NCBI GenBank assembly: GCA_000531095.1
Contig: HG799468.1
Coordinates: 1-52,044 of the forward strand
DNA length: 52,044 nucleotides
Source of the DNA: Gemmata massiliana
Lineage (GTDB): Bacteria; Planctomycetota; Planctomycetia; Gemmatales; Gemmataceae
Direction: 5' to 3'
The notes under the pieces were generated by a model. It was not told where the DNA came from and did no database searches. It was given only the letters and a program-made list of their open reading frames with translations. Shown piece after piece: positions 1 to 52,044 of this stretch. Position numbers and translations under genes: made by a program. How positions within the stretch are numbered: the first letter of the stretch is position 1; each line of letters opens with the position of its first letter.

Positions 1-103
1 TCACACCGGACGAACCGACCCTCCCGGGCCGACACAATCCGCCGCCAGTGGCACCGAACAGATGCAACTAACTTGCTTCACCACGTTGTCAAAGATCGAT
101 CTC

Positions 104-132
104 GCGAGCGGCCAAACCGCTCGCACTTTTTT
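104..132 (+). terminator. Intrinsic terminator of a gene left of the window
   Basis: An 8-bp perfect GC-rich stem (GCGAGCGG at 104-111, CCGCTCGC at 117-124) with loop CCAAA is followed after AC by six T (127-132). This is a textbook rho-independent terminator on the + strand, so the gene to the left of the window probably runs rightward. Confidence 0.75.
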
Positions 133-852
133 GGGCAATCAGTGCCGGCCCGTTAAGGCCCGCCCGATCACCCGAGTGGCCCGCTCGCCCTGTCGAGCGA
201 AGCGAACCAAATACCAACTCGAACAACCAGTCCCAACTTTTCTCTTTTCCACACCCACTCGCGACTCATCGTCGCTCAGTGAATGTTATCAGCAGCGACC
301 CGATCGCCAACCCCATTTTCTTTCGCAACCCCTTGTAGGCGTTGCACTTGTGTCACTGCTGCGAAGTTAACTTACCGCCACCCCCGCCACCCGTCAACCG
401 CCCCGAAAAAACTTTCTCGCAGATCCCACCGAACTCTCTTTGATCCCAGCGATTCCGGCGGCCAAAATCCGCACTTGAGTCAAAAACCACTCGCCGCGAA
501 CCCGTTTTGACAACCAAAACCCAGTCCACTCACGCATCCAGCCAAACAACACTCAGCCCGATCGAGCTAACCAATGTAACCTTTTCCGATCGGGAAGCAA
601 AACACCCCACTCGCCCGTACTCGCGGGCGCCACTTGTGGCTCGTGCCCTGGTTCTAGGAGTGCTGGTTCACCGACCGACGCGGGACACGCGGTCCCGCCA
701 AAACAAACCCACTTCGCTGGGAAGACTGAGGTATAGGGACTCAACCAGACGTTGCCAAGACTAACCCAATAGCGACTTCCCCTCACCACACATGCTTCGC
801 ACCCAACCCCAATCGGTTGATGACGATGCGCGCCCTCACTTTTCCGCTCTGC
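133..852. other. Non-coding stretch, about 720 bases
   Basis: No open frame here has protein-like composition; the short frames present are rich in Arg, Ser, Thr and Pro in the way random GC-rich DNA is. The heptamer CCACTCG or its complement occurs at 173-179, 255-261, 487-493 and 607-613, more often than chance predicts. No RNA gene or mobile element was recognised. Confidence 0.6.
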
Positions 853-884
853 GATTCCGGCCGATTCCGAAAAAGGCCGGAATC
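853..884 (-). terminator. Hairpin just downstream of the SET-domain gene
   Basis: A perfect 10-bp inverted repeat (GATTCCGGCC at 853-862, GGCCGGAATC at 875-884) with a 12-nt loop lies 14 bases past the SET gene stop. It has no clear U-tract, so it may be a weak or factor-assisted terminator or an RNA-stabilising 3' hairpin. Confidence 0.5.
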
Positions 885-897
885 CAGCACGGAAAAC

Positions 898-1260
898 TTA
901 CAAATCGTCGTACCGAATCAACAACTCCTCACCCGCGACGATGTCACGAAGCGCGAAGTAAATGTAGTTCGCGTCGTGCCCCAAGTTCGGATCTTCTGAG
1001 TCGTTGAGATACCACCCGACGCTCATCCGATTCAGGCACTTGGGCAAAAAGCACTCAGTTTCGTACCGCGTCACGAAGTTCTCTTTGATCTCGGCTGGCA
1101 CATCGAGAGCGGCAAACTCCTCCCAGGTCAGTCGCCGCACGTCGTCTTCAGCGAACAAACCGGTCAGCACCGCCCCTTTCGGGATGTTCGTTGCTGCGAA
1201 CACACCGACACCCGCCCCCTCAATGGTGGAAGGCTTCAAGCGGAAGAACTGCATTTGCAA
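898..1260 (-). CDS. Small SET-domain protein
   Basis: A 120-residue protein that is essentially one SET domain, the fold used by lysine methyltransferases with S-adenosylmethionine. The N-terminal motif GAGVGVFAATNIPKGAVL (about residues 15-32) is typical of stand-alone bacterial SET proteins. The C-terminal part holds the SAM/pseudoknot segment LNDSEDPNLGHD and the closing tyrosine motif GEELLIRYDD. The usual N-H-S-C-x-P-N is degenerate here: N-D-S-E-D-P-N, with His and Cys replaced. Methyltransferase activity is therefore uncertain. There is no post-SET cysteine cluster. It sits alone, with a hairpin downstream. The family call is secure; the substrate is unknown. Confidence 0.8.
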   Translation of the reverse strand: MQMQFFRLKPSTIEGAGVGVFAATNIPKGAVLTGLFAEDDVRRLTWEEFAALDVPAEIKENFVTRYETECFLPKCLNRMSVGWYLNDSEDPNLGHDANYIYFALRDIVAGEELLIRYDDL

Positions 1261-1359
1261 TTATCCGGCGAGTAAGTGTCGGAAGGGAACGTGAACCACT
1301 GCGGGACTTGCGCCCCGACGCGGACTCAGATCCGCGCCGGGACCGTTCGATGAAACAGA

Positions 1360-1887
1360 TCAGCTCAACAGTCGGGCGAACACGCGCTTGATGCCCGCGT
1401 GCCCCTCGTACTTTTCGAGCCACTTCCCGTGCTCTTCGACGTCCAGGCGCAGCCCGCTCTCGCCGCGATCCTCGGCCATTTCCAGGTATTCCGAAACCGG
1501 CAGGTAGAAGCTCGTCCGCTCCTCGCCCTCTTCGTAGAGGAACGCCAGCACGCCCTGCGCTTCGACCAACGGCTTGGCGTCGTCGCGCCGAACGTCGAGT
1601 CCCGCGTTACTCGCCTCGATCTTCACGGGAATGAACGCCGTGTGCGCGCGGTTCGTAGCGACCACGTTCACGCCCTTGTTCACGACCGACAGGTACGCGC
1701 GCAGCCCGTTGACGATCAGCGCGCTCGCGACCTCGGCCCCGTACCCCTCCATGTCCAGGATCATCCCGTTATCGACCCGGCGAACCGGAGCAGCGGCCGC
1801 AACGGGTTCAGCGATCTCGGGGGTTTCGAGAACCTCGTTCTCTTCTTCTTCTTCAATAACCGGCTTCTTGGTCTTAGCCTTCGCCAT
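1360..1887 (-). CDS. Unknown protein with acidic/lysine-rich N-terminus
   Basis: A 175-residue protein I do not recognise. Residues 1-35 are low complexity: a basic MAKAKTKKP start, a run of glutamates, then an Ala/Val/Pro stretch, probably disordered. The rest (about 36-175) looks like a compact alpha/beta domain with no transmembrane segment and no cysteine. The start is well supported: AGGAGGT and AGGTGA lie directly upstream on the minus strand. It reads in the same direction as the SET gene about 100 bases downstream and could share its transcript, but nothing in the sequence links their functions. Confidence 0.65.
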   Translation of the reverse strand: MAKAKTKKPVIEEEEENEVLETPEIAEPVAAAAPVRRVDNGMILDMEGYGAEVASALIVNGLRAYLSVVNKGVNVVATNRAHTAFIPVKIEASNAGLDVRRDDAKPLVEAQGVLAFLYEEGEERTSFYLPVSEYLEMAEDRGESGLRLDVEEHGKWLEKYEGHAGIKRVFARLLS

Positions 1888-2211
1888 GACTCACCTAAAC
1901 CTCCTGTGGGAACGAGTAAAGTAGGACGCCGACCTCGCTCGTCCAGTTGGCCGGCACAGGTTTTCTGACAATCGCACCGCGCGACCGATCGACCGTGGCG
2001 CCCGAGGCTACCAGTGTCATCGGCAAATCGGCCGGCGCAATTCGGGTTTCGTCTCGACGAGAGAAGGGGAGCGGCGCCGGGGCACCAGATCCGTGGCCCT
2101 TCACTTACACGCGGTTGGCTCTCATCACTCTCGAAATGGCGCGTCGAAAACGCTGTGCAGACCGTTCTCAGTTACTCAATTAATGCAGTATACACCACAA
2201 ACCGGTCAAGC
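1888..2211. other. Intergenic region, about 320 bases
   Basis: It lies between two minus-strand genes and must hold the promoter of the unknown protein at 1360-1887 and the 3' end of the sigma-54 regulator transcript. An AT-richer patch at about 2165-2215 is the only compositional feature. I see no clear hairpin, promoter consensus or gene. Confidence 0.4.
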
Positions 2212-3657
2212 TTAATCGGTATCGTCCTCGGAACCGTCGGTAAACCGCGGGGTGATGTGCAGTTCGCGCAGCCTTCGCCGTAAAGTCTGGCGCGCGACGC
2301 CGAGAATTTTCGCGGCCTGCAACTGGTTCCCCCGAGTGTACTCCATCACTAGAGGCAGCAGAACGCGATCGAGTTCGCGGTGCGCGTCGTCGTGGAGCGT
2401 TTCGCTCCCCTCCGCGAGGCGACCGCGGATGAATTCTTCCAGGCTCGAACGCTCAGTCGTCAGTGCAGGACCAGCGGTAGGTGCTGGCTCCGCAACCAGT
2501 TCCGGAAGCATCGCCGGGAGCAGCACCGATCCGGCCGCACCGAGGAGCGCTTGCTTCAGGACGCTCTGCAATTCGCGCAGGTTTCCGGGCCAGGGATACG
2601 CCCGCAAGCGATCCATCACCTCCGGACTGATCTCGCGCACGTCGCGCCCGAGTTCACGATTGAACCGCCGGAGGAAGTGCTGAATGAGTACCGGTAAATC
2701 GTCCCCGCGTTCGCGCAGCGGGGGCAGGTGGATCGTGAACACTCCGAGCCGATAATACAGGTCGGACCGGAACCGCCCGTCCGCCGAGACTGCTTTCAAG
2801 TCGCGGTGCGTGGCGGAGATGATTCGGACGTCGGTCGTGATCGTCTCGCCGCCCCCAACTCGCTCGAACGTCTGCTCTTGCAGCACGCGGAGCATTTTCG
2901 CCTGGAGCGCGAGCGGCATGTCACCGATTTCGTCGAGAAAGAGCGTTCCGCCCGAGCACTGCTCGAACTTACCGATGCGTTTGCGGTCCGCGCCCGTGAA
3001 TGCCCCCTTCTCGTACCCGAACAGTTCGCTTTCCAGCAGGTTTTCCGGGATCGCTGCGCAGTTCAGCGCGAGAAACGTCGCCCGGCTGCGGCGGCTGTGC
3101 TGGTAAATCGCCCGGGCGACCAGTTCCTTGCCGGTTCCGCTCTCACCGGTGATAAGTACCGGAACGTCCTGCGCCGCGACCCGGCCGATCGCCTTGTAAA
3201 CCTCCCGCATCGCCGGACACGCCCCGACGATCGCCCCGCCGACGTCTTCCTCCGGGAGCGTTTCGGCCAGCACCGCCGGTTCCCGCATCCGTTGGGCGAC
3301 TTCTGCCGCTTCCCCGACGACCCGCCGGAGTTGCGCCGGGTTCAGCGGCTTGAACAGGTAGTCGAACGCCCCGCGCTTCATGGCTTCGATGGCCGTGTCC
3401 GCGTTCTTCGAGAGCGTCACGAACACGACCGGAATCCGGGCGTCGACCGTGTGGATCTCTTCGTAGATCTCCAGACCGGGTCGGTCGGGTAACCGGAGAT
3501 CGAGGAGCACAACGTCCGGCGCGGCTTCCCGAACGCGCGCGACGCCGGCCGCACCGGTCCGCGCGACCTCGACCTTGTGTGCGGGCGCCGGGAACGCATG
3601 CCGAACCTGCTCGGCGATCAGGTCCGGGTCGTCGTCGATGAGTAATACGTGGGCCAT
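2212..3657 (-). CDS. Sigma-54-dependent response regulator (NtrC family)
   Basis: A 481-residue transcriptional activator that, when phosphorylated by a sensor kinase, uses ATP hydrolysis to open sigma-54 promoters. Domains: receiver 1-120, with acidic pocket IDDD, phospho-acceptor Asp53 (LLDLRLP) and Lys103 (LFKP); AAA+ about 140-375, with Walker A GESGTGKE at 171-178, the sigma-54-contacting loop GAFTGA at 218-223 and Walker B GGTLFLDEIGD; C-terminal Fis-type helix-turn-helix (AAKILGVARQTLRRRLRELH). The start at 3657 was chosen because the receiver begins immediately there; the open frame continues further upstream but is not protein-like. No sensor kinase gene is adjacent, so its partner lies elsewhere or is one of the hybrid kinases nearby. 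Confidence 0.9.
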   Translation of the reverse strand: MAHVLLIDDDPDLIAEQVRHAFPAPAHKVEVARTGAAGVARVREAAPDVVLLDLRLPDRPGLEIYEEIHTVDARIPVVFVTLSKNADTAIEAMKRGAFDYLFKPLNPAQLRRVVGEAAEVAQRMREPAVLAETLPEEDVGGAIVGACPAMREVYKAIGRVAAQDVPVLITGESGTGKELVARAIYQHSRRSRATFLALNCAAIPENLLESELFGYEKGAFTGADRKRIGKFEQCSGGTLFLDEIGDMPLALQAKMLRVLQEQTFERVGGGETITTDVRIISATHRDLKAVSADGRFRSDLYYRLGVFTIHLPPLRERGDDLPVLIQHFLRRFNRELGRDVREISPEVMDRLRAYPWPGNLRELQSVLKQALLGAAGSVLLPAMLPELVAEPAPTAGPALTTERSSLEEFIRGRLAEGSETLHDDAHRELDRVLLPLVMEYTRGNQLQAAKILGVARQTLRRRLRELHITPRFTDGSEDDTD

Positions 3658-3947
3658 GAATGAGTCGCAACCGGCCCTGATAATGAATCTGGTAAGTTCA
3701 GACCCATTCTCGCAACTGCGCGCGGCGCCGGCCACACTCGAATCGAATTCCGAATCTGCATCGTGCACACCCGACCGCGATGGTCGCCCGGCGCGCATCG
3801 CGCCCTACTCCCAATCACCAAATCACGGTCACACGGACTGCTTCTACATGCAAAACCGAGCGTTTCCATTTCTCATTTTGAAGCGGTACACGTTTTGCCT
3901 TTTCCTCTCTTGCCCACTTCGCTCAAAGCGTACAAGGCACATCCGTC

Positions 3948-4388
3948 ATGACTCCCATCGAAACAATTAACGAAGCGGACGATCTCACACTTTTCACGCG
4001 CTTCCCCGATCCGACGCGGCGCCACGGGTGCGTGGTCGCGATCGCCGACCGCGAAACGCGGTTGCTCGTCGCGGACCACCTGGAACACCTGGGGTACGAC
4101 GTCTGGGCGGCCGTCTCGGGCCTGAGCGCCTACCGCGCCTGTACCGAGTTCCACGCGAACATGGACGTACTGGTATGCGACGAGAACCTGCCCGATCTGC
4201 CGCCACTCGTTCTCTTCAATCGGCTGAAAATGCAGCTCCCCGGCCTCCAGTGCTGCGTCCTGGCCTCGGTAAAGTACCGCGAATCCGTGGACGAGCACTC
4301 GTGGGCCGCGCCGGTCGTTATGGACGTCGCGGGCTGGCGCAGCGGGATGCTGTTCGTGAACGTCGTGGTGACAACCGAGTCGGTGTAA
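3948..4388 (+). CDS. Single-domain receiver-like protein
   Basis: A 146-residue protein that looks like a divergent response-regulator receiver domain with no output domain. The segment MDVLVCDENLPDLPPLVLFNRL (residues about 67-88) matches the beta3-Asp-alpha3 part of receivers, with Asp in CDENLPD as the likely phospho-acceptor. The N-terminal beta1 (GCVVAIADRET) has only one of the usual pair of acidic residues, and the C-terminus has no obvious conserved Lys-Pro, so phosphorylation may be lost. It is divergent from the sigma-54 regulator, 290 bases away. It could be a phosphate sink, a scaffold or a degenerate relic. Confidence 0.6.
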   Translation: MTPIETINEADDLTLFTRFPDPTRRHGCVVAIADRETRLLVADHLEHLGYDVWAAVSGLSAYRACTEFHANMDVLVCDENLPDLPPLVLFNRLKMQLPGLQCCVLASVKYRESVDEHSWAAPVVMDVAGWRSGMLFVNVVVTTESV

Positions 4389-4395
4389 AAGAAAA

Positions 4396-4440
4396 CACAG
4401 GGCTTCCGCCCTGTGCTACGTCAGTCGGCCCCTCCGGGGC
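4396..4440. repeat. Double-hairpin intergenic element between convergent genes
   Basis: Two adjacent hairpins: CACAGGGC/GCCCTGTG with loop TTCC (4396-4415), then GCCCC/GGGGC with loop TCC (4428-4440). The first stem is flanked by AAAAGAAAA at 4387-4395, which reads as a U-tract on the minus strand, so it can end the peroxidase transcript; it also ends the + strand receiver gene. The paired-hairpin arrangement resembles dispersed REP-like elements that I recall from planctomycete genomes; that part is recollection, not shown here. Confidence 0.6.
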
Positions 4441-4458
4441 GACCAGAGAGTGTGCTCG

Positions 4459-5537
4459 TTATTTAAAGCCCGCCGGAGGAAGAACCGGAGCCGTGATGAA
4501 GTCCGCGGGCGGTTTACCGGTGAGGCTCTTAAGAAACGTGACGATCGCCCCCGTGTCCTCGTCCGACAGCGTCTTCCCGAGTTGGACACGGGCCATCACG
4601 CGCACCGCACCGGGCAGCGTATCGACCGAGCCGTCGTGAAAGTACGGCGCGGTCATTTCGACGTTACGTAGCCCCGGAACTTTGAACGTATAGGTATCGG
4701 CAGCGTCCTTCGTCAGATCAAAGCGCCCCTTATCGATCTCCTTGCTGCCGGTTGCTTTCCAGTAGTCTTCTTTCACTCCGAACTTGCGGAACTTGCTCCC
4801 GCCGATCCCCACTCCGCCGTGACAGTTCGCACAGCCGATATCCATGAAGATCCGCAGCCCGTTGCGTTCCGCGGGGGTGAGAGCATCGGCCTTACCGCCG
4901 AGGTATTCATCGAATCGCGACGGCGTGACCAGCGTGCGCTCGAAGGCCCCGATCGCTTTGCCCCAATTGTCCGCACTGACCGGATCGGTGTCGTCCGGGA
5001 ACGCCTTCTTGAACAGTTCCGGGTACCCGGCAATCGCGTTGACGCGCGCCATCGCCGCGGCAAAATCCGGGTTCCCGAACCCCGGGCCGGTAAGGGCGTG
5101 TTTCGCCTGCGCTTCGACGTTCTCGAAGTCGCCGCGCCAGTGCTGTTTGAACTGCAACGCGGTGTTGAACAGCGTGTTCGCGTTGCGCGGGAGCACTTTG
5201 TCGCGTGCGCCGTGTGACTTCGGCAGCGCGTCGGTCGCGTACAACGCGGACAGGTGACAGCGAGAGCAACTCACGGTGCCGTCGACCGAGATCCGGGGAT
5301 CGAAAAACAGTTTGCGCCCCAAGCTCACGCGCTCCGGCGAAACCGGGAACTCGCGCGTCGCCATGTCCTCGGGAGCGGCTCAAAGGTGTCCCGCGCGTCC
5401 TTGAGTAACTCCGCGTCCTTCTCTTGTGGTGCGTCAGCAGCCAAAGTGAGTTGCGGTCGTTCGCCGCCGATCAACATAACGGGAACCAGAAAACCCCACA
5501 GCACTACGCGCCGAATCGTTCCGCTCGTGGCTCGCAC
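4459..5537 (-). pseudogene. Di-heme cytochrome c peroxidase (MauG/CCP family), frameshifted
   Basis: The product would be a periplasmic bacterial di-heme peroxidase. The N-terminal part (5537 down to about 5371) encodes an export signal (RRVVLWGFLVPVMLIGG) and the linker DARDTFEPLP. The remainder, in another frame from about 5370 to 4459, encodes ATREFPVSPERVSLGRKLFF, heme motif CSRCH, heme motif CANCH and the C-terminal domain. Adding one base near 5370-5376 turns the junction into a continuous PLPEDMATREF, matching family architecture. The downstream ATG at 5364 could start a 301-residue protein, but without a signal peptide it could not receive heme c. Either a real one-base deletion or a sequencing error. 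It converges with the receiver-like gene. Confidence 0.8.
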
Positions 5538-5723
5538 GGTGTTTCCTCCGAGTTAGAGATCCCTCGCTCCACAGTGACTCAGCGCACGGCCCACACGGAC
5601 CGACTGGTAAGAACGAGCACCACACGAAGTCTCCCCGTGGGTCCGTTGTGGGAACAACCCACGCTCCGTGCGGGCGTTCATCACCAGCCGGCCCGTGTGG
5701 GCCGCGCCTTGATCGGTCCGGGA

Positions 5724-6893
5724 TTACTTTCCAGGCGCGATGAACACGTCCTGCTTCGGGAATTTCTCGAACAGCGAAGTCGGCTTGCTGAAGTTCGTGG
5801 CCAGCACGTCGGCCGGGTTCCCGGCGATCCACTGGGACAGGTCGATGGCTTCGTAGTTGCCGGTGTTGAACCCGATGAGCACCCGGCACGGCCGGTCGCC
5901 GACGTTCTCGATCGAGTGCCCGTACCCCTGCGGGATGTACCCCACGTCGCCCTTCTCCATTTGCTCGGTCCGGTACCGGCCGTGCGAACCGAACATCGTC
6001 ACGCTGATGTTCCCGTCGATCACGTACTGCCACTCGTCGGCGTTCGGGTGCCAGTGCAGTTCCCGCAGCGCGCCCGGTTCGAGGTCGAGGACCACGCCGG
6101 TGACCGTCTTCGAGATCGGGAACCGGGTCGAATCGACGCGCCACTCGCGGCCGCCCTTAAAGACTTTGTGCGGGGGCTGTTCGAGCAGTTCGTACTTGTG
6201 CGTGAGGGGCGGCAACTTGCGCCCCTGAAGCGGCACGGCAGCGGTCGCGGGTGGCACTGCGCCGCGTGCGAAGTACACCTCGTCCTTCGGGAACCCGTCG
6301 AACGCCGATTCGGACAGCCCGAAGTTCTTCGCCAACAGCGCCTTCGGCGTGTGCCCGATCCAGTCGGTGATGCTGAACGTGCCGAACTCGGAGAAGTACC
6401 CGTTGTCGAAGATCAGGATGAAGTGGGCCGGCTTGTCGCCCAGACACTCGAGCATGTGGCCGTGCCCGCGCGGGAAGTACCACACGTCGCCGGGGCCGAA
6501 GTCGTTCGTCTCGGCCGAACCCTGCGGGTCGATGACCGTGGTCCGCACGTGACCGGTCAGCACGAACGCCCACTCCGCCGCGGTCGCGTGCCAGTGCAGT
6601 TCCCGCATCGCCCCCGGTTCGAGCGTCATAGACACCCCTGCGATCCCCTTCGAGATCGGCAGTTGAACGACGGTCGCTTCCTTCCCCGAACTCTTCCCGA
6701 TGACCTTACCTTCCGATTTCTCCAGAGCGAACTTGAACGTCGGCAGATCCTTGTCGGCGAGCAGGTGATCGGGAACGTTGTTCATGAAGGTCGGGTCGCC
6801 CGCGTTCGCGCGCCCAACCGCACTCAGCGTGGCAGTGGCCGCCGCGAACGCCGCGGCGCTAGTCAGGAAATCTCGACGTTGGAGCTGAGACAT
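5724..6893 (-). CDS. Tat-exported bicupin, oxalate decarboxylase-like
   Basis: A 389-residue bicupin of the OxdC type (Mn-dependent conversion of oxalate to formate and CO2). Residues 1-31 form a Tat signal (QRRDFLTS, then an Ala-rich hydrophobic stretch), so the enzyme acts in the periplasm. Both cupins keep a full metal site: His100, His102, Glu107, His146, and His280, His282, Glu287, His326. The active-site lid, SENS in Bacillus OxdC, reads S-E-F-G here (168-171): the catalytic Glu169 is kept but the following two residues differ. The start at 6893 follows AGGTGAT at good spacing and begins the Tat signal; a longer upstream frame lacks such features. Substrate oxalate is likely, not certain. 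Confidence 0.85.
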   Translation of the reverse strand: MSQLQRRDFLTSAAAFAAATATLSAVGRANAGDPTFMNNVPDHLLADKDLPTFKFALEKSEGKVIGKSSGKEATVVQLPISKGIAGVSMTLEPGAMRELHWHATAAEWAFVLTGHVRTTVIDPQGSAETNDFGPGDVWYFPRGHGHMLECLGDKPAHFILIFDNGYFSEFGTFSITDWIGHTPKALLAKNFGLSESAFDGFPKDEVYFARGAVPPATAAVPLQGRKLPPLTHKYELLEQPPHKVFKGGREWRVDSTRFPISKTVTGVVLDLEPGALRELHWHPNADEWQYVIDGNISVTMFGSHGRYRTEQMEKGDVGYIPQGYGHSIENVGDRPCRVLIGFNTGNYEAIDLSQWIAGNPADVLATNFSKPTSLFEKFPKQDVFIAPGK

Positions 6894-7344
6894 CGCATCA
6901 CCTGTGTGAAGGAATGTGGGATACCGAACTCGATCACGTACTTGTCTCGTGCGACAGACGGCCAAAGCAACCGCGATGCCGGAGCGCGAAATGTGCCCCG
7001 CACACCGCAACGGGGAGCATGTGAAACCGCGATTCTACCGCGATTTCATGTGCGTGTGAATTTTGTGCGTGCCCGCCGCGGTACCCAAATCCCACGCCCT
7101 GAGCGAGTGGCACTCGCGTGGTACGGGATCATCCAAGTTGGCCACTCGGCGCGTGAGTGGTTCCAGTTCCCCTGCGCAAGCCACTCGTTTGGCGCGTCAA
7201 TTACCCAACAATCGCGGCGTCATCGAATTGTGCCGCGTAAGGGTACGGCGTTCGCTCTACCCGCTGGCCCGTACCGATGTTCGGAACGTGTGGGTAGAAC
7301 GAGAGGTGCGCCCCGCTTGGGGTTGCCTGTGTAATGAGGCAGGA
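6894..7344. other. Divergent intergenic region with repeated CCACTCG boxes
   Basis: It separates the bicupin (-) from a hybrid kinase (+) and must carry both promoters. Position 7103-7117 is the palindrome GCGAGTG-G-CACTCGC; 7142-7160 is CCACTC-N7-GAGTGG; a third CCACTCG is at 7181-7187. The open frame running through here into the kinase is rich in Arg and Ser and not protein-like. Confidence 0.45.
7103..7187. promoter_or_regulatory. Candidate operator cluster (CCACTCG inverted repeats)
   Basis: Two inverted repeats (7103-7117 and 7142-7160) and one half-site (7181-7187) built from the same heptamer lie 160-240 bases before the kinase start and 210-290 bases before the bicupin start. This is a candidate binding region for a dimeric regulator; no protein is assigned. 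Confidence 0.35.
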
Positions 7345-9681
7345 ATGGACGAGCAACGACCCGATCGGCGCATTGGTTACAGCGTCGCACTGGCGGCCAC
7401 AACGATCACTTTCGCGCTCCGACTGGCGCTCTGGCCGCTCATCGGGGACGTGGTTCCCCACATGGCGTTCCTCCCGGCCGTCATGCTCGCGGCCTACGTC
7501 GGCGGGTTCAGGCCCGGGCTTATGGCCACCGCTCTGAGCGCGGTGGCCGCGAACCTCGTGTTCACCGAACCGCACTTCCACCTGGGGATCAAGAGCCTCA
7601 ATGCCGCGGTCGCGCTCCCGCTATTTTTGCTCGTTGGGATCATGATGAGCGGTGTGTGCGAGGCGCTGCACCGCACGCGGCGCCGGCTCTTGGCGGAAGA
7701 ACGCGCCCGGGCCGCCGAAGCGATCCGCGAAACGGAAGAGCGCCTGGAACTGGGCGTCCGCGGGTCGAACGTCGGGATCTGGGATCTCGCGCTGCCCGAC
7801 GGCACGTTCGAGAACGGGCGCCTGACCGCGGTCAACCTGTGGGAGCAGTTCGGCTACACGTCCGAACCCCCGCTAGACTTCGAGGGCCGCATCGCCATGT
7901 GGCACCCCGACGACCGGGACCGCGTGCTGCGCGCCGTTCACGCCTGCCTGAAGGGAGAAACGAAAGATTTCGAGGCCGAATACCGGCTCCGGCACCGCGA
8001 CGGCTCGTACCAGTGGCGCCTCAACCGCGGCGTGGTTGTGCGCGACACCACCGGGCGCCCCACGCGGTTCATCGGCAGCAGCGTCGACATCACCAACCGC
8101 GTCCGGGCCGAAGAGGAACTCCGGCGCGCGAAGGAGATCGCGGAATCGGCGAACCGGGCGAAGGACGAGTTCCTAGCCAACGTCAGCCACGAGATCCGGA
8201 CCCCGATGAACGCCATTCTCGGGATGACCGAACTGACGCTCGACACCTCTCTGAACGCGGACCAGCGCCAGTGGCTCGAAACGGTCAAATCGGCCGCGGA
8301 GAACCTGCTCGCGATCATCAACGATCTGCTCGATTTCTCGAAGATCGAGGCCGGGAAGATGGAACTGGACCCGATCGACTTTTCCCTGCGCACAGCGCTC
8401 GATGATGTGATCCGTGCGCTCACTCCGCGTGCCCAGCAGAAGGGGTTGGAACTGACCAGCCAGGTTCGCGCGAGCACTCCCGATGCCCTGACCGGTGACG
8501 CGGGCCGGTTCCGTCAGGTGCTCCTCAACCTGATCGGCAACGCGGTCAAGTTCACCGAACGCGGCTCGGTAACCGTCGAGGTAGCCGTTCAAGAAACGCA
8601 GGCCCCTGATGCGTGTCTCCTGCGCGTCTCGGTACAAGACACCGGAATCGGGATCGCACGCGACAAGCGAGAAACGATCTTCCGCGCGTTCGAGCAGGCC
8701 GACAATTCCATGACGCGCAAGTACGGTGGCACCGGGTTGGGGCTGTCGATCGCGTCGCGGTTGGCCGGATTGATGGGTGGGGCGATCACGGTGGATAGCG
8801 AGTTGAGGCGCGGGAGTACGTTCCACTTCGCGGCCCGGTTCCAGCTACCGGCCAGATCCGCGTCCCCACGCAACACAGTGCCGATGCAAACGAAGGGCAA
8901 CCCTCAAGAAACGGAACAACAAAGCGCTCCCGCACCGCTACGAGTGCTCCTCGCCGAAGACAACGAGTTCAACGCCCAACTCATGGAGCAGCTCCTCCTC
9001 CGGCGCGGGCACCGTGTTCGGCTGGCTCCGGACGGCGAACAAGCACTCGCACTGGCTGCGGAAGGCAATTCCGACGTGCTACTGCTCGACCTTCACATGC
9101 CGGAACGGGACGGGTTCCAAGTGATCCGCGCGCTCCGCGAACGGGAAGCGGGCACCGGTCGCCACTTACCCGTGATCGCGCTGACCGCCAGCGCTCGGCC
9201 CGAAGACCGGGCACGGTGCCTCGCCGCGGGGATGGACGATTTCCTGACCAAACCGGTTCGATCACCGGAGCTGTTCGCCGCAATCGAGCGTGTCATTCGG
9301 GGTCGTCGCGTACCAGAAGTGGCCGAATCGATGCTGACGCCTTCTGCGATCCTGGCGGCCTGCGAAGAAGACGCGGCGCTATTGGAGAAACTGTGTAAGT
9401 GGTTCCGGGACAAGGTGCCCGCGCACCTGTCCGCGCTCTCGGCGGCGTGTCGGGCGGAGAACCTCTTCGGGGTACAAGAGGCGGCCCACAAACTCGCCGG
9501 GACGCTCGCGGTGTTCTCCACCCCGGCCGGGGAACTCGCGTCGCGTGCGGAAGATCGGGCGGCATCCGGGGATCTACGGGAGGCCGTCGCACTCGCCGCG
9601 CGACTCGAATCGGCCGTTACCGCCCTGCTCCGGCAAACCGACGGGTTGAGGATCGAGCACCTCTCCGCACGGCCTCGTTAG
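7345..9681 (+). CDS. Membrane hybrid histidine kinase (DUF4118-like/PAS/HisKA/HATPase/REC/Hpt)
   Basis: A 778-residue multi-step phosphorelay sensor kinase. Residues about 10-105 hold several membrane helices of the KdpD-type DUF4118 kind. Next come a PAS_3-type sensor (about 130-255), HisKA with phospho-acceptor His282 in SHEIRTPMN, HATPase (N-box LLNLIGNAVKFTE, then DTGIGIA and YGGTGLGLSI), a receiver with Asp582 (LLLLDLHMPERDG), and a C-terminal Hpt with His715 (AAHKLAG). The relay therefore ends in a phosphotransfer domain able to pass phosphate to a separate regulator. The ATG at 7345 follows GAGGCAGGA and starts right before the first helix. Its stop codon overlaps that of the opposing kinase gene. 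Output partner unknown. Confidence 0.9.
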   Translation: MDEQRPDRRIGYSVALAATTITFALRLALWPLIGDVVPHMAFLPAVMLAAYVGGFRPGLMATALSAVAANLVFTEPHFHLGIKSLNAAVALPLFLLVGIMMSGVCEALHRTRRRLLAEERARAAEAIRETEERLELGVRGSNVGIWDLALPDGTFENGRLTAVNLWEQFGYTSEPPLDFEGRIAMWHPDDRDRVLRAVHACLKGETKDFEAEYRLRHRDGSYQWRLNRGVVVRDTTGRPTRFIGSSVDITNRVRAEEELRRAKEIAESANRAKDEFLANVSHEIRTPMNAILGMTELTLDTSLNADQRQWLETVKSAAENLLAIINDLLDFSKIEAGKMELDPIDFSLRTALDDVIRALTPRAQQKGLELTSQVRASTPDALTGDAGRFRQVLLNLIGNAVKFTERGSVTVEVAVQETQAPDACLLRVSVQDTGIGIARDKRETIFRAFEQADNSMTRKYGGTGLGLSIASRLAGLMGGAITVDSELRRGSTFHFAARFQLPARSASPRNTVPMQTKGNPQETEQQSAPAPLRVLLAEDNEFNAQLMEQLLLRRGHRVRLAPDGEQALALAAEGNSDVLLLDLHMPERDGFQVIRALREREAGTGRHLPVIALTASARPEDRARCLAAGMDDFLTKPVRSPELFAAIERVIRGRRVPEVAESMLTPSAILAACEEDAALLEKLCKWFRDKVPAHLSALSAACRAENLFGVQEAAHKLAGTLAVFSTPAGELASRAEDRAASGDLREAVALAARLESAVTALLRQTDGLRIEHLSARPR

Positions 9682-12600
9682 CGCGTGGGCGCGTCGAGCA
9701 CGTCGCGCACCTGGCGGGCCAGGGAACTCGGGGTGAACGGTTTCTGGATGAAGTTGACGCGCGCGGCCTCGACCCCGTGGCGCACCACCGCGTCGTCCGT
9801 GTACCCGGACATGTAGAGCACCTTGAGGCGCGGGTTCAGGGTGAGGAGCCGTTCGGCCAGCGCGCGCCCCCCGATCCCGGGCATCACCACATCGGTCAAC
9901 AGCAGATCCACCGGGCGCGAGCTGCGGATCGCGACCCCGACGGCTTCCTCCGCGTGGCCCGCAGTGAGCACCGTGTACCCGCGCTTCCGGAGCGCGAGTT
10001 GTGCCAGCGCCCGGACCCCCGGTTCGTCCTCGACCAGCAGAACCACCTCGCTCCCTTCCGGCACCACGCCGTCGGCCGCGTTCTCGCTCACCACGGGGCT
10101 CGCGGTGCCGGGCAGGTAAATTCGGAACGTGGTACCGCGCCCGAGGGCCGTTTCCACTTCGATGTGCCCGCCGGACTGTTTGACGATGCCGTACACGGTC
10201 GCCAGCCCCAACCCGGTCCCCTTCCCCTGCTCCTTTGTGGTAAAGAACGGCTCGAACATGTGGCGCCGAACGGCGTCCGTCATCCCCGTTCCGGTATCGG
10301 TCACGGAGAGCCGGACGTAGGGGCCGGCGCGCACCTCGCCCCCGTCGACCGCGGCCCCGGCGCCGAGCACCACGTTCCGGGTCTCGACCGTGACGGTCCC
10401 CCCCACGGGCATCGCGTCCCGGGCGTTCACGGCTAGGTTCATGAGCACCTGGCTCATCTGCCCCGGGTCGACCTTCACGCGGAGCAGTTCCGGGTCCGGG
10501 CGCAGGACCAGCCCGACATCCTCGCCGATGAGCCGGCGCAACATCTGGGTCACGTTCTTAATGATCTCGTTCAGGTCCAGCACCTTGGGCTGGAGCACCT
10601 GCTGGCGCCCGAACGCGAGCAACTGGCGGGTCAGGTCCGCGGCCCGGTTCCCGGCCTTCCGCACCTCCTCGACCATCACCCGCGCGGAGTCGTGCGCGTG
10701 GAGCGTACCGAGGACGATGTCGCTGTACCCGTTGATGACGGTGAGCAGGTTGTTGAAGTCGTGCGCGATCCCGCCCGCGAGCTGCCCCACCGCGTCCATC
10801 TTCTGGGCCTGCCGGTACTGGTCCTCCAGGCGCCGGCGCTCGGACACGTCGGACACGAACCCGACCATCCGCTTCGACCGCCCGTTCGGTTCGGGGACGA
10901 AGTGCCCCTGATCGTCCACGGTGATGTACGCGCCGTCGCGCCGGCGCACCCGGTACTCCATCCGGAACGGCATCCCGGTCACCGCGCACCGCTCGGCCTC
11001 GTGCTCGAACGAGGCCCGGTCGTCCGGGTGGACCAGCGCGACCCAGCCGGCCAGTTCGGGCGGCATCTCGGCGTCCCGGTACCCGAGCGTCGCCAGGCAG
11101 CTCCCGCCCCAGTCCACGCGGTTCGTGACGATGTCCCAGTCGTATAGCACCTGTCCCGCGGCCTTGACTGCGGCCTCGTACCGGGCCTTCCACGCGCGGA
11201 CCTCGTCCGCGGCGCGCGACCGGTCCGTGATGTCCTGGTACACCCCGAGCACCCCGACCACCGCCCCGGTCGCGTCCCGGAGCGGAACCTTGCTGGTGAG
11301 CAGCACCACCCGCGACCCGTCCGGCCGGGTGAGCGCCTCTTCGATCCCGAGGACCGACTGCCCGGTTTCGATCACGCGCCGGTCGAACGCGCGGAACGCC
11401 TCGGCCTCGGCCGGGGCGGTACCCAGTTCGAGGTCCGTGCGCCCGACGACCGCCTCGGGACCGGGGAGCGCGTGGTTCCGGGCGAACAGGGCGTTGCACC
11501 CGGTATAGACCGAGTTCCGGTTCTTCCAAAACACCCCGCACGGGATGTTATCGATCACGCTCCGCAGCAGTTCCTCGTTGCGCCGGAGCATCGCCTCGCT
11601 CTCTTTGCGCGCGGTCACGTCGCGGGTGGTGATGACGACCCCGTCCCCGGTCCGCACCACCTGGTGGTGCAGCCACATCACGCGCCCGTCCTCGATGTAC
11701 CACGGGAACTCTTCTTCCAGCGGCTCTCCGGACTCGACCACGCGGACGTACCGGTCGAACAGGCCCAACATCCGGGGCCGCGGGAACAACTCGCACAGCC
11801 GCTTCCCGACGACCGCCGCACGGTCCTTCTGGATGAGGGCCAAACCCCTCTGGTTCAAATCGGTGAAGTAGAAGTCCCGGATCGTCCCGTCCGGTCCCCG
11901 GTCACACGCGAACAGGTAGACCGCGTCCAGGCTACCCTCCATCGCGGCCCGCAACACGGTTTCCGCGCGCACGCGCTCGGTCACGTCGCACAGGTTCACC
12001 ACCACGGCCGCGACCGCCGGGTCGCGCAGCCGGTTGGTACACGTGACCGCGGCCCAGCGCCACGACCCGTCCTTGTGTTGGTACCGGTACTCCCCGCTGA
12101 CGACGGCCCCCGGCTCGGCCAGGAGTTGCTCGTACCGGGCCGCGAACCGGTCCCGGTCGTCCGGGTGACACCATTCGAGGGCACTGTGCCCCACCAGTTC
12201 CTCGGGGGTCCGGCCGCAGATCCGGACCGCGGTCGGGGTCGCGTACAAAATAGTACCGTCGGCCGAGAGCAGCTTGATCGCGTCGGAGCCGTTCTCGATC
12301 AGCGCGCGGAACCGGCGCTCGCTCGCCCGCAGCGCGTCCTCGATTTCGTGCTGCCGGGTCACGTCCCGGTACGTGACGACGACCGCGCCGACGCTCGGGT
12401 CACACAGCAAGTTGACCGCCCGCGCCTCCAGCCAGCGCCACGCCCCGTTCTTGTGCCGCACCCGGTACGTTTCGGTGAACGCGGACTCGGGTTCCGACAG
12501 GAGCGCCGCGAACGCGGACCGCACCCAGTCCCGGTCGTCGGGGTGAGCGTACTCGACCGCGTCGACCCCGGTGAGTTCCGCAGGCTCGTACCCCACGAGT

Positions 12601-12746
12601 CGGGCACTGGACGCGCTGGCGTACTCGGCCACTCCGTCCGCGTCGAACAGGACGACCGCGTCCAGGCTCTTTTCAATGAGCGCCCGGAACCGGGCCTCGG
12701 CCACGGTCGTCTTTACGGAGCCAGTCACATCCACGATGTTGGGCAT
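9678..12746 (-). CDS. Cytosolic hybrid histidine kinase with five PAS domains
   Basis: A 1022-residue sensor kinase with no membrane segment. Five consecutive PAS domains fill about residues 10-645; the first, second and fifth are PAS_3-like (HPDDRD motifs), the fourth is PAS_4-like (GVFWKNRN). HisKA follows with phospho-acceptor His662 in GGIAHDFNNLL, the variant of the NtrB/HWE-like branch, then HATPase (ARDAMPVGG, DTGTGM, GTGLGLATVYGIVKQSGG) and a receiver with Asp about 951 (LLLTDVVMPGIGG) and Lys in QKPFTP. It ends tail to tail with the membrane kinase; the two stop codons share bases at 9678-9681. It has no Hpt or output domain of its own. Ligands (redox, small molecules, light) cannot be told from the sequence. 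Confidence 0.9.
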   Translation of the reverse strand: MPNIVDVTGSVKTTVAEARFRALIEKSLDAVVLFDADGVAEYASASSARLVGYEPAELTGVDAVEYAHPDDRDWVRSAFAALLSEPESAFTETYRVRHKNGAWRWLEARAVNLLCDPSVGAVVVTYRDVTRQHEIEDALRASERRFRALIENGSDAIKLLSADGTILYATPTAVRICGRTPEELVGHSALEWCHPDDRDRFAARYEQLLAEPGAVVSGEYRYQHKDGSWRWAAVTCTNRLRDPAVAAVVVNLCDVTERVRAETVLRAAMEGSLDAVYLFACDRGPDGTIRDFYFTDLNQRGLALIQKDRAAVVGKRLCELFPRPRMLGLFDRYVRVVESGEPLEEEFPWYIEDGRVMWLHHQVVRTGDGVVITTRDVTARKESEAMLRRNEELLRSVIDNIPCGVFWKNRNSVYTGCNALFARNHALPGPEAVVGRTDLELGTAPAEAEAFRAFDRRVIETGQSVLGIEEALTRPDGSRVVLLTSKVPLRDATGAVVGVLGVYQDITDRSRAADEVRAWKARYEAAVKAAGQVLYDWDIVTNRVDWGGSCLATLGYRDAEMPPELAGWVALVHPDDRASFEHEAERCAVTGMPFRMEYRVRRRDGAYITVDDQGHFVPEPNGRSKRMVGFVSDVSERRRLEDQYRQAQKMDAVGQLAGGIAHDFNNLLTVINGYSDIVLGTLHAHDSARVMVEEVRKAGNRAADLTRQLLAFGRQQVLQPKVLDLNEIIKNVTQMLRRLIGEDVGLVLRPDPELLRVKVDPGQMSQVLMNLAVNARDAMPVGGTVTVETRNVVLGAGAAVDGGEVRAGPYVRLSVTDTGTGMTDAVRRHMFEPFFTTKEQGKGTGLGLATVYGIVKQSGGHIEVETALGRGTTFRIYLPGTASPVVSENAADGVVPEGSEVVLLVEDEPGVRALAQLALRKRGYTVLTAGHAEEAVGVAIRSSRPVDLLLTDVVMPGIGGRALAERLLTLNPRLKVLYMSGYTDDAVVRHGVEAARVNFIQKPFTPSSLARQVRDVLDAPTR

Positions 12747-13129
12747 TGGTCGTGAGCGGCCGGGCGGATCGGCGGTCCGGTCGGTTAATGGGGTTTGGGT
12801 AGCAACACGTGAATCGTAGCACGAAGTTCCGAACGGGAACTAGTCCCGTGTGCAATTTTTCCGACCGCATCTCACAATTAACCCTCCACATTAATCGCGA
12901 CATAAGAATAATTTCAGAAATGCTTTACACCATTCACGTCCCGTGTCGCGAACGTACTTGGAGACGAGTTTTGCTGTTGTGGCCCGTTCTTCCGTCGGCA
13001 ACCCAAGTAGGAGATCTGCGACGTTATGCCGGATGTGGCAATGACGACCTCTTGAACCATTGCCGCGGTCCGGGTCCGCACATGCGCGGGTGCTGGGCCG
13101 TGGACCTCATACTCGGCAAACAGTAGCAG

Positions 13130-13254
13130 GCAGAGAAGAAAGCTTCACCGCAGGGGGCACGAGAGGACGCAGAGAAAAACAAAATGCTCGCGTCCGGACC
13201 TCAGTTCTTCTCCGCGTTGTCATGTGCCCTCTGCGGTGAAGCTTTCTTCTCTGC
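13130..13254. repeat. 31-bp inverted repeat around a 63-bp centre
   Basis: The left arm 13130-13160 and right arm 13224-13254 are reverse complements at 30 of 31 positions; both carry TTCACCGCAG or its complement. The centre (13161-13223) is itself partly complementary (GAGGACGCAGAGAA against TTCTTCTCCGCG), so the whole 125 bases can fold into one hairpin. It encodes no protein. It looks like a miniature palindromic element; words such as CTCTGCGGTGAA are familiar to me from dispersed repeats in several bacterial phyla, from memory only. Confidence 0.8.
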
Positions 13255-13326
13255 AACAGCACGTTTGCGGGTGCCTGATCGCGGATCTCAACGCAGAAAC
13301 CAATTTACAAAATTTCACTAGTGCTC

Positions 13327-13356
13327 TTGATAGCACAAACTCGGTTGGTTTATAAT
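13327..13356 (+). promoter_or_regulatory. Near-consensus sigma-70 promoter with no gene behind it
   Basis: TTGATA (13327-13332), an 18-base spacer and TATAAT (13351-13356) form a strong housekeeping-type promoter. The next coding sequence to the right is on the opposite strand, so a transcript from here would run antisense to the 3' end of the ABC permease gene. Confidence 0.4.
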
Positions 13357-13404
13357 GCCGTGTGATGGGTCAATACGGGTGCCCGCACTGAAAGCCAAAA
13401 GAGC

Positions 13405-13425
13405 GCGAGCGGCACTCCGGCTCGC
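13405..13425 (-). terminator. Possible terminator of the GntR/ABC operon
   Basis: On the minus strand GCGAGC pairs with GCTCGC across a short loop with two further GC pairs and a bulge, followed by GCTCTTTTGG. It lies 130 bases past the permease stop. Stem and U-tract are moderate, so the call is tentative. Confidence 0.4.
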
Positions 13426-13554
13426 CCAAAACCGCGCGAATGTTAGCAGCCGGAAAGGAGAAATGGCATTTTCTACGGGGAATACCGAGGTACAGAGCCC
13501 CCGGTCCCGAAATGTTAGCCAATGTTAGCAGCGAATTTAGGGCGGCGCGGCACG

Positions 13555-15183
13555 TCACCGATGGCGGTTCCACCCCAAAGCAAGAGGGGCCACGAGTAAC
13601 CGGGCGAGCGGCACGAACAGGACCACACCCGCGGCCAAGTTGTAGTCGGAGGTCCATTCGGGCGGGGTCAGCCAGAGCAACACAGCGAAAAGCCCCACAA
13701 CGACCAGCCCCCACGCGCCGAGAACGCGCTGTACCGCTCTGGTGCTCAGTCCCCCGCGTCGGTGCAGTACACGCAGCGCGGTCCCCGCGAGCAGAAACTT
13801 CAGCGCGATCAACCCCGTGGCCACCCACGGAATTGCGGCACGAATGCGGTCGAGGCGGGCCGGTTCCGAACCCCACCGGGTCCACTCGTATGCTGCCTGG
13901 AGACTCACGAATGCTGCGAGGATAGCCGTGGCGAATGCCACCCACGTCCGCCCGGTGAGTCCGATCCAGAGGTTCTCGACCAACAGTCGCCAGATGAGGA
14001 ACACCGGGCCAATGGCGATCAGCCCGAAGAGAACACACGCACGAGCGGCACCGAGCGCGGACACAGCGTAATCCCACTTTTGAGAGAGCCCATTCATGCC
14101 ACCGGTAAAGGCCACCCACGCACCAGCAACGGCGACGGTCAGTGCCCAGGTCACGCCGCAAATAATGGCCGCGGCGCGGAGCTTCGCGCTCACCAGCGCG
14201 GAGTTACTCATGGGCCGCGTGGCGGCGAACGCGGGGAGGTTGAAAATCCCGTGCGTGATGTCGCCCATCGCTCCCATGTACTGACCGCAGAAAGCTGCCA
14301 TTAAGGGCGGAATGCACAGGAGCGCAACCCCGAACCCCGGCTTCCGTTCACCGGGCGGCTCCAATAACAATGCACACGCCACCAAAATGCTCAGCACGAA
14401 CAGAACTAGGAGCGGGAACCCGACGCCACGAACCCGCCACTCGTACCACACCTGCGAGCTCATTGGCGTCGAGAACGCCCGGCGCGCCCGATATGACCCA
14501 ACTCGGCGACTCGTTGCGAGCGCGCGGAACCAGTTCGGGTTGTCACCCCGGCGGGCGCGTCCCACACCAACACGAGCGACCTGGAACGCGACCGGGACTA
14601 ACGCGATCGCAAGTGCCGTGAGTATCGCGTTCTCGGTGGCAGGGTCCGCGAACTCGTAATCGATCGATACCAGCAGCACTGGCGCCCGAACTAACACGGT
14701 CAAAACGACGAGCGCCACGGGGAGCCGGACCCACGGCACCCCGAACGGAACCCACAATATGGCCTGAGTAACTACCACGAGCGCGGCCAGCATCGCCAGC
14801 CACCAAAAAGGAGTTTCGATCCCACAGGGGCGCAGCACGAGTTGGTCCCATGCGACCCACGCGAGTGTGGCTGCGAGCGCCCCCTGAATCATCGGCCACC
14901 CGACCAGCACCGAGGTCCGAACGGGGAGCAGAAAGAACCGCGCCGGGAACCCGGACTCCGCGTTCTCCAGTCGGACCTCGGAGCCGTATGAGAACACAAC
15001 AACCAGGTACATCAGCCCCATGACGAACCACACGGAACCGAGCGAGGCGAATGTTCGCGGGTTGGCGACCGGTACCGTCGCGGCAACGACGGCGTACACG
15101 GCGATGAACGCACAGAAAGCCGAGAGCCCCCACCGATACCGGCCCCAGAACTCCCACGTCAGTGCGGTTACGGGCGCATGCAT
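13555..15183 (-). CDS. ABC-2-type transporter permease
   Basis: A 542-residue polytopic membrane protein with about twelve to fourteen hydrophobic segments spread over its length, for example AFIAVYAVVAATVP near the N-terminus and LVVVGLFAVLLWL near the C-terminus. It is the last gene of an operon with an ATPase 3 bases upstream and a GntR regulator before that, so it is the membrane half of that ABC transporter. Its length and the two halves separated by a loop at about residues 220-250 suggest a duplicated permease. The cargo is unknown; related GntR-YtrA-linked transporters respond to cell-envelope stress, but that is family knowledge and not shown here. Confidence 0.8.
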   Translation of the reverse strand: MHAPVTALTWEFWGRYRWGLSAFCAFIAVYAVVAATVPVANPRTFASLGSVWFVMGLMYLVVVFSYGSEVRLENAESGFPARFFLLPVRTSVLVGWPMIQGALAATLAWVAWDQLVLRPCGIETPFWWLAMLAALVVVTQAILWVPFGVPWVRLPVALVVLTVLVRAPVLLVSIDYEFADPATENAILTALAIALVPVAFQVARVGVGRARRGDNPNWFRALATSRRVGSYRARRAFSTPMSSQVWYEWRVRGVGFPLLVLFVLSILVACALLLEPPGERKPGFGVALLCIPPLMAAFCGQYMGAMGDITHGIFNLPAFAATRPMSNSALVSAKLRAAAIICGVTWALTVAVAGAWVAFTGGMNGLSQKWDYAVSALGAARACVLFGLIAIGPVFLIWRLLVENLWIGLTGRTWVAFATAILAAFVSLQAAYEWTRWGSEPARLDRIRAAIPWVATGLIALKFLLAGTALRVLHRRGGLSTRAVQRVLGAWGLVVVGLFAVLLWLTPPEWTSDYNLAAGVVLFVPLARLLVAPLALGWNRHR

Positions 15184-15186
15184 GGT

Positions 15187-16113
15187 TCACTCCTTTCCCG
15201 GTTCGGACCCCTTCGCCCCAACCCGCGCAACGAAGATCTCGTCGAGCGAGGGAACGCGCTGGCCAATCACTTCCGCGCCGCACGCGGCGACCGCGTCGCG
15301 CAGCTCTCCGAGCCGCCCACTGCACAGAGTGACCCACTCCGCTCCCCTTCCCTCCCACGTCAGCGCGCCGGTCAGCACGGGCGGGTTCGGGCGCGGCTCC
15401 CGGAACCTCAGCGTCAATCGATGGTGCGTGTCCTTGATCTGATCGAGTGAGCCACTGAAGACAACGCGCCCGCGGTCGATCAGCGCCACCCGGTCGGCCA
15501 CCCGCTCGACCTCGTGGAGCAGGTGTGAGGAGAACACGACCGTCCGCCCCTCTTCCGCGATCGTGCGAATGATCGCCGCGAGGATGTCCTGTCGGACGAT
15601 CGGGTCGAGGCCCGAAGAAGGTTCGTCGAGTACCAGGAGTTCCGGCCGATGAGCCAGTGCGAGAACCAGCCCGGCCCGCGCCCGCTGGCCCTTCGACAGG
15701 TGCTTCACCTTGGCGCGCGATTCAAGGGCAAACGACCGACTCAGTTCCTCGGCGAACCCCGGATCCCAGTTCGGGTAAAACGCTCGGGTGTAACGAAAGA
15801 GTTCGCCCACGCGCATCCAGCCGGGCAGCTCCGGTTCCTCGGAGAGGTACCCGACGCGGACCAGTACGCCCGCCGGGTCCGCGGCCGGGTCGCGCCCGAA
15901 CACACGCACCGACCCGCTCGCCGCCCGGAGCAAGCCCAGTACGTGCTTGATGAGCGTCGTCTTGCCCGCGCCGTTGACCCCGACGAGTCCGAAGACCGTT
16001 CCGCGGGGCACGTCCAGTCGAACGTCGTCGAGCGCGACCTTCGGACCGAACCGGCGGGTCACGCCCGCCACCTCGATCACATTTCCGTCGGGCTCGGAAT
16101 GAACAGCGACCAT
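15187..16113 (-). CDS. ABC transporter ATP-binding protein
   Basis: A 308-residue ATPase that energises the permease encoded 3 bases downstream. Walker A is GVNGAGKTT (about residues 44-52), the signature LSKGQRARAGL, Walker B LLVLDEPSSGLDP and the switch His in SSHLLHE are all intact. The last ~80 residues (after LDQIKDTHH) form a C-terminal accessory domain typical of the EcsA/YtrB/CcmA-like group, consistent with an exporter or a regulator of envelope function. It starts 4 bases after the GntR stop, so the three genes are almost certainly co-transcribed. Confidence 0.9.
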   Translation of the reverse strand: MVAVHSEPDGNVIEVAGVTRRFGPKVALDDVRLDVPRGTVFGLVGVNGAGKTTLIKHVLGLLRAASGSVRVFGRDPAADPAGVLVRVGYLSEEPELPGWMRVGELFRYTRAFYPNWDPGFAEELSRSFALESRAKVKHLSKGQRARAGLVLALAHRPELLVLDEPSSGLDPIVRQDILAAIIRTIAEEGRTVVFSSHLLHEVERVADRVALIDRGRVVFSGSLDQIKDTHHRLTLRFREPRPNPPVLTGALTWEGRGAEWVTLCSGRLGELRDAVAACGAEVIGQRVPSLDEIFVARVGAKGSEPGKE

Positions 16114-16117
16114 CGGT

Positions 16118-16507
16118 TCACACCTCTTCGGGGTTCAGGGCCTCGTCGCGCTGGCGCAGGAGTTCGATCACCTCGTCGGTGCGCACCCCGAGCTGCCGGG
16201 CCTCGGCGAGCAGCGCGTCGATCCGCTCGGTTACGATTTTCAGTCGCTCGCGCCGGGCCAACGGCGACCCGGTCGCGGAAACGTAGGTGCCGGCGGTTCG
16301 GCGCTTCTCGACGACCCCCGCGACTTCCAGTTCGCGGTACGCCCGGGCAACCGTATTCGGGTTGACCGTGAGCTGATCGGCGAGGACGCGGATCGCCGGG
16401 AGTTCTTCACCGGGCACGAGGCGCCCCGCGGCCACCAGGTACTTCACCTGGGTGACGATCTGGAGGTAAATCGGGACACCGTCGTGCGGTGAAATGTGGA
16501 TGTCCAT
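16118..16507 (-). CDS. GntR-family regulator, YtrA subfamily
   Basis: A 129-residue repressor. Residues 1-75 are the winged helix-turn-helix of GntR (PIYLQIVTQVKYLVAAGRL, then LPAIRVLADQLTVNPNTVARAYRELE). The remaining ~50 residues are too short for a FadR or HutC ligand domain and form the short helical dimerisation tail of YtrA-type proteins. It is the first gene of the operon with the ATPase and permease, so it most likely represses its own transporter. An inverted repeat, CTGTAT-N10-ATACAG, lies 23 bases upstream of the start and is the natural candidate operator. Confidence 0.88.
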   Translation of the reverse strand: MDIHISPHDGVPIYLQIVTQVKYLVAAGRLVPGEELPAIRVLADQLTVNPNTVARAYRELEVAGVVEKRRTAGTYVSATGSPLARRERLKIVTERIDALLAEARQLGVRTDEVIELLRQRDEALNPEEV

Positions 16508-16529
16508 CGCTCAGCGCCTCGCTGTCACA

Positions 16530-16551
16530 CTGTATGCATCCACTAATACAG
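16530..16551 (-). promoter_or_regulatory. Candidate GntR/YtrA operator
   Basis: CTGTAT (16530-16535) and ATACAG (16546-16551) form a perfect 6-bp inverted repeat with 10 bases between, 23 bases upstream of the regulator's start codon. Position and symmetry fit autoregulation by the GntR dimer; the site is predicted, not known. Confidence 0.5.
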
Positions 16552-16660
16552 CTTGAACGTCGCGCGAAATGACTCATTTCACAAAAATGTGCGATCCGGC
16601 CGCGGCTGTTGAGAAGTGCGCCGAGGCGCGGTTGTATTGATTGTGAGTTTTGAAGCGGCA

Positions 16661-16679
16661 CAGTGGGCATTGTCCACTG
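16661..16679 (+). promoter_or_regulatory. Palindrome upstream of the lipoxygenase
   Basis: CAGTGG (16661-16666) and CCACTG (16674-16679) are perfect complements with 7 bases between, 130 bases before the lipoxygenase start. It could be an operator; no regulator is assigned. Confidence 0.3.
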
Positions 16680-16810
16680 AGAGCGGATGCCGAACGGCCC
16701 AGAAGGTTCCGTGAATTGCGCGGTGGAACGCGCGTTTAACTTGCGATTCGAGCGAATGTGCGCGAACATGGGCCGATCAATCACGGTCCCTTTTGTAGTC
16801 CGGGTGCTCC

Positions 16811-18577
16811 ATGTCCGCGTTCCTCCCGCAGTTCGATCCCGACCCGACCGCTCGCGCGACCGCACGCGACGCGGCCCGTTTGAAATACCAGTTCAACTAC
16901 ACCTTCGTCTCCCCGCTCGCCGTCATCGACCGCGTCCCGCGCGAGCACGAGTTCTCCCACGAGTGGCTGAAGGTCGTCGGGGACCGGATACTCTTTGTGC
17001 TCTCGAACCGCATCGACCTGGAAGGCAAAACGGAATTCAGCGAGTACCTGCGGAGCAAGCACTCGCTCCTGACCAAAGCGATCGCGTGGGGCGCGGAACT
17101 GTTCCTCGGCGTCCTGCGAGAAATGGTGACCGACTCGCTAAAGTTCACGCTCCGATCGACGGCGCGCCCGGACCGACCGACCGCGCTCAGCGCGTACTCC
17201 GATCTGTTCCGCTCGATCGGGCTTCCGCCGATCAGCGCGACCACGCCCAGCGACCCCGCGTTCGCGCACATGCGCGTGGCCGGGCCGAACCCGGTCATGC
17301 TCCAGCGCATCAGGGCGCTCGACGACCGACTCCCGCTCACCGAGGCCGAGTACCAGCGCGTCGTTCCCGGCGACTCGCTCGCCGCGGCCGGGGCCGAGGG
17401 GCGCCTGTTCCTCGCCGACTACCAACCGCTTCACGGGGCCGTGATGGGCACGTACCCGCACGACGTTCAGAAATACGTCTACGCGCCGCTCGCACTGTTC
17501 GTGACGGACCGCACCACGCGGCAGCTTCGCCCCGTGGCGATCCAGTGCAAGCAGACGCCCGGTCCGGACAACCCGGTGTTCACCCCCGACGACGGCCACA
17601 ACTGGCTGATCGCCAAGACAGTTGTGGAGATCGCGGACGGTAATTTCCACGAAGCCGTTACGCACCTCGCACGCACGCACTTGCTCATCGAACCATTTGT
17701 GATCTGCACCTACCGCCAACTGGCGGCTAACCACCCGTTGTTCGTTCTCCTGGCGCCGCACTTCGACGGCACGCTGGCGATCAACGACGCGAGCTGGCGC
17801 CACCTGATCGCGAACAAAGGCGCGGTAGACCAGTTGTTCGGCGGTACCATCGAGACCTCGCGCCAACTCGCCGCGTCCGGGGTGCAGAGCTACCTGTTCA
17901 ACGAATCCATGCTTCCGAAGGCGCTGGCGGACCGCGGAACGGACAGTGCCGAAACGCTCCCGGAGTACCACTACCGCGATGACGCTCGACTATACTGGGA
18001 CGCGATCCAGAAATGGGTGAGTGACTACCTCGCGCTGTACTACCCGACCGATGGGGAGGTACAGTCGGACCCCGAACTGAAAGCATGGTTAGCCGAAATC
18101 GGGGCCGACACAGGCGGGCGCGTGAGCGGGTTCGGTGTCGGCACGGCCGCCCCGACGCGCGCGTACCTGATCGACGCGGTCACGATGATCCTGTTCACAT
18201 GCAGCGTGCAACACGCCGCGGTGAATTTCCCGCAATACGACGTGATGAGTTACGTCCCCGCGATGCCACTGGCGGGCTACTCGCCCGCTCCGACCTCAAA
18301 GACCGGAGCGACCCCAGCCGACCACCTCGCGATGTTCCCGCCAATGGACATGGCCGAATTGCAAATGGAACTCGGATACATGCTCGGTACGGTCCACTAC
18401 ACCACACTCGGCGAGTACCCGGCCAACTACTTCCTAGACCCCCGCGTGGCCGAACCGCTCACTCAGTTCCAGAAGCAACTTGCCGAGATCGGCCGAACCA
18501 TCGAGCAACGGAACACGACCCGCTTACCGTACCACACGCTGTCGCCTTCCGGCATCCCGCAGAGCATCAACATATGA
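16811..18577 (+). CDS. Lipoxygenase
   Basis: A 588-residue non-heme iron (or manganese) dioxygenase that would insert O2 into polyunsaturated fatty acids with a cis,cis-pentadiene. The full family signature His-X4-His-X4-His-X17-His-X8-His is present at 280, 285, 290, 308 and 317. By alignment with the soybean enzyme the metal ligands are His285, His290, His468, Asn472 (QHAAVN) and the C-terminal carboxylate of Ile588, all intact. There is no PLAT beta-barrel and no signal peptide, so it is a catalytic-domain-only cytosolic form. No Shine-Dalgarno is obvious before the ATG at 16811. No desaturase or fatty-acid gene is nearby. Confident family call; substrate and regiospecificity unknown. Confidence 0.93.
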   Translation: MSAFLPQFDPDPTARATARDAARLKYQFNYTFVSPLAVIDRVPREHEFSHEWLKVVGDRILFVLSNRIDLEGKTEFSEYLRSKHSLLTKAIAWGAELFLGVLREMVTDSLKFTLRSTARPDRPTALSAYSDLFRSIGLPPISATTPSDPAFAHMRVAGPNPVMLQRIRALDDRLPLTEAEYQRVVPGDSLAAAGAEGRLFLADYQPLHGAVMGTYPHDVQKYVYAPLALFVTDRTTRQLRPVAIQCKQTPGPDNPVFTPDDGHNWLIAKTVVEIADGNFHEAVTHLARTHLLIEPFVICTYRQLAANHPLFVLLAPHFDGTLAINDASWRHLIANKGAVDQLFGGTIETSRQLAASGVQSYLFNESMLPKALADRGTDSAETLPEYHYRDDARLYWDAIQKWVSDYLALYYPTDGEVQSDPELKAWLAEIGADTGGRVSGFGVGTAAPTRAYLIDAVTMILFTCSVQHAAVNFPQYDVMSYVPAMPLAGYSPAPTSKTGATPADHLAMFPPMDMAELQMELGYMLGTVHYTTLGEYPANYFLDPRVAEPLTQFQKQLAEIGRTIEQRNTTRLPYHTLSPSGIPQSINI

Positions 18578-18880
18578 GAGCAACCGGTCTTTCCCCTCAT
18601 GCGGTTCGGGTGAACGATCGGTGAAGATGCTTCCGGACTTCATCAATTTCCGACATGTGGCAATTGATGAAAAATCTCTGCGCCGATCGACTCACTCTCA
18701 CAATCGACCGGCGCATTTCTGGACATCTGCGTTTCTTGTGCTCGAAAATAGCCCGAATTGCGCCAACATACTGCCCCGAATCTTAATGAGTATGGGATTC
18801 GGGTTTGGCTTGTTCTGTTACAAACCACAAAGCTATGATGCCGGCCCATTTACTGCCATGCGTTCAGGAGGACGCACGCT
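18578..18880. other. Intergenic region, about 300 bases
   Basis: It is AT-richer than its neighbours (about 18640-18850) and precedes the sulfotransferase, so it probably contains that gene's promoter. No gene, hairpin terminator or repeat is evident apart from the ribosome-binding site at its right end. Confidence 0.4.
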
Positions 18881-18883
18881 TTG
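18866..18883 (+). promoter_or_regulatory. Ribosome-binding site that sets a TTG start
   Basis: A perfect AGGAGG at 18866-18871 is followed by nine bases and TTG at 18881-18883. The nearby ATG at 18858 is out of frame and lies before the Shine-Dalgarno, so the TTG is the likely start of the sulfotransferase. Confidence 0.7.
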
Positions 18884-20104
18884 TGGCAACACTTCGCTGA
18901 CCCTCACGACCGGTTCTGCCACCGGCGCCCCGACTTCCTCGTCATCTCCCCGCCCAAAACGGGATCAACGTGGCTGGCTGCGAACCTCCGACATCACCCC
19001 CAGCTCTTCGTTCCAGAAGTGAAGGAAGTTAAGTACTTCAGTTCCCTCTTCAAGTACCTCGACTTCGGCTGGTACTGCGATCACTTTACTGCTGCTGGGA
19101 ACCGGCAAGCGGGTGAGGCGTCACCGTCGTATGCCTCCCTGCCACTCGCGACCATTCGGCTCATCCGCCAGCTTCTACCAGACATCAAGCTGGTGTTTCT
19201 GATGCGCGAGCCAGTCTCCCGAGCCTGGTCGCACGCCAAGCACAATCACCGGTACCGAGAAGCCAACTTCGCACAAACAGCCACCGACACCGATCTCGTT
19301 ACCGACGACCAGTGGCGGGAGAATTTCGCGCACGACTGGCCCCTCGTCGCGGGCGATTACCTCGGCCAGCTCCGACGGTGGACCTCTGTGTTTCCGGCCG
19401 AGCAACTGTTCGTCGGTTTCTACGAGTCAATCGCCACGAACCCGGCCACACTTCTGCGCGACGTATTCACGTTTCTCGGGGTCGATCCGGAAGTAGACCT
19501 CAGCAGTTTCCCGGTTGAGGAACGCATTCTCCCTGGACCGCCCGGCGACCTTTCGCCCGAACTCACTCAGGCGCTCCGCGGGCTCCTTCGCGCTCGAACG
19601 ACCGAACTCGTTGATTTCGTGGGCGAACGATTCGGACTGGAAGCTCCATCGGAGTGGCAGGCAACGCTCGGCGCACCGACGTTCCCTGCGACCGAACAAC
19701 CTGCGGCATTTCAGTTAGAGAATGACGACGGGTACCTGTCTGGCGTCATGCAGTTGGAAGAGACGTTCGCTTCGGGCCACCGACAGGTGCTATCCGATTA
19801 CCGCGGTTACGACATCGTATTCTCGCGCGGCGCGCTACACGCCGTACCTCGGGACGACGCACGGACATCACGTGAGGAGCCGCTTGTGGCGCCGACGCTG
19901 AGTGAAATGAAAGAGCGGATCACGACACGGTTACTGGAAGCAGCCAGCGCACGGGTACAGTCGGTGGAAGATGAACTGCGAGCAACCCGCGATACCGTGT
20001 CCAGCTTAAGTACCGAACTCGCCGAACTGGTCGCGCTCTCCCGGCGCCCGTCGCTAGCACGCCGACTACTGCACTCGATGCACCTCTCCACTCTTCCCAA
20101 TTAA
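18881..20104 (+). CDS. Sulfotransferase with a C-terminal accessory module
   Basis: A 407-residue PAPS-dependent sulfotransferase that would transfer sulfate to a carbohydrate or lipid. The 5'-phosphosulfate loop is PPKTGSTWL (residues 24-32), and the 3'-phosphate site is REPVSRAWSH (109-118). The catalytic domain ends near residue 255. A further ~55-residue module starts at about 305 with YRGYDIVFSRGALHAVPR and recurs twice in the glycosyltransferase encoded next door. A predicted coiled coil (about 363-392) and a basic tail follow. The start is a TTG with a strong AGGAGG. It converges with the glycosyltransferase across a shared terminator, suggesting sulfated surface glycans. Confidence 0.88.
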   Translation: MWQHFADPHDRFCHRRPDFLVISPPKTGSTWLAANLRHHPQLFVPEVKEVKYFSSLFKYLDFGWYCDHFTAAGNRQAGEASPSYASLPLATIRLIRQLLPDIKLVFLMREPVSRAWSHAKHNHRYREANFAQTATDTDLVTDDQWRENFAHDWPLVAGDYLGQLRRWTSVFPAEQLFVGFYESIATNPATLLRDVFTFLGVDPEVDLSSFPVEERILPGPPGDLSPELTQALRGLLRARTTELVDFVGERFGLEAPSEWQATLGAPTFPATEQPAAFQLENDDGYLSGVMQLEETFASGHRQVLSDYRGYDIVFSRGALHAVPRDDARTSREEPLVAPTLSEMKERITTRLLEAASARVQSVEDELRATRDTVSSLSTELAELVALSRRPSLARRLLHSMHLSTLPN

Positions 20105-20160
20105 GCGTCACGCGATCACACTCCCTCCCGTGATCGCTTCGCCACTGCGACACACAAAAT

Positions 20161-20210
20161 CGAACGCCCCGCGCCCCAAGTGACTTAGCACTCCGGGCGC
20201 GGGGCGTTCG
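20161..20210. terminator. Bidirectional hairpin between sulfotransferase and glycosyltransferase
   Basis: A perfect 16-bp, very GC-rich stem (20161-20176 with 20195-20210) and an 18-base loop lies between two convergent genes, with AAAAT just before it and TTG just after. U-tracts are short, but the stem strength and position make it a good two-way terminator. Confidence 0.75.
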
Positions 20211-20246
20211 TTGCGGCACTTCAATCAGCGAACGTGTGGCGCCAAA

Positions 20247-22121
20247 TCACCCCACTTCGCACGCATCGTCTCGGCAAACTGGCACGCGCTCGTCACGCGA
20301 TTCGGTTTCGACCCGTTGCAGCGTCACGATCCGCTCCGGAGCCACTCCACACGCCCGATCGAGAGCGGCCTTGAGGCCGCGGTTCCACGAATCCAGGTTG
20401 TACTTGCTTTGAACGTCCGCGCGGGCCGCGTGCCCGAGCCGCCGGCGCAGGCTCTGGTCCTCCACCAGACGGGAAACCGATTCTACGATCCCGGCGACCA
20501 CCTCGGGATCGGGCGTGTGCGTGAACTCGTAGTTCTCGCGTAGCATCCCCGCTTCCGAATCAGCCCACGACGCCTTCCCATACCGCCCGCGGACGACCAA
20601 CCCGTTCTGCTCGTGCTCCAGGTACTCTTCCATCCCCCACCCGTCGGAGCCGACGACCGCGAGACCGTAAGACATCGCTTGTAGCAGCGAGACGATGTGA
20701 ACCCGCGCCGCGGGCAACAGATAGATGTCGCTCGCGGCGTGCAGTTCGGCCATTTCCTCGTCAGTCAAGAACCGGTTGACGATGCGCACCCACCCGCCTT
20801 CCAGAATTCGCAGGTAGTGATCGTCCAGGGCCGGCAGCGCGGTGCGCATGGTGAGTCGCAGTTGCGGGTACCGTTTGCGGAGGATCGCGAACGCTTCCAG
20901 TACGTCTAGGCCCCCGCGAACGTAGAAGTTCTCCGGAACCTGGCACCACGAGTTGATGAACAGCAGGTGGATCGGCTCGTCCGCCGGCCGCGGGTCGTGC
21001 CGCTGCCAGCGCTCAGGGAGCCTCACGCCGAGCGGCGCGTAGACCACTTTCTTCTGAATGATCTCGCTCTTGAACAGCGCCGGAACCAGTTCGGCGGTCG
21101 AGCGCATGTGCGTCAGGATCGCCTTGCAGTGGTCGGCTTCGAGCAGCGCCTTTACGATCGGGAAGTACGGCGAATCGGCAAGCGACAGCCCGCACGTGTG
21201 CCCGTTCTGAACGAGCGGGTAGAACAGCGTCGTGGGGTCTTCGATCTCGATGACCCAATCGTTCTGCCCGAAGGTGTACGGCATGCTCGTCAGGAACACC
21301 AGATCCTGGCGCCCGAGGAGCAGTTGCGATTGCAGGTGCCGCGTCTGAAGGAAGTTCAGCACCGCGCCCGGTTTGCACCCGCGCCACAACAGGGTCACGA
21401 GCAGCCGAACGAACGCGACAAAAACCGCGACTCGCGTCGCGATCGTGACGCCCCGTTGCGGGCGCACGAAATTAAAGGCACTTCGCACCGCGAACCACGC
21501 ACTGCGTGTCGCTTTCGCGAGTTTCTGGCCCATACGCGCACATCGCGCCCGCGGCCCCCGACTACTCTGCACCGGGCGCGGCTTCTCGGCCGGGGGAGCG
21601 GATCGAGTGAACCGGTACCCCTCCGGCGGGTTCCCGGTGTGCTTGAACTGCGGGTGGGCGCCACAATTACCCGACACCGAAAAGATCGGGAGCCAGCCCG
21701 CGAACTCGACCGGCGTGCTCGCCGCGATGCGCTGAACGGTCTTCTCCAGTTCCTCCGCGCTGGTCCCCGAAATGACCCCGACGCGCTGCCGGTCCCCCGG
21801 CACATCCAGATCAACGGCACCAGCCGATCGAGGTACCGCGAAGAACGCCCCTCGATGGCGGACGATGTCGTAATCCGCCACTTGCTTGAGGGTTTCCGTT
21901 CGCTCCGTGCGTTCGTCCCAACCGTCCACGAGTCGCTCCACTTCCGCGAGCGTGGGCGCGGACAGAACGGCGGGGTGCCGGTCCAACATCCCGGGCGTGC
22001 TCAGGATGCGCTCGACGTGTGCAGTCGGTGGTACGGCGTGAATCCGTCCGTGAATGCGGATCAGGCGGAACCCCTTGTACGACTCCGGAAACGGAGTCTT
22101 ATCACGGCGCCCCAGATGCAT
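20247..22121 (-). CDS. GT4-like glycosyltransferase with two N-terminal accessory modules
   Basis: A 624-residue protein. About residues 320-610 are a GT-B glycosyltransferase C-terminal half: LLFINSW, the segment FYVRGGLDVLEAFAILRKRY, and the donor-binding region SLLQAMSYGLAVVGSDGWGMEEYLEH with the usual glutamate. The N-terminus is unusual: two copies of a ~50-residue module, the first with SYKGFRLIRIHGRIHAVP (14-31), the second with ADYDIVRHRGAFFAVPR (82-98), each followed by a helix like APTLAEVERLV. A short Cys-containing segment (GWLPIFSVSGNCGAHPQFKH, about 142-161) comes next. The adjacent genes encode other glycan enzymes. The acceptor is unknown. Confidence 0.85.
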   Translation of the reverse strand: MHLGRRDKTPFPESYKGFRLIRIHGRIHAVPPTAHVERILSTPGMLDRHPAVLSAPTLAEVERLVDGWDERTERTETLKQVADYDIVRHRGAFFAVPRSAGAVDLDVPGDRQRVGVISGTSAEELEKTVQRIAASTPVEFAGWLPIFSVSGNCGAHPQFKHTGNPPEGYRFTRSAPPAEKPRPVQSSRGPRARCARMGQKLAKATRSAWFAVRSAFNFVRPQRGVTIATRVAVFVAFVRLLVTLLWRGCKPGAVLNFLQTRHLQSQLLLGRQDLVFLTSMPYTFGQNDWVIEIEDPTTLFYPLVQNGHTCGLSLADSPYFPIVKALLEADHCKAILTHMRSTAELVPALFKSEIIQKKVVYAPLGVRLPERWQRHDPRPADEPIHLLFINSWCQVPENFYVRGGLDVLEAFAILRKRYPQLRLTMRTALPALDDHYLRILEGGWVRIVNRFLTDEEMAELHAASDIYLLPAARVHIVSLLQAMSYGLAVVGSDGWGMEEYLEHEQNGLVVRGRYGKASWADSEAGMLRENYEFTHTPDPEVVAGIVESVSRLVEDQSLRRRLGHAARADVQSKYNLDSWNRGLKAALDRACGVAPERIVTLQRVETESRDERVPVCRDDACEVG

Positions 22122-22195
22122 AACTGATGTCCAGAGTGTGGTTGTGCGGGTTCAGTGAGAGGTCAATGCAGCAACGAGTAACGGCCGCCGGTCGA

Positions 22196-23086
22196 TCAGG
22201 CGAAAATGGAGACGAGGTTCCGGCGCATTTTGCGGAAAATGCGGCTCGGTAACCGGCGCACCGGTTGAGAACGGACCTTCCGCCACGTGCCCTCGAGCTT
22301 CGATCCCCAGCTCGGGCGGAAATCGGTCCCGTGAACCATGTTCAGGTAGACGTTGCGGGCCTGCCGGCGCACCAGCTCGAACCAGTATTTGTTGAGCGGC
22401 CCAACATTGTTGGTCAGCTCCATGTTGTTGTAGGTCACCGCGGTCCCGACGCTCGCGGGGCGCTCGTACTCCCCACCGCGCTCGTAGAACGGCGTGTGCT
22501 GCTTCCAGATCACGATCCCGTACAGGTCGTACAGGGCGACCGAAAGCCCCATCAGCCAGCTATCGACGTTCGCCTGCCAGCCGAAGTTCTGGCACACTTC
22601 GATGAGCCGCGCGCTAATGACCGGCGACCAACACCCGAACGAAACGACCCACTGGCGGACCGCCTCTTCTTGCTCATAAATTCCCGCGAACGATTCGATC
22701 GGGGGCCGGCGGTACCCCATGATGCAGAACTCGTCCTTGACGTCGAGAATTTCCGAGACGAACCCGGGCCGGTTGAAATAGAAGTCGTCGGCCGTCATCA
22801 GGCAGAACCGCGAACGCGGGTCGCGCTGCGCGAACATGTACTCTTGTGCGTGGTGCAACCCGTGGCGCCCCTCGCCGCGCGACCAGACGAACGTGCGCAC
22901 CGCGAACGGGTACTTGGCAAAAAAGCTGTCGGGCAGCCGGGCATCGTCGTCGGAATCGAACTTGATGAGGAACTCGATCTGCTCGCGCTCGGCGGGCGTC
23001 GTGCAGGCCACGGTCGAGTCGAGCAACCGCTGCAAGCCAGAATCGGGGTTGCCCTTCTCGCGGGAGCAGAACAGGACGCTAATCAT
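22196..23086 (-). CDS. Glycosyltransferase-like protein, GT-A type
   Basis: A 296-residue protein with the start of a GT2-style fold: MISVLFCSREKGNPDSGLQR, then LIKFDSDDDARLPDSF, and a DxD-like motif in CLMTADDFYFNRPGF (about residues 95-109). No membrane segment; the basic C-terminus (RKVRSQPVRRLPSRIFRKMRR) could bind membrane. It follows the permease gene and precedes the larger glycosyltransferase on the same strand, so it probably belongs to a glycan assembly operon. The start has GGGAGGG upstream. The fold is inferred from motif order only, and it could instead be a non-catalytic relative. Confidence 0.6.
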   Translation of the reverse strand: MISVLFCSREKGNPDSGLQRLLDSTVACTTPAEREQIEFLIKFDSDDDARLPDSFFAKYPFAVRTFVWSRGEGRHGLHHAQEYMFAQRDPRSRFCLMTADDFYFNRPGFVSEILDVKDEFCIMGYRRPPIESFAGIYEQEEAVRQWVVSFGCWSPVISARLIEVCQNFGWQANVDSWLMGLSVALYDLYGIVIWKQHTPFYERGGEYERPASVGTAVTYNNMELTNNVGPLNKYWFELVRRQARNVYLNMVHGTDFRPSWGSKLEGTWRKVRSQPVRRLPSRIFRKMRRNLVSIFA

Positions 23087-23236
23087 GGTACCCTCCCTGG
23101 TGCCCCCCGGCAGTGCGCGGCGGCCGTGCCTTTGTGAAGTTTGGCCGGGGGATCGGAAAGGTACGGCACCGCGGAAAACTGGTCAAGCCAGATCGCGGTG
23201 CTTCTCATTCATTAGTGAGGTGCAAGTGGTCCGTAC

Positions 23237-23253
23237 TGCGAAGTGGCTTCGCA
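23237..23253. other. Small hairpin after the export permease
   Basis: TGCGAAG (23237-23243) and CTTCGCA (23247-23253) form a 7-bp stem with a 3-base loop, 3 bases past the permease stop. There is no U-tract in the direction of transcription, so it may shape the mRNA end rather than terminate. Confidence 0.35.
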
Positions 23254-23256
23254 AAA

Positions 23257-24042
23257 TCACAGGTGGAACACGACTCGCTTCTGGAACCACGACGTCGTTA
23301 CGGCGGCGAGTCCGAGTAGGGCCGCTGTGCAAGCGGTACCGTACACGTACAGTTTCGCATCCGGGAGGCTCCCGTGGATTAGCGGGTAGCGCACCAGTTC
23401 CAGGTACAAGTTCATCGGGTTAAAGCGGGCCATCCACCCGAGCCCCTTACCGACAAGCAAATCGGCCGGGTACACGATCGGCGTCAAGAAGAACAAGATC
23501 TGTGCAGCGATCTCAAGCAAGTGCTTCGTGTCGTGGAAGTAGGCTTGCGCGAATGCAAAAATCGTCGCGATCGCCCAGCCCGCGGCAAAGACCAGGAACA
23601 GCGCGGGCACAACCGCCCATAGGAATTGGAGCTTGTCGCAGTTGCCGTCCAGTATCGCGATCGCGGCGACCGCGACCCCGAGCGCGAACATGCTCTGGAT
23701 CGCGTACCCGAGCACGAAACGCAGCGAATACAGCCCGAACGGGAGCGGGTGCTGGCGGATGTACGACTCGTGGGAGATGATCGCGAGGCACCCGCTGACC
23801 GCGCACTCGCGGAAGAACCCCCAGACCGCCAGCCCCAGCAGCAGCATCCGCGTGTAGCCCGCGGGCGAGAGCATGAGGACGCCGCTGAACACGGTGACGT
23901 AAGTGGCGGCCATCGTCATCGGGTGGATGAGCGACCACACCCCGCCGAGCCACGATCGCTTGTACCTCAGCCGGAGATCGAGCCGGACGAGGGCCATCAG
24001 GAAGCTCCGAAACTTCCAGATCGCGGTCACTTGGTTCAACAT
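23257..24042 (-). CDS. Polysaccharide-export-type ABC permease
   Basis: A 261-residue ABC-2 permease of the Wzm/KpsM/TagG group, which moves undecaprenyl-linked or lipid-linked glycans across the inner membrane. The N-terminal amphipathic gate helix with LVRLDLRLRYKRSWLGGVWSLIHP (residues about 17-40) is diagnostic of this group, and six membrane helices follow (for example FVLGYAIQSMFALGVAVAAIAIL). It is the first gene of the minus-strand glycan set. The partner ATPase (Wzt/KpsT/TagH) is expected next to it but is absent from this window. Its 5' region is the divergent spacer shared with the DUF1553 gene. Confidence 0.85.
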   Translation of the reverse strand: MLNQVTAIWKFRSFLMALVRLDLRLRYKRSWLGGVWSLIHPMTMAATYVTVFSGVLMLSPAGYTRMLLLGLAVWGFFRECAVSGCLAIISHESYIRQHPLPFGLYSLRFVLGYAIQSMFALGVAVAAIAILDGNCDKLQFLWAVVPALFLVFAAGWAIATIFAFAQAYFHDTKHLLEIAAQILFFLTPIVYPADLLVGKGLGWMARFNPMNLYLELVRYPLIHGSLPDAKLYVYGTACTAALLGLAAVTTSWFQKRVVFHL

Positions 24043-24433
24043 CCATAACCTCGGTCAACGAGAGCGCTCGCGGGGTCTCGGCTGGCACGCGACGGCGGGG
24101 CTATCTATCAGACCCCTCCAAATTTCGACAACCCCAATCGATTGACCCGGACGCGCAAGGCGCCCGAACTTCCTTACCGCCACAAATTGTGACAGAGCGA
24201 GAGTTTGAGAACGGCACTGGGTACTCAAACCCGGTTCCAAGCTCCGGCGCCCGTTACGATCTCACCCGGTAACAGCCAGCATACAGCCACAAGCCCCCGT
24301 CTCCGGCTCGTGATCGTCCTAAACGATCTACTACCCGTTTAACTTTGAGTTCGACGCTTGCTGACCCACCAACCGATCCGGTAACATTGAAGCTCGATAC
24401 TTGATGCGCTCGGTCCACTACTCTCCCGCCTCT
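24043..24433. other. Divergent intergenic region, about 390 bases
   Basis: It lies between the export permease (-) and the DUF1549/DUF1553 gene (+). Two short inverted repeats are visible: GTTTGAG/CTCAAAC at 24203-24230 and GATCGT-CCTAA-ACGATC at 24312-24328. Both are candidate regulatory sites only. No gene. Confidence 0.4.
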
Positions 24434-26917
24434 ATGCGCACCCAATTTCGCTGGTTCGCGCTTTCGTTTCTGGCGTTCACTTCTCCCGCACGAGGAGAAG
24501 ACAAGCCGCCACCGGCGAAACCGTCGCCCGAACACATCGAGTTCTTCGAGAAGAAGATCCGCCCGCTACTGGTCAAGCACTGTTACTCGTGCCACAGCGC
24601 GGAGGCGAAAAAAGTTAAGGGCGAATTGCGTCTCGATACGCGCGAAGCCGTGTTGAAGGGCGGTTCGTCGGGACCATTGATCGTGTCCGGCGATCCCGCA
24701 AAAAGCCTGCTGATCCAGGCCGTGCGGCACGCGGACCCGTCCCTGAAAATGCCTCCTGATGTGAAACTGAAGCCGGAAGAGATGGCGGACCTCGAAGCCT
24801 GGGTGAAGATGGGCGCCCCCGACCCGCGCGACGGTGGGAGTGGGGCGAAAAAGATCGACTTCGAGAAAGCGAAAGAGTTCTGGTCGTTTCGCTCCGTCGT
24901 GCGGCCGGAGGTGCCGAAGTCCGGGGCAACAAATCCCGTCGATAACTTCATTCAGGCGACACTCGACGCGAAAGGGCTGAAACCGTCCCCGCCCGCGGAC
25001 AAGCGCGCGCTCATTCGCCGGGCGACGTTCGACCTTACGGGGCTCCCGCCCACTCCGGAAGAGATCGATGCGTTCCTGAAAGATGACTCACCCGAAGCGT
25101 TCGCCAAAGTGGTCGACCGGTTGCTCGCGTCCCCGGCTTACGGCGAGCGCTGGGGCCGCCACTGGCTCGATGTCGTGCGCTACGCAGACACCGCGGGCGA
25201 TAACTCCGACTACCCCATCCCGCAAATCTTCCGCTACCGGAACTGGGTGATCGAGGCCTTCAACCGCGACTTGCCCTACGACGAGTTCGTTCGCCAACAG
25301 CTCGCAGGGGACTTGCTTCCTTCCAAAAACGAAGCGGACCGTCAGGCGAAGTTGATCGCAACGGGCTACCTCGCGAACACCAAGCGGTTCGGTTCCTACG
25401 AGGACGAGCGCTACCCGTGGTACCTCACCTACGAGGACCAGATCGACAACTTGGGGCGCACGTTCCTCGCGCTCACGATCAACTGCGCCCGGTGCCACGA
25501 CCACAAATTCGACCCGATCAGCCAGCACGACTACTACGCGCTCTACGGCTTCTTTTCCAGCACGCGCTACCCGCGCCCCGGGATCGAACTCGACAAGGTC
25601 CAGCGCGACTTCGTTCCGCTGGCACCGCAAGAAGAAATCGCCGCGTTCGAGCAAGAGCGCGCCCAGAAGATGGCCGAGTTCGACGCGAAGGTGAAAGCAG
25701 TTGTTGCCGAGAAGACCGCGGCGGAAAAGGCGCTCGCCGGGGCCGAAAAAATCCAGGACGAGCAAGAACGGAAGGCCCGCATCGCCGAAGGCAACAAAAA
25801 AGTCGACGGCCTCAAACAGAAGATCAAGTCAGCGCAACAGGAACTTGAGAACTACGCCAAGAAGCCGCTTCCCTTCGAGACGGTTTACGCCGTTGCCGAA
25901 GGCAAAACCGAGGGCAAGAAGAAGGTCGGGAACGCCTGCGTACAGATCAAAGGCGACCCGGAACGTCTGGGACCGGAAGTCCCTCGACGCTTCCCCACCA
26001 TCCTGGGCGAGCAAACGCTCCCTGCCGCGACAAAGGGCAGCGGCCGGCTCGAACTCGCGAACTGGATCGTTGACGCGAAGAACCCACTGTTCGCGCGCGT
26101 GATGGTGAACCGCATCTGGCAGTACCACTTCGGGAAGGGAATCGTTCGCACCGCGAGCAACTTCGGAATTCTGGGGGAACCGCCCACGCACCCGGAACTG
26201 CTTGACTACCTCGCCGCGCGTTTCGTCGAAGACAAGTGGTCGATGAAGTCGATGCACCGGCTCATCATGCTCTCGCGCACTTATCAGCAGTCGAGCCGCG
26301 ACGACGAAGCGAGCGCCAAAATCGATGTCGCGAACGATTACTTGTGGCGGTTCGACAAGCGCCGGCTCGACGCGGAATCCATCCGCGACGCGCTGCTCGC
26401 GGCGGCGGGGAACCTCGACCGCTCCCCGGGCGGCGCGCACCCGTTCCCCGCGATGAGCACCTGGAACTTCACACAACACCACCCGTTCAAGGCGGTGTAC
26501 GAGACGAACAAGCGGAGCGTGTACGTGATGGCGCAGCGGTTCCAGCGCCACCCGTTCTTCGCACTGTTCGACGGCGCCGACACCAATGCGAGCACCGATC
26601 GCCGGCTCACGAGTACCACACCGCTGCAAGCGCTCTACCTGATGAACGACCCGTTCGTTCACGCCCAGGCCAAGAAGTTCGCCGAGCGCGTGTGCGGCGA
26701 GAGTCAGAACGATCCAGCCCGTATCGAACGCGCATACGTCCTGCTGTTTGGCCGCGTCCCCACGACCGACGAAGCCATCACCGCAACGAACTATCTCGCG
26801 AAAGTGAGAGACAAGCTCAAAACGACAGGAATCCCTATGGAACAACTCCCGGCCAAGGCGTGGGAGAGCCTCACTCGCGCGCTGTTCTTGAGCAACGAAT
26901 TCGTGTACCTGGATTGA
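24434..26917 (+). CDS. Secreted cytochrome-type DUF1549/DUF1553 protein
   Basis: An 827-residue planctomycete-type protein: short export signal (RWFALSFLAFTSPARG), a PSCyt1 heme-binding domain with CYSCH at 50-54, then DUF1549 (about 170-370) and, after a charged coiled coil (about 405-465, rich in E, K, A), DUF1553 (about 520-800). Such proteins are always paired with a DUF1501 protein, as here, and are thought to act in the periplasm on polysaccharides or in electron transfer; their biochemistry is not established. The ATG at 24434 was chosen because it directly precedes the signal peptide; a TTG at 24401 in the same frame adds eleven unlikely residues. Confidence 0.9.
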   Translation: MRTQFRWFALSFLAFTSPARGEDKPPPAKPSPEHIEFFEKKIRPLLVKHCYSCHSAEAKKVKGELRLDTREAVLKGGSSGPLIVSGDPAKSLLIQAVRHADPSLKMPPDVKLKPEEMADLEAWVKMGAPDPRDGGSGAKKIDFEKAKEFWSFRSVVRPEVPKSGATNPVDNFIQATLDAKGLKPSPPADKRALIRRATFDLTGLPPTPEEIDAFLKDDSPEAFAKVVDRLLASPAYGERWGRHWLDVVRYADTAGDNSDYPIPQIFRYRNWVIEAFNRDLPYDEFVRQQLAGDLLPSKNEADRQAKLIATGYLANTKRFGSYEDERYPWYLTYEDQIDNLGRTFLALTINCARCHDHKFDPISQHDYYALYGFFSSTRYPRPGIELDKVQRDFVPLAPQEEIAAFEQERAQKMAEFDAKVKAVVAEKTAAEKALAGAEKIQDEQERKARIAEGNKKVDGLKQKIKSAQQELENYAKKPLPFETVYAVAEGKTEGKKKVGNACVQIKGDPERLGPEVPRRFPTILGEQTLPAATKGSGRLELANWIVDAKNPLFARVMVNRIWQYHFGKGIVRTASNFGILGEPPTHPELLDYLAARFVEDKWSMKSMHRLIMLSRTYQQSSRDDEASAKIDVANDYLWRFDKRRLDAESIRDALLAAAGNLDRSPGGAHPFPAMSTWNFTQHHPFKAVYETNKRSVYVMAQRFQRHPFFALFDGADTNASTDRRLTSTTPLQALYLMNDPFVHAQAKKFAERVCGESQNDPARIERAYVLLFGRVPTTDEAITATNYLAKVRDKLKTTGIPMEQLPAKAWESLTRALFLSNEFVYLD

Positions 26918-26921
26918 GTTA

Positions 26922-27018
26922 AGAAGAGTTTTTGACAGGATTAACAGGATCGACCGGATTGAAGACCTGGTTTTTGCTTGATCCTGTTTATCCTGTTAAT
27001 CCTGTCAAAAACTCTTCT
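26922..27018. repeat. 29-bp perfect inverted repeat inside an operon
   Basis: Arms 26922-26950 and 26990-27018 are exact reverse complements over 29 bases, with a 39-base centre. The arms contain a short-period repeat of ACAGGAT. It begins five bases after the DUF1553 stop and ends 48 bases before the DUF1501 start. It could act as an mRNA hairpin tuning DUF1501 expression. I remember the word ACAGGATTAACAGGAT from dispersed repeats in unrelated genomes, unverified here. Confidence 0.85.
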
Positions 27019-27066
27019 GATTTTAGCCCTTCTCCCACAATCGGCGCTGGCGATCTGGAGCACTCG

Positions 27067-28461
27067 ATGGACCTCACCCCTCGTCCCACCCGGCGCGCCG
27101 CGATCCGCTCAATGGTCGGTGGGTCACTGCTGTTCCCCGGAATCGTGTCGCAACTACTCGCGGCCGAAGAGCGCCGGGCGACCGACGCCGACCCGCTCGC
27201 GCCCAAGAAGCCGCACTTCGCGCCGAAGGCCAAGCGCGTCATCTTCCTGTTCTCCACCGGCGGCGTGTCGCAAATGGACACGTTCGACCCGAAGCCCAAG
27301 CTGTTCGCGGCGGACGGCAAGACGCTCGGCGTGGGCGGCGGGCTGTCGCTCGAAAAGCGCCCGCTCCTCAAGCCCCGGTGGGCGTTCAAGCCGGGCGGCA
27401 AATGCGGAACGCAGGTGAGCGACCTGTTCCCCCACATCCGCGAGCGCATGGACGACGTCTGCCTCATCCGCTCGATGAGCACCGACAACAACGAGCACTT
27501 CCAGGCCACGCTCGCGATCCACACCGGTTCGTTCTTCGCGGCGCGGCCGAGCATCGGGAGCTGGGTCAGTTACGGTCTGGGCACCGTGAACCAGAACCTC
27601 CCGTCGTTCGTCGTCATCGCGCCGCAACTGCCCTACGCCGGCACCCAGGTGTTCGCGAACGACTTCCTACCGGCCTACCACCAGGGCACGCGCGTGCTAC
27701 CCGGGAAGGAGCCGGTGCCGAACGTGAAGCGGCAGCCCGGCACCGACGCTCTTCAGGAACTCGAACTCGGGTTCGCGGACGCGCTCAACAAAACCCACCT
27801 GAAGACCCACGGGCACGACGGCGACATGGCCGCGCGCATCCGGTCGTTCGAGACCGCGTTCAAGATGCAGTTCGAGGCGCCCGAAGCGTTCGATCTGTCA
27901 AAGGAAACAGACGCCACGCTCGACCTGTACGGGGTGAACCGCGCCGACACCGAGAGCTTCGGCTGGCAGTGTCTCATCGCCCGCCGGCTCGCAGAACGCG
28001 GGGTGCGGTTCATCGAACTCATTGACGGCAGTTCGGCGAAGAACTGGGACTCGCACGGTGACATGGGCGAACACGAGCCGCTCGCCAAGAGGATCGACAA
28101 ACCTATCGCCGGCCTGCTCGCCGATCTCAAGCGCCTCGGGATGCTCGACGACACTCTCGTGGTGTGGACGACGGAGTTCGGGCGCACGCCCGGCCAGGAC
28201 GGAACGAAGGGCCGCGGGCACCACCCCGCGTGCTTCTCGTCGTGGATCGCGGGCGGCGGGATCAAGCCCGGCATCGCCTACGGCGCCACCGACGACATCG
28301 CCGCGACCGTGATCGAGAAGAAGGTCCACGTCCACGACTTCCACGCGACGCTCCTGCACCTGCTCGGACTCGACCACGAGAAGCTAACCTACCGGCACGC
28401 GGGGCGCGATTTCCGCCTCACGGACGTCCACGGTAACGTGGTGAAGGACATTCTGAAGTAG
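27067..28461 (+). CDS. DUF1501 protein, Tat-exported
   Basis: A 464-residue protein of the DUF1501 family, related in fold to sulfatases and alkaline phosphatases. The start at 27067 gives a twin-arginine signal (TRRAAIRSMVGGS, then a hydrophobic stretch). A longer reading from 26932 would translate the inverted repeat into PVYPVNPVK and is an artefact. Family landmarks include KRVIFLFSTGGVSQMDTFDPKP, HFQATLAIHTGS, VVWTTEFGRTPGQDG and GRGHHPACFSSWIAGGG. Partner of the upstream DUF1553 protein, probably in the periplasm. Exact reaction unknown. Confidence 0.9.
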   Translation: MDLTPRPTRRAAIRSMVGGSLLFPGIVSQLLAAEERRATDADPLAPKKPHFAPKAKRVIFLFSTGGVSQMDTFDPKPKLFAADGKTLGVGGGLSLEKRPLLKPRWAFKPGGKCGTQVSDLFPHIRERMDDVCLIRSMSTDNNEHFQATLAIHTGSFFAARPSIGSWVSYGLGTVNQNLPSFVVIAPQLPYAGTQVFANDFLPAYHQGTRVLPGKEPVPNVKRQPGTDALQELELGFADALNKTHLKTHGHDGDMAARIRSFETAFKMQFEAPEAFDLSKETDATLDLYGVNRADTESFGWQCLIARRLAERGVRFIELIDGSSAKNWDSHGDMGEHEPLAKRIDKPIAGLLADLKRLGMLDDTLVVWTTEFGRTPGQDGTKGRGHHPACFSSWIAGGGIKPGIAYGATDDIAATVIEKKVHVHDFHATLLHLLGLDHEKLTYRHAGRDFRLTDVHGNVVKDILK

Positions 28462-28483
28462 CGCCGCCACCGAGCAAGCACAC

Positions 28484-29458
28484 ATGGCAACGGACAATCC
28501 GCTCGTTCCGGTTTTCACCCCGCCGTTAGCGACGCTGCTCGCGCACGCGGAAAAACTCAAAGGCGCGCCCTTAACGGAAGCCGAAGTCGAGCGCGTGCGT
28601 GACCACGCGATCTGCATCATAATGCAGCCCGGTGACGCCGACAAAATGACCACCAGCCGTGGGTACCGCGACGTCGAACCCGAGAACTGCTGGGCCGACT
28701 GGCACCGGCTCCGCGTCGAACTGACCGGTAACGGTTACCTGCCCAAGATCCTGCTGTGCCTCGTTGGGGGCGCCGATTTTCCGGCTAAGGCCCGACCGAT
28801 CCTGGACGAACTCGGGCTCCAGTACGAATTCACCCCGCGCGACGAGCGGATGGCGAAAGCGTTCGAGTCGTCATCGTTCCGCGTCGCCCCCACGCTGCAG
28901 CCGGCGGACTTCGCCCGCATCGCCGAACACGAGAGCGTGCTGTATGTGTTCAGCAAGAATTTCCCGGCGCGCGAAGCCCCGAATGTGAGTCAGAAATTGC
29001 TTCAGGTTGGCGCCCGTTTGCTCGATGCGGGCGGATTCGCGATGAAGTCCGAAAGCTCCGGAATCGCTCACAGTTCCGCGCGCTGGCAGGTGCTCGCCAA
29101 ACAAGCCGACAACGAAACCGGCCGCGCCGAGTTCTGGGCGGGGCTCTTCGATGCGTTCGTCTTCTACCCCATCCAGTCCGATGGAGATTTCTATTCGTGC
29201 GGGATGCACTTGCTCGGCCAACCGGACCTCATCGCCGCTACTGATTTGGCGCCCGTGAAGGGAGCGGTCGAATTGTTCCGCGCCTTTGCGATGTACCTGT
29301 TGGTCGAGTGCCCCGACGGTGAGTTCGCTTCGGGGCACACGTTTGGCGCGAGCAATAACGCCTCGCGGTACCGTGTTGTGTGGGAGCCGTGTACCGGGTA
29401 CGAGGAAGATGACTTCTTCTTCAATCCGTTCGGACGCTGGCGGTTCACAGCGAACTGA
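28484..29458 (+). CDS. Unknown protein
   Basis: A 324-residue soluble protein with no signal peptide and no membrane helix. It starts 22 bases after the DUF1501 stop and is likely co-transcribed. The C-terminal half (about 175-324: KSESSGIAHSS, DAFVFYPIQSDGDFYSCGMH, then VELFRAFAMYLLVEC) vaguely recalls the DUF4261 group, a weak match made by eye. The N-terminal part has a duplicated alpha/beta look. Trp, Phe and Asp are frequent near the C-terminus (GYEEDDFFFNPFGRWRF). Function not assigned. Confidence 0.7.
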   Translation: MATDNPLVPVFTPPLATLLAHAEKLKGAPLTEAEVERVRDHAICIIMQPGDADKMTTSRGYRDVEPENCWADWHRLRVELTGNGYLPKILLCLVGGADFPAKARPILDELGLQYEFTPRDERMAKAFESSSFRVAPTLQPADFARIAEHESVLYVFSKNFPAREAPNVSQKLLQVGARLLDAGGFAMKSESSGIAHSSARWQVLAKQADNETGRAEFWAGLFDAFVFYPIQSDGDFYSCGMHLLGQPDLIAATDLAPVKGAVELFRAFAMYLLVECPDGEFASGHTFGASNNASRYRVVWEPCTGYEEDDFFFNPFGRWRFTAN

Positions 29459-29481
29459 TCCGCCAGCGCCGAGCGACGCAC

Positions 29482-30819
29482 TCAGCCTACCGCGAGCGAA
29501 ACACAGACAATTTCTTTGTCGTTCTTGAAGTACACGCGCCGGTCCGCGAACGCGGGGTGTGCCCACACCGCTTTGCGGCCCTTCGCGGCGTGCGTCGGTT
29601 CGAGGACGTGGGCCGAAGCGAGCACGTCGCACTTCTCGGGTGACAGTTTCAAGATAACTAAGTCGCCCTGATCGGTCAGCCCGTAGACCACCCCGCCCGC
29701 GTCCACCCAGAACACCGACCCGCAGAACGCGGCCTTGTCGCCAAAGATCTCATCGCCCGTGCGCACCACCGCGCCGGTATCGAGCTTCTGGCAAATGAGT
29801 TCGCCCATCCCCGCCACGCCGTACACGTGCCCGTCCTTCACGAGCAGGCTCGTCATCACCGCGTTGAGTCCGTCGATCGGCTTGGGGTACGAGGACTTCG
29901 AGCGCCACGCGACCGTTGCCACCGGCTTGTCCTTGTCGAGCGTGAGACAGAGCGTGCCGTGGTAGAACGACGAGACGAGCAGCTTGTCCCCAGCCCGCTT
30001 CGGGGTGATGATCGACACGGCCGGGCGCGCCACCTCGCCCGCGTCCGGGTGCTTGTGCTTCCAGTATTCCGCGCCCGTGGCGAGGTCCAGAGAGTACAGC
30101 GCTTCGGACAGCCACACGATGAGCTGGCGCTTCCCGCCGGCTTCCGTCACGATCGGCGGCGAATAGCAAATCTCCTTTGTGGAGAGCGCCTTCCACTTCT
30201 CCTTACCGGTCTTCTTGTCGAACGCGACCACCGCCTGCCCGTCACCACCGACGAGCGCGACGAGCGTGTCGCCATCGAGCAACAGGTGTGCGGACCAGCC
30301 CCACGCGGGCACGGGCGCCTTGTAGTCCTTCACGAAGTTCTTCGACCAGACCGGTTTCCCGTCCGCCGCGTTCAAACAGAGGAGGTCGCCCATTGTGCCG
30401 AGCGTGTACAGCCGGTCGCCATCCACGACGGGCGTCGTGCGCGGACCGGTGGGGTACGACACGTTCGTGTAGGGGCAGTCGTAAGTGTGAGTCCAAAGCG
30501 TTTTGCCGTCGGCCACGTTCATGCACAGCACGCGCTCGTTGCCGGGCAGCGTGCCCTTGGGTGGCGGGTTCTTCGGGTCAGCTTCCGCCTTCTCGCGGTC
30601 CATGATGTAAAGCTTGTCGCCAACAACCGCCGGCCCCGCGTACCCCGCCGCGATCGGCTTCCGCCACACGACGGTCGGGCCGTCCTTCGGGAACTTGGTG
30701 ACGAGCCCCTTCTCATTCCACACGGCGTCACGCTTCGGGCCGAGCCACTGCCCCCAATCCTCGGCGGCAACCGGCGCGGCACCAAGCGCGAGTGCAAACA
30801 ACACGTACACGGAGCGCAT
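29482..30819 (-). CDS. Secreted PQQ-like beta-propeller protein
   Basis: A 445-residue protein with a cleavable signal peptide (VYVLFALALGAAPVAAED) and about seven to eight beta-propeller blades of the BamB/PQQ-repeat type. The blades carry motifs such as GYAGPAVVGDKLYIMD, VLCMNVADGKTLWTHTY and LLCLNAADGKPVW. It lacks the catalytic residues of PQQ dehydrogenases as far as I can see, so it is probably a scaffold or binding protein in the periplasm, a class that is very common in planctomycetes. GGAGGT precedes the start. It converges with the unknown gene at 28484 and is divergent from the aminotransferase. Confidence 0.88.
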   Translation of the reverse strand: MRSVYVLFALALGAAPVAAEDWGQWLGPKRDAVWNEKGLVTKFPKDGPTVVWRKPIAAGYAGPAVVGDKLYIMDREKAEADPKNPPPKGTLPGNERVLCMNVADGKTLWTHTYDCPYTNVSYPTGPRTTPVVDGDRLYTLGTMGDLLCLNAADGKPVWSKNFVKDYKAPVPAWGWSAHLLLDGDTLVALVGGDGQAVVAFDKKTGKEKWKALSTKEICYSPPIVTEAGGKRQLIVWLSEALYSLDLATGAEYWKHKHPDAGEVARPAVSIITPKRAGDKLLVSSFYHGTLCLTLDKDKPVATVAWRSKSSYPKPIDGLNAVMTSLLVKDGHVYGVAGMGELICQKLDTGAVVRTGDEIFGDKAAFCGSVFWVDAGGVVYGLTDQGDLVILKLSPEKCDVLASAHVLEPTHAAKGRKAVWAHPAFADRRVYFKNDKEIVCVSLAVG

Positions 30820-30935
30820 GAAATAACCTCCGAATGAAATATGAACACAGCCAGTGTCACTTGAATCGCGCGAGGCGTCAACGAGTTTCGCGACCCACTA
30901 CAACAGACGAATCGAACTCTCCGGAGACAGCGGCC

Positions 30936-32069
30936 ATGCTCACAGCGGAATCACGCCGGCGCGATTTCCCCTCGCTCGAAGGCAAGACCTACCTGAACAC
31001 AGCCGCGGAGGGGGTTCCGCCGCTCGCGGTGGGAGAAGCCCTTCAACAGTATTTCCGCGACAAGCAACTCGGCATGGACGGCCGAATCCCGCACGCAGTG
31101 CAGTGGGAAGCGGCGAAAGCACTGACCGCCGATTTTTTCGGACTCACTCCTGCGGAAATCGGGATCTGTTCGTGTTCGTCAGAAGCCTACAACCTCGCCG
31201 CGCTCGCGCTCCAGTTGAAGTCGGGCGACGAAGTCGTGGTGACCGACCTCGACTTCCCCGCCAGTTCGACGCCGTGGCTCCAGCCGTCGTGTCCGGCGAC
31301 CACCCGCGTGTGGCGTCACCGAAATGGTGCCCTGCGGATCGAAGACCTCGTTCCGCTGCTCAACGCGAAGACGCGGTTGGTTACCGTCTCGCTCGTGAGT
31401 TTTTACAGCGGCTTCCAGGTCGCACTCCCACCGATCGTGGAAGCGGTCCGCAAGCACTCCCCTGCTCTACTCGCGGTGGATGTGACGCAAGCGCTCGGTC
31501 GCGTGCCGCTCGACCTCGCCAGCGCGGACCTGATCGTCAGCAGCACGCACAAGTGGATACTCGCCTCACACGGCGGCGGACTGGTTGGCGTGCCAAAAGA
31601 GCGAGCCGCGGAGTGGACGGCCCCCGCGGGCGGCTGGTTCAACCTGGAAGATGCGTTCGGTCCTAACAGCTTTGAGACGGTTAAGAGCAAGCCCGGCGCG
31701 GCAAGCTTCATGGTCGGGATGCCGAACTACCCCGCGCTGTACGCGATCCGCGCCGCGCTGGAGTACATTCGCGGGGTCGGTGTTGCGGCTATCGATGCAC
31801 ACGCCCGACCACTCGTGTCGCACTGTCTTGCCGAGCTAAAACAACTTCCCCTGGAACTGCTCACACCGAACGAGCCAGAGTCCGTTGCAGGGATCCTCGC
31901 GTTCAAGCACCCGAAGGCAGCAGCAATTCAAGCTCGGCTCCACGCGGCCAACATCCACGTGATGAACCCGGCCGGGCGCATTCGAGTTGCGATCCACGGC
32001 TACAACACCGCGGAAGACATCGAGAGGTTGCTGAAAGAGTTGAAAGCCGCGCTCGCGACCGCCGGCTAA
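30936..32069 (+). CDS. Class V aminotransferase (cysteine desulfurase-like fold)
   Basis: A 377-residue PLP enzyme. The PLP-binding lysine is Lys206 in SSTHKWIL, preceded by the cofactor aspartate in LLAVDVTQALG. The N-terminal LNTAAEGVPPL and the loop ICSCSSEAYNLA are typical of the isopenicillin-N-epimerase/selenocysteine-lyase branch. I see no conserved catalytic cysteine loop like that of IscS, so it is more likely an epimerase or lyase than a sulfur donor. The start at 30936 (after GGAG) was chosen; an upstream frame from 30834 reads as Arg/Ser/Thr-rich noise. Its stop overlaps that of the enolase-superfamily gene. Confidence 0.85.
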   Translation: MLTAESRRRDFPSLEGKTYLNTAAEGVPPLAVGEALQQYFRDKQLGMDGRIPHAVQWEAAKALTADFFGLTPAEIGICSCSSEAYNLAALALQLKSGDEVVVTDLDFPASSTPWLQPSCPATTRVWRHRNGALRIEDLVPLLNAKTRLVTVSLVSFYSGFQVALPPIVEAVRKHSPALLAVDVTQALGRVPLDLASADLIVSSTHKWILASHGGGLVGVPKERAAEWTAPAGGWFNLEDAFGPNSFETVKSKPGAASFMVGMPNYPALYAIRAALEYIRGVGVAAIDAHARPLVSHCLAELKQLPLELLTPNEPESVAGILAFKHPKAAAIQARLHAANIHVMNPAGRIRVAIHGYNTAEDIERLLKELKAALATAG

Positions 32070-33316
32070 CGCGATATCCGCGCCACGGCCCCTTCGCGCG
32101 TGCGGATGTCGGGATTCAGCGCCGCTCCCAGCCCCGGCTTCGTCGGGGCGAGGAAGTGACCGCGCTCGATCACGGGCATATCGGTCACGAGGTCCGGGTA
32201 GTTCACGCGCAGGTACGCCCGAACGGATTCCTGGTAGACCGCGTTCGGCGCGTTCAGCGCGAGGTGAATGCCCGCGAACAGTGTGAGCGGACCGGTGCAA
32301 TCGTGCATCGCGACCGGGCGCTTGTACGCCTCCGCCATCGCACACACCTTCTTGCACTCGGTGATCCCGCCGGCCCACGTCGGATCGATCATCACGATGT
32401 CCGCGGCCTGTTTTTCCAGCAGCGGCCGGTACTCGTAGCGCGTGGCGAGGTATTCACTCGCAAGGATCGGGCACGTGGTTCCGCGGCGCAGTTCGGCCAG
32501 GGCGTCGATGTCGTCCGCACGCATTAGGTCTTCGAGCCACGCGGGGCGGAACTCTTCGAGTGCGCGGGCGATCTTGAGTGCCGCGGGGAGCGACCAGAGG
32601 CCGTGCCCCTCCACCATGATCTCCATCTTGTCGCCGACGGCGCTGCGGATCTTGCGGAACGGCTCCAGCGCCCAATTGAGATCGGCCGCAGAAATATCGT
32701 GCCCACCAAGTGAGCGAATCGTGGGGTCGAACATGCCGCGAAACGAGCGCCAGTTATCCCCCCCACCGGGGTAGTGCGCGACGAAGTCGAACGGCCACAA
32801 TTTCATCCCGGTTAGCCCTTCGGACAACAGGTCCAGAGCCAACTCGTCCGCGCGCTCCATGAACGCAGTCAGGTCTTCATACTTCCCCTGCGGGCCGTCG
32901 GTCCCGTAGCCGACGCTCCCGCGCGCCGCACGACCGTAACTCGGTCCACCGCAGGTGTTGTAAGTGCGGATGCGGTCGCGCGTGGCCCCGCCCAGCACCT
33001 GCCACACGGGCATCCCCGCGGCCTGCCCCAGAATGTCCCACAAGCACACGTCGATGGCCGAAAGCCCGCGCAGTTCGGCCCCCTTCCCGACCGTGTGCGC
33101 GACAACCTCGTACAGGCGCCGCCAGTGGAGTTCGATCGCGAGCGGGTCGTGCCCGATCAACATCGGCGCGGCGAACTGGTGGATGTACCCCGCGATCGCG
33201 TCCGGCATGTAGCAAGTATCTGCTACGCCCGTTAAACCCGCGTCCGTGTGGACCGCGACGAAAAGAATGGACGGGTACTCGGGCAGATAAATCGTTTCGA
33301 GGCCGGTGATCTTCAC
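32066..33316 (-). CDS. Enolase-superfamily enzyme (mandelate racemase/muconate lactonising type)
   Basis: A 416-residue TIM-barrel enzyme that abstracts the alpha-proton of a carboxylate, probably a sugar-acid dehydratase or racemase. Lys172 (GMKLWPF) is the first base, the metal ligands are Glu236 (MVEGHG; Asp is more usual), Glu262 (WLEDLM) and Glu288 (LASEYL), and Asp311 with His338 (AMHDCTGP) form the second acid/base dyad. Start is GTG. It is the last gene of an operon with an SDR (33 bases upstream) and a secreted esterase, consistent with uptake and breakdown of a plant-derived or sugar-acid compound. Substrate unknown. Confidence 0.88.
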   Translation of the reverse strand: MKITGLETIYLPEYPSILFVAVHTDAGLTGVADTCYMPDAIAGYIHQFAAPMLIGHDPLAIELHWRRLYEVVAHTVGKGAELRGLSAIDVCLWDILGQAAGMPVWQVLGGATRDRIRTYNTCGGPSYGRAARGSVGYGTDGPQGKYEDLTAFMERADELALDLLSEGLTGMKLWPFDFVAHYPGGGDNWRSFRGMFDPTIRSLGGHDISAADLNWALEPFRKIRSAVGDKMEIMVEGHGLWSLPAALKIARALEEFRPAWLEDLMRADDIDALAELRRGTTCPILASEYLATRYEYRPLLEKQAADIVMIDPTWAGGITECKKVCAMAEAYKRPVAMHDCTGPLTLFAGIHLALNAPNAVYQESVRAYLRVNYPDLVTDMPVIERGHFLAPTKPGLGAALNPDIRTREGAVARISR

Positions 33317-33349
33317 GACAAGTTCTCTCGTAATCGAACGCGACTCGAA

Positions 33350-34105
33350 TCACCCGCGCCCCACGAGCGGCATCTGCGTGGCCATCACGGTCATGAACAG
33401 CACGTTCGCATCGAGCGACAGGCTCGCCATGTACACGACCGCCCGCGCCACGTTCTCCACGTCCATCGTCGGTTCCACCGCGATCGTGCCGTTCGGTTGC
33501 GGCACACCGTCCTTCATCCGCGCGGTCATTTCGGTCGCGGCGTTCCCGATGTCGATCTGACCGCACGCGATGTCATACTTTCGACCGTCGAGCGAGGTGG
33601 ATTTCGTGAGCCCTGTAATCGCGTGTTTGGTCGCCGTGTAGGGCGCCGAGTTCGGCCGCGGGGCGGTCGCGGAGATGGAGCCGTTGTTGATAATTCGCCC
33701 CCCACGCGGCGCCTGAGCTTTCATCAGCTTGAACGCTTCCTGCGTGCAGAGGAACGCGCCGGTCAGGTTCACATCGACGACCTTCTTCCACTGCTCGAAC
33801 GTGAGGTCTTCCAGTGGAATCGCAGGCGCCCCCTGTCCCGCGTTGTTGAACAGCACGTCGAGTCGCCCGAATTTACTCTTCGTTTGCTCAAAGAGCTCGC
33901 GAACGGACGCCGGGTCGGTGACGTCCGCGGTCACCGTAAGCGCACTGGCCCCAGCGGGAGCCGGAGCGAGGGTCGCGGCCAGCGCGTCCGGGCGCCGACC
34001 CGCAAGCACGACGCGATAACCTTCGCGCAAAAGCGCGAGCGAAACCGCCCGACCGATGCCGGACCCGGCACCGGTTACGAGCGCGACCTTTCCCGTATCC
34101 GCCAT
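33350..34105 (-). CDS. Short-chain dehydrogenase/reductase
   Basis: A 251-residue classical SDR. The cofactor motif is TGAGSGIG (11-18), then NNAG (87-90) and the catalytic triad Ser143, Tyr156, Lys160 (YTATK). Arg and Gly after beta2 (GRR, 36-38) favour NADP(H) over NAD(H). It lies between the hydrolase gene (9 bases before it) and the enolase-superfamily gene, so it is probably an oxidoreductase of the same catabolic pathway acting on a sugar or hydroxyacid in the cytoplasm. Confidence 0.9.
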
Positions 34106-34114
34106 TTCGTTTCC

Positions 34115-34993
34115 TTACTTCTTCTTCAGGTGTTTATCGAAGAACGCGATCATCGCCTTCTCCGCGGTCTCCGCGTCCTTGCCCTTGAACCCGTGGCCGG
34201 CACCTTCGAGTTTCAGCAGTTCCGCTTCCACGCTCGCGGCCTTCAACTTGTCCACCATCCACTCGGCCTGCTCGCACGCGACGTACTTGTCTTCGGTCCC
34301 GTGGATGCACAGTGTCGGGGCCGCGTTCGGGGTCACCCAGTACAGCGGGCTCGCGCGGATGTGTGCGGGCTTGGCTTTCTCCAGGTTTCCGCCCAGGAAC
34401 AGCGGGAGCACGTCGGCCGCGTCCACACTCTTGCCATAGGACTTGGTGAAGTCGCTCGGTCCGTACACGTTCACGACGCACTTCACCGCGCTCGATTGTT
34501 CCGGGCTCCCGCCGTCACCCTCGAATTCTTTCACACCAGCGGTCACGGCCAGGAACTGGGCGAGGTGCCCGCCCGCGGACCCGCCCGTCACACCGATCCG
34601 GTCCGGGTCGATGTGGTGCGTCTTGGCGTTCGCGCGGAGCCAGCGCACCGCGGCTTTTGTGTCGTGAATCGCGGCCGGGAACGGGTACTTCGGCGCCAGG
34701 CGGTAACTTACCGTCGCCGCAACGTACCCGTGTTCCGCGAGGCGAATGATCTGCGTGTTGTGCCCCTCGCGAACCCCCGCGCGGAACCCGCCTCCATGAA
34801 TGAACAGCACCGTGGGGAACGGCCCGTTGCCTTTCGGTTTCGCGATGTTCAACTGGAGGTGCTGGTTGTCCGGGTTCGTGTACTCGATGTTTTTCTCGAA
34901 CATCACGGTATCGGGAACGGGCGGGTCTTTCTGTGCCAGAGCGGGTGCGGTGACGATGAGAACGAGCGCGAGCGGAGCGAGGAATCGTGCCAT
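34115..34993 (-). CDS. Secreted alpha/beta hydrolase (esterase/lipase family)
   Basis: A 292-residue serine hydrolase of the hormone-sensitive-lipase-like branch, exported by an N-terminal signal peptide (LAPLALVLIVTAPALA). The oxyanion loop is HGGG (66-69), the nucleophile Ser139 sits in GGSAGG, and Asp235 (HGTEDKY) and His267 (GHGF) complete the triad. Members hydrolyse short acyl or acetyl esters, for example from plant polysaccharides. The start at 34993 immediately precedes the signal peptide. It heads the operon with the SDR and the enolase-superfamily enzyme. Confidence 0.88.
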   Translation of the reverse strand: MARFLAPLALVLIVTAPALAQKDPPVPDTVMFEKNIEYTNPDNQHLQLNIAKPKGNGPFPTVLFIHGGGFRAGVREGHNTQIIRLAEHGYVAATVSYRLAPKYPFPAAIHDTKAAVRWLRANAKTHHIDPDRIGVTGGSAGGHLAQFLAVTAGVKEFEGDGGSPEQSSAVKCVVNVYGPSDFTKSYGKSVDAADVLPLFLGGNLEKAKPAHIRASPLYWVTPNAAPTLCIHGTEDKYVACEQAEWMVDKLKAASVEAELLKLEGAGHGFKGKDAETAEKAMIAFFDKHLKKK

Positions 34994-35210
34994 AGGAGAG
35001 TTCCGGCGCGGAGGGTTGAGGCGGGTTCGGGTAGATTGTAACCACGTCGGCACGAAGGGACAAAACCAAATGGAGAACCGCACATGGGCACTTAAAAGTT
35101 GGCTTCGCCCCCGTGGTGAATGGTGCGTAATGCTAACGTGAAGTAGGTCGCGTGCTCAGCGATTGAAAAGGAACCAAAAACGGAAGCAGGCACAGCGGGT
35201 CGCTCGGTAC

Positions 35211-35648
35211 TTACATCTCCGACAGAGCATCGTATACCTCTTTCTCAGCCCTCCACGCATCGAACGGGCTCGTACCCACAACCTCGAATTCGGTGCCCCA
35301 TGCCGCGCTCCAGCGGATGATTCGGCCGGGCAAATCGCGCTTGAACCCCCACTGCGGTCCACACCCGTTGTCACCGAAGAACAGGCACTGCGTAACCAGT
35401 TCCTGCGGGAACAGTGGATCACCGCGATAGAACTGGTTCATCGCAACAAGTCCTTCCTCCGCAAACAGTGGCCAAAGGAAGGTAGCGTCGGTCGGCCCCC
35501 GGAATCCGTCGAACGCGAGGTATAGTTCCCGCAAAGCTGCGGGTAGGGGTTCACCGAGTGCTTGCTCCGCCTGCTGAAGCTCACTTTCAGCGCACGGCCG
35601 GCCAAAGGCACGACCCGGGAACAGTGCTCGTAGTTCATCGGCCTCCAC
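35211..35648 (-). CDS. SMI1/KNR4-like protein (possible immunity protein)
   Basis: A 145-residue single-domain protein. The core LPAALRELYLAFDGFRGPTD (about residues 35-54) followed by LVAMNQFYRGDPLFPQE and FFGDNGCGPQWGFK fits the SMI1/KNR4 superfamily, whose bacterial members are often antitoxins of contact-dependent or polymorphic toxins. The start is GTG at 35648. No toxin gene is adjacent. It is separated by 60 bases from the RING-like gene on the same strand. A second member of the family occurs at 37598. Confidence 0.75.
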   Translation of the reverse strand: MEADELRALFPGRAFGRPCAESELQQAEQALGEPLPAALRELYLAFDGFRGPTDATFLWPLFAEEGLVAMNQFYRGDPLFPQELVTQCLFFGDNGCGPQWGFKRDLPGRIIRWSAAWGTEFEVVGTSPFDAWRAEKEVYDALSEM

Positions 35649-35708
35649 TCACATGCCCTTCTACGTACCCGCGGTTAAACGCGACTGTGAGTGGCACCGA
35701 ATTCGCCG

Positions 35709-36146
35709 CTACGACTTCTTAGACATTTGACGCAAACCGAGCAAAAAGCCAGCACAGCCAAGCGCCACCGGAACCAGCCCGTTAAACACATTGCCACGAG
35801 CCTCGTGGCGGTCGGTTGCCGGGAGAGTGCGCATGTTGACGAAAGCGAACTGCATGAGTCCCAACAGTCCGAACACAACCGAGGCGGCCATTATCCACCC
35901 GCCCCGCCGGCGCTGCTTGCCCCCGGCCTGCCATTCGGCTTCCTGCTCTGCCAGTTCGCGCCTCGGCGCGACTTCGGTTGCGGGCGCACCACACACGGGG
36001 CACGCGCCCTCGGTCTTTTGCAAAGCGGCTACCGAAGTACAGGCCGTGTGAACCGGGCTGCCGCACGCGGGACAAAATCGGCTGTCGATTTCGTTGCCGA
36101 TCCGCTCCCGGCAGATTACACACATCCGCCCGACGAGTTGTGCCAT
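35709..36146 (-). CDS. RING-finger-like zinc protein with two membrane helices
   Basis: A 145-residue protein. Residues 9-52 carry eight zinc ligands in the order Cys9-x2-Cys12-x12-Cys25-x2-Cys28-x4-His33-x2-Cys36-x12-Cys49-x2-Cys52, the cross-brace pattern of prokaryotic RING-finger domains. After a charged linker come two membrane segments (MAASVVFGLLGLMQFAFV and LVPVALGCAGFLLGL), so the zinc finger probably faces the cytosol. Bacterial RING-like proteins have been tied to ubiquitin-like conjugation or to membrane-bound regulation; no E1/E2-like gene is nearby. AGAGGT precedes the start. Confidence 0.7.
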   Translation of the reverse strand: MAQLVGRMCVICRERIGNEIDSRFCPACGSPVHTACTSVAALQKTEGACPVCGAPATEVAPRRELAEQEAEWQAGGKQRRRGGWIMAASVVFGLLGLMQFAFVNMRTLPATDRHEARGNVFNGLVPVALGCAGFLLGLRQMSKKS

Positions 36147-36257
36147 TCGATACCTCTTCGATTACCAAACGGTTCAGTACCTAGTGGTATTCGTGAGCAA
36201 CACACCGCCGCAGGCTTTCGATCCTATTCATTTCGGCCAGATACAATCGAATCAACA

Positions 36258-37568
36258 TCAAATTTCCGTGAGCTTCTCCTTCGAGTCGCCGAACTCTTTC
36301 AGTTTCACGCCGGCCTTCTCCATCATGGAGAGGTACAGGCTGCACATCTTGCGGTTCGGCTTGCCGAGGTAATCGAGCACGCGGCCCGTTTTGATCTGCC
36401 CGCCCCCGCGCCCGACCACCACCACCGGCAACTGGTCGTTGTTGTGGTTCCCGGTCATCATGCTCGAACAGAACATGATCATGCTGTTGTCGAGCAGCGT
36501 GCGGTCGCCCTCCTTCACCGCGTCCAGTTTCTCGGCGATGTACGCGACCTGCTGCGCGAAGAACTGGTTCACCTTGAGCCAGTCCGCGCCGTCCGTGTGC
36601 GAGAGCAAATGGTGGATCATGTAGTCCACCTTCAGGTGCGGGAACCGGAGCGACGAGTGGTCGTTGTTCAGTTTGAGGGTACACACGCGGGTCGTGTCGG
36701 TGCGGAACGCGAGCACCATAATGTCGCACATGAGCCGCATGTGCTGATCAATGTCCTGCGGGATGCCGTCGGCCGGGCGCTTCATGTCGGGCTTGTCGAG
36801 CGTGGGGCGCCAGCCCTGGAGCCGCCCGTTCTTCCCGGCCTGCTCGATGCGCTGTTCCACCTCGCGCACACTGGAGAGGTACTCGTCCAGTCGGCGCTGG
36901 TCCGCAGTGCTCACCTTGTTCTTGTAACTGGTCGCGTCCTCGCGCACCGCGTCGAGCACGCTCTTGTCGGCCTTGCCGACCTCGTCGCGGAACAGGCGGT
37001 CGAACGCGAGCGCGGGGTACAGTTCCAGCGGCGTGGGCGTGGTGGCCGAGCTCCACGAAATGTGGGAGCTGTAGATCATCGAGTAGTTTTTGTGGATCGC
37101 AGCGATCGACGGCTCGGTACCCAGCACGAGGCTCGGTACCTTCGTTTGGCCCTTCGTCTTCTCCGCAACGACCTGGTCGCAACTGATCCCGGACTTGATC
37201 TCGCCGTTGGGCGCGAGGTGCGCCCCGGTGAGCAGGTTACCCGTCTGGCAACTGTGGATACCGCCGATGAGCGCTTCTTCGTTGTAGAGGCCGCGGAGGA
37301 ACAGCAGTTTCTCGCGGTGCGGCTTGAGCGGGTCGAGCACCTTGCCCAACTCCATGTTCTTGCCTTCGCCCTTCGCCCACCACTCCTTGCTGTGGAAGCC
37401 GTTCCCGCAGAACAGCGCGGCGAACCGCACTGGCGCCTCGGACGCGGTGTTCTTGGGCTTGTCGTCGCCCCACACCGGGGCCGACTCCAACCACGGCAGC
37501 GCCATCGACACGCCGACGCCGCGGAGGAACGAGCGCCGGGAGAGGGGCTGGGTGACGTTCGTGGGCAT
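36258..37568 (-). CDS. DUF1552 protein, Tat-exported
   Basis: A 436-residue protein with a twin-arginine signal (LSRRSFLRGVGVSMALPWLE). It has the standard DUF1552 layout: FAALFCGNGFH, LVLGTEPS, the long helical middle (residues about 210-260) and the C-terminal MFCSSMMTGNHNNDQLPVVVVGRGGG. DUF1552 and DUF1592-type cytochrome proteins usually form a two-gene operon; here an SMI1/KNR4-like gene separates them. Presumed periplasmic partner of the 1387-residue protein; the biochemistry is not known. Confidence 0.9.
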   Translation of the reverse strand: MPTNVTQPLSRRSFLRGVGVSMALPWLESAPVWGDDKPKNTASEAPVRFAALFCGNGFHSKEWWAKGEGKNMELGKVLDPLKPHREKLLFLRGLYNEEALIGGIHSCQTGNLLTGAHLAPNGEIKSGISCDQVVAEKTKGQTKVPSLVLGTEPSIAAIHKNYSMIYSSHISWSSATTPTPLELYPALAFDRLFRDEVGKADKSVLDAVREDATSYKNKVSTADQRRLDEYLSSVREVEQRIEQAGKNGRLQGWRPTLDKPDMKRPADGIPQDIDQHMRLMCDIMVLAFRTDTTRVCTLKLNNDHSSLRFPHLKVDYMIHHLLSHTDGADWLKVNQFFAQQVAYIAEKLDAVKEGDRTLLDNSMIMFCSSMMTGNHNNDQLPVVVVGRGGGQIKTGRVLDYLGKPNRKMCSLYLSMMEKAGVKLKEFGDSKEKLTEI

Positions 37569-37597
37569 AGCAATCGACCCTTCAGTTGAATTCGGAC

Positions 37598-38164
37598 TCA
37601 GCGTAATTCATCGACGTTCACGGTACCGCGGCAGGCATTCGGGAAGGAATCCGCAATTGGAACACATTCGTCCGCATCCCAACCGAGGTTACCGGAGTGC
37701 GAACAAACGATCGGGTACTCACCATTCCTGGCTGGTTTCCGCATGTCGAGCAAGTAAAACGTGCCCCCACCATTGAAGGCGATCGGAAGGGCGCCGGGCA
37801 TGTATTCGGGCAACTCGTACCCCAACATCATCGCTCGAACACCGCAGCCGGAGCCTAAAGCCGGGAAGAACCCAAACTCGCGTCCGCCAGTGCGAAACGC
37901 CCCTCCATTCGACCACCTCAAAAACGCCAAATAGGACGCGGGGAGCAACGGGTTCGGCAGTACCCAGTGCGTCGGGTCGAACGGACGGAAAGTTGCGTGG
38001 AGCAGGTCGCTCTTCGGGAACGGGTTCTGTTGCCTCCTGTTGATTACTGCTATCTCTTCCCCGGATAGTGGTTCCAAAACTGATGCCACAAATTGAGCGA
38101 TGATCTCATCTGAGGCACCTGCCTCGGGGTGCGATTCGTTGAAGAGCGTTGCCCAATCAATCAC
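37598..38164 (-). CDS. SMI1/KNR4-like protein inside a cytochrome operon
   Basis: A 188-residue protein. LPASYLAFLRWSNGGAFRTG (about 75-94), GYELPEYMPGALPIAFNGGG and IVCSHSGNLGWD are typical SMI1/KNR4 segments. The start is GTG at 38164: its GTGA overlaps the stop TGA of the 1387-residue cytochrome gene, implying translational coupling. It lies between the DUF1592-type and DUF1552 genes, an unusual place, since these are normally neighbours. No signal peptide. An immunity role is family-level inference; a housekeeping role in the operon is possible. Confidence 0.8.
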   Translation of the reverse strand: MIDWATLFNESHPEAGASDEIIAQFVASVLEPLSGEEIAVINRRQQNPFPKSDLLHATFRPFDPTHWVLPNPLLPASYLAFLRWSNGGAFRTGGREFGFFPALGSGCGVRAMMLGYELPEYMPGALPIAFNGGGTFYLLDMRKPARNGEYPIVCSHSGNLGWDADECVPIADSFPNACRGTVNVDELR

Positions 38165-41100
38165 GGCCCGTCTCCGAACTCACTCCCACGAACCATGCGG
38201 AACTGCGGGCTGTTCACGATCACCCGTACTGCGGCCGAAACCTTGCCATCATTCTTGGTCACTTCGGCCACCATTTCGTCAATGAGCGCGGTGTCCGAGA
38301 GCGTGACCGAGCGCCCTAAAGCGTACCCGAGGAGGCGCTTGCAGAACAGGCGCACCACCACGTCTTTCTTCTTGACGAGCAGGTAGTTCCGAAGCCCGTC
38401 GATGCCCTCGAACTCGGTACCGTCCTTGAGCTTGGCGTGCGTATCGATGGCGAGTCCGCCCAGGTCTTTTTCGCGCAGCCGGCCGATCGGGTCGTACTTC
38501 TCCATCGCGAAGCCGAATGCATCGATCCGCACGTGGCAGACCGCGCACTCCGGTACCTTCGCGTGTTTCTCCACCATTTGGCGCACGGTGAGTTTGTCCG
38601 CGCCCTCTTCCTCCGGCAGTTGCGGCACGTTGGCGGGCGGGCGCGGGAGCTTTTCACCGAGCAGCGTCTCAACGACCCAGTTCCCGCGCAGCACGGGGCT
38701 GGTACGCGACGCCCCCGCCTCTTTCGTTTGCACGCTCGCGAGCCCCAAAATACCCCCGCGACCGTACTTCCGCACGCCGTCGACCTTCCGCCACTGCGGA
38801 CCGGTCACGTCCGGGATGCCGTAGTGTTTGGCGAGCGTTTCGTTGAGGTAGGTGTGGTCCGCGTCGATAACAGATGTCACTGCGCGGTCGTTCTGGAACA
38901 AGTCCTGGAAGAAGAGGATCGATTCCTCGTAGATCGCCTTCCGGAGTTCCGGCGTGAACGTCGGAAACAGTTTCTCATTCTTCTCCTTCAGCTCGTTGAA
39001 CCCGCGAACGTGAATCCACTGGGTGCCGAACTCGATCGCGAGCGAGCGCGTCTTGGCGTCGTTCAACATGCGCTGAACCTGGATCGCGAACACCTTCGGG
39101 TCGCGGAGTTTGCCCGACGCGGCAACCGCACGCAGTTCCTCGTCCGGCGCGCTCGACCACAGGAAGTACGAGAGCCGCGTCGCGAGTTCCCAATCGTTGA
39201 CCAACCCCGGTTCCTTACCCTTCGGCGAGGCCTCGACCCGGAACAAGAACGCCGGCGCCACCAGCACGCGCGATAGCACCCCGCGGAACGCCTCTTCGTG
39301 TGTAGTACCCTTCGCACGAATCGCCTTGTAGAGCGCGAGTAGATCGCTCTTTTCTGTCTCCTGCAGCGGTCGGCGGTACGCCCGCGCTGCGAATTTCAGG
39401 AGCGCATCGAGTTGCTTCGGGACCGCCGCCTCTTCATCCTTGACGCAGTCGTCCGCCAGTTTCTTGAACAGCGGCTTACGATCGATGAAGAACTGCTGGA
39501 ACTCCTTCGGCGTGTCCTGCGTGGTGAAGCCCATGAATTGCGGCAGGTAGTCGTACTCCGCGACCGCCTGCCGGCTCACGAACCGCTGTTCGATCCACAG
39601 TCGGTCAAGGTGCCGCGACTGCTCGTCCGTGAGGAACAACCGCACAAGAGGCTCGTCCTCGCGGTGGAACATCTTCAGCGACACGACCTCGTCCGTCGGG
39701 ACGACTTGCGGGAAGCAGATGTAGAGCGGGAAGATGCGGCGGAACTCGTTGTGTCCCGCGACGAGTTGCTTGTACGCAGCGCTGGTCCCGGAACCGAGGA
39801 GCGGTCCGTCCACGCGCGTCCACGCACCAGGCAGAGTGTTTGCAACGCGGGGGCGCACCAGTCGATCGCCCGCAGTATCTCCGAGCTTCACGTCCACAAC
39901 GAACTCGCGCCCGGCGAAGAGTGCCGCCGGGAGTTTGATTTCCACCGTCGCGTTCGCGGAACCGACGATGTTTTCGCCAGTGAACTTATCCTTCGACAGC
40001 CCGAACGCGGCACTCGTCCGCTGGCCCAACTTCGCCACATCGACGCCGGCGAACAGCGTGCTCTCGACCGAAACGAGGTTGTCATACAGCACGCGGTCTG
40101 GCGACTTCTCTTGTGTGGGCCGCTTGCCCGCGAGCAGTTTCTGCACTTCTGTCGCGAGCTTCGCGGCCTCGTCCTTGCGATCCGGGGATGCAGCCGCCTC
40201 GCGCCACTTACCCAACAGCGACGCGGGCGGAATCACGTTGCTGATTCCCTTTCCGAGCGCGCGCGACGGCCCGCGCACGAAGCTCCACACGTCCTTGTTG
40301 CCGAGTTTGTCTGGGTGGGGGTTGCCGGTCTGCACCGAAGTCGCGATGTCGGCGGCAAGATTCCACACGCGCTTGGCCTTTGCGGTTTCGGTGAGCGAGA
40401 ACTCGATCGCGGTCATGTCGCAGACGTGGTCCTCGTTCTTCGCGTCCACCGCGAGGAGAATGAAATCGCCCTTCTCGACGTCGATCACCTTCGGGGCCGG
40501 TTCCGCGGTGCCGCCCAAATCGACCGGTCCTTCCGCGATTACGGCAGCGCGAGTACCGCGCCGGTGCTCGATCCACCACGCCACGCCGTTGCCGCACGCC
40601 GGGTGCGCGTGAACGACCTTCGCGCCGATGCTCACGGTCATCGTGGCCGGAGCGGTCCATACCACCGCGACGAATTCCTTCGGCATCGGGTGAACACCGA
40701 CGCCCTTCGCGGGAATGCGCCCCGGGATCTCTTCCACCTTGTCCGACGAGTTCGCCACCAGCACGGGCAGGTCTGTTCCCTTCTTCTTCCAGCCGTTGAT
40801 GGCGGGGTGGGCATCGTTCTTTGGCGTCGGTTCTTCGAGTAACGTCAGCGTAACCGCGGGCACTACCCGGCCGATGCTCGTGGCGTCCCGTGCGAGCGGC
40901 TCCACCGCGAGAACTTCGCTCCAGCGCTTCAAAAACGCCGGATCGAGTCCATGTTTCTTCGCAGCGCTCTCGGCCGTCAGCGACTTGTCGTTGGCGAGTT
41001 CCACCGCGGCGGTGAGGTACTTCGCGCTGTTAACGAACACGGACGGGTACTCGACCTCGAACGCGGGGCCGAAATCGGCGTAGTCGCGGAGCAGCAATGC

Positions 41101-42324
41101 CGGCTTGCCCGGGGCCTCGAACCGCGGGCGCGCCCACACGACCGATCCACCAGTCCCCGCCTCTTGCGCGGAGAGATAAGCCATCACCTCCGATTGCCCC
41201 GGAGTCGGCTTTAAACCGAGCCGTAGTGGAACCGAATCCACGGCCGTCGGATCGACCGGCACCTGTCGCGCCAGGCTCTCGATGTACCCGCCAGCGGATT
41301 CCCCCCAACGCGCCTGGATGTAGCTCCCGATCCGACTCGTTCGCCACAGCGCGGCCTGCACCGCAGTGACCTCGGCCACGAGAGCCGGCACGTCCTTTTC
41401 CGCTGCCGCGCGCCACTTCGCCCGAATCGAATCGAGCGGTTGGGAAGGCGTCTTGTCGGTCAACGTTCCCCACAACGCTGTGAGGTACTTCGCGTTCAAT
41501 TTCTCCTTGGCAGCGACCTCCGCGAACTTACCCGCGCTGAGGGTATCGCGGTGGCGCACCGTGGCGAGCAGGTACGGATGAACGGAGAGTTTGCCCTCGC
41601 CGTCCGCGTGGGTCGCGTAGAACGCGCGCAGCGCGGCGGTTCCCTCATCGGTCCAGTCGCGTCGCGTCTTCGCGAGGGAGAAGCGGAACCCGTCCGGGAG
41701 CAACACGACGCGGTCCGCGATGTCTTTCGAGGCGTTGAGGTACTTGGTGAGCAGCGCGGGCGAAATGTCCGTGAGGGCTTCGGCGGCATTGGTGAAGCCC
41801 TCGCCCGCGGCGCCGTCGGCGGGGAACTCGCGCGTCGGTTGAAGGTCGACGCCCGTGAGGTCGCGAATTGTGTAGTTGTACTCGGCGTTACTCAGGCGCC
41901 GGAGCGGAACGAAGCCGGGGTCGCCGGACCGTGCTTTGGCTTCGGCATCAAGGAACCCGCGAATCCACGCGAGCAGGTGCTTCTTCTCGTCCGCGCTCGG
42001 CTGCGGCTTCTCTTTGGGCGGCATCTCGCCTGCTTCGATTTGCTCGATGATCCCGAGCCACACCTTCACGTCCTTCCGAATGTCGTCGGCGCTCGCGAAC
42101 CGCTCGAGATCGAGGCTGCCCTTCTTCGCCTTTGTGGAGTGGCAGTTGAGGCAGTATTTCTTGATGACCGGCTGGACCGCGGTCGCGTAGTCGGCGGGTT
42201 TCGCGTCCGGTTTCGGCTCTTGCGCGGCCATCGGTTGTTGATCGCGCACGAACACAAACGCGCCCAAGGCGACCAGCGTTCCCAGCGCGCACGTGAGCCG
42301 AGCGCGGAATCCCCGTGTCGTCAT
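38161..42324 (-). CDS. Large secreted cytochrome-type protein (DUF1587/1595/1592/1588/1585)
   Basis: A 1387-residue planctomycete protein. The N-terminal segment LTCALGTLVALGAFVFV acts as signal or membrane anchor. PSCyt1 follows with heme motif CLNCH (58-62) and DUF1587 with LSNAEYNYTIRDLTGVDLQP. A ~600-residue middle region comprises two carbohydrate-module-like segments. DUF1595, DUF1592 (YFLWSSAPDEEL), DUF1588 (GGILGLASVQTKEAGASRTS) and DUF1585 (DGKVSAAVRVIVNSPQFR) close the protein. A second heme motif, CAVCH, sits at about residue 1262. It is the first gene of an operon with the SMI1-like and DUF1552 genes. Members are linked to periplasmic electron transfer or polysaccharide use. Confidence 0.9.
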   Translation of the reverse strand: MTTRGFRARLTCALGTLVALGAFVFVRDQQPMAAQEPKPDAKPADYATAVQPVIKKYCLNCHSTKAKKGSLDLERFASADDIRKDVKVWLGIIEQIEAGEMPPKEKPQPSADEKKHLLAWIRGFLDAEAKARSGDPGFVPLRRLSNAEYNYTIRDLTGVDLQPTREFPADGAAGEGFTNAAEALTDISPALLTKYLNASKDIADRVVLLPDGFRFSLAKTRRDWTDEGTAALRAFYATHADGEGKLSVHPYLLATVRHRDTLSAGKFAEVAAKEKLNAKYLTALWGTLTDKTPSQPLDSIRAKWRAAAEKDVPALVAEVTAVQAALWRTSRIGSYIQARWGESAGGYIESLARQVPVDPTAVDSVPLRLGLKPTPGQSEVMAYLSAQEAGTGGSVVWARPRFEAPGKPALLLRDYADFGPAFEVEYPSVFVNSAKYLTAAVELANDKSLTAESAAKKHGLDPAFLKRWSEVLAVEPLARDATSIGRVVPAVTLTLLEEPTPKNDAHPAINGWKKKGTDLPVLVANSSDKVEEIPGRIPAKGVGVHPMPKEFVAVVWTAPATMTVSIGAKVVHAHPACGNGVAWWIEHRRGTRAAVIAEGPVDLGGTAEPAPKVIDVEKGDFILLAVDAKNEDHVCDMTAIEFSLTETAKAKRVWNLAADIATSVQTGNPHPDKLGNKDVWSFVRGPSRALGKGISNVIPPASLLGKWREAAASPDRKDEAAKLATEVQKLLAGKRPTQEKSPDRVLYDNLVSVESTLFAGVDVAKLGQRTSAAFGLSKDKFTGENIVGSANATVEIKLPAALFAGREFVVDVKLGDTAGDRLVRPRVANTLPGAWTRVDGPLLGSGTSAAYKQLVAGHNEFRRIFPLYICFPQVVPTDEVVSLKMFHREDEPLVRLFLTDEQSRHLDRLWIEQRFVSRQAVAEYDYLPQFMGFTTQDTPKEFQQFFIDRKPLFKKLADDCVKDEEAAVPKQLDALLKFAARAYRRPLQETEKSDLLALYKAIRAKGTTHEEAFRGVLSRVLVAPAFLFRVEASPKGKEPGLVNDWELATRLSYFLWSSAPDEELRAVAASGKLRDPKVFAIQVQRMLNDAKTRSLAIEFGTQWIHVRGFNELKEKNEKLFPTFTPELRKAIYEESILFFQDLFQNDRAVTSVIDADHTYLNETLAKHYGIPDVTGPQWRKVDGVRKYGRGGILGLASVQTKEAGASRTSPVLRGNWVVETLLGEKLPRPPANVPQLPEEEGADKLTVRQMVEKHAKVPECAVCHVRIDAFGFAMEKYDPIGRLREKDLGGLAIDTHAKLKDGTEFEGIDGLRNYLLVKKKDVVVRLFCKRLLGYALGRSVTLSDTALIDEMVAEVTKNDGKVSAAVRVIVNSPQFRMVRGSEFGDGP

Positions 42325-42452
42325 TACGCTTCCCCGCCAACTCTCAATTTCGGGTCGGTGCGATACAGGATAACAAACGATAGACGCCGGCGCGTCGTCC
42401 CAAATCGGAGAACCCCGTTCGTCGGCCGGTGCCGATGGTGGTAGGCAAAGTT

Positions 42453-42479
42453 GTGTTTCGCGTGATATCCGCGAAACAC
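42453..42479. promoter_or_regulatory. 10-bp perfect palindrome upstream of the cytochrome operon
   Basis: GTGTTTCGCG (42453-42462) and CGCGAAACAC (42470-42479) are perfect complements with 7 bases between. It lies 129 bases upstream of the 1387-residue gene and 110 bases past the zinc-ribbon stop. It may be an operator or, lacking a U-tract, a weak terminator. Confidence 0.4.
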
Positions 42480-42588
42480 TCAGGGTCGGTTCCGATTCGT
42501 GTTAGGGCAGGAACTTACGGTGTGCTGAAACAAAGAAATAAGCGCCGAAGCGAGTTTGGCAAGTATCCGATCGGTTTTTGGGCGTGAA

Positions 42589-42774
42589 CTAATTCACCAC
42601 GCGCCGGAGAACGCCCCACGAAGCCTTGCAGCGCCGACACCGGACCTGGATCGTTCGGGCTACAACCGGCGCCTCGCTCCCGTCTGCACGACGCGGGCCG
42701 CGGTGATCCCGAGACCCGACGAACTGAAGGTTCGTGCTCTTGCACTCCGGGCAGTGCTTCGAGTCGTCGGGCAC
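42589..42774 (-). CDS. Small zinc-ribbon protein
   Basis: A 61-residue protein with two Cys-x2-Cys knuckles (CPEC at about 8-11 and CRRC at about 46-49) separated by a basic, Gly-rich stretch, the form of a single zinc ribbon. It starts 10 bases after the stop of the DinG-like helicase gene and is probably co-transcribed with it. It could bind nucleic acid or assist the helicase; nothing shows this directly. Short size makes the call moderate, but the paired cysteines in a coherent frame support it. Confidence 0.6.
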   Translation of the reverse strand: MPDDSKHCPECKSTNLQFVGSRDHRGPRRADGSEAPVVARTIQVRCRRCKASWGVLRRVVN

Positions 42775-42784
42775 AGCGCTCGTC

Positions 42785-44818
42785 TTACCCCGCCTTCATC
42801 TTGCGCTTGGCGCTCCCCTTCCCGTCGACCGGCTCGGCCTCTTCACCATCAATGAAGCGCTTCGCGTCGGGGAGCGCGTCCAGGAAGACGCGGCCGTAGG
42901 GCTTCGTGATAACGCGCGGGTCGAACAGCACCACCATTCCGGTGTCGGTCGCGGTGCGGATCAGGCGCCCGAAACCCTGCTTCAGTTTGATTGCCGCTTG
43001 CGGCACCTGATAGTCCATGAACGGGTTCCCACCGTCCGCCTGGATCGCCTCCAGACGCGCTTCGGTGAGCGGGCGGTCCGGCACCGAGAACGGCAATTTC
43101 GTGATGATGACGTTCGAGAGAGCCTCCCCGCGAACGTCCACGCCTTGCCAGAAGCTGTCCACGCCGAACAGAACCGCTTGTTTCGCGTCGCGGAACTGCT
43201 CCAGGAGCTTCGGCGCGGGGAGCCCGCTCCCCTGAGCGAGCAGCGTGTAACCGTATTTCGCGAACCACGGACCGAGTTGTGCGGCAGCGCGGTTCAGGAA
43301 CCCGTAGCTCGTGAATAGCACGAACGCGCGCCCCTTCGTTCGCGCCACGTAATCGGGGATCTTCTTCAGCACCTCGTCCTCGTACTTCGCGCTCTGCGCG
43401 GACGGGTCCGGCATGTTGCGGAACAGGTGCAGTTCGGCCTGCTTCTGGAAATCGAACGGGCTGCCGAGTTGACTCGTCTTGGCGCAATCGAGTCCGAGGC
43501 GCTTCTGGAACAGTTTGAAGCCCGCTTCGCCCCCAACCGAAAGCGTCGCGCTCGCAAGAACCACGCTCGGTACGCGGTCGTAAAGCTGCGCCTTGAGCGC
43601 CGGGCCGACCTCGATCGGCGCACTGGCGAGCCCCACGCGCGGCACGCGCCCCGGCTTCACCTCGACCCAGTAAACCTGCCCCGGGAGTTCCTGACCCAGC
43701 CACTCTTTCACGCTCTTGGACATCGAATGGAGCCGGTCCCCGCGGCTCGTAAGTTCCAGTTTCTCCTCTTCGGCGTCGCGCCCCTTCGCGAGTTCGTGGA
43801 GCGTGTCACCGAGCTTCGAGAGTTCGCCGCTGAGCGTATCGGGAACGACCTCTTTCTCGCGCACGCGACCGGACCCGCCCATCGAATTGGGGCCGTTCCC
43901 CTTCGGCTGGTTGAGCTGCCACTGGTACACGGACAGGAAGAACTTTTCCGCCGCCTGCCGCGTCGCGTCGAGCTGCGCCACCGCGTCGCCGTCACCGAGC
44001 GTCGCGAGGATCCCCTTCTGCGTGCGCGCGGCGAGCAGTTGGCCCAACAGGTATTCGACCCCGCCCTGCGACACCCCGATCCCGAGATGGTCCGCGGCCA
44101 CGTCTTCGAGCGTGTGCGCCTCATCGAAGATGACCGCGTCGTACTCCGGAAGCACGCCGCCGCCCGATCGCCGGAGGGCTAAATCCGCGAAAAACAGCGC
44201 GTGGTTTACAACGAGGATGTTCGCGCCGAACACGCGCTTCCGTGCCTGAAAGTAGAAGCAGTCCGCCTGGTGCGGGCACTTCCGCCCGAGGCAGTTGCTG
44301 CTGTCGCTCTGCACGAGATCCCAGACCGGCTCGTAGGGCTGCACGGGCAAATCGGACTTACTACCATCGATGGTCTGGCGCGACCACCGACCGATCTGCA
44401 CGAGCTGATCGATCGCGCCCGGGGTGTCGAGCAGCGTACTGGCCTTGGATTGCGACACGCGGAGCCGGCGCAAACTGAGGTAGTTCCCGCGCCCCTTCAC
44501 CAACACCGGGCGGTAATCCCCGGGCAGCACCGATTGGAGAAACGGAAGGTCTTTGCGAATGAGCTGTTCTTGCAGGCTAATGGTGTGTGTCGAGATGACG
44601 ACTTTGTAGTCCTTGCGCGCACTCACGGCCCGGATCGCGGGAACGAGGTACGCGAAGGACTTCCCTACGCCGGTGCCCGCTTCCACGAGCAGTTGACGCT
44701 TCTTATCGAGCGCGTCGGCCACCGCGTCGGCCATGTCGAGTTGCTGGGGGCGCGACTCGAACCCGGGAAACTTCTTCGCGATCAGCCCGTCCGGGCCGAG
44801 AATCTTACGTGCATCCAT
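42785..44818 (-). CDS. DinG/XPD-like ATP-dependent DNA helicase
   Basis: A 677-residue superfamily 2 helicase, 5'-3' type, used in repair or replication across structured DNA. Walker A is EAGTGVGKS (46-54), motif II DEAH (232-235), and motif [16 protein letters not shown] near residue 610. Three Fe-S cysteines are present at 176, 181 and 187 with the E. coli DinG spacing (x4, x5), but the expected first ligand in KGRxNYLC is Ser115 here ([12 protein letters not shown]). The cluster may be incompletely ligated or use another residue. It lacks an N-terminal exonuclease domain. The downstream zinc-ribbon gene shares its operon. Confidence 0.9.
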
Positions 44819-44936
44819 GCGGTGATTGTCGCTGCGACGGGAAAACGTGTAAAGGCCGGTTGTTCAATGAGATCGGTTTGTTCCACGGCCCCACTGATAC
44901 TGTAAAGAAAATGGGGTAGCAAAAAAGCCAAGGGAG

Positions 44937-45461
44937 CTACAATTGCACACGATCACCGAACCGGTCCAGTAAGAGCTCCTGCACCGCTTCGGAAAAATGA
45001 TTGTCACTCAACCGGAGATAAGCCAATTGCTATGCCCAGGGCGCCTGTAAGATAGCTCGCGCACCGCGGTCGCTCAAATTAGCGCTCTCCAAACTTAGCC
45101 CACGCAATTCCGGGAATCGCTCACATTTAGCAAGCGATTCTCCTCCCTCGTCACCGATCGGGTTTGCGGACAGATCGAGTGTTCGGAGTTCGGCAGTTTG
45201 TCCGCTTCCCACAAGCAATTCGACTCCGTTCGCCGTCAGACGATTTATTGACAAGCAGAGGGATTCCAGTGATGCCAGCACGGACCCACGCGCGATCTGG
45301 CCCAAGGCGGGGTCCGAGAACCCGCAGCGGAACAAATCCAATTCGCGTAGCGCAGCGAATCGCCCTTCGGCAGGCGCGAGCCAAGTATCGGGACCGCAGC
45401 GGTCGTGCGAGAGGTGCAGTTTGCGGAGTGTTGTGAGCCGCGCACTGTGTCCCACGGCCAA
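44937..45461 (-). pseudogene. Leucine-rich-repeat protein remnant, in-frame amber stop
   Basis: A run of ribonuclease-inhibitor-type LRRs (LRELDLFRCGFSD, LESLCLSINRLTANG, LRTLDLSANPIGDEG, LRGLSLESANLSDRG). The frame is interrupted by TAG at 45030-45032, after QAPWA, yet continues in the same frame for thirty codons with QLAYLRLSDNHFSEAV and a typical end, LLLDRFGDRVQL, before a TAG at 44937-44939. The 5' end is also missing: the frame opens only from a stop at 45489, and the N-terminal domain that such planctomycete LRR proteins carry is absent. TTG at 45461 is the only start. Probably a decaying gene fragment. Confidence 0.75.
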
Positions 45462-45470
45462 CGCGCATAG

Positions 45471-45587
45471 CTGGTCTGTGCCGTCGCCTTACAGCTAGAC
45501 GCGACCGGCTCCGGGAACTGGGGAAAGATCGGCTCGAACACGGCGGAGGTGACGATCGACGAGAACGCACCGCATACAACTAATTAA
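45471..45587 (+). pseudogene. C-terminal remnant of an unknown protein
   Basis: From 45471 an open frame of 38 codons with no start reads CAVALQLDATGSGNWGKIGS and then NTAEVTIDENAPHTTN before TAA at 45585-45587. Its composition is unlike random GC-rich DNA and looks like the beta-rich tail of a secreted protein. It begins where the leucine-rich-repeat fragment ends, so two 5'-truncated genes diverge from a junction near 45470. The family is not recognised. Confidence 0.45.
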
Positions 45588-45663
45588 CAGATGCCACACT
45601 TATTTCACGACTTTTATCCGCACCAACACGATCGCATCCGTTCCAGTCACGTCAACATCACAC

Positions 45664-46857
45664 TCAAAATTGGATCTCGACCATCGAAAAATCGTCGCCC
45701 AGCGTTTCGGAACCGTGCAGCGCCCGAACGTGGGCCAAGAGTTGATCGATGATCGACCCGCCCACCGGCGAGAGCCCCGATACGTGCTCGACAAATTCTT
45801 CAAACGTCCACATACCGCCTTGCGGTAGTTCGATCTCGAACACGCCGTCGCTGTAGATCAGCAACCGGGCGTAGGCGTCCAGTTTGACGACCTCGGACTC
45901 GTACTCGAATTCCGGCACCATGCCGATGGCGAACCCGTGGGACCCGAGTTCCTGGCGCCGCGCGTGCTCCTCCGACGGTCCCGTGAACAGCAGCGTCGCC
46001 GGGTGCCCCGCGTTGCCGAAAACCAGTTCGCGCGAGGCCCGACGGTACACGCCGTACCAGAGCGTGAAATACTTCTCGTTGTGCTTCTCCATCTGGAAGA
46101 TCTGATTCAGCCCCTTCAGCACGGCGACGGGGTCACGGAAATCCGTATTCGGCAAGGAGCGTCCCGTCAGGACGTTCATCGCGGACACCGCCATCAGGGA
46201 CGAACCGACACCGTGACCGCTGACGTCCAGCAAGTAGATGGCCAGGTGGTCGGGATCGAGCCAGTGGTAACCGAACATGTCGCCGCCGAGGTGCATCGAC
46301 GGCACGAAGCGCCAGTCGGTCCGGACGGGCGCTGTGAGTTTCGCCGGGAGGAGCGACTGCACGTACTCCGCGGCCCGCCGGATCTCTTGCGCCAACAGGC
46401 GCTGGCTCTCCTGCAGGAGGCGGGACGCTTCGTTGCGCTCCAGCAGCGTCAGATAGGCGTGCGAGTGGTACCGGATGCGGGCAATCAGTTCGACCTTGTC
46501 CGGCAATTTGACCAGGTAATCATTGGCCCCCAGCGCGAACGCCTGGGCCTTGACGACGGCTTCCTCTTTGCTCGAAAGCACGATCATCGGCGTTTCGCGC
46601 GTCAACGGGTTGACCCGAAAGAACTTGACCAGCATGAGCCCGTCAATGTCCGGCATCACCAGATCCTGGAGGATCACGGTCGGCCGCACCGCGCGCGCCA
46701 CCTCCAGCGCTTTAAGGGGATCCTGACAAAAGTGCAGCTCGATGTCGGTTTCCGTGGCCAACATTCGTCGAACGGATTCGCCGATAATAGTCTGATCGTC
46801 AACCAGTAGCACCTTTATGGCACGATCGATTGTTGCTTCTTTTATCTGCGGTTTCAT
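45664..46857 (-). CDS. WspR-like receiver fused to a SpoIIE/PP2C serine phosphatase
   Basis: A 397-residue response regulator. Receiver 14-135: KVLLVDDQTIIGESVRRML, ILQDLVMPDIDG (phospho-Asp), IVLSSKEE, GANDYLVKLPDKVELIARIR, a set of segments that closely follows the WspR receiver of Pseudomonas. A short coiled linker (about 135-170) leads to a SpoIIE-type PP2C domain with the metal motifs GGDMFG, LLDVSGHGVG and GDDFS, all intact. WspR itself ends in GGDEF; here the output is a Ser/Thr phosphatase, which normally dephosphorylates STAS anti-anti-sigma proteins. It is divergent from the chemosensory operon starting at 47162. The ATG at 46857 was chosen, because the receiver begins right after it. 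Confidence 0.9.
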   Translation of the reverse strand: MKPQIKEATIDRAIKVLLVDDQTIIGESVRRMLATETDIELHFCQDPLKALEVARAVRPTVILQDLVMPDIDGLMLVKFFRVNPLTRETPMIVLSSKEEAVVKAQAFALGANDYLVKLPDKVELIARIRYHSHAYLTLLERNEASRLLQESQRLLAQEIRRAAEYVQSLLPAKLTAPVRTDWRFVPSMHLGGDMFGYHWLDPDHLAIYLLDVSGHGVGSSLMAVSAMNVLTGRSLPNTDFRDPVAVLKGLNQIFQMEKHNEKYFTLWYGVYRRASRELVFGNAGHPATLLFTGPSEEHARRQELGSHGFAIGMVPEFEYESEVVKLDAYARLLIYSDGVFEIELPQGGMWTFEEFVEHVSGLSPVGGSIIDQLLAHVRALHGSETLGDDFSMVEIQF

Positions 46858-47161
46858 CGTCAGTTCCGTTTGGCCACAGCCCGTCACTTGTTAGAAGCGA
46901 TCCCCGAAGATTGAACCGGGAATGTGCCGCGCGCGACGACGTTTGCGATCGCCCGACGGCGCGGGTTCCGGCCGTTGCTGTCACACGCACGCTTCAATTG
47001 CATTGCTGCTGGATTGTAGCGATTATAGCGGACCAAGATTGGCGATTGGGCAAAATAGGAGGCATGGGGAGATTTCTCTTGCGCATCCCGTGGTACCTTT
47101 GGGACAATTTGACATCCCTAAAAATATCCACGGGCTCTGACCCTCTCGGGAGACGATCGCG
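46858..47161. other. Divergent intergenic region of the chemosensory locus
   Basis: About 300 bases that must carry the promoters of the phosphatase gene and of the hpt-cheA-cheW-mcp operon. An AT-rich patch (47010-47060) with TATAGC-type words is the likely promoter area. AGGAGG at 47058-47063 stands one base before an ATG, too close to serve as its ribosome-binding site. Confidence 0.4.
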
Positions 47162-47878
47162 ATGGGCGGCGAGGACACGGGCGATCTCGCGATGCTCGAG
47201 TTGTTCCGGGCGGAGCTGGACAGCCATTTGCCCGTTCTCAGCGAGGGACTGCTGGCGCTTGAAAAGAACAGTGACCAGCCCAAGTGGTTCGAGGCGATGA
47301 TGCGTGCGGCCCATTCCATCAAGGGCGCCGCCCGTATCGTTGGCGTTGAGGGGGCCGTGCGGGTCGCACACGTTCTGGAAGACTGCTTCGTCGCCGCTCA
47401 GCAACGGGACATCCGCCTCGGTCCCGGTGCGGTCGACGTGTTGCTCCGCGGGGTCGATGTGCTCGGGAGCGTTTCACGAACCAGCGCGCCGCCGCTTACG
47501 GACGCGGCCCTCAGCGAAATCGTCGCTGCGATTGCCGCTCTGCGCCAGCAGAAGGAGCCCGAACTCGCGCCGCCAACGGGTTCCGTTTTGTTGGAATTGC
47601 CGGACCTGGTCGCGGCCGGCTGCGAGCACCTGCGCCGGCAACTCGTTGAGCACCGGCAGCGCGGGATCACGTCTTACTGCCTCGACTTCGACCACGTTCG
47701 CGAGATCGAACCGGCCGCTCTGACGGTGCTCGCGCTCTTTGCTCGCGTGCCGTGCCGCGACGGGTCCGCGCCGCGCGTCGAAGTGACGCGCGCGCGGCCC
47801 GAGGTGTGCCGCGTTCTGCGCCTCACCGGTCTCGACGCATCTTGGACGGTGCGGCCGGGGCAGGAGCAACGAGTATGA
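47162..47878 (+). CDS. Hpt-STAS fusion protein
   Basis: A 238-residue two-domain protein. Residues 10-115 are a histidine phosphotransfer domain with the acceptor His in AAHSIKGAARIVG (about residue 50). Residues 135-232 match a STAS domain: LDFDHVREIEPAALTVLALF in place of the usual I-D-S-S-G-L segment, and the typical end RPEVCRVLRLTGLDASWTV. The serine that anti-sigma kinases phosphorylate is replaced (E-P-A-A), so this STAS cannot be switched in the standard way and may be a binding module. GGGAG sits 9 bases before the ATG. The stop overlaps the start of the hybrid cheA gene (ATGA), so the two are coupled. Confidence 0.82.
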   Translation: MGGEDTGDLAMLELFRAELDSHLPVLSEGLLALEKNSDQPKWFEAMMRAAHSIKGAARIVGVEGAVRVAHVLEDCFVAAQQRDIRLGPGAVDVLLRGVDVLGSVSRTSAPPLTDAALSEIVAAIAALRQQKEPELAPPTGSVLLELPDLVAAGCEHLRRQLVEHRQRGITSYCLDFDHVREIEPAALTVLALFARVPCRDGSAPRVEVTRARPEVCRVLRLTGLDASWTVRPGQEQRV

Positions 47879-50772
47879 TCTCGACAAATCCGGAACTTCT
47901 GAACGAATTCGTCGGCGAATCCCGTGAGCACCTCACCACCGTTGCCGAGGAACTGCTCGCGCTCGAAAAGGCGAGCGGGGCGGACCGGCAGCAGCGGCTC
48001 GATCGGCTGTTTCGCGCCGTTCACTCCGTCAAAGGATCCGCCGGCCTGGTCGGGTGCCACCAGATCGCGGACCTGGCGCACTCGCTGGAAACGATTTTCG
48101 ACCGCGCCCGCCAGGGCACACTCGCGCAGACCGCGCATCTGACTGATGGTTTGCTGACCGGTGCGGATCTGATCCGCGCGCTACTCGACGACGCGGCCAA
48201 CAGCAACGACGTAGACATTGGCGACGCGATTGCGCGGCTGGAGGGCTTGCTCACCGAATCACCCGCGCCACACTCGGAAGTCGCGGTCGCGCACGCTCTC
48301 CGGGTCGATCTGGACGCTTACGTCCGTCGAACGGGCCACTCACTCACTCGCTTTTTTGCCGACCTGGAAGCAAACGGTCTGGTGCGCGAGCCGCGCCTGG
48401 TTCTTCCCGAACACGACATCAGTAAGGGATTGCCGGACGGCCCCGTTAGCTACGAGTGCCAGTACACCTCAATGGTTCCGCTCGAACGTCTGGCCGAGCA
48501 ACTCCGGTTGCAATTGACCGAGTTCAATGCCGCGGTACCAGAACCCCCGGAGCCAAAACCCGCAGCGCCCGAACCCCCGGAGCCCGAACCGCCTGCCGCA
48601 GAAGACACAGAGCCACCGGTTATTGCCCGAGCGGAGCCGGCCAGTAGGCCCGAGGCCGAGCGGCCGAGCAGCGTGCGCATCAGCGTGCAAATTCTGGATC
48701 GCCTGATGAACCTGGCCGGTGAACTGGTCCTGGTTCGCAACCAGGCCATGCAAGCGGCCGACCCGACTGATGCGCAAATGCGGCAGATCGTTCAGCGTCT
48801 CAACGGCGTGACGACCGACGTCCAACAGGTCGTCATGCTCACGCGGATGCAACCGGTCGGCAACCTCTTCTCCAAGTTCTCGCGGCTCGTTCGGGACGTG
48901 TCCCGCAAACTGGGCAAGCAGATCGAATTGACCACGCGCGGCACGGAAGTCGAACTGGACAAGGCTATTCTGGAAGAACTCGCCGACCCGCTGACGCACC
49001 TGGTTCGCAACTGCTGTGACCACGGCATCGAGAAACCGGCCGAGCGCATCGCCGCCGGGAAGGTTCCCCAGGGGCACGTCCTGCTTCACGCCCACCACGA
49101 GGGCGGGCAGATCCGCATCGAGGTCCGCGACGACGGCCGCGGCATCGATCCGCAGCGCGTGCGCCGCAAGGCCCTCGAGCGCGGGCTGAAATCCGCGGCC
49201 GAGCTGGGCATCCTGAGCGACACGGAGTTGCAAGCGCTCGTCCTCTTGCCCGGCTTCTCCACCGCGGACGACGTCACCGAGTTGTCCGGGCGCGGCGTGG
49301 GCATGGACGTCGTGCGCACCAACATCGAGCACCTCGGCGGCAACCTGCAGATCGAATCGGTACCCGGCCGGGGCACGTGCATGCACTTGCGCCTGCCGCT
49401 CACGCTGGCCATCATCCCGTGCCTGACCGTGGTAGTCGGCGACCAGCGCTACGCCATCGCGCAGAAGGATCTGGAAGAACTCGTCTGCCTGAACGGGCGG
49501 GCCGGGTCCGGGAAGGTCGAGCACACACACGACCAGGAGGTTTATCGCCTTCGCGGTCGGCTCTTGCCGCTCGTTCGGCTCGGCGAGGTGCTGGCGCGGC
49601 CCGAGCCGTTCACGGCCGCGACCCGGGCGGAGGTCCTGCACCGGCACCGCGACCAGGCGCCGGGGCTGACGTACATCGCCGTCGTCAAGGTGGGGAGCGA
49701 GCGCTTCGGGCTGGTGGTGGACCGCTTGCTCAACACCGAAGAGATCGTCGTCAAGTCGATCCACCCGCTCCTGAAACCGCTGCGCTGTTATTCGGGTTCA
49801 ACGATTATGGGCGACGGCCGCGTGGCGCTCATCCTCGACATCGAGGGCATCGCCCGGCACGCCGGCGTGTCCTTCGAGAGCGCGCGCCAGACGGTGGCGG
49901 TGCGCGGCGCCGGCGAGACGGAATCGCAGACGGTTCTGCTCTTCCAGTACGGCCCGCGCGAACAGTTCGCCATCCCCGTCGTCATGATCCGGCGCATCGA
50001 AGAGATCCGGGTCTCGGGGATCGAGCGCGTCGGTGACCGCGAATTCTGGAACCTCCACGGGCAGGCGGTCCGCGTGCTCCGGCTCGACAACTACCTGAAG
50101 GTCTCGCCGCCGGTCGAGTCGGACACCATGTACCTGCTCCTGCCGAAGAACGTGCGCCAGCCGATGGGGATCCTGTTGAGCCGGATCCTCGATACCCAGT
50201 CGCTGGCGATCCAAATTGATACCGAGAGTCACCACCAAGACGGGCTCATGGGCACGGCGATCATCCACAACCGCATGACGCTCTTCCCGCACCTGTACCG
50301 ACTGGGCGAGCGCATGGAAGCGGACGACCTCGCCGCCAGTGAGACGCGGACCCGGAAGGCGCCTTCGCGGCGCAAGCGCATCCTCCTCGTCGAGGACACG
50401 CAGTTCTTCCGCCAGGTCGTCAAGAACACTCTGGAGGACGAAGGGTACGAAGTGTTCACCGCGGTCAACGGCGCGCTGGGCCTCCGCGAGATCAGTCAGA
50501 ACCAGTACGACCTCGTGGTTTCGGACATCAACATGCCCGAGATGGACGGCTGGGACATGGCGCGGGCGGTTCGCGAGCAGCTCGGCAACCACGACCTTCC
50601 GATGCTGGCGCTGACCACCCTCAACAGCGACCGCGACCGGAACCGCGCCTTGGAGAGTGGCTTCAACGCCCACGAGGTGAAACTGTCGCGCGAGAGCTTT
50701 TTGGCGACCGTGGCCCGTCTGCTCGCGCCGGGCGCGGGCCCCGCAGCGGGCGAGGAGGGCAAGCATGGATAA
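47875..50772 (+). CDS. CheA-type hybrid kinase with two CheW-like modules and a receiver (WspE-like)
   Basis: A 965-residue chemosensory kinase. P1/Hpt with His50 (AVHSVKGSAGLVG); a second domain (about 130-215) that may replace P2; a Pro/Glu linker (220-262); dimerisation helices (about 264-320); HATPase (HLVRNCCDHGIE at about 375, GRGVGMDVVRTNIEHLGG); a first CheW domain from about 505 (IIPCLTVVVGDQRYAIAQ); a second CheW-like domain (about 685-820); and a receiver with phospho-Asp at about 882 (LVVSDINMPEMDG). The start at 47875 is decided by the ATGA overlap with the Hpt-STAS gene; longer readings are Arg-rich noise. It would phosphorylate its own receiver and the REC-phosphatase encoded upstream. 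Confidence 0.92.
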   Translation: MISTNPELLNEFVGESREHLTTVAEELLALEKASGADRQQRLDRLFRAVHSVKGSAGLVGCHQIADLAHSLETIFDRARQGTLAQTAHLTDGLLTGADLIRALLDDAANSNDVDIGDAIARLEGLLTESPAPHSEVAVAHALRVDLDAYVRRTGHSLTRFFADLEANGLVREPRLVLPEHDISKGLPDGPVSYECQYTSMVPLERLAEQLRLQLTEFNAAVPEPPEPKPAAPEPPEPEPPAAEDTEPPVIARAEPASRPEAERPSSVRISVQILDRLMNLAGELVLVRNQAMQAADPTDAQMRQIVQRLNGVTTDVQQVVMLTRMQPVGNLFSKFSRLVRDVSRKLGKQIELTTRGTEVELDKAILEELADPLTHLVRNCCDHGIEKPAERIAAGKVPQGHVLLHAHHEGGQIRIEVRDDGRGIDPQRVRRKALERGLKSAAELGILSDTELQALVLLPGFSTADDVTELSGRGVGMDVVRTNIEHLGGNLQIESVPGRGTCMHLRLPLTLAIIPCLTVVVGDQRYAIAQKDLEELVCLNGRAGSGKVEHTHDQEVYRLRGRLLPLVRLGEVLARPEPFTAATRAEVLHRHRDQAPGLTYIAVVKVGSERFGLVVDRLLNTEEIVVKSIHPLLKPLRCYSGSTIMGDGRVALILDIEGIARHAGVSFESARQTVAVRGAGETESQTVLLFQYGPREQFAIPVVMIRRIEEIRVSGIERVGDREFWNLHGQAVRVLRLDNYLKVSPPVESDTMYLLLPKNVRQPMGILLSRILDTQSLAIQIDTESHHQDGLMGTAIIHNRMTLFPHLYRLGERMEADDLAASETRTRKAPSRRKRILLVEDTQFFRQVVKNTLEDEGYEVFTAVNGALGLREISQNQYDLVVSDINMPEMDGWDMARAVREQLGNHDLPMLALTTLNSDRDRNRALESGFNAHEVKLSRESFLATVARLLAPGAGPAAGEEGKHG

Positions 50773-51241
50773 GACCACGGAGCGGGCCGGAACCGGCCAC
50801 TACTGCACGTTTCGCCTGGCCCGGCGGTTGTTCGGGTTCAACATCCTCGCGGTCAAGGAAGTCAACACGCAGACAACGTTCACCCCGATCCCGCACGCGC
50901 CGCCCGAGGTCTGCGGTTATGTGAACCTGCGCGGCAACATCGTGCTCGTACTCGATCTGCGGTTGCTACTCGGCATGGAACCGGTCGCGCGGACCCCCGA
51001 GAGCCGATTGATCATTTTCAAAGCCGCGGTGGGCGAATCGTTCGGCGTGCTCGTCGACGCCATTGGCGAGATCGTCACGCTGGACGCTAGCCAGACAGAG
51101 GATTGCCGTCCGGAACTGGAAGGGGCCACGGGCGCGCCGCGTGTTGGCGAATTGATCGGGGGCGTTGGCAAACTGCAAGGCGAACTGGTGATCCTGATAC
51201 AGGCCGAAAAACTGCTGCGTGCGGTAGCAAAAAGTATGTGA
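50765..51241 (+). CDS. CheW-type coupling protein
   Basis: A 158-residue scaffold that links a chemoreceptor to a CheA kinase. One CheW domain: YCTFRLARRLFGFNILAVKE, PIPHAPPEVCGYVNLRGNIV, VLDLRLLLGM, then GVLVDAIGEIVTL and GVGKLQGELVILIQAEKLL. It overlaps the end of the hybrid cheA gene by 8 bases and precedes the chemoreceptor gene, so receptor, coupling protein and kinase are encoded together in one operon. Confidence 0.93.
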   Translation: MDKTTERAGTGHYCTFRLARRLFGFNILAVKEVNTQTTFTPIPHAPPEVCGYVNLRGNIVLVLDLRLLLGMEPVARTPESRLIIFKAAVGESFGVLVDAIGEIVTLDASQTEDCRPELEGATGAPRVGELIGGVGKLQGELVILIQAEKLLRAVAKSM

Positions 51242-51328
51242 CGGGGAACATGAGGGTTCGCACTCGGGCCGATGGATTCCGCCCCGACGGTGGGCGACGC
51301 ATCCAACTTGAATCTGGAATTTGCACCC

Positions 51329-52044
51329 ATGAAAAACCTGAAATTCAGCTCCAAGATGGCGATCATGATTGGCGTTCTGGCCCTGACGGCCGTCGCCATT
51401 ACTGCGACCGCGGTGGCGCAACTCAGCGCACTCAACAACGAGGTGCGGCGCCTCGTCGACAATTCCGCCAAGGGTGTGGAGGCCTCGCAAGAGATCCGGA
51501 TCGACGTGCTCGAATCGATACGCCACGAGCGCGGCACGATTATCGCGATCGAGGACGAGGATTCAAAAAGGTACGCGGAGTCGGCGCGCCAGGCAAATGC
51601 GCGAGTCGAACGGCAGCGCGAGGTGCTGCTCAAACTAATCGACCCGCGCAGCGACGAGCGCGCGTTGCTCGATGAATTCACGCGCAACTGGGAGGAGTTC
51701 AAGAAGGTACAAAAGGAATCGCTGCGGTTGGCGGTACTGAACACGGACATCAAGGCGCAGCGCCTTCGGAACGGGCGCTTTTTGGACCGCAGTAAGGAAG
51801 TCCAATCCGCCCTCGATGCCCTTTTGGGCGCTGGCGACGGCGCCGGGGCAGAAGTGCCGAAGGACGGCAAACCCGTCCCGATCAACTGGAAGCGCACCCA
51901 CACCATTTACGCCACCGCCAGCGACCTTCACGAACTGTTCGTCCAACTGACCCTGCTCATCAACGCCGCGACCGACAACGAAATGGCCCGCCCGAACGAG
52001 ACCATCAAGGAGCTCCAACTCAAAATGCGCGCCCACTTCAAGGA
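51329..52044 (+). CDS. Methyl-accepting chemotaxis protein, 5' part only
   Basis: The frame from the ATG at 51329 stays open for 238 codons to the end of the window. It begins with a short basic stretch and a membrane helix (MAIMIGVLALTAVAITATAVA), followed by a long helical sensory region with SIRHERGTIIAIEDEDSKRY, a four-helix-bundle ligand domain of the 4HB_MCP type. The second membrane helix, HAMP and signalling tip lie beyond the window. Being last in this operon it should be the cognate receptor of the CheA-like kinase. A weak GGA-type ribosome-binding site precedes it; the preceding cheW ends 87 bases before. Confidence 0.85.
   Translation, partial: MKNLKFSSKMAIMIGVLALTAVAITATAVAQLSALNNEVRRLVDNSAKGVEASQEIRIDVLESIRHERGTIIAIEDEDSKRYAESARQANARVERQREVLLKLIDPRSDERALLDEFTRNWEEFKKVQKESLRLAVLNTDIKAQRLRNGRFLDRSKEVQSALDALLGAGDGAGAEVPKDGKPVPINWKRTHTIYATASDLHELFVQLTLLINAATDNEMARPNETIKELQLKMRAHFK

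Follow-up and report, generated by a model that had tools for sequence, protein, structure and literature searches.

The window analysed here is a 52,044-nucleotide stretch of Gemmata massiliana contig HG799468.1, in which a sulfotransferase gene and a glycosyltransferase gene lie tail to tail and carry copies of the same small module. The features of the region are given below, where leave-out E-values refer to the profile built from non-window copies.

18881..20104, + strand: sulfotransferase gene, 407 aa, TTG start as listed, one C-terminal module; Pfam Sulfotransfer_1 (E 2.9e-16, residues 17–202)
19790..19924, + strand: sulfotransferase module copy with shortened middle; profile match at residues 318–362 of the stop-to-stop ORF 18839–20101, leave-out E 3.4e-5
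20247..22121, − strand: GT4-type glycosyltransferase gene, 624 aa, two N-terminal modules; Pfam Glyco_trans_1_4 (E 2.5e-10) and GT-B structural matches
20343..21722, − strand: GT-B catalytic fold, about residues 134–593, straight after module 2; from structural alignments
21600..21710, − strand: EFAGWLPxFxxxGxCGxHPQFxHxxxPPxGYRF, a conserved element where the GT-B fold starts; taken from the columns invariant in alignment A3
21732..21884, − strand: glycosyltransferase module copy 2; profile match at residues 90–140 of the stop-to-stop ORF 20250–22151, leave-out E 1e-18
21921..22091, − strand: glycosyltransferase module copy 1; profile match at residues 21–77 of the same stop-to-stop ORF, leave-out E 1.1e-14
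22196..23086, − strand: 296-aa protein often kept beside the GT4 gene; no Pfam or NCBIfam match
23257..24042, − strand: ABC-2 (Wzm-like) polysaccharide export permease; Pfam ABC2_membrane (E 3.5e-12)

The product of 18881–20104 is a predicted PAPS-dependent sulfotransferase, matching Sulfotransfer_1 with 60.1 bits against a gathering cut-off of 22. The product of 20247–22121 belongs to the GT4 / GT-B glycosyltransferases, combining a GT-B fold with a Glycos_transf_1-type C-terminal domain (Pfam PF13692, 41.2 bits, cut-off 27). The permease also hits the NCBIfam model for a galactan export permease (E 2.2e-28) with 99.6 bits, which is under the cut-off of 380. Neither a Wzt ATPase nor a sulfate-activation gene was identified in the window gene cluster. 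The genome contains three significant module places, all on the two neighbouring genes, and a fourth place reaches E 1.7.

An earlier note on this DNA had described three copies of one pattern, and all three strings are present: YRGYDIVFSRGALHAVPR at sulfotransferase residues 307–324 (DNA from 19799, + strand), within two residues of the position of about 305–322 first given, and SYKGFRLIRIHGRIHAVP and ADYDIVRHRGAFFAVPR at glycosyltransferase residues 14–31 (22082–22029, − strand) and 82–98 (21878–21828, − strand), respectively. The note's remark that two of the three are followed by a helix of the form APTLxEV is right in its letters, which read APTLSEM and APTLAEV; an equivalent helix, TSAEELEKTV, is nevertheless found in the third copy. 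When segments were shuffled 1000 times per pair, the observed score was reached by no shuffle for the sulfotransferase copy against either glycosyltransferase copy (ST/G1, ST/G2) and by one for the two glycosyltransferase copies (G1/G2). The profile search that had been proposed as a check used a profile of 36 rows, consisting of the three window copies and copies from relatives (11 loci retrieved by one scan of genome contigs) and omitting six of the 42 aligned units. The 33 non-window rows, searched as a leave-out profile against 500 window ORFs, recovered copy 2 (E 1e-18), copy 1 (E 1.1e-14) and the sulfotransferase copy (E 3.4e-5); the best E among 10,000 shuffled ORFs (20 sets of 500) was 9.2e-4. 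Counting against this, a profile of the 16 Nitrospinae rows alone matched only copy 2 of the glycosyltransferase (E 2.9e-12), and its hits to a fragment near copy 1 (E 0.92) and to the sulfotransferase copy (E 3.5) were no better than the shuffled best of 0.094. By sequence comparison, then, the segments of the two enzymes are copies of one homologous repeat module of about 50–65 residues, and chance resemblance is ruled out by the leave-out profile and the shuffles.

Each unit is predicted to run from an aromatic-rich beta-hairpin through a short helix and then a strand to a final helix, with one extra strand in front in copy 2. This order comes from an AlphaFold model of the two GT4 copies built on 22 sequences (pLDDT 91.6, pTM 0.68). 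The hairpin consensus is about Y-x-G-[YF]-N-[IL]-[VI]-x-[YF]-x-G-x-[FY]-[YF]-[AG]-[VI]-P, and the last helix starts with [ST]-L-E-E-[LV]. The module is thus modelled as alpha/beta overall, and the first proposal of a small beta-rich domain is half right. Relative to the copy in the relative L007, the alignment places the middle of the window sulfotransferase copy 15 residues shorter. Conservation falls on aromatics, Gly/Ala, Pro and hydrophobic residues; the commonest polar consensus residues are Asp (52%), Asn (45%) and Asp (45%), and no catalytic-looking residue pattern was found in the consensus of 148 units of 20 bits or more. This pattern suggests that the module is non-catalytic. Five of the first 16 consensus positions are often aromatic, which would suit a carbohydrate-binding surface and equally a packed core.

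In the glycosyltransferase, the module is separate from the GT4 catalytic fold. A full-length model from 10 sequences (pLDDT 77.0) keeps both units and begins the GT-B fold at about residue 134. GT-B structural alignments begin at residues 131–136 in 48 of the 50 listed rows, and the two trehalose synthase TreT rows begin at 115 and 112. The GT4 glycosyltransferases GlgM, PglA and BshA resemble the catalytic part of the window enzyme with Z of about 26–27.5, and their alignments begin at residues 132–136, after the modules; for GlgM (6tvp_A) the values are Z 27.5, rmsd 5.0 and 339 aligned residues. The module is undetected in the GT4 relatives L007 5881–7335, L008 8017–9588 and L098 1458–2888, and the EFAGWLP element is also present in L007, L008 and L098 ORFs that are absent from the module list. 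It is likewise undetected in the sulfotransferase relatives L009 299–1780 and L065 486–1754. A module that formed part of the GT-B fold is ruled out by the 48 rows starting at 131–136 and by the existence of module-less GT4 relatives. Because it lies outside the GT-B fold and is undetected in some GT4 and sulfotransferase relatives, the module is accessory.

Database searches agree with the earlier statement that the module could not be assigned to a known family, as no Pfam or NCBIfam model was matched above its cut-off. Among the 36 copies, no family in either collection matches more than one copy (best E 0.074 in Pfam and 0.0033, NF002574, in NCBIfam). The window GT4 modules match no Pfam model at E up to 10 and no NCBIfam model at E up to 1; the same holds for the core of the sulfotransferase module in Pfam and for the whole copy in NCBIfam. 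DUF5798 (E 0.17) is matched by the last helix of the sulfotransferase module and beyond, at residues 340–386. No CBM or lectin family occurs among the Pfam matches at E up to 10 for the window proteins, a first set of bearers and the 36 copies, or at E up to 0.05 for the further bearer ORFs. Several hits below cut-off were taken as chance: DUF2854 on the module region (E 0.049); three hits to the 16-copy L062 array, namely DUF5520 (E 0.001), Glyco_trans_1_2 (E 0.0015) and TPP1 (E 0.009); NF006983, partly over the module (E 0.066); and the single-copy NF002574 hit. PHROGs provided weak matches only, each to one of the 36 copies.

Structural searches gave a similar picture. Foldseek identified no match to the two-module model at E below 0.001 in PDB or BFVD, which does not prove a new fold. 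The closest structural row is MmoD 6d7k (Z 4.6, 53 residues, rmsd 2.5), followed by AP2 6sy0 (Z 3.8, 54 residues, rmsd 3.7) and the integrase arm-binding domain 3rmp (Z 3.5, 50 residues, rmsd 3.0). All three are small proteins of beta strands plus a helix, at Z within the range of common arrangements and with no shared sequence family or function shown. Fur-like PDB matches (E 0.02–0.3) span 21–24 residues, and no structural relative of the module has a known ligand. In the text reached by narrow word searches of the literature, nothing on the module was found. It seems to be an undescribed family, of the accessory-module kind known from glycan enzymes, with an unusual breadth of partners.

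This breadth is apparent in a set of 67 module-bearing ORFs holding the 148 units; at least four genomes have the same gene in it twice through two retrieval routes, one long ORF is divided between a pair of loci, and L011 contributes two ORFs that come from a single broken gene. Grouping by BLAST with the modules masked gives 26 GT4 proteins, 11 GT2 proteins, 11 sulfotransferases, four CDP-glycerol transferase-like proteins (Pfam match in two), three radical SAM/SPASM proteins, two APS kinases, both from Azospirillum, and 10 ungrouped ORFs. In the Azospirillum APS kinase protein, the N-terminal part looks sulfotransferase-like by eye. Pfam was run on 27 bearers, and some GT2 members fall under its cut-off. 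It names among the ungrouped ORFs a sulfotransferase (L010 2–2404, the same as L063 7684–10260), methyltransferases (L088 5168–6607 and L092) and a radical SAM protein (L065) with a B12-binding match below cut-off. For three of the 27 (L087 6031–8424, L020 and L103) Pfam gives nothing at E up to 0.05, and L089 2731–4923 has weak and unrelated matches only. By eye, L103 has many membrane spans and L020 a lipoprotein-like start. The reuse of the module in glycan enzymes, anticipated in the earlier note, is therefore borne out, and it extends further, to radical SAM/SPASM, APS kinase, methyltransferase and CDP-glycerol transferase-like proteins.

Beyond the three copies first noted, the module proves to be repeated in tandem, as many as 16 times in one protein. 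Matched stretches range from 1 to 16 per protein, with 16 copies in L062 6362–10891 and 12 stretches, one of only 8 bits, in L087 8396–11692. Two short ORFs (L062 5860–6300 and L064 3097–3570) consist mostly of two modules each. Within the two longest arrays a copy resembles its neighbours more closely than it does remoter copies (55 versus 46% and 50 versus 42%), as tandem duplication would give, and two shorter arrays differ little (36 versus 34% and 26 versus 23%). In the four arrays tested, units average 23–27% identity to units of other proteins.

The distribution of the module is patchy, covering Planctomycetota, Nitrospinota and two Azospirillum plasmids. Whole-genome surveys of Planctomycetota and of the phylum of the Nitrospinae genome, counting matches at E 0.001 or better and including the centre genome, identified the module in 23 of 95 genomes of the window's family and in 3 of 77 genomes of the Nitrospinae genome's phylum. 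With at most 21 candidates scored per genome, the counts are lower bounds for the window's class (at least 21 of 297 genomes) and for an even sample of its phylum (at least 2 of 294). Five tblastn queries against 72,556 plasmid records matched two, both from Azospirillum, and one five-copy query matched nothing among phage records and IMG/VR. A genome from another family of the same class (G660) encodes five module-bearing ORFs, classed by reading as a three-copy GT4, two L107 proteins with several matched stretches, the sulfotransferase-like L108 and the many-membrane-span L106.

The bearers often occur beside one another and beside export genes. The Nitrospinae contig PCWG01000002.1 (L010; L063 and L064) contains six adjacent module-bearing ORFs encoding a sulfotransferase, a GT2, a GT2-GT4 fusion, a GT2, a module-only protein and a radical SAM/SPASM protein, and just upstream lie an APS kinase, an ABC-2 permease and a Wzt-type ATPase with Wzt_C. 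In two further genomes from this phylum, a Wzt_C ATPase adjoins the bearers in three of three loci, L087 and L088 (both G408) and L089 (G407), a count that leaves out L090 (G407). L087 additionally encodes an ABC-2 permease, an APS kinase and an ATP sulfurylase. In planctomycetes the gene order of permease, 296-aa protein and GT4 recurs. Of eight loci with a repeat-bearing GT4 (L001–L006, L008, L009), some of which end short of the permease or 296-aa place, six have a relative of the 296-aa protein upstream, three also have a relative of the window permease (BLAST E 1e-10), and both relatives are missing from L006 and L009. Because all these loci were retrieved with either the GT4 or the module as query, they do not form an independent sample of neighbourhoods. 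In five genomes (the window's own, G302, G303, G304 and G319) a single contig carries both GT4 and sulfotransferase copies; the modules lie within 3 kb of each other in four of these, and in G303 about 390 kb separate them. These five are not independent cases, since the GT4 catalytic parts of G302 and G304 share 98 and 91% identity with that of the window. In G386, a fragmented assembly, the bearers are spread over eight contigs.

The module is probably a non-catalytic recognition or docking unit that gathers enzymes of a surface-glycan pathway at a common target, either a glycan or a protein. This account is based on a unit that is separable, appears non-catalytic by conservation, and is common to different enzymes of like pathways. 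Homology, repetition, separation from the GT4 catalytic fold, the range of enzyme types and the gene neighbourhood are observed; that the module has a binding partner at all, the nature of this partner, and the gathering of enzymes through it are inferred. The module would have been attached repeatedly to surface-polysaccharide enzymes, namely sugar transferases, sulfotransferases, sulfate-activating enzymes and other modifying enzymes, and carrying it on several enzymes of one pathway would hold these at their common target. The target may be the polysaccharide during its growth, with sulfation to follow, or else a protein close to the ABC (Wzm/Wzt) exporter that all these enzymes contact; a high copy number may add avidity. 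Counting against this account are bearers far apart in G303 and G386, bearers such as L020 and L065 that have no clear glycan role, the non-independent choice of loci, the failure to identify a Wzt ATPase or sulfate-activation gene in the window gene cluster, and the absence of a known ligand from the structural relatives.

Two special cases of this account and two readings outside it were weighed. In the first special case, which we hold tentatively, the module is CBM-like and holds enzymes, whether processive or decorating, to the nascent or sulfated chain. The polymer is the likely shared substrate of the catalytic partners, five of the first 16 consensus positions are often aromatic, and Wzt_C, a glycan-binding domain, is encoded in the same Nitrospinota clusters, but the aromatics may form a core only and no CBM or lectin family is matched. 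CBMs of CAZymes are small non-catalytic modules found on many unrelated glycan enzymes, often in tandem. The module is likewise small, predicted to be non-catalytic, fused to many unrelated glycan enzymes and often in tandem; it differs in having no Pfam match above cut-off and in bearers that look biosynthetic, and its carbohydrate binding is putative. Wzt_C (PF14524) shares gene clusters with the module, but it is a 143-position model on an ATPase and is matched by none of the 36 copies. That the modules instead bind each other or a scaffold, forming a complex at the exporter, is more doubtful: different enzymes within one cluster bear the same module and the short module-only ORFs could cross-link them, but no partner domain was identified, and a Pfam scan of four Wzt ATPases plus two permeases showed only ABC, AAA-like, Wzt_C and ABC-2 families. 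The two short, mostly-module ORFs fit carbohydrate binding and protein docking alike.

A spacer or stabilising repeat with no specific partner, spread by tandem duplication, is an unlikely reading. The low conservation between proteins (23–27% on average in four arrays), the wide range of copy numbers and the shortened sulfotransferase copy would fit it, but the module is found on unrelated enzymes of like pathways and its aromatic/Gly/Pro pattern is kept across phyla. It is extremely improbable that the likeness itself arose by chance or convergence, one conceivable case being convergence with the G-K-x-Y-x-V-P segment that occurs in sugar-binding solute-binding proteins. Weak profile matches to such proteins (GacH and others, E 0.1–1.6) point that way; against it stand the leave-out profile result, the full-length tandem repeats with their regular spacing, and the confident common fold of the predicted model. 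An origin from solute-binding proteins was rejected, as the matches are weak (E 0.1 or worse), lie mostly over part of the profile, and are accompanied by no such Pfam match among the 36 copies.

Taken further, the recognition or docking account would make the module a general addressing tag, a rather speculative idea in which enzymes of sulfated polysaccharides would read the same polymer or each other, copy number would tune their hold, and the exporter and the soluble enzymes would form one assembly line. As a mark of enzymes belonging to the same glycan pathway, the module may be used to find clusters, including radical SAM/SPASM proteins that are rarely tied to glycans. It would also offer a way to study how cytoplasmic polysaccharide enzymes stay close to ABC exporters, and whether Planctomycetota, Nitrospinota and Azospirillum make sulfated surface polymers.

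The module is also carried by proteins of other genomes, including a radical SAM/SPASM protein with 16 copies and two proteins annotated as adenylyl-sulfate kinase:

L062 (Nitrospinae genome), 6362–10891: radical SAM/SPASM protein, 1510 aa
L040 (Azospirillum plasmid), 9421–12015: annotated adenylyl-sulfate kinase
L041 (Azospirillum plasmid), 9430–12048: annotated adenylyl-sulfate kinase

In the Azospirillum pair, two modules are followed by an APS kinase domain, an assignment based on a Pfam scan of the L040 protein, and the N-terminal part of both appears sulfotransferase-like on reading of the sequence.

Three further features of the window lie in or beside the module-bearing genes:

16811–18577, forward strand: lipoxygenase gene (Pfam Lipoxygenase, E 1.9e-56)
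21600–21710, reverse strand: highly conserved element EFAGWLPxFxxxGxCGxHPQFxHxxxPPxGYRF
22196–23086, reverse strand: conserved 296-aa protein

The lipoxygenase gene adjoins the sulfotransferase gene; such genes are uncommon in bacteria. The conserved element lies at the start of the GT-B fold of the GT4 glycosyltransferase, contains one Cys and two His residues that are invariant, and is also present in GT4 relatives with no detected module. One GT4 relative, from Gemmatales KatS3mg105 (L011, 5983–7820), is split over several frames, which reflects either a pseudogene or sequencing errors. The 296-aa protein, which gave no match in Pfam and NCBIfam scans, is retained next to GT4 in planctomycetes, and the ABC-2 permease is also adjacent in several loci.
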